Assembly (NCBI RefSeq): GCF_008831285.2
Contig: NC_045148.1
Coordinates: forward strand, 13,494,802-13,558,801
Direction of reading: 5' to 3'
Source of the DNA: Nymphaea colorata
Taxonomy: Eukaryota > Streptophyta > Magnoliopsida > Nymphaeales > Nymphaeaceae
Length of the DNA stretch: 64,000 nt
In this document: in pieces, positions 1 to 64,000 of the stretch
Layout of the letters: each line of letters opens with the position of its first letter
Numbering within the stretch: position 1 is the stretch's first letter
Notes under the pieces: generated by a model
Told to the model about the DNA's origin: nothing
Seen by the model: only the letters and a program-made list of their open reading frames with translations
Database searches by the model: none
Made by a program: the position numbers and the translations under genes

Positions 1-1409
1 TTGGGTTTCGGTTTGAGAGACATGCTCAACCTCCGAATGCATAAAACAACGTGTCTCCCCCTGCCCCAACGGTAACCTGCTTTGAAGTTTGGAGGGAGTA
101 GCTGTAGCTCTAAAGATCCCAATTACTTTGTTCCAATTATCTTCATCCATAATTTTCTTACGACAGTTGCATCATAGTGGCTTAAATAATGAATCCATGA
201 TTTTTAATAACATGCAGTATAGATTTCAAATCCATGCTACAGAGATTTTCAGTTTGTCTAAGGTCCGAGGGTATCAAACGCAGCGGACATGAAAACCCAT
301 CTTTTTCCCTTCCTTTGCTGTAAGCACTTAAGAGAATGGGTGTGTGAGCAGCTAATGAGCTAACAAAAACCACCCATACCAAAATTAAAGCAAAACCATT
401 GCTGAATCATGCTAAGCGCATGTGGCATGTCCGCAAGTATGTTTGTGTCTATGTGTATGATATAGAGAAAGAAAAAGGTACCATGTGTAGCATGCAAAAT
501 TATTGGTAACTGCATCATAAAACTCACCAAGATTGATCAAAAGGAGAGAACCGGTGGACTTGCAGGCAGACTAGATCTACTTCTAACAATGAACTAGCTA
601 GAAAAATCAAGTCGGCGTTTCTCTACCCTTATTCCTTTTTTTTACTTTTTAATACAGTTACTTTCGCTAGTTGGAATTGTTTTTACGATTTGCAGAACTG
701 TGTAATAAGTTTACGGGGCCGTAGATCGGCTTGTATGGTTAAGTACAGGAATACCTGGTTTATAGGGATGCAGTCTCCTGGCCGCAAAAATGAGGATGCC
801 AATTGCGAATTAACCAGCAGAGAGGGTTAAACAATGTTTATTACAATGTTTATAGGTAATTGCAATTTTGTGATTTTATAGGACCTGTTTCGGGACAGTA
901 ATAATATGTTTCTCTTATATATATATATATAAATATGTCTCAATTTTTGGGGCAAAAATGACAATGCTGCCAAACAAACAGCTCTTCAAAGACGAGGACA
1001 TTCAATTACCAACGTGCATTCTAATGTTAAAAGAAGTTACTGTAGAAACATTAAATTATGACGATGCCCTCGTATTAACGCACTATATAGAAATGCATGC
1101 AATTCGTATACTAGCTAGCTGTATAGTTCAAAAACTATAGATCTCTTGGGTCCAAGGCATCGGGAAAACAGACGCAGAAACCTGAATAATACCTGGGCGC
1201 CTCGTAAAATGCTTCCATTCTTCTTCCGGTGAACCATATCCAAAACTGGCTTCCAGAAAATTTCATACCCAGAAAGCTGATTCTATTTCTAAAGACATTG
1301 GAAGGAGTAGTATTACTTAATAATGAAATAAGAGCAAATGTGTCTCGACAAGAGCTTAGCATGAGCTCAAAACAGTGTACAAGTAAACATGGTCAAAGTC
1401 AGAAGTTTT

Positions 1410-1575
1410 GTATGAGGGGAGCTGAATTAAAGTTTTTAAATTTTAACTAATGGTTGAAATATTATTTTTTAAAATTTTTATATAAAACAAATTAAAATTT
1501 CTAAAATTTGCATGTAAATTTTTTAAAAAAAAACTGAGGTAGGACGAGGGCCTTACTTTGCCTTGGCCCCTGCAA
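1410..1575. repeat. Relic of a dispersed AT-rich repeat with a GGCC-rich edge
   Basis: A run of 'aaaattt'-type words, degenerate over about 100 bases, ends in a GC-rich edge reading 'ttgccttggcccctgc'. The same layout (A/T words, then a 'gggg..aaggcccctgcccc' edge) recurs at 29870-29950. Plant genomes often carry such dispersed non-autonomous element remnants. I see no terminal repeats or coding capacity, so the class is not assigned. Confidence 0.3.
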
Positions 1576-3509
1576 ATAAAATAAAGAAGAAGGTCAATGA
1601 TTCTATACTTGTGAAGAGGGTATAATCTGATAGGGATCTTCGTAGCCCCAGCTTGCCTTGAAAAAGTAAAATGAAAAGCATGTGAAAAACCTTACTGAGC
1701 ATGCAGAAAATCTGTTCAGATCTTTCGTTTAATTTTTTTTTTTTCTTTTCCAAAGTTCATGGGGATCGAAGCTTACAGATTTCATATGCAACATTCGTTT
1801 CTTGCATGCAACGGAGACTTTGAGTACTTGAATTAGACATTCATCGTTCAAAAATGCGGCTGGTGACATGATAAATAGTCAGTGCACCGTGCAATATTAT
1901 AAGTTGGATTAAGGAAGCACACCGCAATTCATGAAAAGAATTTTCCAGGGCTGCCATCTTAGTACCGTGTTCCGGCACCTTCCTCCTTGGAAGGTAGTGT
2001 TCATTTGGCTGAGTTATTTTCACTTACTTTTTATATAGGAAAAATAGGAACTTAACACGCGCGCGCACACACACATATATATATATAGGCTAATGTATAA
2101 CAAGGTTAAATGTCTCCTACTTCATTCCTGCCTTTGGGATGCGTAAATGATATTTTCTCTAAGGATATCACGAAATTATTTCTTGTAAATTTGATCTATA
2201 GATGAGAGAAATAGGACGCATGAACATCGGCTTAAGAATAAAGGTGAGGCAATCGTCCATTTGAGTCGCGCAACAATTTAAGGGTTGGGAGAAAAGTTGC
2301 AACGATAATTGGTAGCTCACAATAAAGTGAAGTTCAAATAGTTTCGGGCAATGAATTGATCTCTAGTAATTAGTCTTCCGTATTAATATTTAACCATTAA
2401 TGAGAGGAAACGGAGAAGGACGTGCGGCTAACTGGATGAGTTGCATCTGTTGGGATGAGGTAGCAGTGAAGAGCAAATGAAATGAAACCAAAGGAGGAAT
2501 GTACGTGAGACCATCAGCTCTGCTTGTAAATGGTGATGAGGTAGGTAACAGTAATTCTTCCTCCTCATCCAGCTTACATGCTTTGTACTGAAGAAACAAA
2601 TGGTGTGGCTGCTTTTCCCTCTCCTTCTCAACGCCACACAACACTACTCCGGCACCTCATCCAGCTGCAAATTAATTATGTCTCGCACACAAAGAACAGC
2701 ACAGCCATACCAAATAATGCACGTAAAAAAGAATTGCATTCAAGCGTTGCTATATATTCCAAAGGGAATATGACTCCGCGGTTGCTTCCCAAGTCAAAAA
2801 GGCTGGGTAAGGTTGTTTGGATTACATGGAGAGGCGTGAAGCTCATGGGTAATGAGCGGGGACCATGAAAGGGGGCGGTGGCGTCCACGTAGCGACTGGC
2901 GGCCATTATTTGGATTGGAGTGATGCGATATGGACATACGCCTCCCGACATGGACGGTGGGGTCTCCCGCTCCTCAATCTCTTCCCCTTTTCAAGTGGCC
3001 GGCCGTATTCGCTCGCATGTATGAGAAGAAGAGTTGAAGGCGTTCGTTTGTTCATTGTGCGGCGCAGCCCGGAACTCCGGCACCACCCCCGATCACCTGA
3101 GCCGGCGGGTTCACCATGACGGGCAAGCCCTCGTCTTCAAAAGTGAAAGTCCCAAGATTCCTTCCTCCCATCATCATCGCAAAGCTACAAAACTATCTAA
3201 CCGTCCTGCTCTCTCCACGTGTAACCTCCACGTTTTCCACGGCTGAGGTTGGGACCCACCTGCCCTGCCCTTCTCCGTGGACAACCAAGAAGTGGGACCC
3301 TTGTCTCGAGCTCCCCCTGGAATGTTCCATACACTTTTTCCTGTCAAAACCCTTTTACAGAAAATAAATAAAGACCATGGAGGATGCTTCAAATTAATTT
3401 TTTCCACAAAGTCAGTTTCGAGAAAATTTAATTTCTTTGACAAATTTAAAAGGGTTGTTTTCTTTTTTGTTTATATACATATGACCAAAACTTGAGAACC
3501 AAGTTTAAG

Positions 3510-3600
3510 GTTGTATTTGGATGACAGTTCAAAACTATCAAAAATTTTAAGGGCCCATTTGGATGACACTAAAACTGCATTTTTGTCAAAAGAAAACATG
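3510..3600. repeat. Two adjacent similar element-end-like words
   Basis: The word 'atttggatgaca' occurs twice within about 45 bases (near 3517 and 3559), the second preceded by 'gggcc'. Words of this kind are typical of the terminal inverted repeats of hAT-like miniature elements in plants. No matching inverted end was found nearby, so this is only a candidate relic. Confidence 0.2.
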
Positions 3601-5400
3601 GTTTATTTGATCGGCGATCACTTCCCCACAAACAAAAAAGACTCAGGTTGGCTAGTTGAACATTGTCTCTAACTTCAGGTTAATGCCATTTTCTTGCTTG
3701 TTTCTGTTGCTTGATCTTTACTTGCTTACAGGGAACCATGTGTGAGTGAGTATTTCATAAATCTTTCATGTAATTGGAGGTGGAGAAGATTGAGGAAACA
3801 AACTTCAAAATTGGGCCTAATGAATCCACCCCAATTTTAAAGCAGATTCCAAAAACATTCACACATTATTTCTAATAGCAAACAGCCCGCAAAGCCCGAG
3901 CACTACTTAACATAAATTTAATATCATTCTTTGCCAATAAGTAATAGGTTTGTGATGCACCAACATTTTTAGTACTTGAAGAAGAGAATTAAACTCCGTA
4001 TTGGAGGAAAGGGAGAAGCATGACATGGGCGTTTTACCTGCCAACTTAACTAGCTCATGCATGAGGTGTCTGTTTCAGATGAAAGCATTGCGTGCACATG
4101 CATTATGTACCATAGTTAAAGAGCGCCTATGGACGTGATTTCAATTTCAGACCTACACAGTCTCTTCTCGTGATTGATGAGAAAAGAGGCACGAAAAGCT
4201 TCTGCTTTATACCAACTTGGAACGACCAATTACATTTTGACGCCCTCTTCTCTTCCTTAGAAGCCTTTCGATTTGTATCGTAAATTTAATCTTTGGGATT
4301 CCCAATCTAAAGAAATTAAGATGACATGACCAACAACTGATCAGCTTTGTAATTTTACCGGTTAACAACTTCGTGATTGCTTAAAATTGTGAACAGGGCA
4401 GGTAAATGCGTTGCTACGACTTATTTTGCTGATTTTGATTATAACAAAATCTTTACCAACTTCAGCCCGAACGTTTTGAGTTGAGTGATGCGAGAAACAG
4501 CCGGAGCTCTCAATCTTCCATGTATCATCATCTTATCCCAAGATGCTGACTTTTCAAACCACCATGGCGATTGGCAAGAGAATGATAGAAAAGGTGAATT
4601 AGCTTTTTTAAACAAAGCTTCGACCAATAATCGAACAAGAAGTGACATCGATCGTACCGGGTGAAAAGAGGCCATGTCCCTTGATTCAACAAGAAACGAT
4701 TAAAAAAAAAACTTGAAATAGCATTAATAATATATACTGGCCATCCTTTCAGATTGACGCATTCTTTTTTTAAGTTTCTAAAATTCATCTTTCACTTTTC
4801 AGTGGCCAAGACGAATCCATCTGTTCAAGTGATCGAGTTAAGCAACAAATATGAGCCTGCCTTGTTATATAACATCATATTGGACGTTAACCATAGTTAC
4901 TCAGGGATGGTTTTCAATATGAACTTCTAAATCGTATAGGTAACTTATTGAGAAACCTAGCTAGTTTTAGGTACGTCATGCCTTGGTGATGTTGAAAAAA
5001 CGAAAAAAAAGAAAAGTTCTGGACACATACTTTTAGAAATCCATCGTCTAAACCTCTTAGCTTGCAAAATCTGAGTAGCTGATATTTATAGTGAAGTTCT
5101 AAGCACGACAATTGCATCAATGAACATAGTTTTGTAGGGGAAAGGAAACATCATAGGCGCAAAGAAATCACTTTCTGTCTATTGGTGGTTAAATAAAAAC
5201 CTTTTTTTTTGTTAACCAACCAGTCAACTTCTAGCTTAGACAATTAATTAAAAGAGGGTGGTGAATGCTAAGGCCGATAAGTCTAAATGTTAATGAAAAA
5301 GAAAACAATAATCTCAAAAGAAGTTAACAAGCTTGTTATTAGAAAAGCTAAATTATTGAAGAGAACAAAGAAGATATTTTCTTTTTGAACACACGTCGTC

Positions 5401-5408
5401 TATATATG
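5401..5408 (+). promoter_or_regulatory. Probable TATA box of the FLZ gene
   Basis: The word 'tatatatg' follows an AT-rich stretch and lies 134-141 bases before the preferred start codon at 5542. That would leave a leader of roughly 110 bases, which is purine-rich and contains a run of nine G near 5503-5511. Placement is by motif and distance only. Confidence 0.45.
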
Positions 5409-5541
5409 CGCAACCTTCACTCCCACTCTTCCAATAACTCTCTCTCGCTGTCTTTCGCATCGTGTGGAGGAGAGAAGGGGAAGCTTTTTGGTTGGTGGGC
5501 TGGGGGGGGGAAGGGGAGGGCGAAGAAGGAGGAGGCGGAAT

Positions 5542-6384
5542 ATGCTTCGGAGGAGCAGAAGCACCATGAGGCTCGATTCAGCGGAGCCCATGAGCCCGAT
5601 TCCGGCGAGGATCAACCACCCGAGGGCGAGGCGGTCCGGCGAAGGGAACCCTGTGGGACTAAAGATCGTCATAGACGGCTCCAGCCTCGACACCAACGTG
5701 GTGATCAAGTCCAGCCTGCGTTCTCCGCCTCCGAAGCCCGTCGGCGTCGAAGGATTTCTCCCTTGCAGCTTGCCCGAGCTAAGCTTTCTCAAGGCCTGTT
5801 TTCTGTGCAAAAAACAACTGAGCCCCGAGAAAGACGTCTACATCTACAGGTGAGAATGGCTACCGTTCGCCCATCTCTTCCTTTTTTTGCTTTTTTTCGT
5901 TTGTTGGAAGGAAGAGTTTTTATTTTTCTTCTTCTCTCTTTCTCTTCCCTGTGCGTGTGTGTGAGAGAGAGGGATGCTTTTCCTTTTTAATATTTCAAAA
6001 AATGGTGCTAGCAGTGACATCCGCCATGCCAAGGGCGGTTGTTGTGTTGGGGGTGTGGACTCTGAGAAGCTGACCCACCCACACACCCTATCAGTAAAGA
6101 TCACAGGCGGCGGTGGTCGCCTGTGTTTTCGGATCCCAAAACGGAACTGTCCCGGGCACGGTGTCTATGCAGAATTCCCTTTCGTCCCTCTCACCAGCTA
6201 GCTGTTCTTCCGTTCCAGGGGCGACCGGGGTTTCTGCAGCATGGAATGTCGCTGCCGTCAGATCTTCCTTGACGAACGGCGGGAGAGGTGCGCCTCTGCG
6301 CTGGACCGGGCTGCCCCACCGTGTGGATCCGGACGAAAGAAGAGCCGGACCTCTGGTCGTGGTGGGATTCCGGCAGCTGCCTGA
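5542..6384 (+). CDS. FCS-like zinc finger (FLZ domain) protein
   Basis: Two exons, 5542-5849 and 6219-6384, joined at a GT-AG intron (donor 'cag|gtgaga', acceptor 'ttccag|ggg') encode 157 residues. The FLZ domain spans about residues 82-115 and is split by the intron: Cys86 and Cys89 in 'CFLC' and the 'DVYIYR' segment are in exon 1, and 'GDRGFCSMEC' with Cys109 and Cys113 is in exon 2. This is the family's C-x2-C-x19-C-x3-C plan. FLZ proteins are plant-specific adaptors that bind SnRK1 kinase subunits in energy and stress signalling. The N-terminal 80 residues are basic and proline-rich and probably disordered. ATG 5542 was chosen because 'MLRRSRS' resembles family N-termini; an in-frame ATG at 5464 would add 26 Gly/Arg-rich residues translated from the purine-rich leader. 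Member identity within the family is not resolved. Confidence 0.93.
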
Positions 6385-7746
6385 AGCGCGTCCCCCGAGG
6401 AGAAACTCTCGCCCGGTGACCAGAGGCTAGTTCAGCCCTCACTGGCTTATGATACCAAGCCATTGGTTTAAATGTTGTAATGGTAAATACATAAAAAAAA
6501 AAAAAATCAGCAATTAACGTCTGCGTTTATTTTTTGTGCTGCACTACTCATGTTTCGGATGACGCGTAGCTCTTTCCAATTCAAATGTATTCTCTGGCTG
6601 GTTTAAATACTTTCCGGGCTCCCGCCGCCGGCGGCACAACCGTGGAGGGTTCCTCCTCCTTTGGCCTTGCCGCTTAGCCCGCAGGAGGATTGTAGTTGAC
6701 TCTAATAAAACGACTGGCGCACCCAGTTTGGCTGACGGGTGTGATCAGAATGAGCGGCGTTTACGCATGTTGGTTTTGGTGTGTTTTTCTTGTGCTCAAC
6801 GGGGCATCTCAACTGCATCGAGCCCAAGATTCGAGAACACGTGGCCGCCACTGGAATTGATACGAAGTTCATGACGTACGGAATCGCCATTCCAACGAAT
6901 CCGGTGCGCATCGAATCAAGTCCACAAGGTTCGGGGAATTTAGATTAATACCCAATTCGTATGAATAATAATAAAAAGAAAAAGATGCATATCTTTTTCA
7001 AGGAAAAAAAAAACATTATGAATTTTTCATGCCTAATTTCGAGCATTCGGTTTTTGTAACCTTATAAAATCTGATCTGTATATGAGATCTTTTAAATTCT
7101 AAAATTTCGGGTGCGTGGTAAACTCATTTTCACGATTAGCTTCACAAATTTAAAAAATACATACAGGTTGCCGGAAAACCTAGGCAACTCCCTGAACGTT
7201 ATAATCAAATTATGCGGTGATTCCAGTTGTGCAGGAATTATATTTCAAAACTTGTGTTCTGATGCATGCCTAGAAAAATCTTAAAATTCCATGGCCTGTG
7301 GAACATATTATGATTCTGTTGTGAAACGAATGTCCTGTTACTGGCCGGTGGTTACGCAAGTGGTGAAAATGCCTTCATTCCCTACGCGAGAAGATTGTGC
7401 CGGACGCGATGGTGCACGGTTCCCAGATAGCTTGGACATGAGTACGCCGATGGCATGTTGAGGGAGGGAGTTCCTCGTTCATTGCGAAGATCGTTCTGGC
7501 TCAAGGCTAACTTCAAATTTGGCAGGCAGAAACCCAAGTGAAGGAAAAAGAAAACAACTTGATCATGCGTCCGAGATGGGAAATAGGTGCAAGTGTTAAT
7601 ATCAGTTATCAAATTGTAGCACTGGACCATAATCAGGCAAACATGGTTGGACAAAAGATCTTTTAATGAATGCCATTAGGATGGGAGATGAGCCTTAGTT
7701 TATATACAGTGCTCAGTCAGAGGATTTTAGCCAAAACAAGGCGCAA

Positions 7747-8765
7747 TTGAACCAAGTTTACCCAAATTTCAATACTACGGAATCAAGGTTTTCCACTAAG
7801 AGTAAGACCCCACCTGGCCTGCCTATGAAAAGAATGGGGCAGAAGAGTAGCTCTTTTCTGTGTGACATTAATCAGCAGATGCTGTATCAAAAAGTAGCAT
7901 CCATTGCAAAAGGTGGGCAGTTGCTCTTTCCTGGCAAACTGCAGATACCATCAATTACGCCTTTCGTGAATTGGCTTGTTCATAAGCCGAATTTGAGGAA
8001 GCAACGTGAGACCAGGCATAAAGCCCAAGTACTCCTCTTCATCCGATGCTCACGAATTATGAACTCTGAGTACAAATCGCTTGAAAGATCAACCCAGAAT
8101 CCGCCTGACATTGATCATTCGGTTACCTGCCAAAGCCGGTCTCCATCATCTGACCTTTCCTCTCTTTGCTGCCTCTTTACGATGCCATGTCATAACTTTT
8201 CCATTGTCGAGTGCAGCGAACCTTGGGATCCAGTTTCTTAAAACCATTTAATTTACAGGTAAAACTGCATATTTGGATACCGACTTTTTCTTGCATCGAA
8301 AGGTGTTGCAGCACCAAAGCTCGAAAGGCAGTAGCTAAGAATTCTGTCAGATACAAAGCCATAATTAAGACGCTTTTCCAAGGAAACGCACCTCTTGGAC
8401 ACGATGTTCGGAACAAGATATGATACAATTATTATCTGTTCAAGCAACAATATTGGAGTACGAAACCAATCAAGAGCTTCTGAAATTGCCTGATGTAAGT
8501 AAGAAGAACGTACCAAAATATAGCCGAGATGCGACTGTCTATTTGAAGAAATGCCACCTGCTTTCTCGAACTGAGAAGGGGGTGATTTCTTTATGGCTGA
8601 TTTCAGTTTTGCATCACTGTAATAGGATACATTATCAGCATTAAGCAACTGGACATGTATCTTTCTCGTTAAGCTATGGATTCCGCCTCTCAGCAGTTGA
8701 TAGCAAAACTTATAATGCACGGGCTTCCATAAGGGCCTAGTTGATGGCCACAGAAAACAGTCCAT
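7747..8765. other. Unassigned open frames on both strands
   Basis: A + frame at 7747-8241 (164 codons) begins at TTG, not ATG. It meets a - frame at 8253-8765 (170 codons, true ATG) tail to tail. I recognise neither product and see no domain, signal peptide or repeated motif. Composition is slightly less AT-rich than the surroundings. Possible explanations are an untranslated RNA, an old pseudogene or chance; the last is likely for at least one frame. Confidence 0.15.
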
Positions 8766-10854
8766 GGATTAAAAAATCCACGTAATTCCTATGCGAACTG
8801 TTCAATCAAGCAATGCAGGCAACTGATATCGACAATCCTTGACCATTTGCATCCAATGTGCATCGTTCATGAATATATGTTGCCGTCGTAGGCATGTCAA
8901 TCATGCTTTATACCATTAACAAAACATTTATTAAAAAATTAATGATATAATTTGATTTTTCAAGGGCTCGTGGGGAAAACCAATCTTAATGGATGGAAGA
9001 AAGGCGTGATTCACAATCCAAAGACACCATTACAGTGGCAACCTCATGTTGTCCATAAGTCAAGTGATATGCATGATCTAAGAGTTCCCTAACCAGTCGT
9101 TGTGCACTATGTCCTAAGACATTTAAAGGAAAACCTAGAATGAGATTTTTTTTTTTTTTTGAGAAGGAATTAGATATGTAGATGCAGGCCGAGTCGTGCT
9201 CCTAATGACAAAAATTCACACCATTAGTTACTATGCTATGTTCGGCAAAAACTTTGTTAAAGTTTGAATTTCGGCCGGCCAGTAGAGATTTTGAAAATAA
9301 TGTAACGGCAGGCCTACCTTCTTTACGTGTTGCTGTTGTGAGAGACTATCTACTAAGAATGACTAACTCCCATTAAGTTTTTTACATCAACTTTATACCC
9401 AGCTTCCCTTTTGTTCTTGGGAGTAGATCTATCCACATAACCAAGGCCTTATCCAGATCTATATACGATGTCTTCTACACGGAACGATGGAGAACACATC
9501 TAACCATAGGCTCATAAATGTCAAACAATGTAAATTTCTGAACATTAATGTTTATCCCCTTTTCAAAATTTGAAACGATGGTATATTTAAGGGACATTTG
9601 GTTATAATACGGAGTACTACTGCATTAGTATTTCGATGAATGTGTTCTAGAAATTGGAATGGTAAGGTAGAATTCATGTTACCAAACTCCCCGTACGTAC
9701 GCTTTGGTATAATTATTAACTCCTTTGGCAAATTCAATGTTTTGTCTCATGCTGAGGCCAGCTGTTTTCAAACTGCGCGAGAGAGTTCTATACATGATTA
9801 GGCGCAACCTTATTTTTTGGAGCGCTTAGCAAACATAGACTTGTTTGTTCAAGCACAGGGGCCGAGTATCACACAGTGGCAGTCACCATACAACAATTAT
9901 CTTGGCTCATTGTCATGAGACTAACCGAAGTTGGCAATCCACCCATGCCAATGAGGGTTATGTACAAGGACCATCAATGCTATATATTTATATGTACACA
10001 CAGACCAGATTTTCATAAGCTAGAATTGATGGGAATTGTATACGCTCTTGATTTTAAGGAGAACGGTGGAGATTAAGATGGAAAAAAATGAAAGCTTAGT
10101 TATATTTTCAAAAGACTAAATTAAAAGCAAATTACCTCAATTAAGGAAACTTAATTGTTTCCTCATTTGAAGGGTATTTCATTCTGTTTAAGATACTATT
10201 GCGTTTCCTCTTTTTTTTTTTTTTTTTTCACTTAATATCTATTGTATGATTTTCTTAAGATCAAGGACCCAGCCAATTCTCATCAAGTATGACATATGAA
10301 GTTTGATGACTACCTACATATATATTATATTAGAAGACAACGAAAGTTCAGGTATCCAAATACATGGTCATTAGAGCTTCGGAATTGCAATATTTGGCTA
10401 CCAACAAGGGAAAAGAGCGTGTCCTGTTCAAGTAAGGTCTTGAGAGAAGAGCATGTATCTAATGCTCTCTTCAACTGCAGTCTGTCAGGATAACACTGTA
10501 TAATTGCACAAAAGCAACCCGAAAAGAAAGATTTTCATGCAGGCCCTATCTCTTTGGCTGAAATTTGGAGAAACGATTAGAGGAAATTATTTATGTCCAG
10601 CAACTGCACGAAGAAGGGGCTGGCAGCGTAGAGCCTGAGTGTGCCCATAGTTTTTACGGTGCTCAAAAGAAAGTTGGGCGACAACTGCAAGCCTTTTCTT
10701 TTTTCCCCTTTCACGAATTTTCAATCAATGGTCATCATGGATCGGTGGGTGGGAAAAAACACACGCATTTAATTTGTTGGTAAACTGTGAGGTGTTTTTC
10801 CTTTCTTACCATGAAAAATGTTGTAGTTATTCAATCATGTAGGTCCTATTTTAA

Positions 10855-11574
10855 ATGCGTCAATCTCTGAAGAACAGCCAAAAGAAAATTATTTCTCGTC
10901 AGCCACATTATCGCGCAAGCCGGATCGCTATCGCTTTTCAGCGCGTTCCTCCAACAAATGTCCAAGTCATGTCATGCATTGGCCCACCACTACCAGGGGG
11001 TTGGCACTGTAGATTCATTGGCATTAACCACATGGAACAATTAATCCATGTCACTGTGACCTGCAGATCCCTTTTTTCATTTCCTCCGGTAGTTTTATGC
11101 TTGAACAGTGAAGGCGCCGAAGCAAAAGGTCATTGGTCTAATCAGCAGGACAGAGAAGCTGATGAGTTCATGGCCACGCTGAACGCAGAGATGCTCTTCT
11201 TCATTTTGGCATTAAAAAAAGAAACAGGAGGAAGCCCCACTTCCCTTAAATCCATTGGTCCTCTTTGCTGTCAGTGTCGCGGGGGAATTGATCGCTCGTT
11301 CAGACGGGCGCATAATAAGATTATTATGTGCAATCATCTGGTCACCAGGGCTGCTGCAAGTTATTTCCATGTTTGTAGCGTGCGGAGGAGAGATTTTATC
11401 TCACTAACAAAGCCAAAAGAAGAAGGCCAAATAGTCGATTGTGTATATATACATATGTATTATCAGAGAGAAAGAAAAGATCGTTGGAAGCTGTTGTTAT
11501 GTCCACGTAAGAAACTAAGTTGGTGGCCCAAGAAAAAGATCTGGTTCTTTGTCGCTCGAGTTGAAGCGCGCTGA
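10855..11574 (+). other. Long intronless ORF of unknown nature (239 codons)
   Basis: An uninterrupted frame opens at a true ATG and ends at TGA 11572-11574, about 600 bases before the ARID4-like leader. The predicted product is basic, with many Arg/Lys in the C-terminal third and scattered Cys and Trp. It has no signal peptide, membrane segment or motif that I recognise. A 'gtatatatacatatg' stretch near 11440 lies inside it and could be a promoter element, so the segment may simply be upstream sequence of the ARID4-like gene. Chance is a real alternative at this length in AT-rich DNA. Confidence 0.15.
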
Positions 11575-12179
11575 GATAGCTACAACGCCTTTAAATTAGA
11601 TCCATCTTTCTCTTCTTTTCGCTTTACGTAGACAACGGTCGACTAAGGAGCAGCGCTCGTGATTCGGGCAGGTTTTGCGTAGTTCTAACAACAATCAAAT
11701 CCGGTCAGCAGCCCAACACACACCAAACCAGCAACCCAAAGAACCGAAAGAAAAGAAGACTCCAAAAATTAAGACCTTCCCAACGACAAGAGAGGAAAAA
11801 AAAAAAAAGATGGATAAAATCTGGTGCAGAAAGACCCATTTCAATCTTAACACTGTTTTCTTCTTTTTCTTAATCCCCAAATCTCGTGCGAAAGCAAGGC
11901 CCTCAGAAATTTCTATGCCTCACGCTTTTCCTTTTTCTTCTTTTTGTTTTAAGTAGCAATTCTTACAACTCCAATTTGTTTTTCTTTTTTTGATTCTCAT
12001 ATGTTGACCTTTTTCTGCGACATATGGTTTAGCGAAAGACTGAGAAGAATGAATGCGTGCATCGACGCGCACACACAAGGAGAACCGACACCCTACCCAT
12101 TTAATCTTTAGCCCTCCCTCACAGGTTTCTCTTTTGTTCTCAAATTTACTCTCTTTTTTCTTTTTTGGTATTGCCATCC

Positions 12180-13063
12180 CAGGAATAATGGTTTGATGAT
12201 CGGGTGACTTTAATTGTTTCTAGTGGCTATCGGTTTTGGGGAGGCTAGGGTTTACGCTGTCGCTTTGCTTCTTCTTCCAGGGGTTTGCTGTTTTTTTTTT
12301 TTTTCTCTTCTCCCTCTATCACGGTTCTTCTCTTCCATTTGTTCCGTTTCTCTCGTTCCTGATTTATCTATTCTGTTTGCTGCATACTTTTGGCCGGGAT
12401 TTTGTTTTTCTGTTTGTTGCCGTTGGATGTAGATTGTAGAATGAGTTGCTAGGGTTGCGTTTTAAGGGCTTGGACGGGAGGGAAGAAAGGGGATCCGGGG
12501 ATCCTGGTGGGAGGAGGAAGATAGTTCGGGTGATTGATTTCGAGGGAAGAGGAGACTTTTGAGGGTTCTCTTGTGGATTTTGATTGTGAAGGGGGAAAGG
12601 CAGTGCATCTGGATTGACGGCCATTCTTTTTGTCTTAAGTTTTGGACAACTTTAAGTTTTTTCTTTGTTTTTCTGGAGGGGGGTCTAGTTGCATTTGGTT
12701 CCTTGACTGGGACACTTCTTTAGCTTTCCAAAGTAGGTGCACGAGTTGGGATTTTTGTGGTCCGTTCGGTTTCTGCTGGTGTTGTGAAGTTTGGATCTTC
12801 AGGTGCATGTTAATGGTTCTCGCGTTGGGCATAGAGCTTGTTCAGATGTATTACGTTTGCTTCCTCGATATTGCATTGTCTGCTGAACGGTGCATCTGTA
12901 AAGAGGTTGGGTGGTTTTAGGTTCTTTGGTTGGCTTTTGGTTTTAAGCTGCTTGAGATTTGGAGTCGTCTACACGAATGTCTGAAGCTGATATAAGAATT
13001 TAGTTCTTTCTCAAATTTGAGGGAGGAGGACAGCATATATTTTCTTGGTGGCATGTATAGAAG
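12180..13063 (+). promoter_or_regulatory. Probable 5' leader and promoter-proximal region of the ARID4-like gene
   Basis: The + strand is rich in T and TC tracts (for example 12290-12330) and then becomes G-rich at 12460-12620, as is common around plant transcription starts and leaders. Several short upstream ATG frames are present, including one that overlaps the main start codon (listed separately). I cannot place the transcription start, nor tell whether a leader intron exists. Confidence 0.35.
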
Positions 13064-13079
13064 ATGTGGCAAGTTTTAG
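13053..13079 (+). promoter_or_regulatory. Short upstream ORF overlapping the ARID4-like start codon
   Basis: An ATG at 13053 opens an eight-codon frame (MYRRCGKF) that ends in TAG at 13077-13079, overlapping the main ATG (13064) in another reading frame. If it lies in the mature leader, ribosomes using it would end 13 bases past the main start. This could reduce main-frame translation. Confidence 0.4.
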
Positions 13080-16000
13080 GAAATTCTGCTCTTCAGAAAC
13101 GCAAGTGCACCATTGTGGCTGTGTTCTGCGGGAGAGGTATCCATAAGAAAGCATATGAGGCTGAACGAGAGGGTTCAGTTTACAAATTTCCTGATCTTGT
13201 TTCTGCAGGGAACCTAGAGGTAAGTACTTTCGTTTTTATCTTCCTATTTCTGTAATTAAACTATGCGTGAGTCTTACAATTAGGTACCAGCTTCTTGTGC
13301 ATGTGTTTTACTAGTAAGTATATGAGCTATAATATTTTTGATCTTTGAAGAAATAGTAGTTCTAGCCTATTAAAGGGTTTACGTATCAGAGTTCACTTGA
13401 ATTTCCTAGTGTATCTTCAATACCGTTTCTTCCTTCTCTATTAAGAAACAAGTTGAAAATGCTGAGAGCTAGATTTTGTTCAAGTTGTTCTCCTTCTGTT
13501 CCCAATCTTCCTTTTCTACAATTGACTAATGTCAATGTGTTTTTCCAGTGTAAATTCTGCCTTGTGGTGAGATATAAACTATTGGAGAATTTGAACTAAA
13601 ACGTTTTTCAGATCTTAAATGCTTATCTTTTTTGATATGCTAGTCCATTAAATCTGTTCTACGGGAAAAATTTGGCCTCCTTCAAGGTTTTGAAATTCTA
13701 TTGTTGTTTATGCTGTCTCTATGGCTTAATGTATGCTTAAGCTTCAACTTTGATGGTGCTTATTGAGTAAATATTACAGGTTCATACCCTAAATAATCCC
13801 GGTATTGATGAATTTAGACACACTGTAAAATCGCTGGAGCCTGATTTTGTTTATCTGCAAGGAGCAAGGTCCAATGAAGAGGAGGAGATTGGTTCTCTAA
13901 CATGGGGAGATGTTGATTTATCAAATGCTGATGCAATAACTGACCTCTTCGCTTCAACGCTGCCAACAACTGTAGGTTCTCCTTTTCAGCGGTGCTACAT
14001 CACCCATATATGAAGTGTATCTCCAGTATCTTAAATCTTCATGGCGCATCAATATCTTCAAGTGCAATCTTGTTTGATATCCATCTCATGGCTCAACTAG
14101 ACACCTAGAGGGTCTCATGACAAAAGAGTATGAATTAAGATTCTGTGCTCATAGCCCTTGCCCCAGGAAAGGACAAAGTTTCATTTTCACAGTCTCTGCC
14201 TTTTGGATCTTATGTGCAACATTTGGATATGATCTACAGAATAGTGGCTTAATTAATTGTCTCAGCTTAGCAAGACATGCTTGTGAGATTGAAATGGAAA
14301 AGATACTAGTGTAGTTTTTTCTCTATGTTCTGAAATCTGTCTAACGTATTCAAATAGAGAATACCCACATACTGACAGAATTATACAGGTTGGAATTTGT
14401 GCTATTAGGTCGCATGATATTCTTTTTCTTAGGCCACTAACAAGTCTTCTTAGTTCACTTGTGGCTGATATAATCAGCTATAGCTGTCACTCTGGGCTGA
14501 GTGCTAAATCACTGAGTTTAAGGCATTGCCATGAAGCTCAATTAAGGTCTAAGAAGGGAGGCAGTTCATTTTTTTTGTCTCCAATTTCTGTATATATGAC
14601 AAGAATGTGGAGAGTAACTCTTCATCTATTACTTGTTCTAAGTGTTTGGGAATGTGATGCAGGTGTATTTAGAATTTCCAAATGGTGAGAAGTTGGCAGA
14701 GGCCCTTCAGTCGAAGGTACAAGTAAATTTTCATTTAGTGCTTTTACTTGTTCAATTTCTTTGATTCTTCAGATGTATTCCCTCGTTGTACATTTCTTTT
14801 GAAGGATTCCATTTTCTGTGAGAAAAGATTAAATATCTATCCTCTTTCCTGCAAGAGGATTGTTATGGTTCCTTTTAAAACATAAGGTCCTGATGCGGCT
14901 TATGGTTTTCTTTGATAGGGTATTCCATATGTCATCTATTGGAAAAATGGATTGTCATGTTATGCAGCATCTCACTTTTTCCATGCAATGGTTTCAGTTC
15001 TACAGAGGTACGTGTTCCCTTGCTTAGCAGTTGTTTTTTTTTTTTTTCAAAAATATTTTGGGACTGATGGTTTCTTTTTTCTCAAATGTGTGGTGGTGAC
15101 ACATTTGTTCTAAAAATGACAGTTCCACTTGCCATATCTGGGATGTCTTTCAGCTGGCTATTGCATCCTTCAGACTGTACTGTGTACAAAACAGTCGTGG
15201 GTCCACAAATAGCCAAAAGGTTAGGGCTAAGTTTGGTCCTCGGCTTCTTGGAGAGTCACCCAAGATTGCTACTAGAGATTTGAATGAGGGAGAGGGATCG
15301 CCTAGTGAACTTCCTGCTATCAAAATATATGAGGATGAAGTGACCGTGAGATTTCTTTTTTGTGGAGTTCCACGTGCACTGGTATGCAATGCAATATTAT
15401 TCATTCACAGTTTCTGCTGTATTTTGAATGTCAGGCTAGTACAATCAGTTAAGCTCACGTCTAGCACATCCTGAATGGATGTGTTTAGCTTCTGGAAATT
15501 ATCTTGTGGTTATATGGTGTTTATCTCTACCTTTATCCAGGACGGTGGCCATCCTGAATGGAGGTGTTTAGCATGTCTTTCTGTTGTTGATTGCTCATCA
15601 ACTTATGCTTTTACCTGTAAAAGAGTTCATAAATTTTTTGTCTCCTTGATTTGGGAGGCCCTTAAATTGCACAAAAGCTTAGATGATCCGAAATCCACTT
15701 TTACTAGATAAAGCTTGTAAATCACATCTATAAGGCTGTCTAAACCATCCAAAATTTTCATTATAGGAATGCGTATACTTATAAGTTTATTCCCTTGCAG
15801 GATGCATCTTTGCTGGGTTCTTTAGAAGATGGTCTCAAGGCTCTTCTTAATATTGAGGTGAGCTGGTTATAGACATTCTTGCTCTAACTTTCACTTAGGT
15901 TCCAATATTGCTTGGTGATATGCTTGGATGTATGTACCACTAGTCTACACATTCTGGTGACTGTCCACCCCTGGAGTCTGGTCATGCTAGACATGATGTG

Positions 16001-19000
16001 GTGGTTTAATCCCATGCTCTCTTTGCAGCCTTTCCCTAAGCAGTTTCTGTTGGAACTGTATGCATAGGTGGATTAGCTATGGTTGCAAGTTCAACTGGCT
16101 CCCCTCAACAATCATTGAGTTGTATAAACCTTTTGGGGTTACCAACATCTACACCAGGAACTTTTAAATCCAGTTTTATCTGGCCAGGCTGGTCTCAGTG
16201 GATACTGATGGGAAGTCGTATGGGAAACACTATGTTTGGATGTTTAATTGTGTGTGTCACATGTAATTCCTACACAATTCATTTTATATACATTAATCAT
16301 GGTTGAGATTCATGATTTTGTTGAGGATATGGTTTGCTTAATCAAGTTTATGGTATCACTATGACTAGTAAAAGGGTGTTGGATTTACTCCATTCGAGAA
16401 AAGGGACAGTGGAATATTATGCTGTATTTTGCATCTATTTAGGCTAACTAGTATAAATGATATCTGTTTTATTTAGTGTTTTAGCTTTTAATTTATATTA
16501 TTATTATTATTTTTATCTTGTGCTTGTTTCTTGTATGTTTGGTTTTAACTTTCAACTTGTCTTATGCTTAATGCCTCAGATACGTGGGAGCAAACTGCAG
16601 AACAGAGTGAGGTGACTTTTTGCTTCTCTACTGCATACTTTTACATCTTGACATCATGCACTAATAATTAATGTCACTGAAAACTTTAGAATGGATAAAC
16701 CTCCACACGGAGGTTGGCTTATTTCTCTCTATATTCTCATAAGAAAGATGCAGGCACCATTGGGCGATGTGCCAAATGGAGAGCTCTAGAGTGCTTAAGC
16801 ATAGGAACTAATTTTGAACCTTTTTTTTTAATATACTGAAGGTATTGTTAGTTTTCCATTAAACAAGTTATCTCCATGAACCACTTATCTTATACCTGTT
16901 TTGGATCTTCAATATAGTTGTCTTACTAGTATTGAGCTTTCTGAAAATTTGTGATTGTAAGTATGGGCATAATTTTCTCTGATAGAATAGAATTTATGTT
17001 GGCGTGCTTGGTGAATATTCTAGCTTGAATTATATATATTGTTTATTCTGGTTCACTGTCTTAATGCAGGGGCAGTATTGCTAACTTGTGCATTTAGTAA
17101 CGTCCAGAAATTGAATGGCTTAGCTTTGACCTTCTGTGGAATGCTGTGGTTTTTTATTAACGTTAAGCTGTAGTTTTGCATAGTTGTGTGCTTTTTCTGT
17201 TCCTTGAACATCGATATTGTCCTTAACTCCTTATCTCAGCTTGTGGTATTGCTATGACAAGATAGTGTTCTTTTACCCTTTCTCTTCCACCCTAGCATGA
17301 TAGGACCTATTACAGCTGTTTCTCTGGTTGAATGCTTGCTAGCCAATACCTTCGAACCACTTTTCTGATATACATATTTTTCACTCTCAGTTCATAGGCT
17401 AAGCCTTTGAGTTACCTGTTAGCAATTTCTGATGGTTTAGGTTTTGATTTACCCAAACACGCAAATTGGAAGTCAAGAACTGGTTGGTCAAGGCCTTAAG
17501 AAAGGCGTACAGGACTAGTCAGTCCAAGTCAGTTGACTATTCCCCATACACACAAATATGTATATGTGTGTGTGTGTGTGGAGAACCAGAAATGGAAACG
17601 TGTGGTGTGGCATATCTGACTTACGTTATCTAGCAAAACCAAAGTTAGAAAAGCAAAACTAGCTACATGTAGAGAGGATGGGTGCGACTCACTTATTAGT
17701 AGGTGGATTAGTCATCCAACCAGTCACTGATGAAATAGTGACTAGGCAGTGGTTTCATACCAGGGATAGCACACAAGAATCTCCCACAAGGCTAAAGGCA
17801 TTAAGAACGTCAGTTGGGATAAAATTTGGAAAAAATGTAAGGTGGCCTGAAATTTGTGCTTCAGCTCATTCCCTCATGGAAGCAGTCAGAAGTCAGATGT
17901 CAGACTTAAATGGTAAATAATACAAAACACCAATAAAAAAACATAACTAGTTGAGCTTCTAGTTCGTTTCCTTTCTTGAGAAACTGTTTCCAAAATGCAG
18001 TTTTTGACAGTTTCTGGTAGTTCTTGAGCATTCCATGGCAGCAGCACTATCAACGTGCTCATCATCTCGGCTTTCTAGCACTCGTGCGTTTTGAATGTGC
18101 TTTGTCAACATCCAACTCTGATAATTTATTTGTTTTTTTTTTCTATATTTTGTCGACAGTGCTCCTCCTCCTCCTCTTGCTGCTGGAACTCTTTCTCGTG
18201 GGGTTATCACAATGCGATGTGATATGTCCACTTGTGGTTCTGCTCACATATCACTCCTAGTGTCGGGTAGCGCTCAGACTTGTTTTGATGATCAAGTACT
18301 TCTTCCTCTACCTTAAATTTTATTTTTGATTAATCTTTTTTTACAAATTGTTTTTCAATTTCTGTTGTAAGACTTTTCAGATATTGAGTTTTAATAAGGT
18401 GGTGTATTTTCCTATCAGCTGCTGGAGAGCCATATTAAGAGTGAGCTTATTGAGAAAGGTCAGCTGGTTCATGCGGTGCCCCACAGTGATGGAGCAAAGG
18501 CATTGTTATGTGATCCCCGTAGATCTACATCAGTTGCATGTGGAGCCAATGTTTTTGAAGTTTGTGTGAAATTATCGTCATGGGCTGCCCAGGTTGCCTT
18601 CTTTCCTAGCTTTTTTGAGTATTGTTGCTGCTATTACTTCTGTAGCAGTTACTGTTTTTATTTCTCTGTTTGCTGGTCACCTGTTGCTTTATTGAAGAGA
18701 ACCTCTGGGAATCAGGATACCTTTCTCAGGTGGTGCAATGGATGAGGTGTTATCTTTGTCTACCTATGCCATACACATCTGCCACGAAACTTATGTACTG
18801 AAATGAATTTTCCAATTGCATAGCATAATCTTGGAAGGAGATTTAATGTTGTTGCTTGAAGAGGTGAAGTAATAATATTGACTAGCCGAATAGTTTTTTG
18901 GCACCGTGGCTTGCAGGTAGATTCTATATAGTACGTAAGTAAAGAGTAGTTCAGAGTTTCATGTTTTTGTACAACTGCATGCTTCTTTTTAAAAGCAGGG

Positions 19001-22000
19001 CATGTGTGATTTCATATTTACTTTTTTCTTGTGTGGAAATTGGTCTACTTTTCTTGAAACCTGTGTTTGTTAGACTTTCTTTACCTGAGACTGCGTGATT
19101 ATGATGGTCGGTATGTCTTGTGAGGCATTGAATAGGTTTGCTGTTACCTGAGGATCTGGTGGTTTAGGTTTCTTGTATTGATGACGCCATGTGAACTAAA
19201 AAGTTATTTTGTTAATTTCTATCCAGGTTTTAAAGCAGGTTGCTCCTGAATTTTCTTACCGCAGCTTGGTTGCACTTGGCATTGCAAGTGTTCAGGGTTT
19301 AGCTGTTGCTTCTTTTGGGGAAGACGATGCTGACCGGTTTCTATTCTTCTGTAATGACAAATCCAAGGATACTGTGGCACTAGACTGCTATGTGGAGATG
19401 CCAAACTGGCTAAGACCTCCTGCACCTTGTCGGAAAAGGCCTTCTTTGCTACGAGTCTTGAGGCCTTCCATGAATGGTAATCCAGTTGATAATGAGGCTT
19501 CTAGAGCTACAGGTACTGACCTGGACCAGGATGTCCGTGTGGACATTGAGGCATCAGAGAACAGGTGTATTGCCTTGATGCCTAGTAAACAGAGACTAAA
19601 AGTTCCTGCAATGAGGCCTGTTCCACGGACAAAGAAAAATAAACTGTTACCCTTTTCTGGTGCTTCTGAAGTTGAGCCACAAGGAAATTCTACTTCAAAC
19701 TTTCCCACTGTACCCCCCTTGAAGCTCAATAATGTATCATCTGCTCCTGTCCATCGGAAGTCCTCAAACTCTTTCCAGGCACAGCAAGTTATTTCATTGA
19801 ATCCCTTGCCACTCAAGAAACATGGATGCAATAGATCTCCCATACACGAGTGCTCTGAGGTATTAAATCCAGTGTGTGACAATTTGCTAAAAATTGTAGA
19901 TCCTTCCATGTATTAAGGTGTCTTTACTCAATTATAAGCTTGGGATTTGGATGATGCAAATAAATAAATGGTTATTTGACTAGTAACTAAGATTTGGCTG
20001 GGTTATGGCTGTGTTTAACTGAATGTGTTGGCGGGTAACTGTCTGTTCCATATAAAAAATGACTGAATTAGCTGGAGACCTGGGCTGGAGGGTTTTCCAT
20101 GTATTTCTTTATCATTCTTTTCTGTAACTCCTAAGCAATTGAGTTTTATGGTATGGTCTAATATGATGGTCCATGAATTGTTTGTAATTTTTTATTGCTG
20201 CACAAACTGCAACATCTTTTCTATTGGAGAGAGCGAGTCTGTTGGTGATATTTTTGTGAACGTTAGGATTTACATAAGCAGGGGTATTTGTGTGACTTGT
20301 TTAGTTACTTCCTGCAGTGTGGTTAGTACATTGAAGAGAAGCTGTTGAATTGGCTTTAGTTTTTAATTAGTTTCATTTCTCATTTCTTAGACCTAGTGGC
20401 ATCTAGTTAAGGTTTTTGTTATCAGAAAATTAAATTAATATTTGTCATTTGGCTAATTTTGCTGTCTTCCCATTGTCTGGACTTTTTGCACATTGGATCA
20501 TCTAGAATTTCAACTCTGTGCCACATTTTGGCAGGAAGAATTTTTGAGGGATGTTATGCAATTTCTGATTCTTCGTGGGCATACTCGACTTGTTCCCGCT
20601 GGTGGACTTGCTGAATTTCCTGAAGTCATACTTAATGCCAAACGCCTGGACCTTTACAATCTGTATAGAGAGGTGAAGTATCTATTTTCTGATTTGTGCA
20701 ACTCATTTCAGCCACTTAGTCAATTCTTTCCCATTACCATGGATCTGTTTTCGTTTTTATGTATTGGACGATGATGATGATTGATTTTTTCTTGGTATTT
20801 TCTCTTTGTGGAAAAGATAACCCATTTCTCTTTAATTTTTTTACATTGACCATGCTAGTTGTAGATCCGATATGTAAATATTCGGCTTTTTGTGGATGAG
20901 TTTCTTTATCATAAGGAAGGAGAATAGCATTTCTATGTTAATAACTAGTCTAAGACTTGGTGCTCAAACTGGAAACAAGATTGTTGCTTTTGTCTCAAGG
21001 ACTGACATTTCTTTTGGAGTATGAGTATCATTTAGCCTATGTGACAATCATGTTTAGCAAAAATGACTTAAAGTGGCTATATGGATTTTCTACGGTAATA
21101 TATTTGACCAAAGTAATGCATTTTACACTTCTACTTTGATATTGATATCATCACGTGTGAATAGGTTGTCTCAAGGGGAGGCTTTAATGTTGGGAACGGC
21201 ATTAACTGGAAAGGACAAGTCTTCTCAAAGATGCGGAATCATACCACGACTAACCGAATGACTGTATGTTATGCTTCCTTCAATTGCTGGAAAGAGAAAA
21301 GGGCAAAAGAAGATTCCTGTATACCTAACTTTTTTTTCTACTATATACTATGAAGTTTTAGATTTACTGGAGCTGATTAGGTGATAAGAGTTTCTGTCGT
21401 CGAGTACACCAATTAGACACATTGTCTATTATGTGCCTTTGCACTTTGGTCTTCACTAATTACTTGGTTGAAGATCAACAGATCCCTAGGTTTCTGTAAT
21501 TTGGACGTCTCTGGAGTCTTGAAAACATTATATGAATGGCAGTTCTGAAATTTATTTAGATCTAAGAGTTTCTGCCCGAAGGTGGGAACATTATATGTGC
21601 TTAATCCCCCATGTGTGTTGTTTTTATGCAGGGTGTTGGGAATACACTAAAAAGGCATTATGAGACATATTTGCTTGAGTACGAGCTTGCACATGAGGAT
21701 GTTGACGGAGAGTGCTGCTTACTCTGTGGAAGGTATGATGATATTTTTCTTATTCAAGAAGGATTATGATGAACACGCATTCTTATATTAAGAGCATGGA
21801 AATGTTGTGAAGTACAGCACAAATTGATTGACCTAGGAGCTATTAAACATTGTTTTGTGCTTTTGAAGTATTTCAAGCATGTATGCTGTCTGTTTTGCAG
21901 TAGTGCAGCTGGTGACTGGGTCAATTGTGGAACATGCGGTGAGTGGGCACATTTTGGCTGTGACAGACGGCAAGGTTTAGGTGCATTCAAGGTGACAATC

Positions 22001-22212
22001 TACATTCCGTCCTTTATAAATAGAATGCCAGTATGCTTCTTGGTTCTATTATAGATAAAAATGCTAGTTTCTTCTGGATTCTGATTTGTTCATCTGTGTA
22101 GGACTATGCAAAAACAGATGGACTGGAGTACATTTGCCCCCGATGCAGCCTGACCAATTTTCGCTCGCAATCAGGGCGTAAGCTTCAGAAAACTGCGGAT
22201 GCATACTCGTAG
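13064..22212 (+). CDS. ARID4: ARID and PHD finger chromatin protein, ARID4-like
   Basis: Fifteen exons join in consistent phase to encode 773 residues: 13064-13219, 13780-13971, 14663-14716, 14919-15007, 15123-15381, 15801-15857, 16580-16611, 18160-18295, 18419-18592, 19227-19859, 20535-20672, 21165-21263, 21632-21732, 21901-21991 and 22102-22212. All introns are GT-AG; the shortest coding exon is 32 nt. The ARID/BRIGHT DNA-binding domain covers about residues 595-700 ('EEFLRDVMQFL', 'YNLYREVVSRGGF', 'GNTLKRHYETYLLEYE'). A PHD finger follows at about 700-753, with Cys702 and Cys705, 'WVNCGTCGEWAHFGC' and a final 'CPRC'. The N-terminal half, including 'EPDFVYLQG', 'PYVIYWKNG' and 'LPAIKIYEDEV', matches what I remember of Arabidopsis ARID4. 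In Arabidopsis, ARID2/3/4 are subunits of the nuclear PEAT complex (PWWP, EPCR, ARID, TRB) that acts in heterochromatin silencing. No frameshift or internal stop was seen, so the gene looks intact. Confidence 0.95.
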
Positions 22213-24931
22213 GCGGTGATGTTGCCTAGCTCAAAAATTTTCGTTGCATAACCACGTCCAATTCTTTCCGTTATGTGAGAGGCTCCGGTTTTGGTCCAGT
22301 TCATATTGTATCATAAAAATTATATTTTAATAATCATATTCACCATCATATAGGTAGTTTCCTTGTGCAAATGTGTAAAGTGAAACTTGTGCAATTCTGG
22401 GAGTATTCCCTATGTGCCTTTTATTCAAGCAATCTTTTCAAATTTTCTTGCTATTGTTTGTGTGGGTGTGGAGAGAGAAGGAGAGCATTCATAGCTGGGA
22501 GCATGTGTGCGCGTTCATTAAGCTAAATTTGTCCAGTGCGGTTTCTAAGTTGGTAGTGATTCAAGTCAAGGTCCTAGTAGGTTCGAACATGATGTATTGA
22601 AATCTGACTATACACCGTTTTGGTGTGTCGCTAAGGACTAATACCCAGTGGAATCAGATTGCAGAACTTTTCTAGAAGAATCTACTCGAGCCTTCCTTAT
22701 TTGGTCAGGATCCCCTCTACTGCTGATTTTTGTCTCACCGTTGGTCTCTCATGAATAGGTGCAGAAGGAAGCCTGTAAAATTAAATGCACATTCAAGCAA
22801 TTCAGTACAACCTAATATTTTCTCACAGCTTCTCTCTCGTGTCATCAACAGGGTCAGGTATTAAGCGGCTTTCCGATTTCTAATAAGATCTTAAGTGCAC
22901 TTTCACGTTTTAAATAATTAATACCTGTATTTCAGTTTAGAAAATGGCAGTTCCAAGATTATTGCGGCTTATTAAAAGGATGGGACACATTCTTTACTGT
23001 ACCAGTGTGAACGGTGAAGAAACTGAGGATTTTTTTTTTTTGAAATTGCGACCCTTTTGCATCGCAAAGTATTCTACAAGACACCTATTCAGTAAAAAGA
23101 TCTGGCCAAAAAAGCCCGACATGGCGATGCTGAAAATGAGCTATGTAAAAGGCTGTTGATCTTCTCACTGCTGTAAAGCATTACATCTCGCTTCTGTGCT
23201 TTGTTATGGCAATTGGTATAGTGAAATATCTAGGAGGCCATACATGTTAATTTTGATTGTGGAAATGGTGCTTGAGCCAGATCCCTGAAGGTTCAGGTGC
23301 TGACATCACATGCGTGTACCCATGCAAACCCAACAAATTTACAAGGACGCAAGAGCAACAACAGGGTAAAACAGAGCGAACGAGGACCCTAGCCCGAAAT
23401 TGGAAATATTTAAATAGCAAGAGTTAAGCTAGCGACGAATGAGATAGTGAGGCGGAACTTGCTACTGTATCAAGAGATGATATGTACTGTTTGTACATAA
23501 AATATAACTGGAAGTTTGAATTCTAAGTTGTTTTCTTTCAATGAAATCATGTGGACATATTGAACATGTGAAACAGGTGTTCTCGGTCACATATGGCAAT
23601 ATGATCGTGCGACCTGCAAGCAATACATATATGTATGTATCTGTTAGTGTAATATAGTGGTTTAGCCTGCAAATATATATATAAAAAAAAAGTGAATTCA
23701 TCGTGCCCTAGATCACAATTCATTTTAATAAGTTAACAATATTCAAATTTTCAACACATGAAGCTATTGAATGTACTGGACTGAGCCTTCTCACTAAGCT
23801 CCATAATTGAATTAAGCCTCTTTCCTGGGGATTTCTATTTGCTGGCAGTAAACATAAACATCTGTATAGTGATCTTTCCCTCCTGTATGTATTTACCAAA
23901 TTTGACCAGCTGCTTTCTCATATATGCATGCCCCATTAGTCGAATCACTCTGGCCTTAGACAATATTCTAAAGTTGCAAGACTAACACACCATCTTTGAA
24001 TCCAATCAAAAGTTCATAAGGACAACAATAGATTAGATACATTTATGGGTATAAAATCATGCATCTCCGAGGAGTCCTGCAATCTAGAAATAGAGATCAT
24101 TCTCCATTACCATTTTGGTCAATTTATCTATAAGCGCAAAATACATGTTATGTCTCATGTACCATGGCAAGCCCCAACTCAGAATTATGAGTTTATGCAG
24201 ACAATGAAGATATACATTCGCGGTACATATCACCAAGAGTTAGAGAGTTGACTTGGCTTCTCAAAGATGTCCATCTGACTAAAATAATTTCGGCCCTCCA
24301 ACCTGGTTGGCAAGTCTACATGACTTACGAGGGGCATATTTTAATTCACAAGACATCACGTTGATCTAATAAAGGCGACGTTTCAAATAAAAAAAATATA
24401 TAAAATGCTAACAACTCACAATATAATTAACGCATCTCAGTTTATGGATATATCAGTTTACAAAACCGTGTCTTGCTATTAACTAGCATTTATTGGTCTT
24501 GTTCATTCCATCTCAGCTTACATATCACACAATGCATGATGCAATGGGTTTGTGTCAGCAAACGATCTTGACATGGGTGTGTGCCTTTCCGGTGTTTTGA
24601 GGTACATTGTGGCTTACAAACGGTCATCTTTACTCATATGATTATATGGAGGCTTGTGACGCTGCATGTTATAACGCTACTCTACCAATGCCATTTATCT
24701 CAACAATGAACGGACAACCAATTTTTCATTGACTCTTATACTTCCATATGATATGGTGTCATGCATCATGTATGTCAAGTCATCCTTTAAAAATATTTAT
24801 CCCACCTTGCTCCTGGAAGCCTGATGAATTGGAGTGCCCATTCCACCCTAACCTGCATTGTGAAGGAGATGCATCCCAAGATCATGATCATGCAGATGCT
24901 TCTGATAATTCTCCTCTCCCCTTTTTATGTT
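22213..24931. other. Downstream region of the ARID4-like gene, then intergenic DNA
   Basis: The first few hundred bases are probably the 3' untranslated region of the ARID4-like gene. The rest is AT-rich, with a T10 run near 23031 and no frame, splice pattern or repeat I can assign. I see no RNA gene. Confidence 0.4.
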
Positions 24932-24994
24932 ACTTGCGAATGCGGCTTCAGATTCTGCTACAATTGTGGATCACAATGTCCGTAGCACATATAA
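24932..24994 (+). pseudogene. RING2 relic of an RBR ubiquitin ligase gene
   Basis: One frame reads 'TCECGFRFCYNCGSQCP' and then a stop (TAG 24992-24994). This matches the C-terminal RING2 half of the two RBR genes in this window ('RCGFIFCYNCGS', 'RCGYQFCYRCGS'). Unlike them, the segment shows no intron at the 'ITC|RCG' boundary and I find no RING1 or IBR sequence upstream. The open frame just upstream (24748 onward) is in a different phase and carries 'ECPFHPNLHCEGD', which I cannot relate to RBR proteins. It is most simply a degraded fragment of a third family copy. Confidence 0.5.
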
Positions 24995-26757
24995 TTATTG
25001 TGGTTCTGTCAGTGTTATCCCTTACAAGCAATCTGTTCTCTCTACTTGTTTCCTGTAAAGAAGCAGGCAAGCTGGGGCTTGGTAGACTTCGGTCAGATTT
25101 AAAATAATCATCAACTTCTGAGATCGTTTGACCTGCATGCAGGATGAACTTAAACTTGGTGCATATTTCTTTTCTTTGGTTTATAATTCCAAAATGCAGC
25201 TGAATTAAAGCATTGATTTAATTCACTTAAAGTGATGATGACCCAGCGCGTGGAGTTTGCGAAAGCACTTGCTGAGCATATCCTCCCCACAAAAAAAAAA
25301 AAAAAAAAGAGCTTGCTTGTCTTGGGAAACTAGAAACAAAGCAGGTTTTAGATAAGAATGTCTTTCTTAGACACAGGAACTAAGTAGAGTTTTGGTTTTT
25401 GGGCACTGTTTGTTATGGAAAGGGTCCTTTTAAAAGTTACAACTCGGAGATGTTACGGTTACTTACCTACGTATCCTTTTTGCTGATTTGATTCGATCGG
25501 AAAACCTTTACTATGAAAATTTTATTCTCCAAACAGCTACGAATCTCTCTCTCAACCAACTCTGTCTGGCTTCATTTTCCTATTTCTGTACCTTGCGCCC
25601 GCTCCTAGCTTCTTGTAGGATGTGGCTTTCTTGTGTATTATGCGGTTTCTTTTCTCTTCTTCTTTTTTGTATGTAGGAGACTTTTTGTTTTCAAATTTTG
25701 GTATGCATTCCTATTTTATCTCTCTCCCTCTCTGTGTGCACCTTACACTCTTTTTCTTTTTTTTTTTAAACTACATAAACGTTATATTTCTCACCGCATG
25801 CATCTATAACTATTTGTCACGCCTTTTGTAAGCATTAGTAAAATGATATCGAAAACAATAAATTTTTATATTGTGCCTCAGTAATTCATCACCACTCTTG
25901 TTGGATAAAACACTTTAGACATTGGCTACGCTGGCATTTGTCAAATTGGATGATGGCAATATTGGACCGCACTAACACATTTCCCTACTCACTTTAGGAC
26001 TATATATAAATTTTCAGCTTCCAATTTTTCAAAGGTTGTTTTGTTTGACCATATAATCGAGTTCTTCGTTCAAAAACCACATAAGTTGCTCGCGCCTTTG
26101 TGATTTATCTCTAGAAAATTGACGATACAGCTTATGTGTGATCTCTTTCTCTCTCCACGTATTCTTTTAATTTATTCCAACTCGACGGACGTACAAATGC
26201 GTTCTGCCATGTATCCTGTAAAAGAAATCATGTGCGTTTACCATTTAGTATTTATGAAAGAAGACATGCAAATTCATCGTATATCAACTGCGACGAATGT
26301 ATCTATGATTCTTTATGCTAGGATTTGTATGATATGAAGCGACATGAAAGTAAGTACGTACTTGGGAAACTAACACATATATTTGTTTAGCTATTCTCAC
26401 TCAACAACAAAAATGTGGAGGCTTGTGCCCCACAAATGTGTATGAAAGCTTAAAAAAGAGGAAGCTATGTTGTAGAATATGGGTTTGGAAGAATGAGACG
26501 ACGCCATCACAACTCGGATTGGTCACCCCATTCGTCCATGTACATGCGGAACGGAAGGCAGAAAAGCGCAAATCGAGAGATAACGCTTTGGAAACAGAAG
26601 GCATTTCCCTTTCTTTCTTAATAACGAACGTCGTTATCCATTTTATTCATCAAAGCTGCGGAGCCGGCGACGTTAGCGTTTAATAGCTCTTGCTTTCCAA
26701 ACGAAAACAGCGAATTCCAATCGTCCCTCCCCTCTGGCTACGTGTGCGGATAAGAAA
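24995..26757. other. Intergenic DNA
   Basis: AT-rich sequence with a poly-A run at 25290-25308 and pyrimidine-rich patches near 25540-25760. No gene, RNA gene or repeat that I can support. Composition begins to change at about 26.4 kb, ahead of the putative leader exon. Confidence 0.4.
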
Positions 26758-27067
26758 ATTTTCTTTTCTTCATCTCTCGTCTTGTCCACAATACCTTCAA
26801 ACCTTCCTTCTAAAACAAGGAAAAAAAGTAAAATAAAAAAATCTAAAAAAATATATTTTTATTTTTTAAAAACCCCAAAACCCACCTTCCCACTCACTCT
26901 CATCTTTTTCCTTCTCTCCTCTCACCACGTTCTTCCTCTGCTTCTTCCTTCCTTCCTCCTCTCTCTCTCTCTCTCTCTCACCAGAGCGCCAACAGTGTTG
27001 CATCAGTAGGAGTTGGGTTCTGCATCCAGCCACCGGCAACGACAGAGTCACGGGGTATCCGCCAGCG
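26758..27067 (+). promoter_or_regulatory. Putative promoter and non-coding leader exon of the micro-exon gene
   Basis: A pyrimidine-rich stretch, including (CT)n at about 26958-26979, is followed by a GC-richer segment without ATG that ends at a donor-like 'cagcg|gtaaatg' (GT at 27068). A second (CT)n run lies at 27120-27143 inside the proposed intron. This resembles a plant leader exon followed by a leader intron of about 1.2 kb running to the coding exons that begin near 28.27 kb. No transcript evidence is available; the link is inferred from orientation and signals. Confidence 0.25.
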
Positions 27068-27304
27068 GTAAATGCATCTACACCTTCATATTAGTAACCA
27101 CCTTATATTATATATAAGCATCTCTCTCTCTCTCTCTCTCTCTATGCCTCTTGGTTGAAAGGTCTCCGCCGTTCGGTCTTAGTTGGACTCGAGGCTGGAT
27201 TCCATACTGTTCCATTCCCTTTTACTTGTCTGTGTCTTTTCGTCTGCCCACGGTGCGCAGATGAGAGGAGAGAGAGGCGCGGGACTCAGAAAACTGAACT
27301 CGCT

Positions 27305-27790
27305 CATTTACTTTGAAATCCTATAGAACTCGGTACCTCCAGGGCCTAAAGGCAACCAACCCTTCCTCTGCAAGCAAAGCAGGCTTGCAAGAAACTGCGA
27401 AATCAAAACAAAGGCTCGAAATCATCGGAAAGGGAGGCTTGTTTCTTGCCCTTGGAAATCAAACTATTGGGCATGTGATTGAATCCTACGCCTCTTGATG
27501 TCTCTTTTCAAACGAATAGATCAGGTGCACTCACGTTATTTAACAATATATACTTTCGAATTGCATTATTTCAAAATGGTTTTTGTTCAAGAAACAGGAC
27601 GTTGTGTTCTTTACGGCCGTGCAACAGGAAGAAGAAAGGCTGCCTGGGGTCGCGCTTTCATGGTACCTCTCAAACGCGCGTTCCTTCGCCCCATGTCCCA
27701 AGGAGCTCGTAAGAATGGCTATTCCTCCACTAATAGAACAATCAAGAGCACCGAAAATTAATAGCTTGTGCTGCATAAATATTTAAATAG
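27305..27790 (+). other. Segment of possible organellar origin
   Basis: Base composition and codon-like texture differ from the flanks: less T-tract and A-tract content, and long overlapping open frames on both strands (+ 27313-27498, 27495-27761, 27583-27786; - 27540-27776). The style is reminiscent of plant mitochondrial DNA, but I could not match it to a named mitochondrial or plastid gene. It lies inside the proposed leader intron of the micro-exon gene. Origin is a guess. Confidence 0.2.
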
Positions 27791-28267
27791 CAAAAAAGAA
27801 CCATGATTTTAGTTAGTTGAAGGTGCTCTCAAATGTTTGTTACTTCCTCCACAAGCCAAAATCGTGTAGAGTTGACGAACAATTGAGTGTCTGCAGTTTG
27901 CCTTCCCAATAAATAAAAATAGAAAAAGCTCCGTAAATTCTGAAATGTCAAACCGTTCACATCTTTTGTTCAAGAAAACTTATTCATGGATGATGCGCAC
28001 AAGCAATCATTGCCTTTGCAAAGCATTTAGTGTCGACGTTTACGTTTCATTGGCTACTGTGACATTGGACCGATAATGCATCATCTTGTCACAAGAAACC
28101 CCCTTCGATGATTTTATAGATAACTTGGTTTAGTTAATTATAAGCCTGTGAATGAAAGTACCTAGAGGCCGTGTGTGAGGAAGCTATTTGCCCTGTTTAC
28201 ATTTTACAAATATGAGGCATGAAGAATGAGTTACCAGGGTAGATCTTTATCGTGTTAGAGCCAATTG

Positions 28268-29128
28268 ATGAAACGGTCAGGCAAGGAGACGGTGAAGCAA
28301 GCCACCATGGAAGAAGGTATATGCTCTTCTAGCATTTGCATTTTTTAACACATCTTTTTTTTTAATCTTTTTGTTTCCTATCATAGTCATCTCGTGTAAT
28401 GCAGGCCGGAGAATGATCATGACTAGAGAAATGACAAAAGAATGCAAGTCAAGCGCCGGTGGAACAGGTGCACATACGAGTGTAGTGTGTGTGTGTGTGC
28501 AAGTGTTGCGATGCCAGATTATCTGAGTAATATGAAGCTACTGCTTTAAGCTCTTTGATGGCATGGTAGGGTTAAGGAGTGTCCAATGCTTAATTTTGGA
28601 TGTTTATTGTAGACCAGAGATCAAGGTTGACTAGAGCACAGGCGACAGAATTCAATAGTGCAGGTCAGCACGCTCTTCTTGCTAGGTTATTTACATGGCC
28701 GCCTTTCCATTACAAGTACAAAACACAGCCACCTTTTCGTTGTTTTGCTTTCATGTTCTCCACAGGGCAAGGACTCGTTGAGGAAGTATCATCACGCAGA
28801 ATTCGAAAAAACGCAGAAGTCAAAGAAGGTACTCTGCAGCTTCTTATAAGAAATTCCTTTTGAGGCGTGGACCCCTTCCACCTGTGCCTCATAGTTTCCA
28901 AATTCTTTCTCTTTACAAAACAGGTGGAGGCCGTGAATCTAGCAGAAAACAACCAACACGTAAGAATGAGAACACAGCTAAGGAAGTTGCCAGAGGTATC
29001 TTATCCGGTTAAACGACGTAGCCACTCCCTTTGTCTTTTCTGCATTAACATTATAAACAGGTCGAGTACTGCAGCTCGGAGGCCAAATGTCTGAAGCCCG
29101 TAAATCTGACAACTATGGATTTGGCTAG
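28268..29128 (+). CDS. Unrecognised small basic protein encoded by six phase-1 micro-exons
   Basis: Exons 28268-28316, 28405-28467, 28613-28663, 28766-28828, 28924-28995 and 29061-29128 are each bounded by acceptor AG and donor GT and join into one open frame of 121 residues with a true ATG. Every junction is phase 1 and the four internal exons are multiples of three (63, 51, 63 and 72 nt). The product is Lys/Arg/Ser/Thr-rich, with no signal peptide or known domain. Exon 2 'RMIMTREMTKECKSSAG' and exon 3 'RSRLTRAQATEFNSAG' align closely; exons 4 and 5 share 'SSR' and 'RKN'. This suggests exon duplication, with glycine or aspartate codons created at each join. An AATAAA-type signal lies near 29329. 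The last exon may instead end at 29099 or 29123 and splice onward. The basic composition suggests a nuclear or nucleic-acid-associated role, but that is inference. An artefact is possible because the exons are short. Confidence 0.5.
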
Positions 29129-29754
29129 GCCAACCTCAATTAAATTTTTTCAGTGCACCCACCCAACGCACACAAGACACAGAAACATGCCCAAGCGCAG
29201 TGCGCGCACCCAGGGAGACATGCATGGAGTTCTTTATTCGCTAAAAACCATATTTTAGATAATCGGATTTAGAGTGAAGCTTTACTTAACATTGTAATAT
29301 GATCCATTAGTTTTGCATTAGTTAAAAGAATAAATAAATAAACATGTAAATGTTTGATTTGATAGATGCTTTGTAATAAATATGCATATCATATATGCGT
29401 ATTATAGTCATGAGATGTCTGTAAGCGGAAAGCTCATAAAACTATGCCTTTCAAATGCTTATGGGATGGCCTTGGATAATAAAATGTAACCTGCGTCACT
29501 TTTACGGTTGAGAAGATTCCTGGTGTTCGAGGGACCTGCGCTCTAGAGTTCTATACTGTTGGGAAAGCGATCATAGGTACAGTAGATTAAACCAGCCGAG
29601 CTGCCAGGTGTTGCACCCTTGAATGGTTTCTCTATTTTAGTACTGAAACATCTAAATAACAAAAATTTCGAATCGTATATTCTGGCTTTAATATTTAACA
29701 CATAAAATTAGCCTCTTCCTTCTTCATGAAACTTGTGTGCATGTCTCATTTTAG

Positions 29755-29857
29755 GATCGGTAACCTCACCCAGTGGAGCTATGTTTTTGGTCTTAGGGGG
29801 TGGACTGATTGTCACAGGAGCCATTATATTTTTCCAAAATCCTTGCAAGGGCCAAAT
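29755..29857 (+). other. Candidate downstream exon encoding one hydrophobic segment
   Basis: After an acceptor 'cattttag', a phase-1 frame reads 'SVTSPSGAMFLVLGGG' and continues 'LIVTGAIIFF', one membrane-spanning-length hydrophobic stretch. The phase matches the exit phase of the micro-exon gene upstream and the entry phase of the RBR exon at 30145. The exon's 3' edge is unclear because sequence from about 29858 on is repeat-like. It could be the C-terminal anchor of the micro-exon gene, an N-terminal anchor for the RBR gene, or not an exon. Confidence 0.25.
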
Positions 29858-29965
29858 GAGATTTTTAATATTGTTAATTTTTATTTTTCAAAATTTCAGG
29901 GGGGACCAAGGCCCCTGCCCCAGCCCTTCCCATGGCTCCACACCTCATCTCATCCCCTGGAAGGC
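29858..29965 (+). repeat. Relic of the same dispersed repeat type as at 1410-1575
   Basis: Degenerate 'aatttttattttt' words are followed by a GC-rich edge with 'ggaccaaggcccctgcccc' and 'catggctcc'. This is the same layout as the relic near 1.4-1.6 kb. It keeps an open frame through to 30038, which is probably incidental. Confidence 0.3.
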
Positions 29966-30144
29966 CTTCACTGACGTTTTTTGTTGGTGCTTCTTATCAC
30001 TTCATTCTATGAAATCCAAGATGAAGACTGCAAGATGATGTGTTGTGCTCCTATTTGTTGCTGCTTCATGTGACTGTTGCTTATCATCAAAGATAGCTAG
30101 AGCATGGTTAACCTGGCTTTTGTGAATTTTAAATGTTGATGCAG

Positions 30145-31696
30145 TTGGCATCCTTGTTAGCAACCACACTGCAAGTAAGATATCACCAACAGTGAGGCCG
30201 CCTAAGTTTTTGTGCAACATTTGCATGGAAAGGAAGCCATTAAATAGGTCGTTCCGACCTGATTGTTGCACACACTTGTTCTGCTCTGACTGTGTTGTAG
30301 TGCACATAGCCACCAAGATACGTGAGAATGTATGCACAATCAGATGCATGGAGTCGGGATGCACGTCGGTTATTGAGCTCAAATCTTGTCTCGGTATCTT
30401 GACTGCCGAGGTCAGTGATCGTTGGGCCGCTTTGCTTAGTGAATCACTGATTCAGCCTGCTGATAAGTACTACTGTCCATTCAAGGATTGCTCAGCACTG
30501 CTGTGGAACGACACTGCAGAAAAGCAGGCCATAAAGGAAGCAGAGTGTCCACACTGTCATAGGCTATTCTGTGCGCAGTGCAAGGTTGGGTGGCATGCAG
30601 GGATTGACTGCCGAGAGTATCGGAGGATGGTGTCATGGGAGAGGAGTGATGATGCCGTGATGAAGAATTTGGCTAATACAAAGAAGTGGCGGAGATGTTC
30701 TAAATGCCAGGTTTACGTGGAGAAGATTTCTGGTTGTCTGCAGATCACTTGCAGGTACTTCCTTTTCCAATTATTAAATTAGAGAATATGGAACCGTGGC
30801 AGAACATCTCATATCTGAACCTGTTTGGATTTTCAAATTTAGCTAATTTAAAGTTGTAGTCATTAGTCCCCATCATATTTGACAAAGCTGCGAGTTTATT
30901 AAAATAATTTATTTAATCAAAAGTTTAAGATTCAGTCTGGAAGGGCCTAACACGGTTAACAGAGTTCAATCTGGTTTTCTGTTATCTCCTTTTTCTAAAT
31001 AATCTTATATCCCTAACATTTCACTGTTTTACTCATCTATATTTCCGAAAAATGAAAAATATGGTACTTCTAATGTACTTGTATGTTTACTCCTTATGTT
31101 CCATAGTTATGTCATAGACATGAACGACAAATGAAAGGTATCTGCTTCTGCTCACTATTTGAATTTGGGTATACCCCACTATTGTCAATAATGGTAACAA
31201 AGGTGAATGGTTTTAGACAAAGATGCAGAGAATTGACCTGTATGGGCGGTATTTAACAATCGGCCTATATGAGCTAAATTTTGCTGACTGATATTTGAGG
31301 TGGCGATAATGGCACTTTGTTGTTTCTTTAATGTCTGCTAAAGAATATTTGTCTATCTGAAAAGGGCTAGACACAGATCTTACAAGTATGATCCTTGTTG
31401 TTGAACTAGAACCACCCATTGTTATTTACAAGCATTGTGATTTGGATCCCTGAAATTGTGTGGAAGTGGTGGATTTGGGTTTGCCAGTTACTTGTTTTTG
31501 CATTGATCTGATGCTGCTGTGATGCAAACAAATACTAAACACTAAACGCTTGAGTTGTGATATGTAGCATTCACGCAGTTCTAATTTTCACTTATATACA
31601 TTCATTTATGTAAATTGCAGGTGCGGCTTCATCTTTTGCTACAACTGCGGGTCAGCATGGTCTCCGCAGCATTACCAATGTCGCGGTTTATTGTAG
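30145..31696 (+). CDS. RBR-type (RING1-IBR-RING2) E3 ubiquitin ligase, 5' end unresolved
   Basis: Two exons are clear: 30145-30754 and 31621-31696, split at 'ITC|RCG' within RING2. They encode about 227 residues ending at TAG 31694-31696. RING1 runs from 'CNICMERK' through 'CTHLFCSDC'. The IBR holds 'YYCPFKDCSALLW', 'ECPHCHRLFCAQC' and 'GWHAG'. RING2 holds 'CSKC', 'SGCLQITC' and 'FCYNCG'. The Cys of 'SGC' (codon 30735-30737) is where RBR ligases carry the catalytic cysteine that accepts ubiquitin before transfer to substrate. The exon begins in phase 1 after 'gatgcag' and no in-frame ATG precedes RING1, so at least one upstream exon is missing from this model. The partner at 37.1-38.7 kb has an ATG exon with a hydrophobic segment in that position. 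Zinc-ligand cysteines look intact, so the domain itself is not obviously broken. Confidence 0.85.
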
Positions 31697-32452
31697 ACAC
31701 TAGATAGTATCCCAAAACTCACCTCGTTCTTACTGATACAAAGTCTATACCCTGCCTTTGATGTTTGAACTTTGAAAGCAAAACTAAGCTAGCTGCGCTC
31801 AAAATATGAAAGCGAACTAAAAATATCTTGATCGATTTTGAGATTGAGATTGAGTTTTAATGTTAAAGATTGAGCTGAGTTGAACTAAAAACACCCAGCG
31901 ACTGCTTTTATTTTGCCTGCTTCGGTTATAAATACGTACCAGTTTCCTTTTGATTGCCTTGGTTTACTGATCTCCCTCTTCCCGCCCTCTTTCTGGGTTG
32001 CGATTGAACAGCGTATGCTGATCCACCTTCAAGGCTGGCAAGGCAAATTACTCTCCTTTATAGTAGGATTACTCTGGTCAAGCACTGCTTGGCCTAGCTT
32101 TCTCTTCTCTCCTCTTTGAATCTTCTTTTACTGTTGTTTTTCAAGTTTTTTTTTTTTGGGTTACCTTGTATGCTCGGTGACACCTTGTCACTAAAGTTTG
32201 TTAATGTATTTTCATTTTGTTTGGTCTCTTTCTCTTTCTCTTTCTTCTTGTGGTAACAGAGAGTAGACTCTCAGTTGCTTCAGGTAAGAACATTTTTATT
32301 TGAGGCAACATTGTCGGCCAGCTCCTTAAATTCAAAGGGCCTTACTTGGAACTCGAAAATTTCATGCCTCCCTACATCAAGATCAAGTCTGTGTGCAGAG
32401 AATCATATGAATTGTCTTATCATTTCAGACACTAAAAAACAGAGAAATGGAC

Positions 32453-33760
32453 CAAGTGGAAATTAAGGTATTCCTTTCCTTCTCCCAGTTTAGGTGTTTT
32501 GAGTGTGAAGCATGAGATTTCGGGCGCCTCATTCACAGAGTGGTGACCTCACATCGTACTCATTTGTTTTTTTAATCCAAGTTTTTGGTGATATAATAAA
32601 AACTCGTTTAAATTTAAATTTCTTGATGCTCTGCATCCCCAATTTTTTGCACCGTGTACACATCATTTTCTGATGAATAAATGCCGGGAGCCTATCTCCT
32701 AGCGGCTTCTTGTTGAAAGGAAGTCCCCAAGCATGGTTGGAATGCTGTTGCAACGAGAACTTAAAAAAGTGAGGGATTCTATGACACCCAAAAAGTCACG
32801 GAAAAAATATGAAACGCGAAACGTTTTCTGTCTTAAACTACAAAAACAAATTTGAAATTTTGAAAATCCAAGAAGGGATTCCATTCATATTATGGTTAAG
32901 TTCAAGTTTCCAAACGCAAAGTTTCCAAGTAATTTCCAAGTAGAAGGTTTGCATCCGTCAAGCATGAAAATGGGGGTAGATCTCAACTTCATTGTGGAGT
33001 TTTCCTTCGGAATTCACGTTAAGACTCCTAATACGCACCGTCCTTAGTGAATGCTAGCTAATTGCCCAAACCGCGGATGTTCTATCTAAAAGTTGATACT
33101 ACATTACCACCAAGGGATAAAGCCTTAAAGGTAGTATCGGCGAACGGGTTTCAGGGGAATCCTTTTTTCGTTTCTGTTTTCTCTTTTTCGCACTTGTCCT
33201 ACATTTATTGGCCATGGATGAAACTGCACCTTGTTGCCAATGCTATCCACAGCCTTGGATCCAAGCAGGGCTCGGAAAAAACTGAAACTGCTTCCTCCAG
33301 TAAAATGACTTGAGTGCCTTCGAAAATTTTGATAAAATAGCGGGCATGTACTTTTCGAATAACATACCCACTCTCTCTTTTTGGTTAATTGCATGACTAT
33401 GTCACGAAGAGGATGAGTTGATTAGTGAGAAGAAGGCGTACGCGACCTTCAAATTAACTAGAATAAGACGGAGAACAATTTGTGAAACCACTTTGTTCTT
33501 GCAAGACGGAGATTAAGTAAGAGATGAGCATCGCTATTTGGTTTGGGCTGGCTTAGTTGACGATGGAACCCATCAACATCAGCATCAGCATCATTCATGG
33601 GAGAAATTTCAGTAAAAGGTCGTTTCCTTCTCCCTAGTTTACGTGTTGCTTGCGCGTCAAGCATGAGACTTGGGGGCACACCCATTTGCTTTTCCCTGGT
33701 TCAACTTTCGCTAATATAAGAAACGCACCTCTAAACTTAAATTTCTTCGATTTAACCATC
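32453..33760 (+). repeat. Diverged direct duplication
   Basis: The segments 32465-32625 and 33618-33760 share a colinear series of words: 'tttccttctcc', a 'gtttaggtgtt' or 'gtttacgtgtt' form, 'caagcatgaga' or 'gaagcatgaga', and 'taaatttctt'. Substitutions and small gaps are many, so the copies are old. I see no coding capacity in either copy. Confidence 0.35.
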
Positions 33761-35008
33761 TTTTTATTTAACGTAGGCCGAATCAATGTTATTCCATGAA
33801 ACTTTAAAGGTATTTTTCAAATAATTTCAAGTTAATAGTTATTCCACCAGTATCTCCACGACTCTGCACATTACTTGCTTATCTTCTTATGCCCTTTCGT
33901 GATTAGGCTAGGTATCAGGCTGAGCCGGGCCAACCCGAAGCTCAACAAAGTTGGCCGGCTCCCGAAGATCTTATCAGCAGCGCAACCAGCCGAGCCTGGC
34001 CTTAGGGACTGGACTCGGGCCAGTGCAGCCCAGCGAGTTTTTTTTTTTATCAAGTTAGTCTTTCTTTCCGAGGGTCAAATAAGCAGCTTAAGCCCGAGCC
34101 ATCCCAACTACATACATATCCGATACTTGAGTGCTTTTCTATTTTTGTTTTTTTGTTTTAAATGACAGACAGACGAAGTAATTCTTAAATACAAACATTT
34201 CCTTTTAGAAAAAATTGTTCATATTATCCTTATGTTGCCATGGTGGAAAACACGGAGACTTTGAGATGTTGCCTTTCCAGGGTCCCTTGCAGCAGAAGGA
34301 AGCCAATTAGGAGGATATGACCTTTTCCTCCTCCTCCTTACTTACGCGTTTACTTGGCAGCATACGCCGTGCCAGGGGACTTGTTTTTCGGAGTCGGCAA
34401 CTTCCAAGAAAACAAACAATTAACGGGGAACCTTCCCCCTGAATAGGAGAGGCGGATGGCAGATCCAGGTCTCTTCTTGTTGGTTCCAAAAAAGATCATC
34501 CTTCTACTTGCTCTTTGAGCGATGCCCATTCGTTTGAAGTTCGTTTACCAGAAATTCTTCCCGTCATTGCTTAAAATGGTGAACGTTTCAAAGGGACCCC
34601 TTCATATCCTAGATTTATTTATAGGCCACTGACAACTTCATCACCAAATTGGCCATTCCTATTAACTTCTTCAATCGGACCTGCTTTTACATTAAAATGA
34701 CTCACGTATGTTTAGCAAAAAAAAAAAAAAAAAAGTTGATAAAATAGCCTTTAGAATAACATAAAGGTCATTTTCCTAATCGCATGACTATGTTACTATG
34801 GTAAATTGAAAAAAGCCGTATTAAAGATAAGGATAAACTGATCAATGACAATAGGACGCGACGGGATGCCTCAAATATCCAACCGTAAGTTGTTTATGAA
34901 TTTCAGTTGGTCAATTTTATCCGCATTAAATTAAGAAAACAGTTCGAACTAATTTAATAACTGGCTGGAATTCGAATTTCTTCCCATGAATGATGCTGAT
35001 GTTAATAG
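33302..35008. repeat. Direct and inverted copies of one repeat
   Basis: 33302-33450 and 34692-34870 share in the same order 'aaaatgact', 'gataaaatag', 'gaataacat', 'gcatgactatgt' and a degenerate tail. In addition, 33573-33610 ('catcagcatcattcatggg') is matched by its reverse complement at 34973-35007. Direct and inverted similarity together suggest a nested or rearranged transposon relic. Confidence 0.4.
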
Positions 35009-35387
35009 GCCATTTCAATCGTGAACCCAAGAAAGCCGAGACGACCAGAGGCAGATTGTAATGTTTGTTCAGCCCATCTTTGGCCTAAAACTGAAATCCC
35101 TCTCCTCACACACTGCTGACATTGGGGGGTTGTCTGTTATATTTAAATGTTGAGCGTGCACTTCTGAAAATATTAGAAGTTGACCGCCATTACTCAACTT
35201 CTGAAAATAGGCCATTTCAAAAGAGAAACAGAGGAAGGCAACTCCAAGGTAGCCGTAGTTCCATAGTTCTCTCGCTCAACAGGCTGGTCAGGCCGCTGAC
35301 CAGAGAGCAAGAAGGAATCTCCGATTTCCTTTCGTTGGATCTTCGGTGCCATTCTTATCTTGAGTTATAGTTCTCTTCCCAGGCAGT

Positions 35388-35756
35388 ATGCCGCCGTCTA
35401 TCATACTCGTCCTCTCAAGCCTTTCCGTCATCCTCTTGATCATCTATGTCCCTGCTGCGTGCTCCCAGGATGAGACGAACCACAGTAAGAAGTGTTACCG
35501 TGCCACCCATGCGTTCTATGGCATTAGAATGCTCCCCACAGAATGGTTCTGCCATGCTAAGTCCAGCAACATGTCTCAAACGCTGATACGCGAATCACGA
35601 TCATCAACAGTTCAATTCTCCAGCAGGAAGCAGATTGGTGGCCTTTCAGACGAAAATAAGAGGAACGACGTGGCCGATTTAATGGCTCTTGTGGCCCCTG
35701 TTGCCTGTTCCAGAATTCGATGGTGGAGATGCGTGGCTTTATGCATAGGCAGGTAG
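35388..35756 (+). CDS. Possible small secreted protein (122 residues), unrecognised
   Basis: A true ATG opens a frame with a classic signal-peptide layout: 'MPPSIILVLSSLSVILLIIY', then 'VPAACSQ' as a plausible cleavage site. The mature part is polar, contains six cysteines (the sixth counted being near the end) and ends in a basic, Trp-containing tail, 'RIRWWRC'. An acceptor-like 'ttctcttcccag' lies seven bases before the ATG and a TATA-like 'gttatatttaaatg' lies about 250 bases upstream, so a leader intron is possible. I do not recognise the family and the cysteine spacing matches no peptide class I know. Chance remains possible. Confidence 0.35.
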   Translation: MPPSIILVLSSLSVILLIIYVPAACSQDETNHSKKCYRATHAFYGIRMLPTEWFCHAKSSNMSQTLIRESRSSTVQFSSRKQIGGLSDENKRNDVADLMALVAPVACSRIRWWRCVALCIGR

Positions 35757-37145
35757 ACCACAGGCTGGTACCAGAAACTTGTATTTCTCTCTCGCCTTCT
35801 AACGGTGCTTATCTATGTCTTCAAACGTAGGAAACAGAATAACCTAAAAGTTTAATCAATTAATAAACGATGTTCTTGTTTGTGACTGCCTAAAGCTGCC
35901 ATATCAAAACTAAGGGGAAAGGAGTTCAGTTTCCGTATAGCGGTTTTCAAATTGTGTGAAAGTCAATTTCGGAAAATAAATTGAAGGAAACCTTGCTGTG
36001 GTAGATTCTCTCTTTGCACTGGTTTTATGACGTGTATACACACTCTTGTTCTGAACTGAATTATATATTCAATGTCAGCTCTTTACATGGTATCAGGATC
36101 GTCCTGTTAATTGCTCGTTCTGCTTCATGTTTTTATGCGGCTTTGCAAATAAGATGTCCATGCGTTCGCCACTGTTTCGTTGTGCATAAGGAAGGAAGGA
36201 ACTCCTTCAGTTTGTTCTGTTTCTCTTTTATCAGAAAAAAAAAAAAAGGAACTTCTAAACGAACACAAGAAAAGAAAATACGCAAACAAGAGAACAAGCG
36301 TTGTAGTGGTTCAGTCTATGAAGAGACCTACGTCCACTGCCAGAAGGCTCTTTCTTAGCCTGCTTCTCTGTATTTCATTTATATCGTTCTTCCCTGTTAC
36401 GATGTTTTTTTTTGGTTTGTAGACCCGCATTACCTTGCTTGCTAAGCCTGATTTGGTGGACTCGATTCCTTAGAGATAAGGGCACCACAAATTTCCAGAG
36501 CATTACGTGTGCGATCAACCTCCACCTGAACTTTGATGACCAAATGCCGAAAATCCCAATAATGAAATTTTCCTTGTTGCTGAAACGGATGCTTCCCCTC
36601 AATTTCTCCACTTTCACTTCCTCTGTTCTAGTCACTAGCAAGAGATAATGTCTATTCATATCTGTACAAGGAAGGTATATTCCTAGCGATACAGAACTAC
36701 TGGTCACAGATGTGACTATGGATAGGGTGTTATTTGCAGGTTATCAGCAGCATCAAAGAAGCTATTTTTTCGTGAAGGAATGGTGACAGTGGGTGAAGGA
36801 AGCAGTGTTCTATGCTTCCAGTTTTTGCAAACAATGATGCGACGCATTCCTTTTCTTGTTTTGTTTCTTTGTTTTCCTGTTTTTGGGCTCTGTCTCTTCT
36901 CTGTTCATTTCTGTACATAATATTTTTTTTGGCAATGCAAGAAGGGTGCTTCCTCCCAGTCGCAGTCTATATTGGAAGAACAAATTAAGAATGTGATTTT
37001 TCCTTTTAATTTCTGTTCAGGCGTTCATTGCGAATCTTTTTGTTGACTTTTCATTTGTCTGAATTTCTTCAAGTTCTTGACAAATGTGATTCTTAACTAT
37101 TTCAGCAAAGATGGGTCTAGGCACCAGGAAGCTTGCACAATTTTG
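35757..37145. other. Intergenic DNA upstream of the second RBR gene
   Basis: AT-rich with an A-run near 36235-36247. A 34-codon frame at 36318-36422 is noted separately. The frame of the second RBR gene stays open upstream of its proposed ATG, back to 37077, and an acceptor-like 'ctatttcag' ends at 37105, so an additional upstream exon is possible. Confidence 0.35.
36318..36422 (+). other. Short ORF with a type II membrane-anchor-like sequence
   Basis: A 34-residue frame with a true ATG reads 'MKRPTSTARRLFLSLLLCIS' and then a hydrophobic run to a stop at 36420-36422. The basic head followed by a single hydrophobic stretch resembles the anchor of Golgi glycosyltransferases, but no catalytic domain follows in any frame that I can recognise. 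It may be a relic, a first exon or chance. Confidence 0.15.
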
Positions 37146-38705
37146 ATGGACGCTATTGACTTGATGTTGATAGCAATAGTGTCATGTGTTCTGGTTTACG
37201 ACTACCGAACTCGTAAACGTGCAGCTTTACCACCCAATCGTTCAGGTACTTTTATCTTTCCTCATTTCTCTAGAGGAAGTTTGCTGTACAACTATAGTAA
37301 CGATATCCCAAGTGTATGTTGTCTGCACAACTACAGTAATGATGATCTATCCTATTGGAAGTTGTCTGTGCATCTGTAATTATTTATACGTAATAGGAAG
37401 TTGTCTGTGCAACTGTAATTATTTATACGTTCCAATGGCATCCATGATAGAACTTTCCAATAGCATGAAACTACAGCTATATATCTACCATCAAGCAATG
37501 TCACTATTTCTTCTCGTGAGAACCCTAGAGTGGCAGTCCTGCTACAAAAAATGTTGTACTCGTGTTATCTTGAATTGCTTAATTGCCTGCTAATTTGTTA
37601 TCAGAAAATTTGTTTTGGCAGAAGCATGTTTGAAAGTGCTGTAGTGAACGTTATACTCTTTATTTCTACTTTAGTGTACTTTACTAATAAACTACAGCCA
37701 ACCAAACAAAAGATGTGACAGATTCAGGGAATAGCTCACAAGTCTTTTTCTGCAACGTCTGCATGGAGCGCAAGCGAGTAGAGAAATCCTTCAAAATTCA
37801 GGACTGCGGTCATGAATTCTGCTCTGAATGCATCATAGAACATGTGAAAGTTAAAATAGGGGAAAATTCAACGATAGTTTGGTGCATGGAGGTTGGATGT
37901 CAAAGTCAAATCTACCTGGAGTCATGTCAACGTATCCTAAATGCAGAGTTGCTGGAGAAATGGTCGATGATGATCAGTGAATCATTGATCCTTCCATCGC
38001 AAAAGTTTTATTGTCCCTTCAAGAATTGCTCTGCTCTATTGTGGGATGATACAGAAGGAAGAGAGGTGATAAGAGAAGCAGAGTGCCCCTACTGTTGGAG
38101 GCTGTTTTGTGCTCAGTGCAAGGTGGGTTGGCATGCTGGAATGAGTTGCAGTGAATTCCAAACCATGAGGAATTGGCTAGCTGGTAAAGATGAAGTTATG
38201 ATGAAAGATATGGCCAATCAGAAGAACTGGCAAAGGTGCCCAAGGTGCAAGTTCTACGTGGACAAGGTCTCTGGTTGTCTTCAAATCACTTGCAGGTTGG
38301 TTCATTGGTGCTAGTGTTGCTTAATTATGTAAAGGGCTCAATTGGTGGTGTACCTTTAATTAAGACAAACCAAGTTGGCAAAAGGCCACCCACAACTAAT
38401 TTTTATTCATCATGTGCTTTTCAAGTGGGTCACAAATAGCAGGTGACCGATGAAGGGTGGACGGCAACCAAGTTCACCACTACAATGTTCAGTTGATCCT
38501 AATAAATGACAAACATAGTCCAGAATTCATTGTATTGGTCACTGCCTGTGGTGCACCCAAAAGCATAAAATTTAATTGTCTTTCTACATCTCATTATAAC
38601 TGATCTACGTAACGGTTTGTCATTGTTAGGTGCGGCTATCAGTTCTGCTACAGGTGTGGATCATCTTGGACTCCAAAACATTATCAGTGCAAACTAAAAA
38701 GGTAA
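37146..38705 (+). CDS. RBR-type E3 ubiquitin ligase with an N-terminal hydrophobic segment
   Basis: Three exons, 37146-37245, 37698-38295 and 38630-38705, encode 257 residues with consistent phases (phase 1, then phase 2 at 'ITC|RCG'). Residues 5-19 are hydrophobic ('LMLIAIVSCVLVYDY') and are followed by Arg/Lys, suggesting a membrane anchor. RING1 begins at Cys52 in 'CNVCMERK' and contains 'CGHEFCSEC'. The IBR has 'FYCPFKNCSALLW', 'CPYCWRLFCAQC' and 'GWHAG'. RING2 has 'CPRC', 'VSGCLQITC' and 'FCYRCG', with the predicted catalytic Cys at residue 227. The domain order and intron position match the RBR gene at 30.1 kb, so the two are paralogues. The start is the least certain part. A donor 'aaaag|gtaaca' sits at the stop, so an alternative last exon is possible. 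At 257 residues it is short for an RBR protein. Confidence 0.85.
37355..37432 (+). repeat. Two-copy 39-bp tandem repeat in the first intron of the second RBR gene
   Basis: The unit 'aggaagttgtctgtgc..' to '..taattatttatacgt' occurs twice in direct succession with a period of 39 bases and few differences. A looser earlier copy of 'gttgtctgcacaactacag' lies just upstream (37317-37340). Low divergence implies a recent duplication. Confidence 0.7.
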
Positions 38706-41700
38706 CAGATTGAAAAGTTTGCTGCTAATTGGGATTAAGTGTCTTGTTTATTGAAAGCTGGGTCACAATGGGTGAGCCCTTTCGTAAGCATGCATGAGCA
38801 AAGTTGCATGTAACTGAACCTAGTCAACTTGGTTGTGATGCTTCTCCAAGGAAAGATGCTCGTAGAGGGTTGGGTCAGGCTTGCTGCATCTCTGTCAGGA
38901 CCAACTCAGATCTCCTGATTACAATTGACAACATAATCTCAGTTATCCAATCTGGTCACTGGACTCCAACATATGCACTCCTAGGAACTTCATCATGCCA
39001 GGGGGACAGTAGGTAGCTGAGTTTTATGTGATATGGTAAAGATGCTACCCATATGCTAATGTCTAGCTTGACCTGATCAAATGGAAATGCAATTAGCCCA
39101 GAACCAGATGCTCCTTAAACAAATTGGCCTTGCGTCTGGCTACAATTTGATAGCTTTAATTGGAAAGGGGAAGGACTTGGGGAATAGCAATCTAGGCACA
39201 ACCGTTACATCGAGGCCTAATTACAATTTTGATCAAGTTCCCTCAAACGATGCCTAATGTATACACAGCTCTTTCGAACTTACCATCTTATTTTTGCTTT
39301 CAGTAATTTAACATGTCTTTTTCCTTCTAGGCAAACTGGACAGATGAGCTAGGGTTCATTGATACTACATCTACATGGGAGAACATGCTGCAGAAAAAGC
39401 CATTCTGATAAAGATTATATGCAAATGCCATTGAAGAACTGCTGCTACATATATGATAGTGTATGTTAAATAATGTACATATATCGATACCAATTGGAAA
39501 TTGGCGGGCTTAGATTCTTGCTTAATTTTTGTTACCTTTTCTTTTTCTCCTTTTTGCTTTCTTCTACAGTACTTAACTCAGCTGCCTACCAGGATCCTAT
39601 GTAAGTTACTACATTTTCTTCACCGATTTGAATGGTGCCCAAAAATTTTGAGGCCAAAATTCTTTGTCCGTAGAAGAAGTACAGCTATGTGTACGTGGAC
39701 GGATGCATGTGTCATGCCTGTACACCTGTGGAGGTAACAGAAAATAACGTGGCAAAAAGATCTCTGTTGCTCTTTTGATTACAATGTCTCTTTTATGATG
39801 GTTGCTTTTTGACCATGTAATGTTTATAGAGGACTATTTCTTCCATTAATGGTGAATGTTTATTCAGTGTGCTTTTCTGCAACTGCTGTCTAATAGAAAC
39901 AATGTTTTCGGATGGATGTCGAATGTTTGGTCAAGTGTGCTCGTACTGAAAGTAGAATCTTTGTTCCACTCAAAGCTTATTTAGTGCCAGAAGTACCAAA
40001 TTTTTGCTAGCAGTTTGCTCACCTTCTAACACATTGTTACATGGAATTGAGCCTCTCTCTGCTGTTTTCTTTCTTCTATATAGGGCTAAACTGTACTGTA
40101 TATGTAACCTCATCTTATGTCGGTTGGAACCACTAACTTCTGAACTAGCAGATTAATAACTGATCTTACCGAAAGAAAAAAGTGCCTTTCGACATTTTAA
40201 GCCAAACAGTCACAAACCACATTGAAAGCAGACAATCACACGCGTTTTCATTTGGCGCTCAGAATCAGTAATGGACATGGAATTCGAGCACTGCTTTTTC
40301 ATAGAAACTGCGTTCCGACTTCCACCCTTTTATTATATTCCACAGTTGAAACAGTAAGGGTAATATATTGGTGACTAGAAAGAGTCGACGGACATGTTTT
40401 CTTGAAGATAACATTGCAATTTGGGACCTGAGTGGTTACAGAAGCTCGAATAGAAAGGAAGGGGGCGTTAGCTTATTCTTACAAGATGAGATGTATGAAC
40501 AAGAGACACATGGCCTTGTACTTCTTATTCAAGAAAAATACATCAAAATGTCATGTACTCCCACATGGGGAAATGCTAAACTTCTGATCCACCACCGTGA
40601 GGATCAATTTCAGAAGTCAACCACCTAGCCCGTGTAACGTGTTTATGGTTGGCAAAAGTATAATCCGGCGTACTAAATAAGGCACAAACTTTGTACGTCA
40701 TTTGAAGATCATCATAAAATAAATAAATAATAAATATAATATAATATACATAATAATGGGAGAATATTCAATAAAATATTTTTAGCAGGTAGCAGATGAT
40801 GTCTTTCCCGTGGGAGCATTATTTCAACTCCAAATACTTCAGCTATTGTGGGGAGCAGAAGTATGCTCTGCGGGACGTTCCACAGGCAAAACTATTATGA
40901 GTTTGTATGTACAAAGAAGTAAATAGGCAGAGAACATGGTTTTGCTGAATGTTTAGTTCTAGAAAGTGATAACTTGAAGAAAAAAGTGATAACTTGAAGA
41001 AAAAAACAGGACTGCCATTTTGCATACAAGAATCGAATGTCGAAGGCGATCCATGTAAACCAGGTACATATCAAGAGTATGTACACTAATTCTACGTGAT
41101 TTTATGAACTTGTTTGATACTTACAATATATGACGCACAAATTTTTTAAACTAAAAAGTAAAATTATTTACTTTTTTGTGAAAATAATTTTACCCACAGC
41201 ATTTTGTGAGCCATCAACTTAAATCTTTACGTTTATCAAGACTGCATATTTTACAAGCTCCAATAATATGTCTCTCGAATTACCGTTGATGGCACATATA
41301 ACAGAACAAAAATACGTTCCTAAGGTTTATAGTAGAGAAAAGAAAAATATGAAAGATTTAGCAACAGACTTTCTTAATAAGGTTTCAAAAAGCGTAAGAA
41401 ACTGCCCAGAAATATTGCATCATTTTTTTCATGTACAGAGCTCTGAACCTTCTGCTGCCGTTCGCTTAAATATGGAACAATTTTTTCTTTATTCGCGCAT
41501 TTTCTGTTCTTCCGATGGTGGTGCTGATTTTAATACTGTTAGTTTTTTTTCAGCATCATCAGTCACACAACTAATAGTAGTAAAACCCGTTTCCTTCCCG
41601 AAAGAATAATACGAAAAGACAATTAGAAACAACTGAACGTTCAGCGGAGACAGGAAAATACAGATCCAGTTCTGGGCATTTTCTCATACTCGGAATCGTT

Positions 41701-42389
41701 TAAAAATTTGAAACTTTAACTAACAAGCAAATCTTGTTGCCAGCCCATACTGCTGAATTTTCAACAATTAAGGCGGGCTTTGAATTCGGTATTTTCTCGT
41801 AGAACAGGTGTTCTTCAACATAAACTAAAGTATCAAATCGTGGTCATTAAGTACTAATAAGAACAACTTTTCATTATCAGCTTCTGAGCTGAACAGTGTT
41901 CAGAAAGATATGTCCCGAGAAGACGGGTTTGAAGTAGCTGTACGCACACGAGAGGAGCTGGGGTCTGAAATTAGAAGCTTGGGTTAATTTTGAACTAGAA
42001 CACTACCACTCTGCATCACGACTAAATTGAACACCTGACATGAAGTTGAATATACGAAGAGACATATGAACAGGCGAAGAGAATTTGAAAATAATAATAA
42101 ATTGAACTATCGCATGCAATGCCTCTTTCACTAATGGGAGGTCCCTGCTTTGTACAGATTAAAGGTCCGCGTGGAATAAGCCTAATTGCAATCACATGCT
42201 AACAGTGATATCCGGGTGTGTTTCTCAGAAACAAGATTTTCAAGTTTACGGAGTTGCAATTGGCCCTCAAATTGTTTTCGAACGCCTATTGATTTTCAAG
42301 TAGCTTTATATTATACTTGTCAAATTCGGCCTTCACTTCGTTTTCTTTTTGCTTTTGGGAGAAAACAACGTTGACCATATCACCATTTT
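38706..42389. other. Downstream and intergenic DNA after the second RBR gene
   Basis: The first 600-1000 bases may be the 3' untranslated region of the RBR gene and contain the candidate alternative exon at 39331-39352. A strong acceptor-like 'tttcttctacag' near 39568 may mark another untranslated exon. A 20-bp unit is repeated twice at about 40963-41002 ('aaagtgataacttgaagaaa'). A 113-codon frame at 41268-41609 is AT-rich and unrecognised. No other gene is supported. Confidence 0.35.
40963..41002 (+). repeat. Two-copy 20-bp tandem repeat
   Basis: 'gtgataacttgaagaaaaaa' is repeated directly with no intervening sequence. It is a short tandem duplication with no coding meaning that I can see. 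Confidence 0.7.
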
Positions 42390-42600
42390 CAATACTGCGG
42401 CCCCTCAATTCAATCCCTTTGAGATTGTGCTTATTTTTGGGACATTCAAATCGATGCTGAACCAAGAGTTTAATCAATATGTCTGCGACTTGCGAGTAGA
42501 TTATCAAATCTTGGGAACTTGATTTCAATATCCTTATTTCCAAGAGTGGAATTGACCTATTTCCATAAGTTTGGCCCAGTTACAAAAAGTTTGTTTCACC
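42390..42600 (-). mobile_element. Degenerate Ty1/copia retrotransposon remnant (end of pol, RNase H region)
   Basis: Read on the - strand, the sequence gives 'QVADILIKLLVQHRFE', a clear match in plan to the 'QLADIFTKPL...RF' end of copia RNase H. Just before it, in a shifted frame, comes 'LMEIGQFH', corresponding to 'HIEIDCHF'. The stretch after it, 'NLKGIELRG', resembles the copia C-terminal tail. A frameshift and a stop separate the blocks. No reverse transcriptase, integrase or long terminal repeat was recognised nearby, so this is a short dead relic. Confidence 0.55.
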
Positions 42601-42864
42601 AACAAGTGGCTCCAATGTTGTCACTCAAAACAAGGGTAGTGACTGAGAACGATTAATGTTCAATTAATCCTTAAGAGGTTGATGGATTCAAATAACTTAT
42701 GATACTCTTCCATTGCATTTAATTGTTTTTGGTTTCTTCATTCCTCTGTGCAGGTTCTTTTGTTTTCTAATACAAGGGTAGGAGGCCTACATTTAAGCGA
42801 CTGCCTGCATCGTTTCAAGATATTGTGACAGAGAATCCTAGGGATTAGGGTGATGCGGACTTTA

Positions 42865-43383
42865 CTACTTCCTCCTCCGACGCATCTCAGTCTGAGCAAA
42901 ACTGTGCAAGCTTTCACAGGGTAAAAATGAATGATTGAAACGATATAGCAAAGCATTGAGCGGTGGACAGGTGAAAAGATTTTGGGATGAGGGTGAGTTA
43001 ATGGTCGCCATGATTGTGGTAGTGACGGCTACAGGGCCAAGGAATGAAGCAATTGGTCGCGCTAGCGGTGCTGATGGCGACAGTAACGCCTGCGTTCCTG
43101 AGTTGGGGCCTGAAGGAAAGGAATCGAGTAATTGGGCGATAGATCGCATAGAGGGGAAAGCTGATTGCTTCGGTCGGTTTAGCTGAAAACGAGTATCCAG
43201 GACTGCGATTTTTGGAATGAAGTTCAACTTCGAGTCTCTGTTAATTAGATGCAACGACTGAATCCAGGTTTCGTGGACAATGAGAAAGAAAGGAACCCTC
43301 CAACTCCAGATTCTCAATCCGGACGCAGTTGTGTAAACCAGATGGTGGGACTTGGTAGTGCCCAGATTCAAACCGAGGATCAA
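42865..43383 (-). other. Unassigned 172-codon ORF
   Basis: A long - strand frame directly upstream (in - orientation) of the copia remnant, with a GC-richer middle part. The predicted product has no recognised domain; it carries Ser/Pro-rich and hydrophobic patches and a terminal Arg/Lys cluster. The + strand over the same bases also holds an 83-codon frame. It may belong to the same mobile element region. Confidence 0.15.
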
Positions 43384-46300
43384 AATTAATGAGTTAAGAA
43401 CAGAATAAGAGTGGGGAGAGAATAAGATAGGCGGGGTTGGATATATTCTAAAAAAAAAATCTTAGGATCTTGCTCGGATGCCTATACAACTGGGGTTGAG
43501 TGGGATTGGGGTTTGCCTTTAGAAAAAATAACTTGGATCGCTATGCGTACCTAATCCAGATTATATAAACCTACATACTTCAAAATCAAGACATATATGT
43601 ATAACATGATATGGACATAAACTACTGGGGCCATCAAAAAATGTCTGGTCATAAAAATGTTGTGGGGAACCTGGCGTTGGTCTGGATTTTGAATCCTAAA
43701 TGCGTTCATCTACCATGACGCTGGTGCCACTCAAGACTAGGACTCACAAAATTTAATCGGCCGGGGCAGCTGTCCGGTCAAATTTGCAACCTTTCATACT
43801 AGATCCTTGAGGATTCCAGTTTTGGAATTGCCATATGTTGTTAGTCTTGATGATGATCATATTCAACATACCATTTCGCAAATGAGTGGGTACAATGAAA
43901 TGAAAGTGTGAAACCCTACGGGAGCGCTCTCCTCACTCTCTCCTTTCCCCTGATCAACTGTCGTACAAATTTCAAGCCTTCTATTTGGGTCAGAGAAAGA
44001 GAACTGTATATTGCACAAGGCAAATTGCTCTAAGATGTTGCATTATTATATATGATCGGAGAAATGAGAAAAGAGAAGATGTGGTTCGAAAAAGAGAGAA
44101 AAAAGTGAACGGAAAAGCTAAGAGAGTGTTTGTGGAAAAGATAAAACGATGCCAATGTTTCCCAACAATAATAAAACCTTCACATAGAGACTCTCTCGTA
44201 TATTACCAACAAATTAATATTTTGTAACACCCACGAATTAAGCCTTGTCGATACGTTGAAGACAGAGGCATTTGCCCGCGCACAGTGACTGGACGTCATG
44301 TAAAAATAGTTTTTTTTTTTTCTTGGCGACCAACAACCACTGCATTGACTCGTGTGAGCCCCTCCTCCATCTTCAATCATGCAAGTGTTCGGCAAACGTC
44401 CGTTTCTAAAACCAATTAAATTTGTACCACATGTCATTTTAATATGCCGGCATCTCACATAAATAATCCCAATGGCTCTATTATTTTAATAATAGGTGAA
44501 GTAACTGTTCCCTGCATCTAGAATTTTCCTATTTGCGAAATGCAAAGTAGGACCATCTCTCACGCATATCTTACAAACCTAACTTTTGACCATCAAGCCC
44601 CTAAGAAGATGCTGTAGTAGTTTGATGCGTTCTTCATCTTTCTTGATGTAGACCACAGGGATTAAAGGCTCTAAGCTACATATCAGGACATCTAGGATAT
44701 AATAGTATCCATCATGAATGGGATGAAATAATTTAAGGGGAGGAAAAAATTCACAGATAAGCCTAAACTATTGTTATTGTCATTGTCAGGAAGGATTAAC
44801 TTGGACGACATAATCGGTGAACTGGGGCCGCGAGGACGAAATCATGAATTCGAGCATATCCCAGATCAGGTGGATTCCCTGAAGTGGGTCCATCTGGGCA
44901 CTGTGAAGGGACCAGACCAAGAAGTCAGATAAGGTTAGGCGCATGACGCATCGGGGTCCATGACAGCAAGAACCATGTGGCACAGGATCAAAAGCTAAGA
45001 ACCGTTCAGGATCAATACTTTCGGTTCGAGAACCTGCGAGGCAAAACTCTTGAGGTCCTGCCCTTCCATCATAAATTAATACGCATCACATCGCCTTGAA
45101 TTGAACTGCCCCACCGTGCTTGCATCCTCCTCCTTTTGCCGGAGGAGGAGCACAATCTCCTACCCTTCAGGTCCCTCCAGTAAACGATTCATCTCAACAC
45201 GCTCGCTTGCCAACTAGTCGGGATTTGTGTCCTGGATTGAATATTTGATCGAGTTCAAATCAATCAGTACGGACAGAATGTACGCTTGCTTTTCACTTCC
45301 AAAAACCAACAAAATCCCCGGCGGCTTCCATGTACTCTGTCTGCTTGTGATCTAGACCTTCCTTGCTTCATGATAATGATAATGATGTCTACAATCTGGT
45401 GCAGTTAAACCTAATCACATCATGTCATGTCTAAATCCAAAACAGATGATTCACCCGTCCATTCCCTCCATGGACCGGTACCCAATTCATCGCCGGCAGA
45501 GACCGATCTAGATGGACAACAGAATACCACGATTATTCAGTGGATGGCCACATGCCAAGTCGGCATTACATATATAGAATTGATGGACAACAATAGGCAA
45601 ACCGTGCCACCGGAAACCAATATTAAAGCGTTAAACGGCCCAGGCCAGCACAACAGCTCTGCTCTCTTTGAAAAAAGAATTTACCAAACGAACCTTTTTA
45701 ACCCCACCCACCCAGACCGTCCTAAGCCAGCAATCGCTAAGAGGCTTCGAGATGCATCGAGGCTAAACTAGTGATTTCAAGAGAAGGCAATATGCGGTGC
45801 ATCACAAGGAGTCGTCAGCTGCTAGCGGGGTGGGTCACACCAACTTGTCTAGAGGTCACATGCTGGTGTCCAGGGGGTCTCCAGGCTCGGCTCCATCTGG
45901 GGCAGACTCCACCCTAATGATAGGGACATGCACCCAGAGAATTAACTGCGCACAGGCCAAAGTGGCCCACAGCAGACCTGCTGTCCATTAAATCTTTTTC
46001 ACCCTTTTCGCAAGCGGCAACAGGTTCATTGCTTTTATAAAGATCCTACACTGCACCAACATTGGTCCAATCACTACCAGCCTCTCGCATCCTCAGATAA
46101 AGGAGACCTAAAATTTCAAAAAAAAAAAAAAAGTCCCTGCGGATGGTCACAGCCAGACATTAATGGCGACTGCAATACAAAAACCGAATCCCATAGAACC
46201 CTTTCGAGTGACAGGGGAACGGCGTGCTTTATTCCAGGAGGGGGCTTCCGCGACGGTAGGTGTCCACCCAAACCCATCCACCTTCATGTCTTTTGGAGAA

Positions 46301-49033
46301 CTCGAAGAGTCAATACAACTCGGGAAGCCACCAAAACAATACAGATCCCCTCCACAAACAAATTTATTTCGCCAGCTGAAGACAACCCAAGATGCCCCAG
46401 AACACAAACGCACAAAAGCGGAAGCAGACGGCCTTTAAACCATAGTCGCTAACTCCATTTCATTCCAAGAAGCAGTTTTTCTCGAGAAGATAAACTCGGA
46501 AACTTTAAGCATAACGCGTGTTATAATATTTCTTGCAAAAAAAGTGAAATAACAAGTCGAGAAGCTTTCGGAAAAGACAAAAGAACACATCAACATGGTC
46601 AAGCATTACAGAAAAAAGGACTTTTCAAACACAAGGAAAATACTCGGTATATCTTAGCACGATATCACAATAAGCTCCCCCTTTATGGGTGACAGTTTGA
46701 GAATATCAGCATACTTTGTAGATACCATCTGCTGGCTTCATCGTGGCGATGACATTTTGGTTATTTTCAACATATGGACAGACACTTCTTTTCAACCAGC
46801 AATTGACGCGCCTCGGTTTTAACCCCACTAGCTGTGTCATTGCCCCAACCATATCATATGTTTAACTTCCATTGCCGTTAATCCATCCATTTCATCAAAA
46901 ACTATCCGCTCGAGCCAACCCCTTCATTTGAATGACATAATAATGTCCCCCCAACGGACTTAAGGCGCGACTATCTTTCCTCATTCTGAACAAGACTTGA
47001 CTTTTGAGCTAATTGAGCTAACACACCACAGGAGCTAAAGAACATGGTATCTCCAGCACAGGGAACTCGGAGAAAAGATGGACATTGTAATCACACACAA
47101 ACTTCACGATACAATTAACATCATCGAAAGACATTATAAAGAAAGGATATCTCGAGTCTTTCCAATAGACAAATGATAAAAACAGAGTATCTTATGGGTC
47201 TTTCAGTTTCATAGCAGAAAATTAAAGAGAAATCCAGAAGTTGATGCCATATGGGAAGTCCGTACCTACATTACATATACCCAAACACAGCATGCAGCAG
47301 AATATAACTCTTTGAGTTTCTCCCCCATCACCACACACCCTATCCTGATCAAACAAAACACCAACAAAGTGAACAAAGTGATTTTATATTAACCAAACAA
47401 GCATAAAATCCACAGGAAAATAACGCCTGGCATACAGGCAACGACAGTTCAAATATGGGCATGCAGAACACACATTCTGCCAGAGAGAAGACTGACGTTG
47501 TGGCCAAAAGAAATCAATGATACTGCTATGTGCTAACACCTTATGCAGTCAAATATAGGCAGCCAATCTTTAGTAAATCAATCAAAGAGAAACAAAAGCA
47601 AAAGGACCAATTCTATAAAATAGACAAGAAAGACATCACGATCATGTGCACAAAACATAAATACCTAACAAAATGAAGGCATCACCGAGTACACACAAAT
47701 GAAGTACTATATTAGAGTGATACCCGAAGAAGCGGAAGAGAAGAAATGATTCACCCAACAAAATAATAGAATATGCAGCCAAGGAAGAATATAAATAAAT
47801 GCAAATCGAAAAAGACATCATATATAGAGTAAATGCCTCCAGAAAGCAAACAAATTTCCCAAATTCTCAACAAAACAAATAATACGTTATTAGCACAGAT
47901 TGGTGCACAAAAAGAAAAGGAAACAACCAGAGTGAGTAAGCGAGCAAGCAACAAAGGGAGAATGAGAAAAGAAGCCAGCAAAATATCAATTATAAATGCA
48001 TATATGGTCCTCGATGCTTTAACAAACTAAAATCATGACTCTTTAACTCCCATGAAAGTTCAAGACTGGAAACCAAAAGAAAAAAAAAGGGATCTTAGGC
48101 AGAATAAATGCATCAAACAATGGACCATAAGGTTGATATCCAGATATCCACCATGCCCCTCAAAGAAAGAATGCACAAATATGCTGTTCAATCAGACAAA
48201 GGTCAGATCATGCACCCGGAAACAGCATATGTAGTTCTAACAAAAAAACAGTGGTACAACAGATCATCAATGCATGTACTCCACACCATTATCATGTCTA
48301 ACGCTCAAAACAGGACATAAAATTAAAAAGACAGGCAATTGCGCTGATCCGCATTTCAGGAAGCTACTTCCATTCAGAGATTTTAATAGATATGAAAACT
48401 GAAGGGAAAGAATGACAACTTCAACATCAGCGCCAACCAAGACAGGGCCAATCAAGGTTTCTGAATGAACACTAGATATAAGCTAACTGTATTGAAAGGG
48501 AAATTTCTTGCACAACAGAAATGATAGAGCACCACAACAACCAACTAATGTCCCAAAGTTTCATTTGGAAAAGCACAGGCCTAACATGAATGAGCTTCAG
48601 GAAGTGGGTCGACAACAGATCCAGGTATGCCTGTGGACATGTTTTCAAGTCATTCAGAAGTTCATAATCAAATAAGTAGGTTTCCAGAGGGTAGTTCAAG
48701 CACAGAGACTACAACTATTGGCTTATGGTCCCCCTGGCATGGCGCCACTCCTTTAGCAGGAAAGAGGATAGCACTCAAAAATAGTTCAAACATTCATGCA
48801 TCAGCTGCAAAGAATATTCTACATATACACAAGATAATAAATCAGAGGGACACAGATGCATGCTCGTGCACATGACCTATAAGAAGAAAAACAGGTGTTG
48901 GAAAAAAAAGGGAAAAGTAATTCTTTATTCAAAATTTTAACGGAATAGGAAAGACACTATTTTGATAAGACGTAAAACTGATGCTTACATTGCTAGTTAT
49001 TTACAGAGCATCAGCGCAAACAGAAACTCCGCT
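43384..49033. other. Intergenic region downstream of the ERF gene
   Basis: This lies 3' of the - strand ERF gene. From about 46.4 to 49.0 kb it is A-rich on the + strand (T-rich in the ERF orientation), with no gene. Stretches at 44.78-45.1 kb and 45.4-46.4 kb are GC-richer and hold open frames that I could not assign: a - strand frame ending at 44786, and + strand frames at 45427-45771 and 46163-46438, the last with a true ATG and a polar, Pro-rich 91-residue product. An element-end-like word pair lies near 43470-43500. A poly-A run occurs at 46119-46132. Confidence 0.35.
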
Positions 49034-51302
49034 TCAATAAACACTACCTGCCACTGGCAGGTCATCAAAGCTCCAAAGATCCATCGGCCCATCCTGGGTA
49101 ACATCTCCATTGCACAGGGTTTCAATGGATTGGTCAGGACTCCCTTCCAAGTAGGGGATCTGAAGGAACTTCATATAGGTCTCGAAAGCAGACAGCTCCT
49201 CTGATAATTTCACAGCATTTTCTTCAACTGCCTTGACACCTTCTAATGCCTTCTTCTCATCCCCATTTCCATTCAGAGCAACATCAGTAAACTTTGATTC
49301 CTCACACTCAACCGTGGGCCCAAAGAAAGCAGAAGATATCTCAGGTGGAGTTTTGGGATCTCGCTCCCACGAGAAATCAGAACAATCAAACGAATTACTA
49401 CCCTCATCAGACTGCATAAAACCTTTGAATTCACTTTCAGGATCGGAGAACAAACCTGTGAAACTGGGTTTATTCATCATATAACCACTGTCACCATTAT
49501 AACCAAAACTTCTGCACAGATTTGGATCAGTGGACTCCCCAAAGCCCGATTGCATCTTAGCATTCACAGACACATGAGAGATCATTTTATTACCGGCCTT
49601 CTTAAGGTTGTTCTCCTTGGCTGACTGAATCCTCTGTTTCTGTGAAGAAGGAGACTCATCAGGGAAGTTCACCTTAGCTTTCTTACCGCGAATCTTCCGT
49701 GCTTCAGCATCATAGGCTCTTGCTGCCTCCTCAGCAGTATTAAATGTCCCAAGCCAGACACGAACACCCTTTCTTGGGTCTCTGATCTCAGCAGCCCATT
49801 TGCCCCAGGGCCGCTGACGGATCCCCCTGTACATGTTCTTTCTCTTTCTCTTTGCACTCCTTTCAGCAAGGCCCGTGAACTCTGGCGACTTGACAGCAGA
49901 CCCATCTGCAATCCATACAACAAGCCAGCTAACTGTTAGTAATTTGCTGGCGGAAATGTACAAAGTAAAAGAGAAGTGTCGCAGAACCAACGGAGCACGA
50001 GATGCCAGGTAAATTTCTGTAGAAAGGAAAATCGTGTACAGAACCAAACAAAGGAGTAAGAATTTGCCTTTTCCTCTTCAGAAGAGAACATAAATTGACA
50101 ATCAGTCCATGAAATCCAAACAACAAAAGCAAATCCGCACCATTCGCTTCTTAATATATATTATATAATATGACAAAGGAAATTACTACCAAAAAAATAA
50201 CTTCGAGCCCGAAAAAAAAAAAAACCTAGAGCGGAAGAGACCCGCGCAGCGTACCTAAACAATTGAAATCGTGTATTTCATCCACGATTTTGGGCACAGA
50301 AACAGCGGAAACCGAAAGGTTCTCCTTGCTAAGCTGGGCAAACCCTTACAAATTTCAGACAAAGAAAAGAGGAAAAGAAAACAAGAATCTATGAGTAGTC
50401 TACCTTCACAATTAGAAAAAATTTCAAACCGACAGCCACTTCCTTGTTTGACATCAAAAGACTTTCTTAAAGTTCAGCATAATTTTTTTATAAACCCCCC
50501 CACCCCCCCAAAAAAAAACCTTCAAAAATGAAAAATGTCAAAGCAAGCTTAAATTTCCTGCATAAATTATAAAAGCGGAAAAAAGAAACATGAACTCCGC
50601 GAGAATCGGCATCTCCTTTTTGCCATCAATGATCGGAGGAAGTGGTGGGGTAAAATGATCCAAAGAAGCGGGGAGGGGTAGCCATGAATGCAACCAGCCA
50701 AGACACCGCCTCCCCCGGATCACTATCGCCTTCATCGATTGCATCGGTTTGAACACAAAAGGATCAGCAGAGCCAAAATCGCAGGGTAACAAGGGGAAAG
50801 AGGAACAAAAAAGAAACGAAGATTTTCCCCTCTTCCGTTAGAGCTTACCGACCCAAGTTTCCAAAACACCATCTTGCTTCCACTCTCCTACTTCCAACCC
50901 CGGCCAAGTTTTTTTTTTTTAAAAAAAAAAAAATCAAAAAACAAAAATTCCAAAGGGAGCAGCTTCAAGAGAAAAACATCACGAAAGTAACAAAAAACCA
51001 AAAGAATCGTCTTTCTAATGCTTTAGGAAAGTGTGAGCGCCATTCTCACCGGAGGAGGGCGAGGAAAAGGCGGGATTCGCGAAGGAGAAGGGCTTGATGT
51101 CGACGACCTCCTCCTCTTCGTCGGACTCGTCCTTGAACTCACGGAAGTCAGCCTCGAAGTCGTCATCGACGCCGATCACGGGCTGCTTGACGGGCTTGGA
51201 GGCCTGGTAGTCGGGGACAGCACGCAGAAACTGCTCGGCGGCGAGCCTCCTTCCACGAGCAGTGCTCGGGATGAAGTCGGAGATGATGGCACCTCCACAC
51301 AT
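49034..51302 (-). CDS. Group VII ERF transcription factor with N-degron (RAP2.12-like)
   Basis: Two exons on the - strand, 51302-51050 and 49905-49034, join at a GT-AG intron of 1144 bases in phase 1 and encode 374 residues. The protein begins '[12 protein letters not shown]', the hallmark of ERF-VII factors. In this family Met is removed and Cys2 is oxidised in oxygen, leading to arginylation and proteasomal decay, so the protein accumulates in hypoxia. The acidic '[16 protein letters not shown]' segment is a conserved group VII motif. A basic 'KRKRKN' precedes the AP2/ERF DNA-binding domain at residues 110-167 ('[20 protein letters not shown]'...'WLGTF'...'AARAYDAEA'), which binds GCC-box type sites. 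The C-terminal half is Ser/Asp/Glu-rich, as expected of an activation region. The intron lies between the degron part and the AP2 domain, as in related genes. No defect was seen. I cannot say which Arabidopsis paralogue is the orthologue. Confidence 0.96.
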
Positions 51303-51520
51303 CCTCTCCCCTTCAGATCTTGGGCGGTTATGACAAGGGAAATTATCTCCGAAAAGCTCTGCAGAACCTCAGAGAGCGAAGATAAGACCAGAGAGGAAAA
51401 GAAGAACTGGCCACTTTATTATTAGATGGAGAGGGAGAGAGGGGGAGGCAGAAAGGGAAAGGGGAAGCGAGAATACCGAAAGTTGGGGAGCGCCGAGTGG
51501 AGACTTTTAAAGGCAGAGGG
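51303..51520 (-). promoter_or_regulatory. Leader and core promoter of the ERF gene
   Basis: On the - strand a TATA-like 'tttaaaag' (51504-51511) lies about 200 bases before the ATG, leaving a leader of roughly 170 bases that is CT-rich in the gene's direction. Upstream (51540-51640) are GA/CT-rich repeats and a 'tgcgtgcgtgcgtg' run. I did not find a motif that clearly marks hypoxia control. Confidence 0.35.
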
Positions 51521-53615
51521 AGAGGGGTAGTTGGTCACACCGCACCGCAAGATGAGACGTGGCGTGAGAGAGAGAGAGTGGGGAGGGAAAGAACGGTAGA
51601 GAGCGCGTGTTGCGTGCGTGCGTGTGGCCATGTGTTGGTGTGGAAGGACGGAAATGTCCCCACATTCCCCTCGCACCTTCTTTTTTTAAAAACAATTAAA
51701 AAAATCCTTCAGATGACCAGCAAAACCCCTTCACATAAATATCTGAACGATTCTTTACTTTTAAAATAAATCGATTTTTTTACCTGAATGACTCTTTGCG
51801 TTCTTAATAAATAAAACTCTGTAAATAAATTGGAAATACTACATGTATATATAACAGATCCGGGCAGACATTTCATGGCTCAGCAGGCACAGAGGCAGCA
51901 TGTCAGTTTGCTTCATCTCATTTTTGTTTCCTAACGATTCTGTTTTTCCTCTTACTATTTTCTCATCACAACTTTCCACGAGCTTCTCTATAAAAGTTGC
52001 TTATAATTCAAATCTGAATAATATACTTAAGTTGTGCAACTCGCATATGCATACAAAACAGAGTTAATCATCACTTGTCATAAATTTGGCATTTTATCCA
52101 AGAAAAAAGACAGACCCAACCGTAAGAGTTGTTTGTTGTCTAAGTTGATACAAGTTAAAATCCTTATAAATGTAAGTATACCTACAATCTAACAAGCGAA
52201 GATACATGATCATTTTTTTCTTAATCAAATCAACTTGATTGAGAAGTCACGGGATGTCTCGTATAAGGTTATTTCTCCAAACTTGAAAAAAAAAAAAAAA
52301 AAAAAAAAAAAGTTTTATGCGTAACGCTCTTTTAATAAAAAAAAGTGTTTGTCAAACAACTCAAGATCAACATGTAAATATATAAATATACACAAAAGAC
52401 CCTGACTTGTTCCAAACAATTTTAATATATTATTTCTTCAGATATTTTCGCCTCTATCGAATCATATTTAATGATAATTGTTTGTGTTTATCTATGTATT
52501 TGAGAAATGTATAAAAAATGGTTGTTTTTGATAAAGTTGACAATGTTTCGTATGTGACATGGGAAAGGAAAAATGACTGTTCATTCTCTTCATGGGTACG
52601 TCTAAATTCCCATCCAAAAAGTTTCTTGAATCTTGGTATAAAACTTGAGGAGCCAAAGGGATTTGCCCCACTTACTGTTTGTTTTAGGGGGAAAATCTAT
52701 CCTCAAGTCGAATCACAGTCAGCGCTCGTTACCCAGTCTTTCATCTCATAGCCTTTTTAGTTTGATTTTCTTTTACTAAGATGACGCGCATGCCGTCCCC
52801 TCATCTGGTTAAAACCCAAGGACTACCCGTATATAATGGTTCTAGCTTTTACCTACATACGTATTGAATATTAATTTTGGCTTTTCTTTTTTACAAGTCT
52901 AGTTGTCTTAATCGTACTTTATAGTTTATATATATTTCTGTATGTGGAATTGCTACCCTATATTTATTTTGGTGTGAGGATGGGAAAACATTTTTCTATT
53001 GCAAAAAGCGGGGATTTTTCTTTCTTTCTTTCGTTTGTTTGTTAAATTAACTTGGTGTGCTCATGACGGAGCAGGCCCCGATGGTTCCATAATTATTGCG
53101 TAGGGAGAAATCAAAAGCCCCAGAAATGGGGGTATAAACCTTATTTGCCCATTTTTTTTTATTCTTGTTCGTTTTAAGGAACATGATTATTTATATAGTT
53201 AGGTCGATTCTTGTCCGCCAAATTGACAAATTTTTTTTAATAAAAAGAAAGGAAAGGTTGGAAAGAGATTTTAAAAGAAAAGGAGCACCTAAACTAAACT
53301 AAACTGTTTATATAGCGCAAGTATAGGTCAAATTGCTGCTCCCTTTGGTTTCGGTTTTAGTAAATCAACATCTCCAGGCCGGAGCGGAGCAGAGAACCCA
53401 GCTAATAAATAAAAACGAGTCAACTTTCCCCCTCTCTTCTCTCTTCTTTTGTTCTTTGACACGGCTACGGCTGGCTGAACCCGTCATTCCACGCAGATGA
53501 TGTTTATTTAAAAATTGCTGGTTCCCCTAGATATTTTGTCCAACAAATCGTCAAAAGATGAGGGACGGCTAGGGGGCACGAAGAATCTTTGGAGGGCGTT
53601 CTGGTCAGAGCGATA

Positions 53616-53684
53616 AAAGAAGGGTCATTTAAAGGGGTTCTTCGGGGATAATAAAGGAAGGGTCATTTAAAAGGTTCTTCGGGA
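53616..53684 (+). repeat. Imperfect two-copy tandem repeat (period about 37)
   Basis: 'aagggtcatttaaa' followed by 'ggttcttcggg' occurs twice with a short A-rich spacer between the copies. Copies differ at a few positions. No function is suggested. Confidence 0.6.
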
Positions 53685-54324
53685 GGGTGGGCCCACAAGA
53701 CGACGAATTAGGAGGAGGGGATGCATTCATTCCCTATGTTATGTTATGTAAGTAAAAGTCCAAGATTGGGGTTGCTTGAAGGGAAGCTCGACACTCACGT
53801 AGTCACGTGCCCGGCCCCTTCCCTCCGAGTTAGAACGGTTCGGATCTTGAATTCCAATAACGGTTCTTGGGTAAAAGCCAAGCATGAACAAATTGACAAG
53901 GCTCATCCCTTTTTTCTTTCAAATCCCCTTTTCCATCCATTGGGTAGAAAAATAATGTAGCGCGAGTCCAACACATTTCTTTCTTTAGTACAAAAACAAA
54001 CTTTACGGTTTATTTTGTTTCATCGATTTGGTTTCAAACAAGCCATTAATCAGATGAGATGGGTAGCATCTGGTTGGAGGGTGGTCTCGTCATCCTTCTA
54101 TTGTGCCAAATCTGATGGCATGGTGAGCTTTTGCAAGGGTCCCCAATGTTTGTGTTGGCCCCATTTGCAATCCTTCCTTTTGCTGTTCGAGTTCGACACC
54201 CATTAATATCCAAGATGCTGAGATTCCTCATGCTTGGCTTGGGGCTCTCTCCCTCCGTGGAGATCTATTATGCTCAAAACATGTCGTTAATGGGGGGCAT
54301 CGGGTGAGCTAACTTGCTTTTTTC

Positions 54325-54411
54325 TTTCTTTCTTTCTTTTTTTTTTTTTTTTAAAAAAAAAAAAACATTTGAGAGAGAGAGAGAGAGAGACACACACACA
54401 CACACACATAG
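54325..54411 (+). repeat. Compound microsatellite: (TTTC)n, T-run, A-run, (GA)n, (CA)n
   Basis: Four simple-repeat types follow one another without interruption, with a T-run directly abutting an A-run near 54351. A similar (TC)n-(AC)n compound lies at 62280-62334. Confidence 0.85.
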
Positions 54412-57400
54412 AGAAATGTTCTCGTCAACCCTGCATGTGATGTGCCCTCTTTTTCCTTTTTTATGACTTTGGGAAGAATACATCTGCTCATATCTTTTAT
54501 TTATTTCAATTGGCAGCCTGTCACTTTTTTCCCTTTTGTTTTATAGGGGAAGAGAAGATATTTCTTTCCTTGGGTGGACTGACGACATGGGCATGGGATC
54601 GCAATTTACAGTCGAGGATTCAAGCAAGCTACCCAACAATTTTGAAAAAGCATGACCAACAACAGAGGCCGTACATAGCATCTAGAAGACCGATTAATTA
54701 AGTTGGACGACCCGAACCAGGAAGCAAAGCCCAAGCTCCAAAAGCAAACTCTAGTTCCATGTGATGATGGAAGACTCGCTTCTTCTCCACCCGACTCACA
54801 TGCCATATACATTATGTTTAGTGTATATGCGCCTACAGAGAATTTTACATGTATGGATCCGGATCAAACTGAAGGCAGCAGAAGAACAAATATGGAAGGG
54901 ACGAATGAATTGCTATAGTATAGTCCCAACCGACATGCCCCCTTGAATGCCAAGCATCGTATCGTACAGAAGGAGCAGGAGCAGGAGCAGGGCTACTGTA
55001 CTGGGAATTGCATTTCAAACTGAGGTTGGTTGGTAAACTGTGACTCCTCCCAAGGCTTCTTTCTAGAAGCAAAGCAAGCCCATCCATTACTTGTCTTCAT
55101 TTTATCTTTGAACTAATAAGTAACATTCAACCAAGCCTCGCAATGCAATGCAAAAAGAGGGTTTCACCTATTCATTTCTCTTCCCCGAAAAGTCAATTGT
55201 CCATGATCAATCACAAAAAATACAAATTTTTGCATAAAAGGAACGGCATGCATAGATACCAATATTAAAATTATTACTTACTCGTGCTCGACTCATTGAA
55301 AATTTTACATATTATTGCTCTCTTTACTTAACCGCCATAATAATTTGTCGCTGTGTTTTCAAGAGCGGAAAAGTCATCATAGTACGAACAAGTATTTATT
55401 GAAAAAAAGGAAAGAGGAGTTTCGTCGTCTGAAGTCCTAAAAAGGCAAAGTCGTTGACATCTAAATTGAAGTGATGGGATTGAAAGTTTTCAAAACTTTG
55501 CTCGCAAAAAATCTTTTTAAAACTTGTGGAAAAACGAATCATCACCAAGAGTTCTAACGTGGCGATCTTAATGTCTCTCATCTTTAACAAGTTTCTGATG
55601 AAGGAACGTGTGATCTGGATCCACCTACGAAGAGGTGCAACTTTGTAACTCGAAACCGATCCTTCGTTTACTGCGTTGAAGGAGAGGTAACGTGGAGGAG
55701 AGGGGGCCCCACCCATCCCATGCTTTGAAAATACGAGTTGGATCGCACGACCGGACAAAACCCGTGCTCGGGGAACATGTAGTACACTTTCTTTTGGAAA
55801 GACTCAATCATAGAGTGTATGGCTGTTTTCATATACACATTCATCGCTACCACCACCTAAGCACAGCACTCAATCATATCTTCTTTTTTAAGCCCATACA
55901 TATGGACAAACAAATTGACCATTAATGTGTTTTACTTCTTTGCTCCATTGAAATTAATTAGTTGCTTTTTCATTTTCTCCTCTTCTAACGAAGTAACATG
56001 AATTACAGTTATTAAAAAAAAAAAAAAACCAAGCGACTCTCATGAAATTAAATGATTTTTCTCATTGCGGAGTGCGATGGTGGATCATCACTGTTTTCCG
56101 TAAACATATTTTAGAATCGATTGTGGAACGTGGTCCTTAGCCCTTTTCCTTGCCTCTTCTTCCACAATAGTTTGCGCGCCCCCCCACACACACGCAAATA
56201 CGTTTTAAGTAAACAAATAATGAAGGTTGCCGTCGATCGTTCCACAAAAGAAGAAAGGTGTTCTATTTGAATTTGAACGCAAATGGACCGAGTAATTCGT
56301 TTTGCTGCAAATTGGTCTGTTCAGAGGAGAAACTTTCAAGTCCCTCACGTATAAAATGATGCTTCATACTTAGATTGGCACACATACTTCCACAATTTTC
56401 AGATGCATAAGAAGAAAGAAAATTAAGTTTGTCTTGTTAAAGAGAAATCGTGTGCACATACACACGCTCAAAACGTGTATTTATGGGCAACTGAATTCGG
56501 TTCAAACTAATTAATCAACTTGTATTGCCAGATATTTATTAATCGTCACTTCTACGTCAATCCCACGTTTAACAACTTATAGTTGTCATTCATTCATTCA
56601 TTTATGGTGAGAAAAATCTTTTAAAGGAAGAGGCGGGGGTTGTTGTTATAGTGAATCTAATGCACTATCTGCCCCAACGACAAGCCATTTGAGATCTCAA
56701 CCGTTGAAATTAATTACTGAGCTGAGCTGAGGTAAGGTAAGCTCGTTGGAACTCGTTCCAGAAGGTCAAGCTGGGCCTTCACTTAGAACTCTGTTCGACT
56801 GACCGAGCCCGTCATTTTCTGCTGTCAAAGGGGTTAGAGCGACGACAGACGCGCAGAAGTTTCTGTCGATAGTTTGGCTCTTCAACTTTTGACTTGTTTG
56901 TCTCCAAGATTTTAAATCTGACTGAACATGTCATTTTCATTTGAGAAAAAAACAGGGTTCACCTGTTAAAAGTAAGTAAAGACACATGTCCCGTTTCAAC
57001 ATCTGAATCCACACTTCTTCTTCTTCTTCAAAGCCCACTGAAAGAGCGCGTGTGGACCCTTCCTAGACGGGGGAGCAGGCGACTTCTTCAAGAACCTAGT
57101 CCCTTATCTTAGGCCGGACCTGCTTTTTTTGACCTTTGCCTGACGAAGACTCTTCTTAAACTATACTGCAGTCTGCAATCAAAGCCCGTCTAAATGAGCA
57201 AGTTAATTGGACTAAGTATGCATGTGTTCTACCATGTCAGTAAGATATATAAGAGAGAGAGAGATTGATTTAAGAGAGGGGGAAGGAAAAAAGAGATATC
57301 GAGAATCCTAGTTAGTCCTGCAAAATTTCGGTAGTAGTCAGGATCTACTTTTCTTATACAAGGACACGCTCCCAAACACTCCGAATAATGCAGTGGCTCA

Positions 57401-59260
57401 GCTCAGTATTGGCTGAGGCTCAATCTGCGTCAAGTGAGCCAAAGATTAGGTGAAGCTTGCCTTGCGTTGAGCAGCCTGCCCTGCCCAGCTTCATCTTTTA
57501 CTAAGTAGATTCAAAGTGCTGGGATAAGGAAATTAATAATAAATAGATGAAATTTGGACATTTTTTTGAGAAGCTTTCTATTAGTTTATTTCAACTTTGG
57601 CAGCTTAATAGGCGTAGGATTTGGAGGTTGGGAAATTATATTATATTTGCATATTGATTTTCCTTTCAGCACCTGGTTTTGGAATTCCCACCCTTCCCCA
57701 AAGAGAAGAGAGAAAAGAAAAAGGGAGGTTCTTTGGCCGCATTTCAGGAATATACCCTTTGTTGGCGAATTTCACTTCAGTGCACGATGGACAGTGACGG
57801 GAAGAAAGCCCAAATATCTCGCATCTTGTTGAACAGGGGAACTGGATGGGAAAATAATGTGCTGGAAAGTGGGTAGGTGGTGTTTGGTGGTCATTTCCAA
57901 CAAATACTACACCTAATGGCAGGTGGATTCAGATTCCTAGGGGCTAACCCCTTCTTCCTAAATTATGGTTGACAAATAATATTGCATTCCCAGAAATTGG
58001 TGGATCTTCAATTAATAGATCACCTAAACTTAAACTACGTATCATATAGCGATCGAAGACGAGTAGCCGTCCTGGTGATGCCCGCGAGGGTTCTTAAGTC
58101 TCGCAGTTTTCAGTGCATCGACTTTTTAAAGCAAGTGAAAAATCAATTTTCATAGTGTAATTTATGTGATTTCAAGCTTGTTTCCTGCTAATTAAACGAA
58201 CTGTTGCATGTGCTGCGTCGTTACCCCAAGTGCAAAGATATTATCTATTCGTTAATCTGGTCCTATTCTTTAATACAAATGATTTTTCAAGGATACGGCG
58301 ACTTTTTTTGTTTTTTCGCCAACATGTATTTTCTTGTTCATATACTCTTGTTACGAAAGCACATGGTTTTTAACCGACCGAAAATTATGACATATATTCT
58401 TATGCAGGAAAAGCTTCTGGGAATATTTGCTTTGCCTCGTGATTCTTTCGACTTTTACAACTTTCTACGACCCTCTCTCTTTCTCACACAGAAAGTGAGG
58501 CCTATATATAACTCTTTGAGGCGCTAATATTTTAAAGTTGAGACTCTTGAAGCATAAGAATGTTGTCTACAAATGATTCTTTAAGTTTATTATGGAAAAA
58601 AAAAAAGGAAAGACAACTCCTTTGTATTGGCATTTTTTACATGCTACTTTTTCTTTTGCCCGATCTGTATACACTTCGGAGGGACTTCATACGAAAAGTT
58701 CCACTATGCTTTCCTCAGTTCATCCCTGATCTCAAGAATCCAACTACATACAATAAACACAAGCGGCTCTAAAATAATGTCCCAGGTATTTTTCTGCTTA
58801 TGCGTTCCCATATTTAAATCCACTCATTTCAAACATTATTCTAAAACCGTTGGCGTAGGTCTGGTTGTTTCTCAGAATTGCAAATAAGAACACTAGCTTT
58901 ATTGTTAGTAGCTTTTCAACGTTTCGATTTTATTGAAACAGTTCTATCGATATAAAAAAACAAAAACGACAATCGTCAATTGGCAGTTGGGGTTCAGGAT
59001 CGCAATGTTACGTGGACGCGTGGGCAGCGAGAAATTGATGGATCTCCAACTTTCATCTGCTGCACTGCATGTGTTTATAATACAACAATTATTAACATTT
59101 CCATCTTTACATTTGTGTGGTGTTCCAAATTCTCATCTCGCGAACTCACCAGACTCTCATCGGCGCGTTCCTTGGAAGCAGCACCTTAGCAGAGTTAACT
59201 GCATGGGTGACGTAGTATACTCTTAAAATGAAGATTTAAAATTCTCATTTGATCGGTAGT

Positions 59261-59344
59261 TGTGCACTCATAAAACAACGTACCGAGCAACCTCGATGGC
59301 GCTGTGCACTCATAAAACAACGTACCGAGCAACCTCGATGGCGC
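59261..59344 (+). repeat. Two identical 42-bp tandem copies
   Basis: The unit beginning 'tgtgcactcataaaacaacg' and ending 'caacctcgatggcgc' is present twice, head to tail and apparently identical. The period is a multiple of three, so frames on both strands stay open through it. Confidence 0.85.
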
Positions 59345-60930
59345 CATGCATGCGTGTCTCTTTAGTATTCGAGAGTCGGGAACACATGGCCCATTGCTTG
59401 CCTCGTGCGCCGCTCGTCTCGGGGTTTGCATATTTTGTCTCTCTCACACAACGCAAAAGATATCTCGCTTTCAGAACCCTTCCCTCGGAGATGTATAACT
59501 TCCACTATTTTACTCCGTTAGTCAATCAAACCACCAGTGTATTTCTCCATCATAGGTTAGAAAAAAAGACAGTTTCGGCACAATTTTCGAGGTATTGCTC
59601 GCTCTCCCATGCCATGAACAATATGTATGGAAAGTATAAATGCTTCGTCAATGGTGTCGCCTAAATAGTCGGGGGAATTTACTGTTGTTCGTTTGTCTGT
59701 GGAGAAGGAGAAGGAAAATGAAAAAGCAAGAACGGGAACCTCCGCCTTTGCTGATATCTGTTTTGCGGGTACAAGTTTCACTTGTTTGGTTGCAATGGCA
59801 TGCTAATAAACTTGGGAGGCTGGGATCCACGAGGTCCTTACAATGGGTCTTGTTGCTCTGCCTTTCATTTGCTCTGCCTTTCGGCTCCATGTGGTGGTGG
59901 ATTGGTGGCTGCACGACAACACCAATGATTGAAACGCCATGGGGACCTCTTTCATGAAATGGGCTCCCTAGCGATCGACCGGCCGGCGGACTCGATCCTG
60001 CCCATATGATAGATATGCCTACAGGCTTTCGAAATAAAAGAAAGTTAGTCGGCTTGATGGAAAGTTTAAAGTCCGGTTATCTCAGTTCGATTTTTTCATG
60101 AGCAATATTCTTATAAATTTGTAAATGGTTACAAACACAATCTCAAAACATCCCCTTGTCTAATAGCCTCTTTTTTTACAACTATGGATCATACCATTTC
60201 AGCATTTCGTTTCTCGTGACTGAAGAGCCAACGTTGAAATGACTTCTTCCATGTATCCGCTGATATCTGGTATGCAGTCAAACCAGCCTTCCTCGGCTGA
60301 TAGACTCCAGTATTTGGCCTTAGTAGCTAATTGGATACTCAAATGTTCACATTTAATCTGTTGTGGCCGGTATAAGGCCCGGTGACACATTTAGTTGTCT
60401 AATTAGAAGTAGTTTGAAAGGAGATGGAATCGGACACGTAGTTTTTAAGTATTATTCCAATACGAGATGTAATGTTCTACTTTATGACGTTGGAGGAAAG
60501 TAGGTATTATTCATGGGTACGGACTATGGAGTAGTAGGTGATCCGAACCCTCTTGATGGCGATGCATGTTAAGTCCCGAGGACGCGAGCTGCTTTAGGAA
60601 AGGAATTACCAGTAAGTTTCATGTGCAATATTAATTGCATTACACATTATTTAGAACTCAACCTTGGTTTTCTTTTTTTGGAAATTAGATCTTTAAGGGG
60701 CCACCCGTAGATGTAGTTAAGAAAAAAAAAAGAACTGATAAAATTTCCCTTAGATCATGCGTTTACCTAGAAAACTTTGTAAATATAAGCGGCTGAGACT
60801 CATAAACCATAGCACAACGAACACGAGGGAACTTAATTTTTCCTTGAAACGTATATACCTAAGAAATTTTCTTTCCAGTTCTCCTAGCCTTATGTTGGAA
60901 CGAACTCGTAGATTCACTCCCAGTTGCAGG
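59345..60930. other. Intergenic DNA between the 42-bp and 66-bp repeats
   Basis: Open frames at 59260-59664, 59640-59957 (+) and 59648-59914 (-) have no recognised product. Around 59.7-59.95 kb composition is GC-richer, but splice signals and domains are absent. Confidence 0.35.
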
Positions 60931-61128
60931 CAACTGTATCTTTTTCTAGAATTATATAAAATTTATTCACAAAATTTTTACTTGTACAACTTACTACAAC
61001 TGTATCTTTTTCTAGAATTATATAAAATTTATTCACAAAATTTTTACTTGTACAACTTACTACAACTGTATCTTTTTCTAGAATTATATAAAATTTATTC
61101 ACAAAATTTTTACTTGTACAACTTACTA
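60931..61128 (+). repeat. Three identical 66-bp tandem copies (minisatellite)
   Basis: The unit begins 'caactgtatctttttctaga' and ends 'cttgtacaacttacta'; copies start at 60931, 60997 and 61063. They appear identical. Because 66 is divisible by three, each strand keeps a repeated 22-residue open frame ('QLYLFLELYKIYSQ...' on +, 'SCTSKNFVNKFYI...' on -). The surrounding + frame runs 60757-61269. Identity of copies indicates very recent expansion. Confidence 0.9.
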
Positions 61129-62290
61129 TCATGTGAGGCCCAAGGGGTCGACGTTCCTTTCGTAACAGCCACACAAATTCTAAAAAGGATTGCCACAGCG
61201 GGATTTTGGGACCAACCTGGGCCATATTGGTGCTCAAATTTTCCATGCGCCAATATGGTTAATGAATAAAATACACTTAGTTTACATTGAAAAGAAAACT
61301 TTTTTGTTAAAGACCAAATTTGAAATGAGAAAAAATAAAAAAAGCTTTAGAAATTAGAAGGCATTCTGCTTTAATGAATTACCAAAATATCATTCTCTCT
61401 TTAACTATGCACGGTGCACCCGGCACGCACGTAACTTTCTCTCATTTTAGAATATACTAGTCAATAAAATTGGGAGACATGTACGAGACACGAACCAAAC
61501 TGAATAACGTCATCTCATTTAAAGAGCTGCAACTGTGCTTCAAGTGGGAGAAGGCGGCCATCCTTGCTGGCTGCAACAGTAGTTCTACACAAAAGGACGT
61601 TCCCTTGCGCAATTAAAAGCTCCTTTCTCTATCAATTTAAATTCACGGATAGCGGTGGGCTGCAGTTCATGAGGCTGTAGTGTGCATGAACATGAGCAGA
61701 TAAAGTAAGGCTTTAGTTGCTGCGTACATTATCACAAATATCGAGCAGCAAACTTCCAAGAGTTGAGGGCCTGAAACCAAGATTTCCTACTGTTGGCTTG
61801 AGTTAAAAATTTCAACACGCAATTGTTTCGGCATTGGAAATTAATCATCGTTTTCCCACCTGTTCATATGATCAAACTTGCAACTAGCTACAATCTCAAG
61901 CTGTTGACGACAAATTATAGTGAGTACTTGGAAACCACCCATTTTGTTTTTCATTTTAATACGAAGCGAAACAAACATGTCATTTTCCTTTGAGGTCGCA
62001 ATCCTGATCTTCATATCGATCGCCAGGACTGTAATCAGTGGATACGCAGCAGTTATATCATCCAGGAAAAAACAAAGAACAAAAAGCAAAAGGTGGGAGG
62101 TGGGTGGGTTGGGCCATGCACCATGTGGGTGGGACACGCTAGCTAGCTGGGCTTGAATTGATGATGGTGAAGAAATGAGTGCATGAACCTAATTTGTAGT
62201 TTTACCGGCCTTCTTTTCTTGTTGGCCGAGTGGTAAAAAACTTTTTTATATTCCTTGGGGATGCGTGAGGACAAGATCCCTCTCTTTCTT

Positions 62291-62334
<44 letters not shown>

Positions 62335-62879
62335 GTACAAACTGGGTGCTTCTGGTTTCTTTCTTCGTTTTTCGACCTGTCCCATGGACATATTCTGAGC
62401 GGTCTATTTGCCAAGAAATCGCATTTGAAAAAATCCTGTTTTCTTTCAGTAAGAAACAGTTCTGTTTAATGGTTAAGAAGCTCTACCAGCCATATTAAGA
62501 CCTTCTTATATATGTATCTTAAATAAGCATTTCAATCACCAATTACTTATAAAATATTGAACCTTTCCATTTACATTTCTATAACTAGTTTCTTATAAAT
62601 ACGTCCGTAGTTCCAGAATTTTTAATATCTAGGTATATATATGTATACTTTAGTTTCCCGACTAAAGTAATTTGCGTTGGAGCGAGCACATGATAGAACC
62701 ACACGAATTAAATAATCACGCCTACGTCTAGCATCCATACGTTACATAAAGCTTCTCGGCATGTAAGGCACTCGATCGCAGAGATTTTCACTTTGTTCCT
62801 TTTTGGACAGTACCATTTAAGTTTGTCTGCATAGAAGTAGAAAATACTGATTCAAGTCTACGGTGTTCATAAGGGCTAG
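61129..62879. other. Intergenic DNA
   Basis: AT-rich, with no gene or RNA gene found. It contains the compound (TC)n-(AC)n microsatellite at 62280-62334. The stretch near 62.20-62.25 kb ('ggccgagtggtaa') superficially resembles part of a tRNA but does not fold as one. Confidence 0.4.
62280..62334 (+). repeat. Compound microsatellite (TC)n-(AC)n
   Basis: A (TC)n run is followed directly by an (AC)n run. On the - strand it reads as (GT)n-(GA)n and keeps a low-complexity frame open, which is not a gene. Confidence 0.85.
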
Positions 62880-63055
62880 CGGCGGAGCGACATGAAAGAG
62901 AAGAGGGGCACACGCCCTCCCTAACTTTTCAAAAACTTTACCTAACTAAACGCATCTGTTATCTTTACATGTTAGTGCTCTTTTCCATTAATTAAAAATT
63001 TAGAGACTAGTGCCCTCTCACCAAAGATTCTGGCTCCACTACCATAGCCAAAATG
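62880..63055. repeat. Degenerate repeat relic
   Basis: A segment opening with 'gctagcggcggagcgaca' and closing with 'ttctggctccactacc' has an AT-rich core with 'aaaaactt' and 'attaaaaattta' words. The ends are weakly complementary ('ggcggagc' against 'ggctcc'), as in small non-autonomous element remnants. The class is not assigned. Confidence 0.25.
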
Positions 63056-64000
63056 TGAAAAAATGAACCAGCCTATCTATCTATCATCCATGATCTACAC
63101 GGCCAGGGGAGTGGAATTAACTGGTAATTAAGTTGAAAAAATTAATCTACGAGACTCCAATGAGAAGAAGGATCCTGTCATCTACATGCAACTTGCCTAT
63201 GGAAAACGTACATTCTTTTCCTTAGTGGTGTACACGAGACGCGCGCAAACAAGAGAAGATGGTGATTGGCGATCGATACTCGTGGGGAGCTGCATCATAT
63301 AATAATGAATGATTTCATTAAAGGATGAATGTCGAGTATGCAAATGTGAACGCCATTGACATTGACAACAATATTGAAGCTTTACATATATATATATAAT
63401 GTGGGAATAGTCCCTTGGTCCACTACCAGCTGACGCGCTTAGATACACCGAATTACAGCCCATTATCTCAAGCTGTCGAGACTACCACGCGGTCTGAGGT
63501 TTCTTTTGTTTTTCCTTTTCTAAATAATAGGATAATTAAGCCATAGTTATCGCGCTAGTTATTTATAGTCACCAAATTAATTTCATTTCAAAATTCTGTA
63601 CTTCTGTTGGGCGCAGCATTGCCGGATCTGGTTTAGATGTATCCCGCCCATGTGATGTGCAATTTAAACACCATCGTGGATGCAGTTGATTAGTACTTCG
63701 TAGTTGCGAAATCCAACCAGAGTTTTAATTACCTGAAGCAAAGCATGTGTCATGCTTTAAGGTTGGCGCATCATTAAGGTTTAAGAAGCATTCACACTCA
63801 CGGCTTTCCACGGGTGGTACTTGATGAAGAAGAAACTGTAGTTAATTAAGTACACATGCAGCAGAAAACAGTGGGGTCAAGCGTTTCGTGCTAGGAGTGA
63901 TTGCTCCTTGATGGAAGAAGAAAATATCTACCTTCCTTTTTCTCAAAAAAGATGAGCATACGCTGATACCGAGGCTTTTGATGGAAGAAGACAATACCAA
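63056..64000. other. Intergenic DNA to the window end
   Basis: No gene is supported. A short (TA)n run lies at 63387-63400. The last 100 bases contain the word 'tgatggaagaaga' twice (near 63910 and 63980), with nothing else notable. Confidence 0.35.

Follow-up and report, generated by a model that had tools for sequence, protein, structure and literature searches.

A 64,000-nucleotide stretch of DNA from Nymphaea colorata, referred to here as the window and covering bases 13,494,802-13,558,801 of contig C11, contains six short segments between positions 28268 and 29128 that a sequence-only reading had joined into an unrecognised gene of phase-1 micro-exons. Water lilies branch off close to the root of the flowering plants. 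The locus raises the question of whether these segments are real coding exons and, if they are, whether they make up a gene of their own or the 5' end of the gene that lies downstream.

All six segments lie on the forward strand and were found where they had been placed. Exon 1, the first coding exon (28268..28316, 49 nt), begins with an ATG at 28268 and ends at a donor scoring 3.90, in the 99th percentile. Four internal exons of phase 1-1 follow: exon 2 (28405..28467, 63 nt; acceptor 5.13, donor 1.66), exon 3 (28613..28663, 51 nt), exon 4 (28766..28828, 63 nt; acceptor 4.28, donor 1.94) and exon 5 (28924..28995, 72 nt; donor 2.69). Exon 6 (29061..29128, 68 nt) is the last and ends in TAG; its acceptor scores lowest of the five (2.87), and the intron before it is the shortest. 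The introns measure 88, 145, 102, 95 and 65 nt, and all five run from GT to AG. Every join is in phase 1, the internal pieces are all multiples of three, and the frame is free of stops from a real ATG through 121 codons to the TAG, all as previously described. Other parts of that description need correction. The segments measure 49-72 nt and not 39-72 nt, since a 39-nt form would need exon 6 to end at 29099, where the donor is weak (-0.69), and this is incompatible with a product of 121 amino acids. An AG before and a GT after each segment is present at all internal flanks; as expected of terminal exons, an AG is missing before the first segment and a GT after the last.

The joined product has a mass of 13.5 kDa, a pI of 10.41 and a GRAVY of -1.25, and its N-terminus, MKRSGKETVKQ, is hydrophilic, so the earlier description of a small and basic protein holds. 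An in-frame TAG at 28256-28258 lies a short way 5' of the first ATG. A second in-frame ATG in exon 1, at 28307 within GCCACCATGG, has, by the usual rule for start contexts, a better context than the one at 28268 and would give a product of 108 amino acids. Exon 5 has an alternative donor after 28959 (28959/28960) that scores 2.58 vs 2.69, is also in phase 1 and would shorten the exon to 36 nt. No good acceptor adjoins exon 1 on its 5' side, the best being 0.5 at 28238. Further upstream on the same strand, positions 26950-27708 are CT-rich and contain a strong donor at 27068 and a strong acceptor at 27598, which may mark 5' untranslated exons of the chain's gene or of another transcript.

It had been argued that five successive compatible joins would rarely arise by chance. 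With bare AG and GT this argument fails: when phase-1 exons of 35-80 nt were linked with no strength threshold in 60 dinucleotide shuffles, 55 gave at least four linked exons. The chains obtained under this bare rule had three to nine linked internal exons, with at least seven in 30 of the 60 shuffles, and the real region gave seven. Such frequent chains favour the view that there is no gene here, only a chance series of AG and GT picked out by eye. What is rare is joining by strong sites, and it is in this respect that the chain exceeds chance. Among all GT and AG sites of the window, the five donors rank in the 93rd-99th percentiles and the five acceptors in the 96th-99th. With thresholds of at least 1.6 for donors and at least 2.8 for acceptors, set just below the weakest used sites and chosen after the sites were known, the region yields four linked internal exons, with exon 5 ending at either 28959 or 28995. 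The same filter applied to 1,500 shuffles gave no exon in 857, one in 595, two in 47, three in 1 and four in none. Across 210 tiles of the window (both strands), a chain of four occurs once, in the tile that holds the exon chain, and the best of the other 209 reaches two. Two is also the most that any of 514 tiles at 37 loci elsewhere in the genome reaches; these loci are no random sample, having been selected on account of two gene families and of RBR relatives or other matches. The exons contain 14.8% T vs 38% in the introns, and when segments of equal length were placed at random 20,000 times, a T content this low was reached in none.

The filtered result depends on splice matrices that reflect general knowledge of splice sites, with six homology-anchored RBR sites as their only check (donors 3.79, 3.84 and 6.93; acceptors 6.47, 1.11 and 6.09), and when the thresholds are rounded to the weakest sites the chain falls from four exons to three (28613-28959). 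These points, together with the post hoc choice of thresholds, speak for a chance chain; the shuffles, the tiles, the T contrast and a likeness between the exons (described below) speak against it, and make the absence of any gene very improbable. The chain is almost certainly not a product of chance. The practical lesson is that by-eye counts of AG/GT joins are no evidence; what counts as evidence is how strong the sites are, what the base composition is and how far the exons resemble each other.

Real exons may belong to a spliced non-coding transcript with an accidentally open frame. Against this, shuffling within exons (20,000 trials) left this frame open in 0.16% of trials and any frame open in 0.5%, that is, a P of 0.0016 to 0.005 for an open frame through five joins given the exon composition, and the other two forward frames of the joined exons contain 6 and 12 stops. 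Four internal exons that are all multiples of three would occur by chance about once in 81. Codon usage is uninformative between the two. A codon table was trained on 28 of 30 open reading frames, two under 295 amino acids being dropped, and gave the chain's frame a z of 2.08, compared with 2.47 and 2.08 for the RBR exons of the window. The 28 training pieces, which are not independent of the table, scored 2.76-6.14, and the chain lies below nearly all of them. Ninety non-coding pieces gave a mean of 1.07 (s.d. 1.17, maximum 4.47), a range that includes the chain. One other frame has a higher per-codon score, and synonymous usage shows no preference for the chain's frame. Non-coding status is consistent with the codon scores and with the lack of protein relatives in Pfam, PDB and the plant's own genome; we nevertheless consider it improbable. 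The open frame and the exon lengths favour coding, and the chain probably does encode protein. The earlier interpretation is partly supported: the strength of the sites, the base composition and the absence of stops across five joins give good support to real coding exons, but that these form an independent gene is not established.

The product is unrecognised in the sets that were searched. It has no Pfam profile match at E<=10, and its sole PDB match, pseudopaline dehydrogenase at E 1.9, was rejected as meaningless. A protein search of the own genome returned the locus itself and no second copy. Five pattern matches on viral contigs were found, none of them confirmed, and window positions 26000-32000 gave no Rfam match at gathering thresholds. 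At the DNA level, three short matches besides the locus were found in the genome, on C13, C7 and C2, and a duplicate locus for a constraint test was dropped as a candidate on that account. The C13 match (C13:9128644-9128703) is a 60-bp, 93% identical copy of window 29018-29076, where intron 5 ends and the first 16 nt of exon 6 follow; a search within 8 kb of it did not find the remainder of the chain. The C7 and C2 matches cover about 50 bases each in a TG-rich part of intron 2. The product may loosely resemble cyclin N-termini, KRP inhibitors, shugoshin, LEA and securin-like proteins, and no relationship to any of these is claimed. Among the top-ranked matches in the open-access literature no title or abstract describing the locus was found, which does not imply its absence from print or annotation.

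The exons resemble one another. By simple local alignment the likeness of exons 2 and 3 is only suggestive (DNA p 0.007, peptide p 0.027, among 15 pairs). A register test, in which ten pairs were aligned without gaps from their acceptors or from their donors, gave stronger values. In the acceptor register, exons 2 and 3 share 29 of 51 bases (p<5e-5; codon shuffle 1e-4) and exons 2 and 6 share 29 of 63 (p 4e-4; codon shuffle 3e-4), the latter likeness spanning the whole length, with 17 of the first 39 bases and 12 of the last 24 identical. All ten acceptor-register z-scores are positive, with a sum of 14.2. This sum was reached in 0.02% of 5,000 codon shuffles (pooled P 0.0002); no shuffle equalled either the best pair or the second-best. 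Draws of five T-poor segments of real coding sequence served as a second control; after 58 of 20,000 draws with more than 75% identity were dropped, the sum was reached in 0.05%, the best pair in 0.24% and the second-best in 0.01% of 19,942 draws. In the donor register only exons 2 and 3 gave a low p (0.029), and no likeness of exon 1 to exons 2-5 was found. The introns showed likeness in one of 20 comparisons (introns 3 and 5, 3' side, p 0.002). These alignments suggest that one phase 1-1 exon was duplicated in tandem long ago; the case is best for exons 2, 3 and 6 and unproved for exons 4 and 5. Exons 2, 3 and 6 at least would descend from one exon of about 60 nt, and such a history would account for the uniform phase and for lengths that are multiples of three. 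In kind the chain is nothing unusual, and its apparent duplication history is a tidy one. If this history is true, the locus is a compact case, in a water lily, of gene growth by the copying of one symmetric exon.

The next coding feature found on the same strand lies about 1.0 kb 3' of exon 6. It is an exon of an RBR (RING-IBR-RING) ubiquitin ligase, RBR1 (30145..30754, forward strand), that covers a putative RING1, the IBR domain and the start of RING2. Its phase-1 acceptor scores 4.44, which makes it a candidate continuation of exons 1-5. The last exon of RBR1 (31621..31699, end approximate, forward strand) reads CGFIFCYNCGSAWSPQHYQCRGLL followed by a stop. The IBR domain is over the Pfam cut-off (PF01485, E 1.4e-10), and residues 10-203 align to ARIH2 structures (chains at E 1e-10). 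RING1 has no Pfam RING match at E<=0.01, whereas a second ligase of the window, RBR2, has zf-C3HC4 at 5.7e-6; RBR1 does align through its RING1 part to RBR2 and to a relative on C4, and its alignment to ARIH2 begins at residue 10. The ligase is intact and evolves under constraint. A pseudogene is not favoured, with the exon open and, by NG86, a dN of 0.38 to RBR2 with dS saturated. A short decayed copy of the RBR1 exon sequence, 75-87% identical, is present at C11:11083437-11083719 (L042 1438-1597 and 1676-1720).

Within the RBR1 exon itself, no ATG was found before the RING. A scan of the gap for a first exon, covering single pieces with GT donors, returned 17 ATG-started pieces ending at a phase-matched GT, and all 17 have poor donors, at most -0.93, compared with 2.69 for exon 5. 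Two acceptors in the gap were rejected: one at 29154 (3.2) by inspection, no downstream donor being judged usable, and a strong one at 29900 (6.1) as a likely decoy because it lies inside a dispersed repeat. This repeat occupies window 29776-29938, between exon 6 and RBR1, and seven similar stretches occur on C1, C3 (two), C9 (two), C6 and C13. The phase-1 acceptor of RBR1 and the lack of a good single-piece first exon in the gap mean that exons 1-5 may be the 5' end of RBR1, a reading that we hold tentatively, at somewhat less than an even chance. Joined to the RBR1 exons, exons 1-5 give an open frame of 327 amino acids, or 340 with a 39-nt exon 6 inserted.

Exons 1-5, once spliced, would then code for a disordered arm, rich in Lys and Arg, at the N-terminus of the downstream ligase. 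The exon 5 donor, at 28995 or 28959, would be joined to the RBR1 acceptor at 30145, both in phase 1, to yield the 327-residue protein, and exon 6 would act as an alternative last exon that gives a short, ligase-free form of 121 amino acids. Since each internal exon is an in-frame cassette, the frame would survive the gain or skipping of exons, and the length and charge of the arm might vary in this way with the catalytic part held constant. Perhaps the arm acts in nuclear location, or in contact with a substrate or nucleic acid. The splice sites, phases, open frames, contrast in composition, likeness between exons and intact RBR1 exon are observed, whereas transcription of the chain, its junction to RBR1, the alternative end, exon skipping and the role of the arm are inferred.

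Several observations suit a separate gene better. Exon 6 is a member of the exon family, resembling exon 2 over its entire length, and ends in TAG. Five AATAAA motifs follow it, at 29329, 29333, 29337, 29375 and 29478, where about one per kb is expected from base content. The T-skew seen in the introns of the chain is missing from 29129-29740, although the whole gap 28996-30144 contains 32% T and 28% A. Agreement of phase alone has a chance of 1 in 3. The paralogues give no support to a fusion: the relative on C4 carries an acidic N-terminus in one exon with the RING, which differs from the arm encoded by the chain, and RBR2 likely has a first coding exon of its own (37146..37245, forward strand; donor 3.79, phase 1), with a hydrophobic start and unrelated to exons 1-5, ahead of its ligase exon (37698..38295, forward strand; phase-1 acceptor 1.87). 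Both RBR2 exons are used here for comparison only. The different N-termini of RBR2 and the C4 relative also indicate that the phase-1 junction before the RING may accept varied N-termini. The 5' part of RBR2 (window 36365-37774 and 37873-37973) is copied at C5 (locus L043 4078-5532) with 76-89% identity; this copy has three stops in the matching stretch of 46 amino acids and looks like a decayed duplicate.

These observations can be read as a stand-alone gene of six exons, closed by the stop in exon 6 and polyadenylated by about 29500, that encodes a basic, disordered orphan protein of 121 amino acids; RBR1 would be separate, with a first exon that escaped recognition. The strong-site chain, the T contrast and the open frame suit it equally. 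The weak acceptor of exon 6 and its short 65-nt intron count against it, as does the fact that an intact RBR1 is then left with no credible first exon in the gap, and relatives supporting a conserved small protein were found in none of Pfam, PDB and the own genome. A stand-alone gene is a real contender and a little less probable than the 5' end of RBR1, and an alternative last exon would reconcile the fusion with the TAG of exon 6 and the AATAAA motifs. We lean slightly towards the RBR1 5' end, with the stand-alone gene nearly as likely. If either is true the gene model would be corrected: a truncated-looking RBR ligase gains an N-terminus, or a small gene that was searched for and left unmatched is added.

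Taking exons 1-5 as the 5' end of RBR1, the product can be set beside plant RBR ligases. The Pfam IBR domain of RBR1, its alignment to ARIH2 and the possible in-frame joining of exons 1-5 agree with this family, whereas nothing corresponding to the arm encoded by the chain is present in RBR2 or in the C4 relative. The available portion of one account of RBR ligases makes no mention of such an N-terminal arm (PMC2904391). A broader proposal is that a tandem array of phase 1-1 mini-exons, variably spliced, supplies an adjustable basic disordered arm to an RBR ligase, with a ligase-free form made through the alternative last exon, and is an architectural plant counterpart of micro-exon genes; we regard this combination as unlikely.

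Other genes built from small exons offer partial parallels, as far as the available portions of the sources go. Aphid bicycle genes likewise have several small internal exons of one common phase; almost all of their internal exons are in phase 2, with about 17 exons per gene on average, whereas the chain is all in phase 1 with six exons, and no kinship is claimed (PMC9168663). Schistosoma micro-exon genes have exons of 3-81 bp, introns up to 5 kbp and secreted products (PMC10526429). The chain shares with them short exons in series (49-72 nt) and differs in lineage, in its introns of 65-145 nt and probably in its hydrophilic basic product, and again no kinship is claimed. Plant micro-exons are likewise short exons, which annotation tends to miss; a run of same-phase duplicated exons is not described in the available text of the two plant studies (PMC6600660; PMC8831610). 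One defines plant micro-exons as 15 nt or less (PMC8831610). The other, on rice, uses 51 nt or less and reports that 40.7% of rice micro-exons are multiples of three (PMC6600660). The term micro-exon was thus applied loosely to this chain: by the limit of 51 nt only one of the four internal exons qualifies (exon 3, 51 nt), and the others (63, 63 and 72 nt) exceed it (PMC6600660). With its alternative donor at 28959, exon 5 would fall below 51 nt.

Elsewhere in the window, a forward-strand frame at 35364-35756 is uninterrupted, has a hydrophobic, signal-like start after its first ATG and gives no Pfam match at E<=0.01; a small secreted protein is possible. A frame on the reverse strand at 49034-50077 contains an AP2 domain (Pfam AP2, E 1.1e-12) and probably encodes an ERF-type transcription factor. 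The open frame 60754-61269, which has no Pfam match at E<=0.01, contains three perfect copies of a frame-preserving 66-bp unit at 60931-61128. At 59261-59344 a 42-bp unit occurs in two perfect copies.
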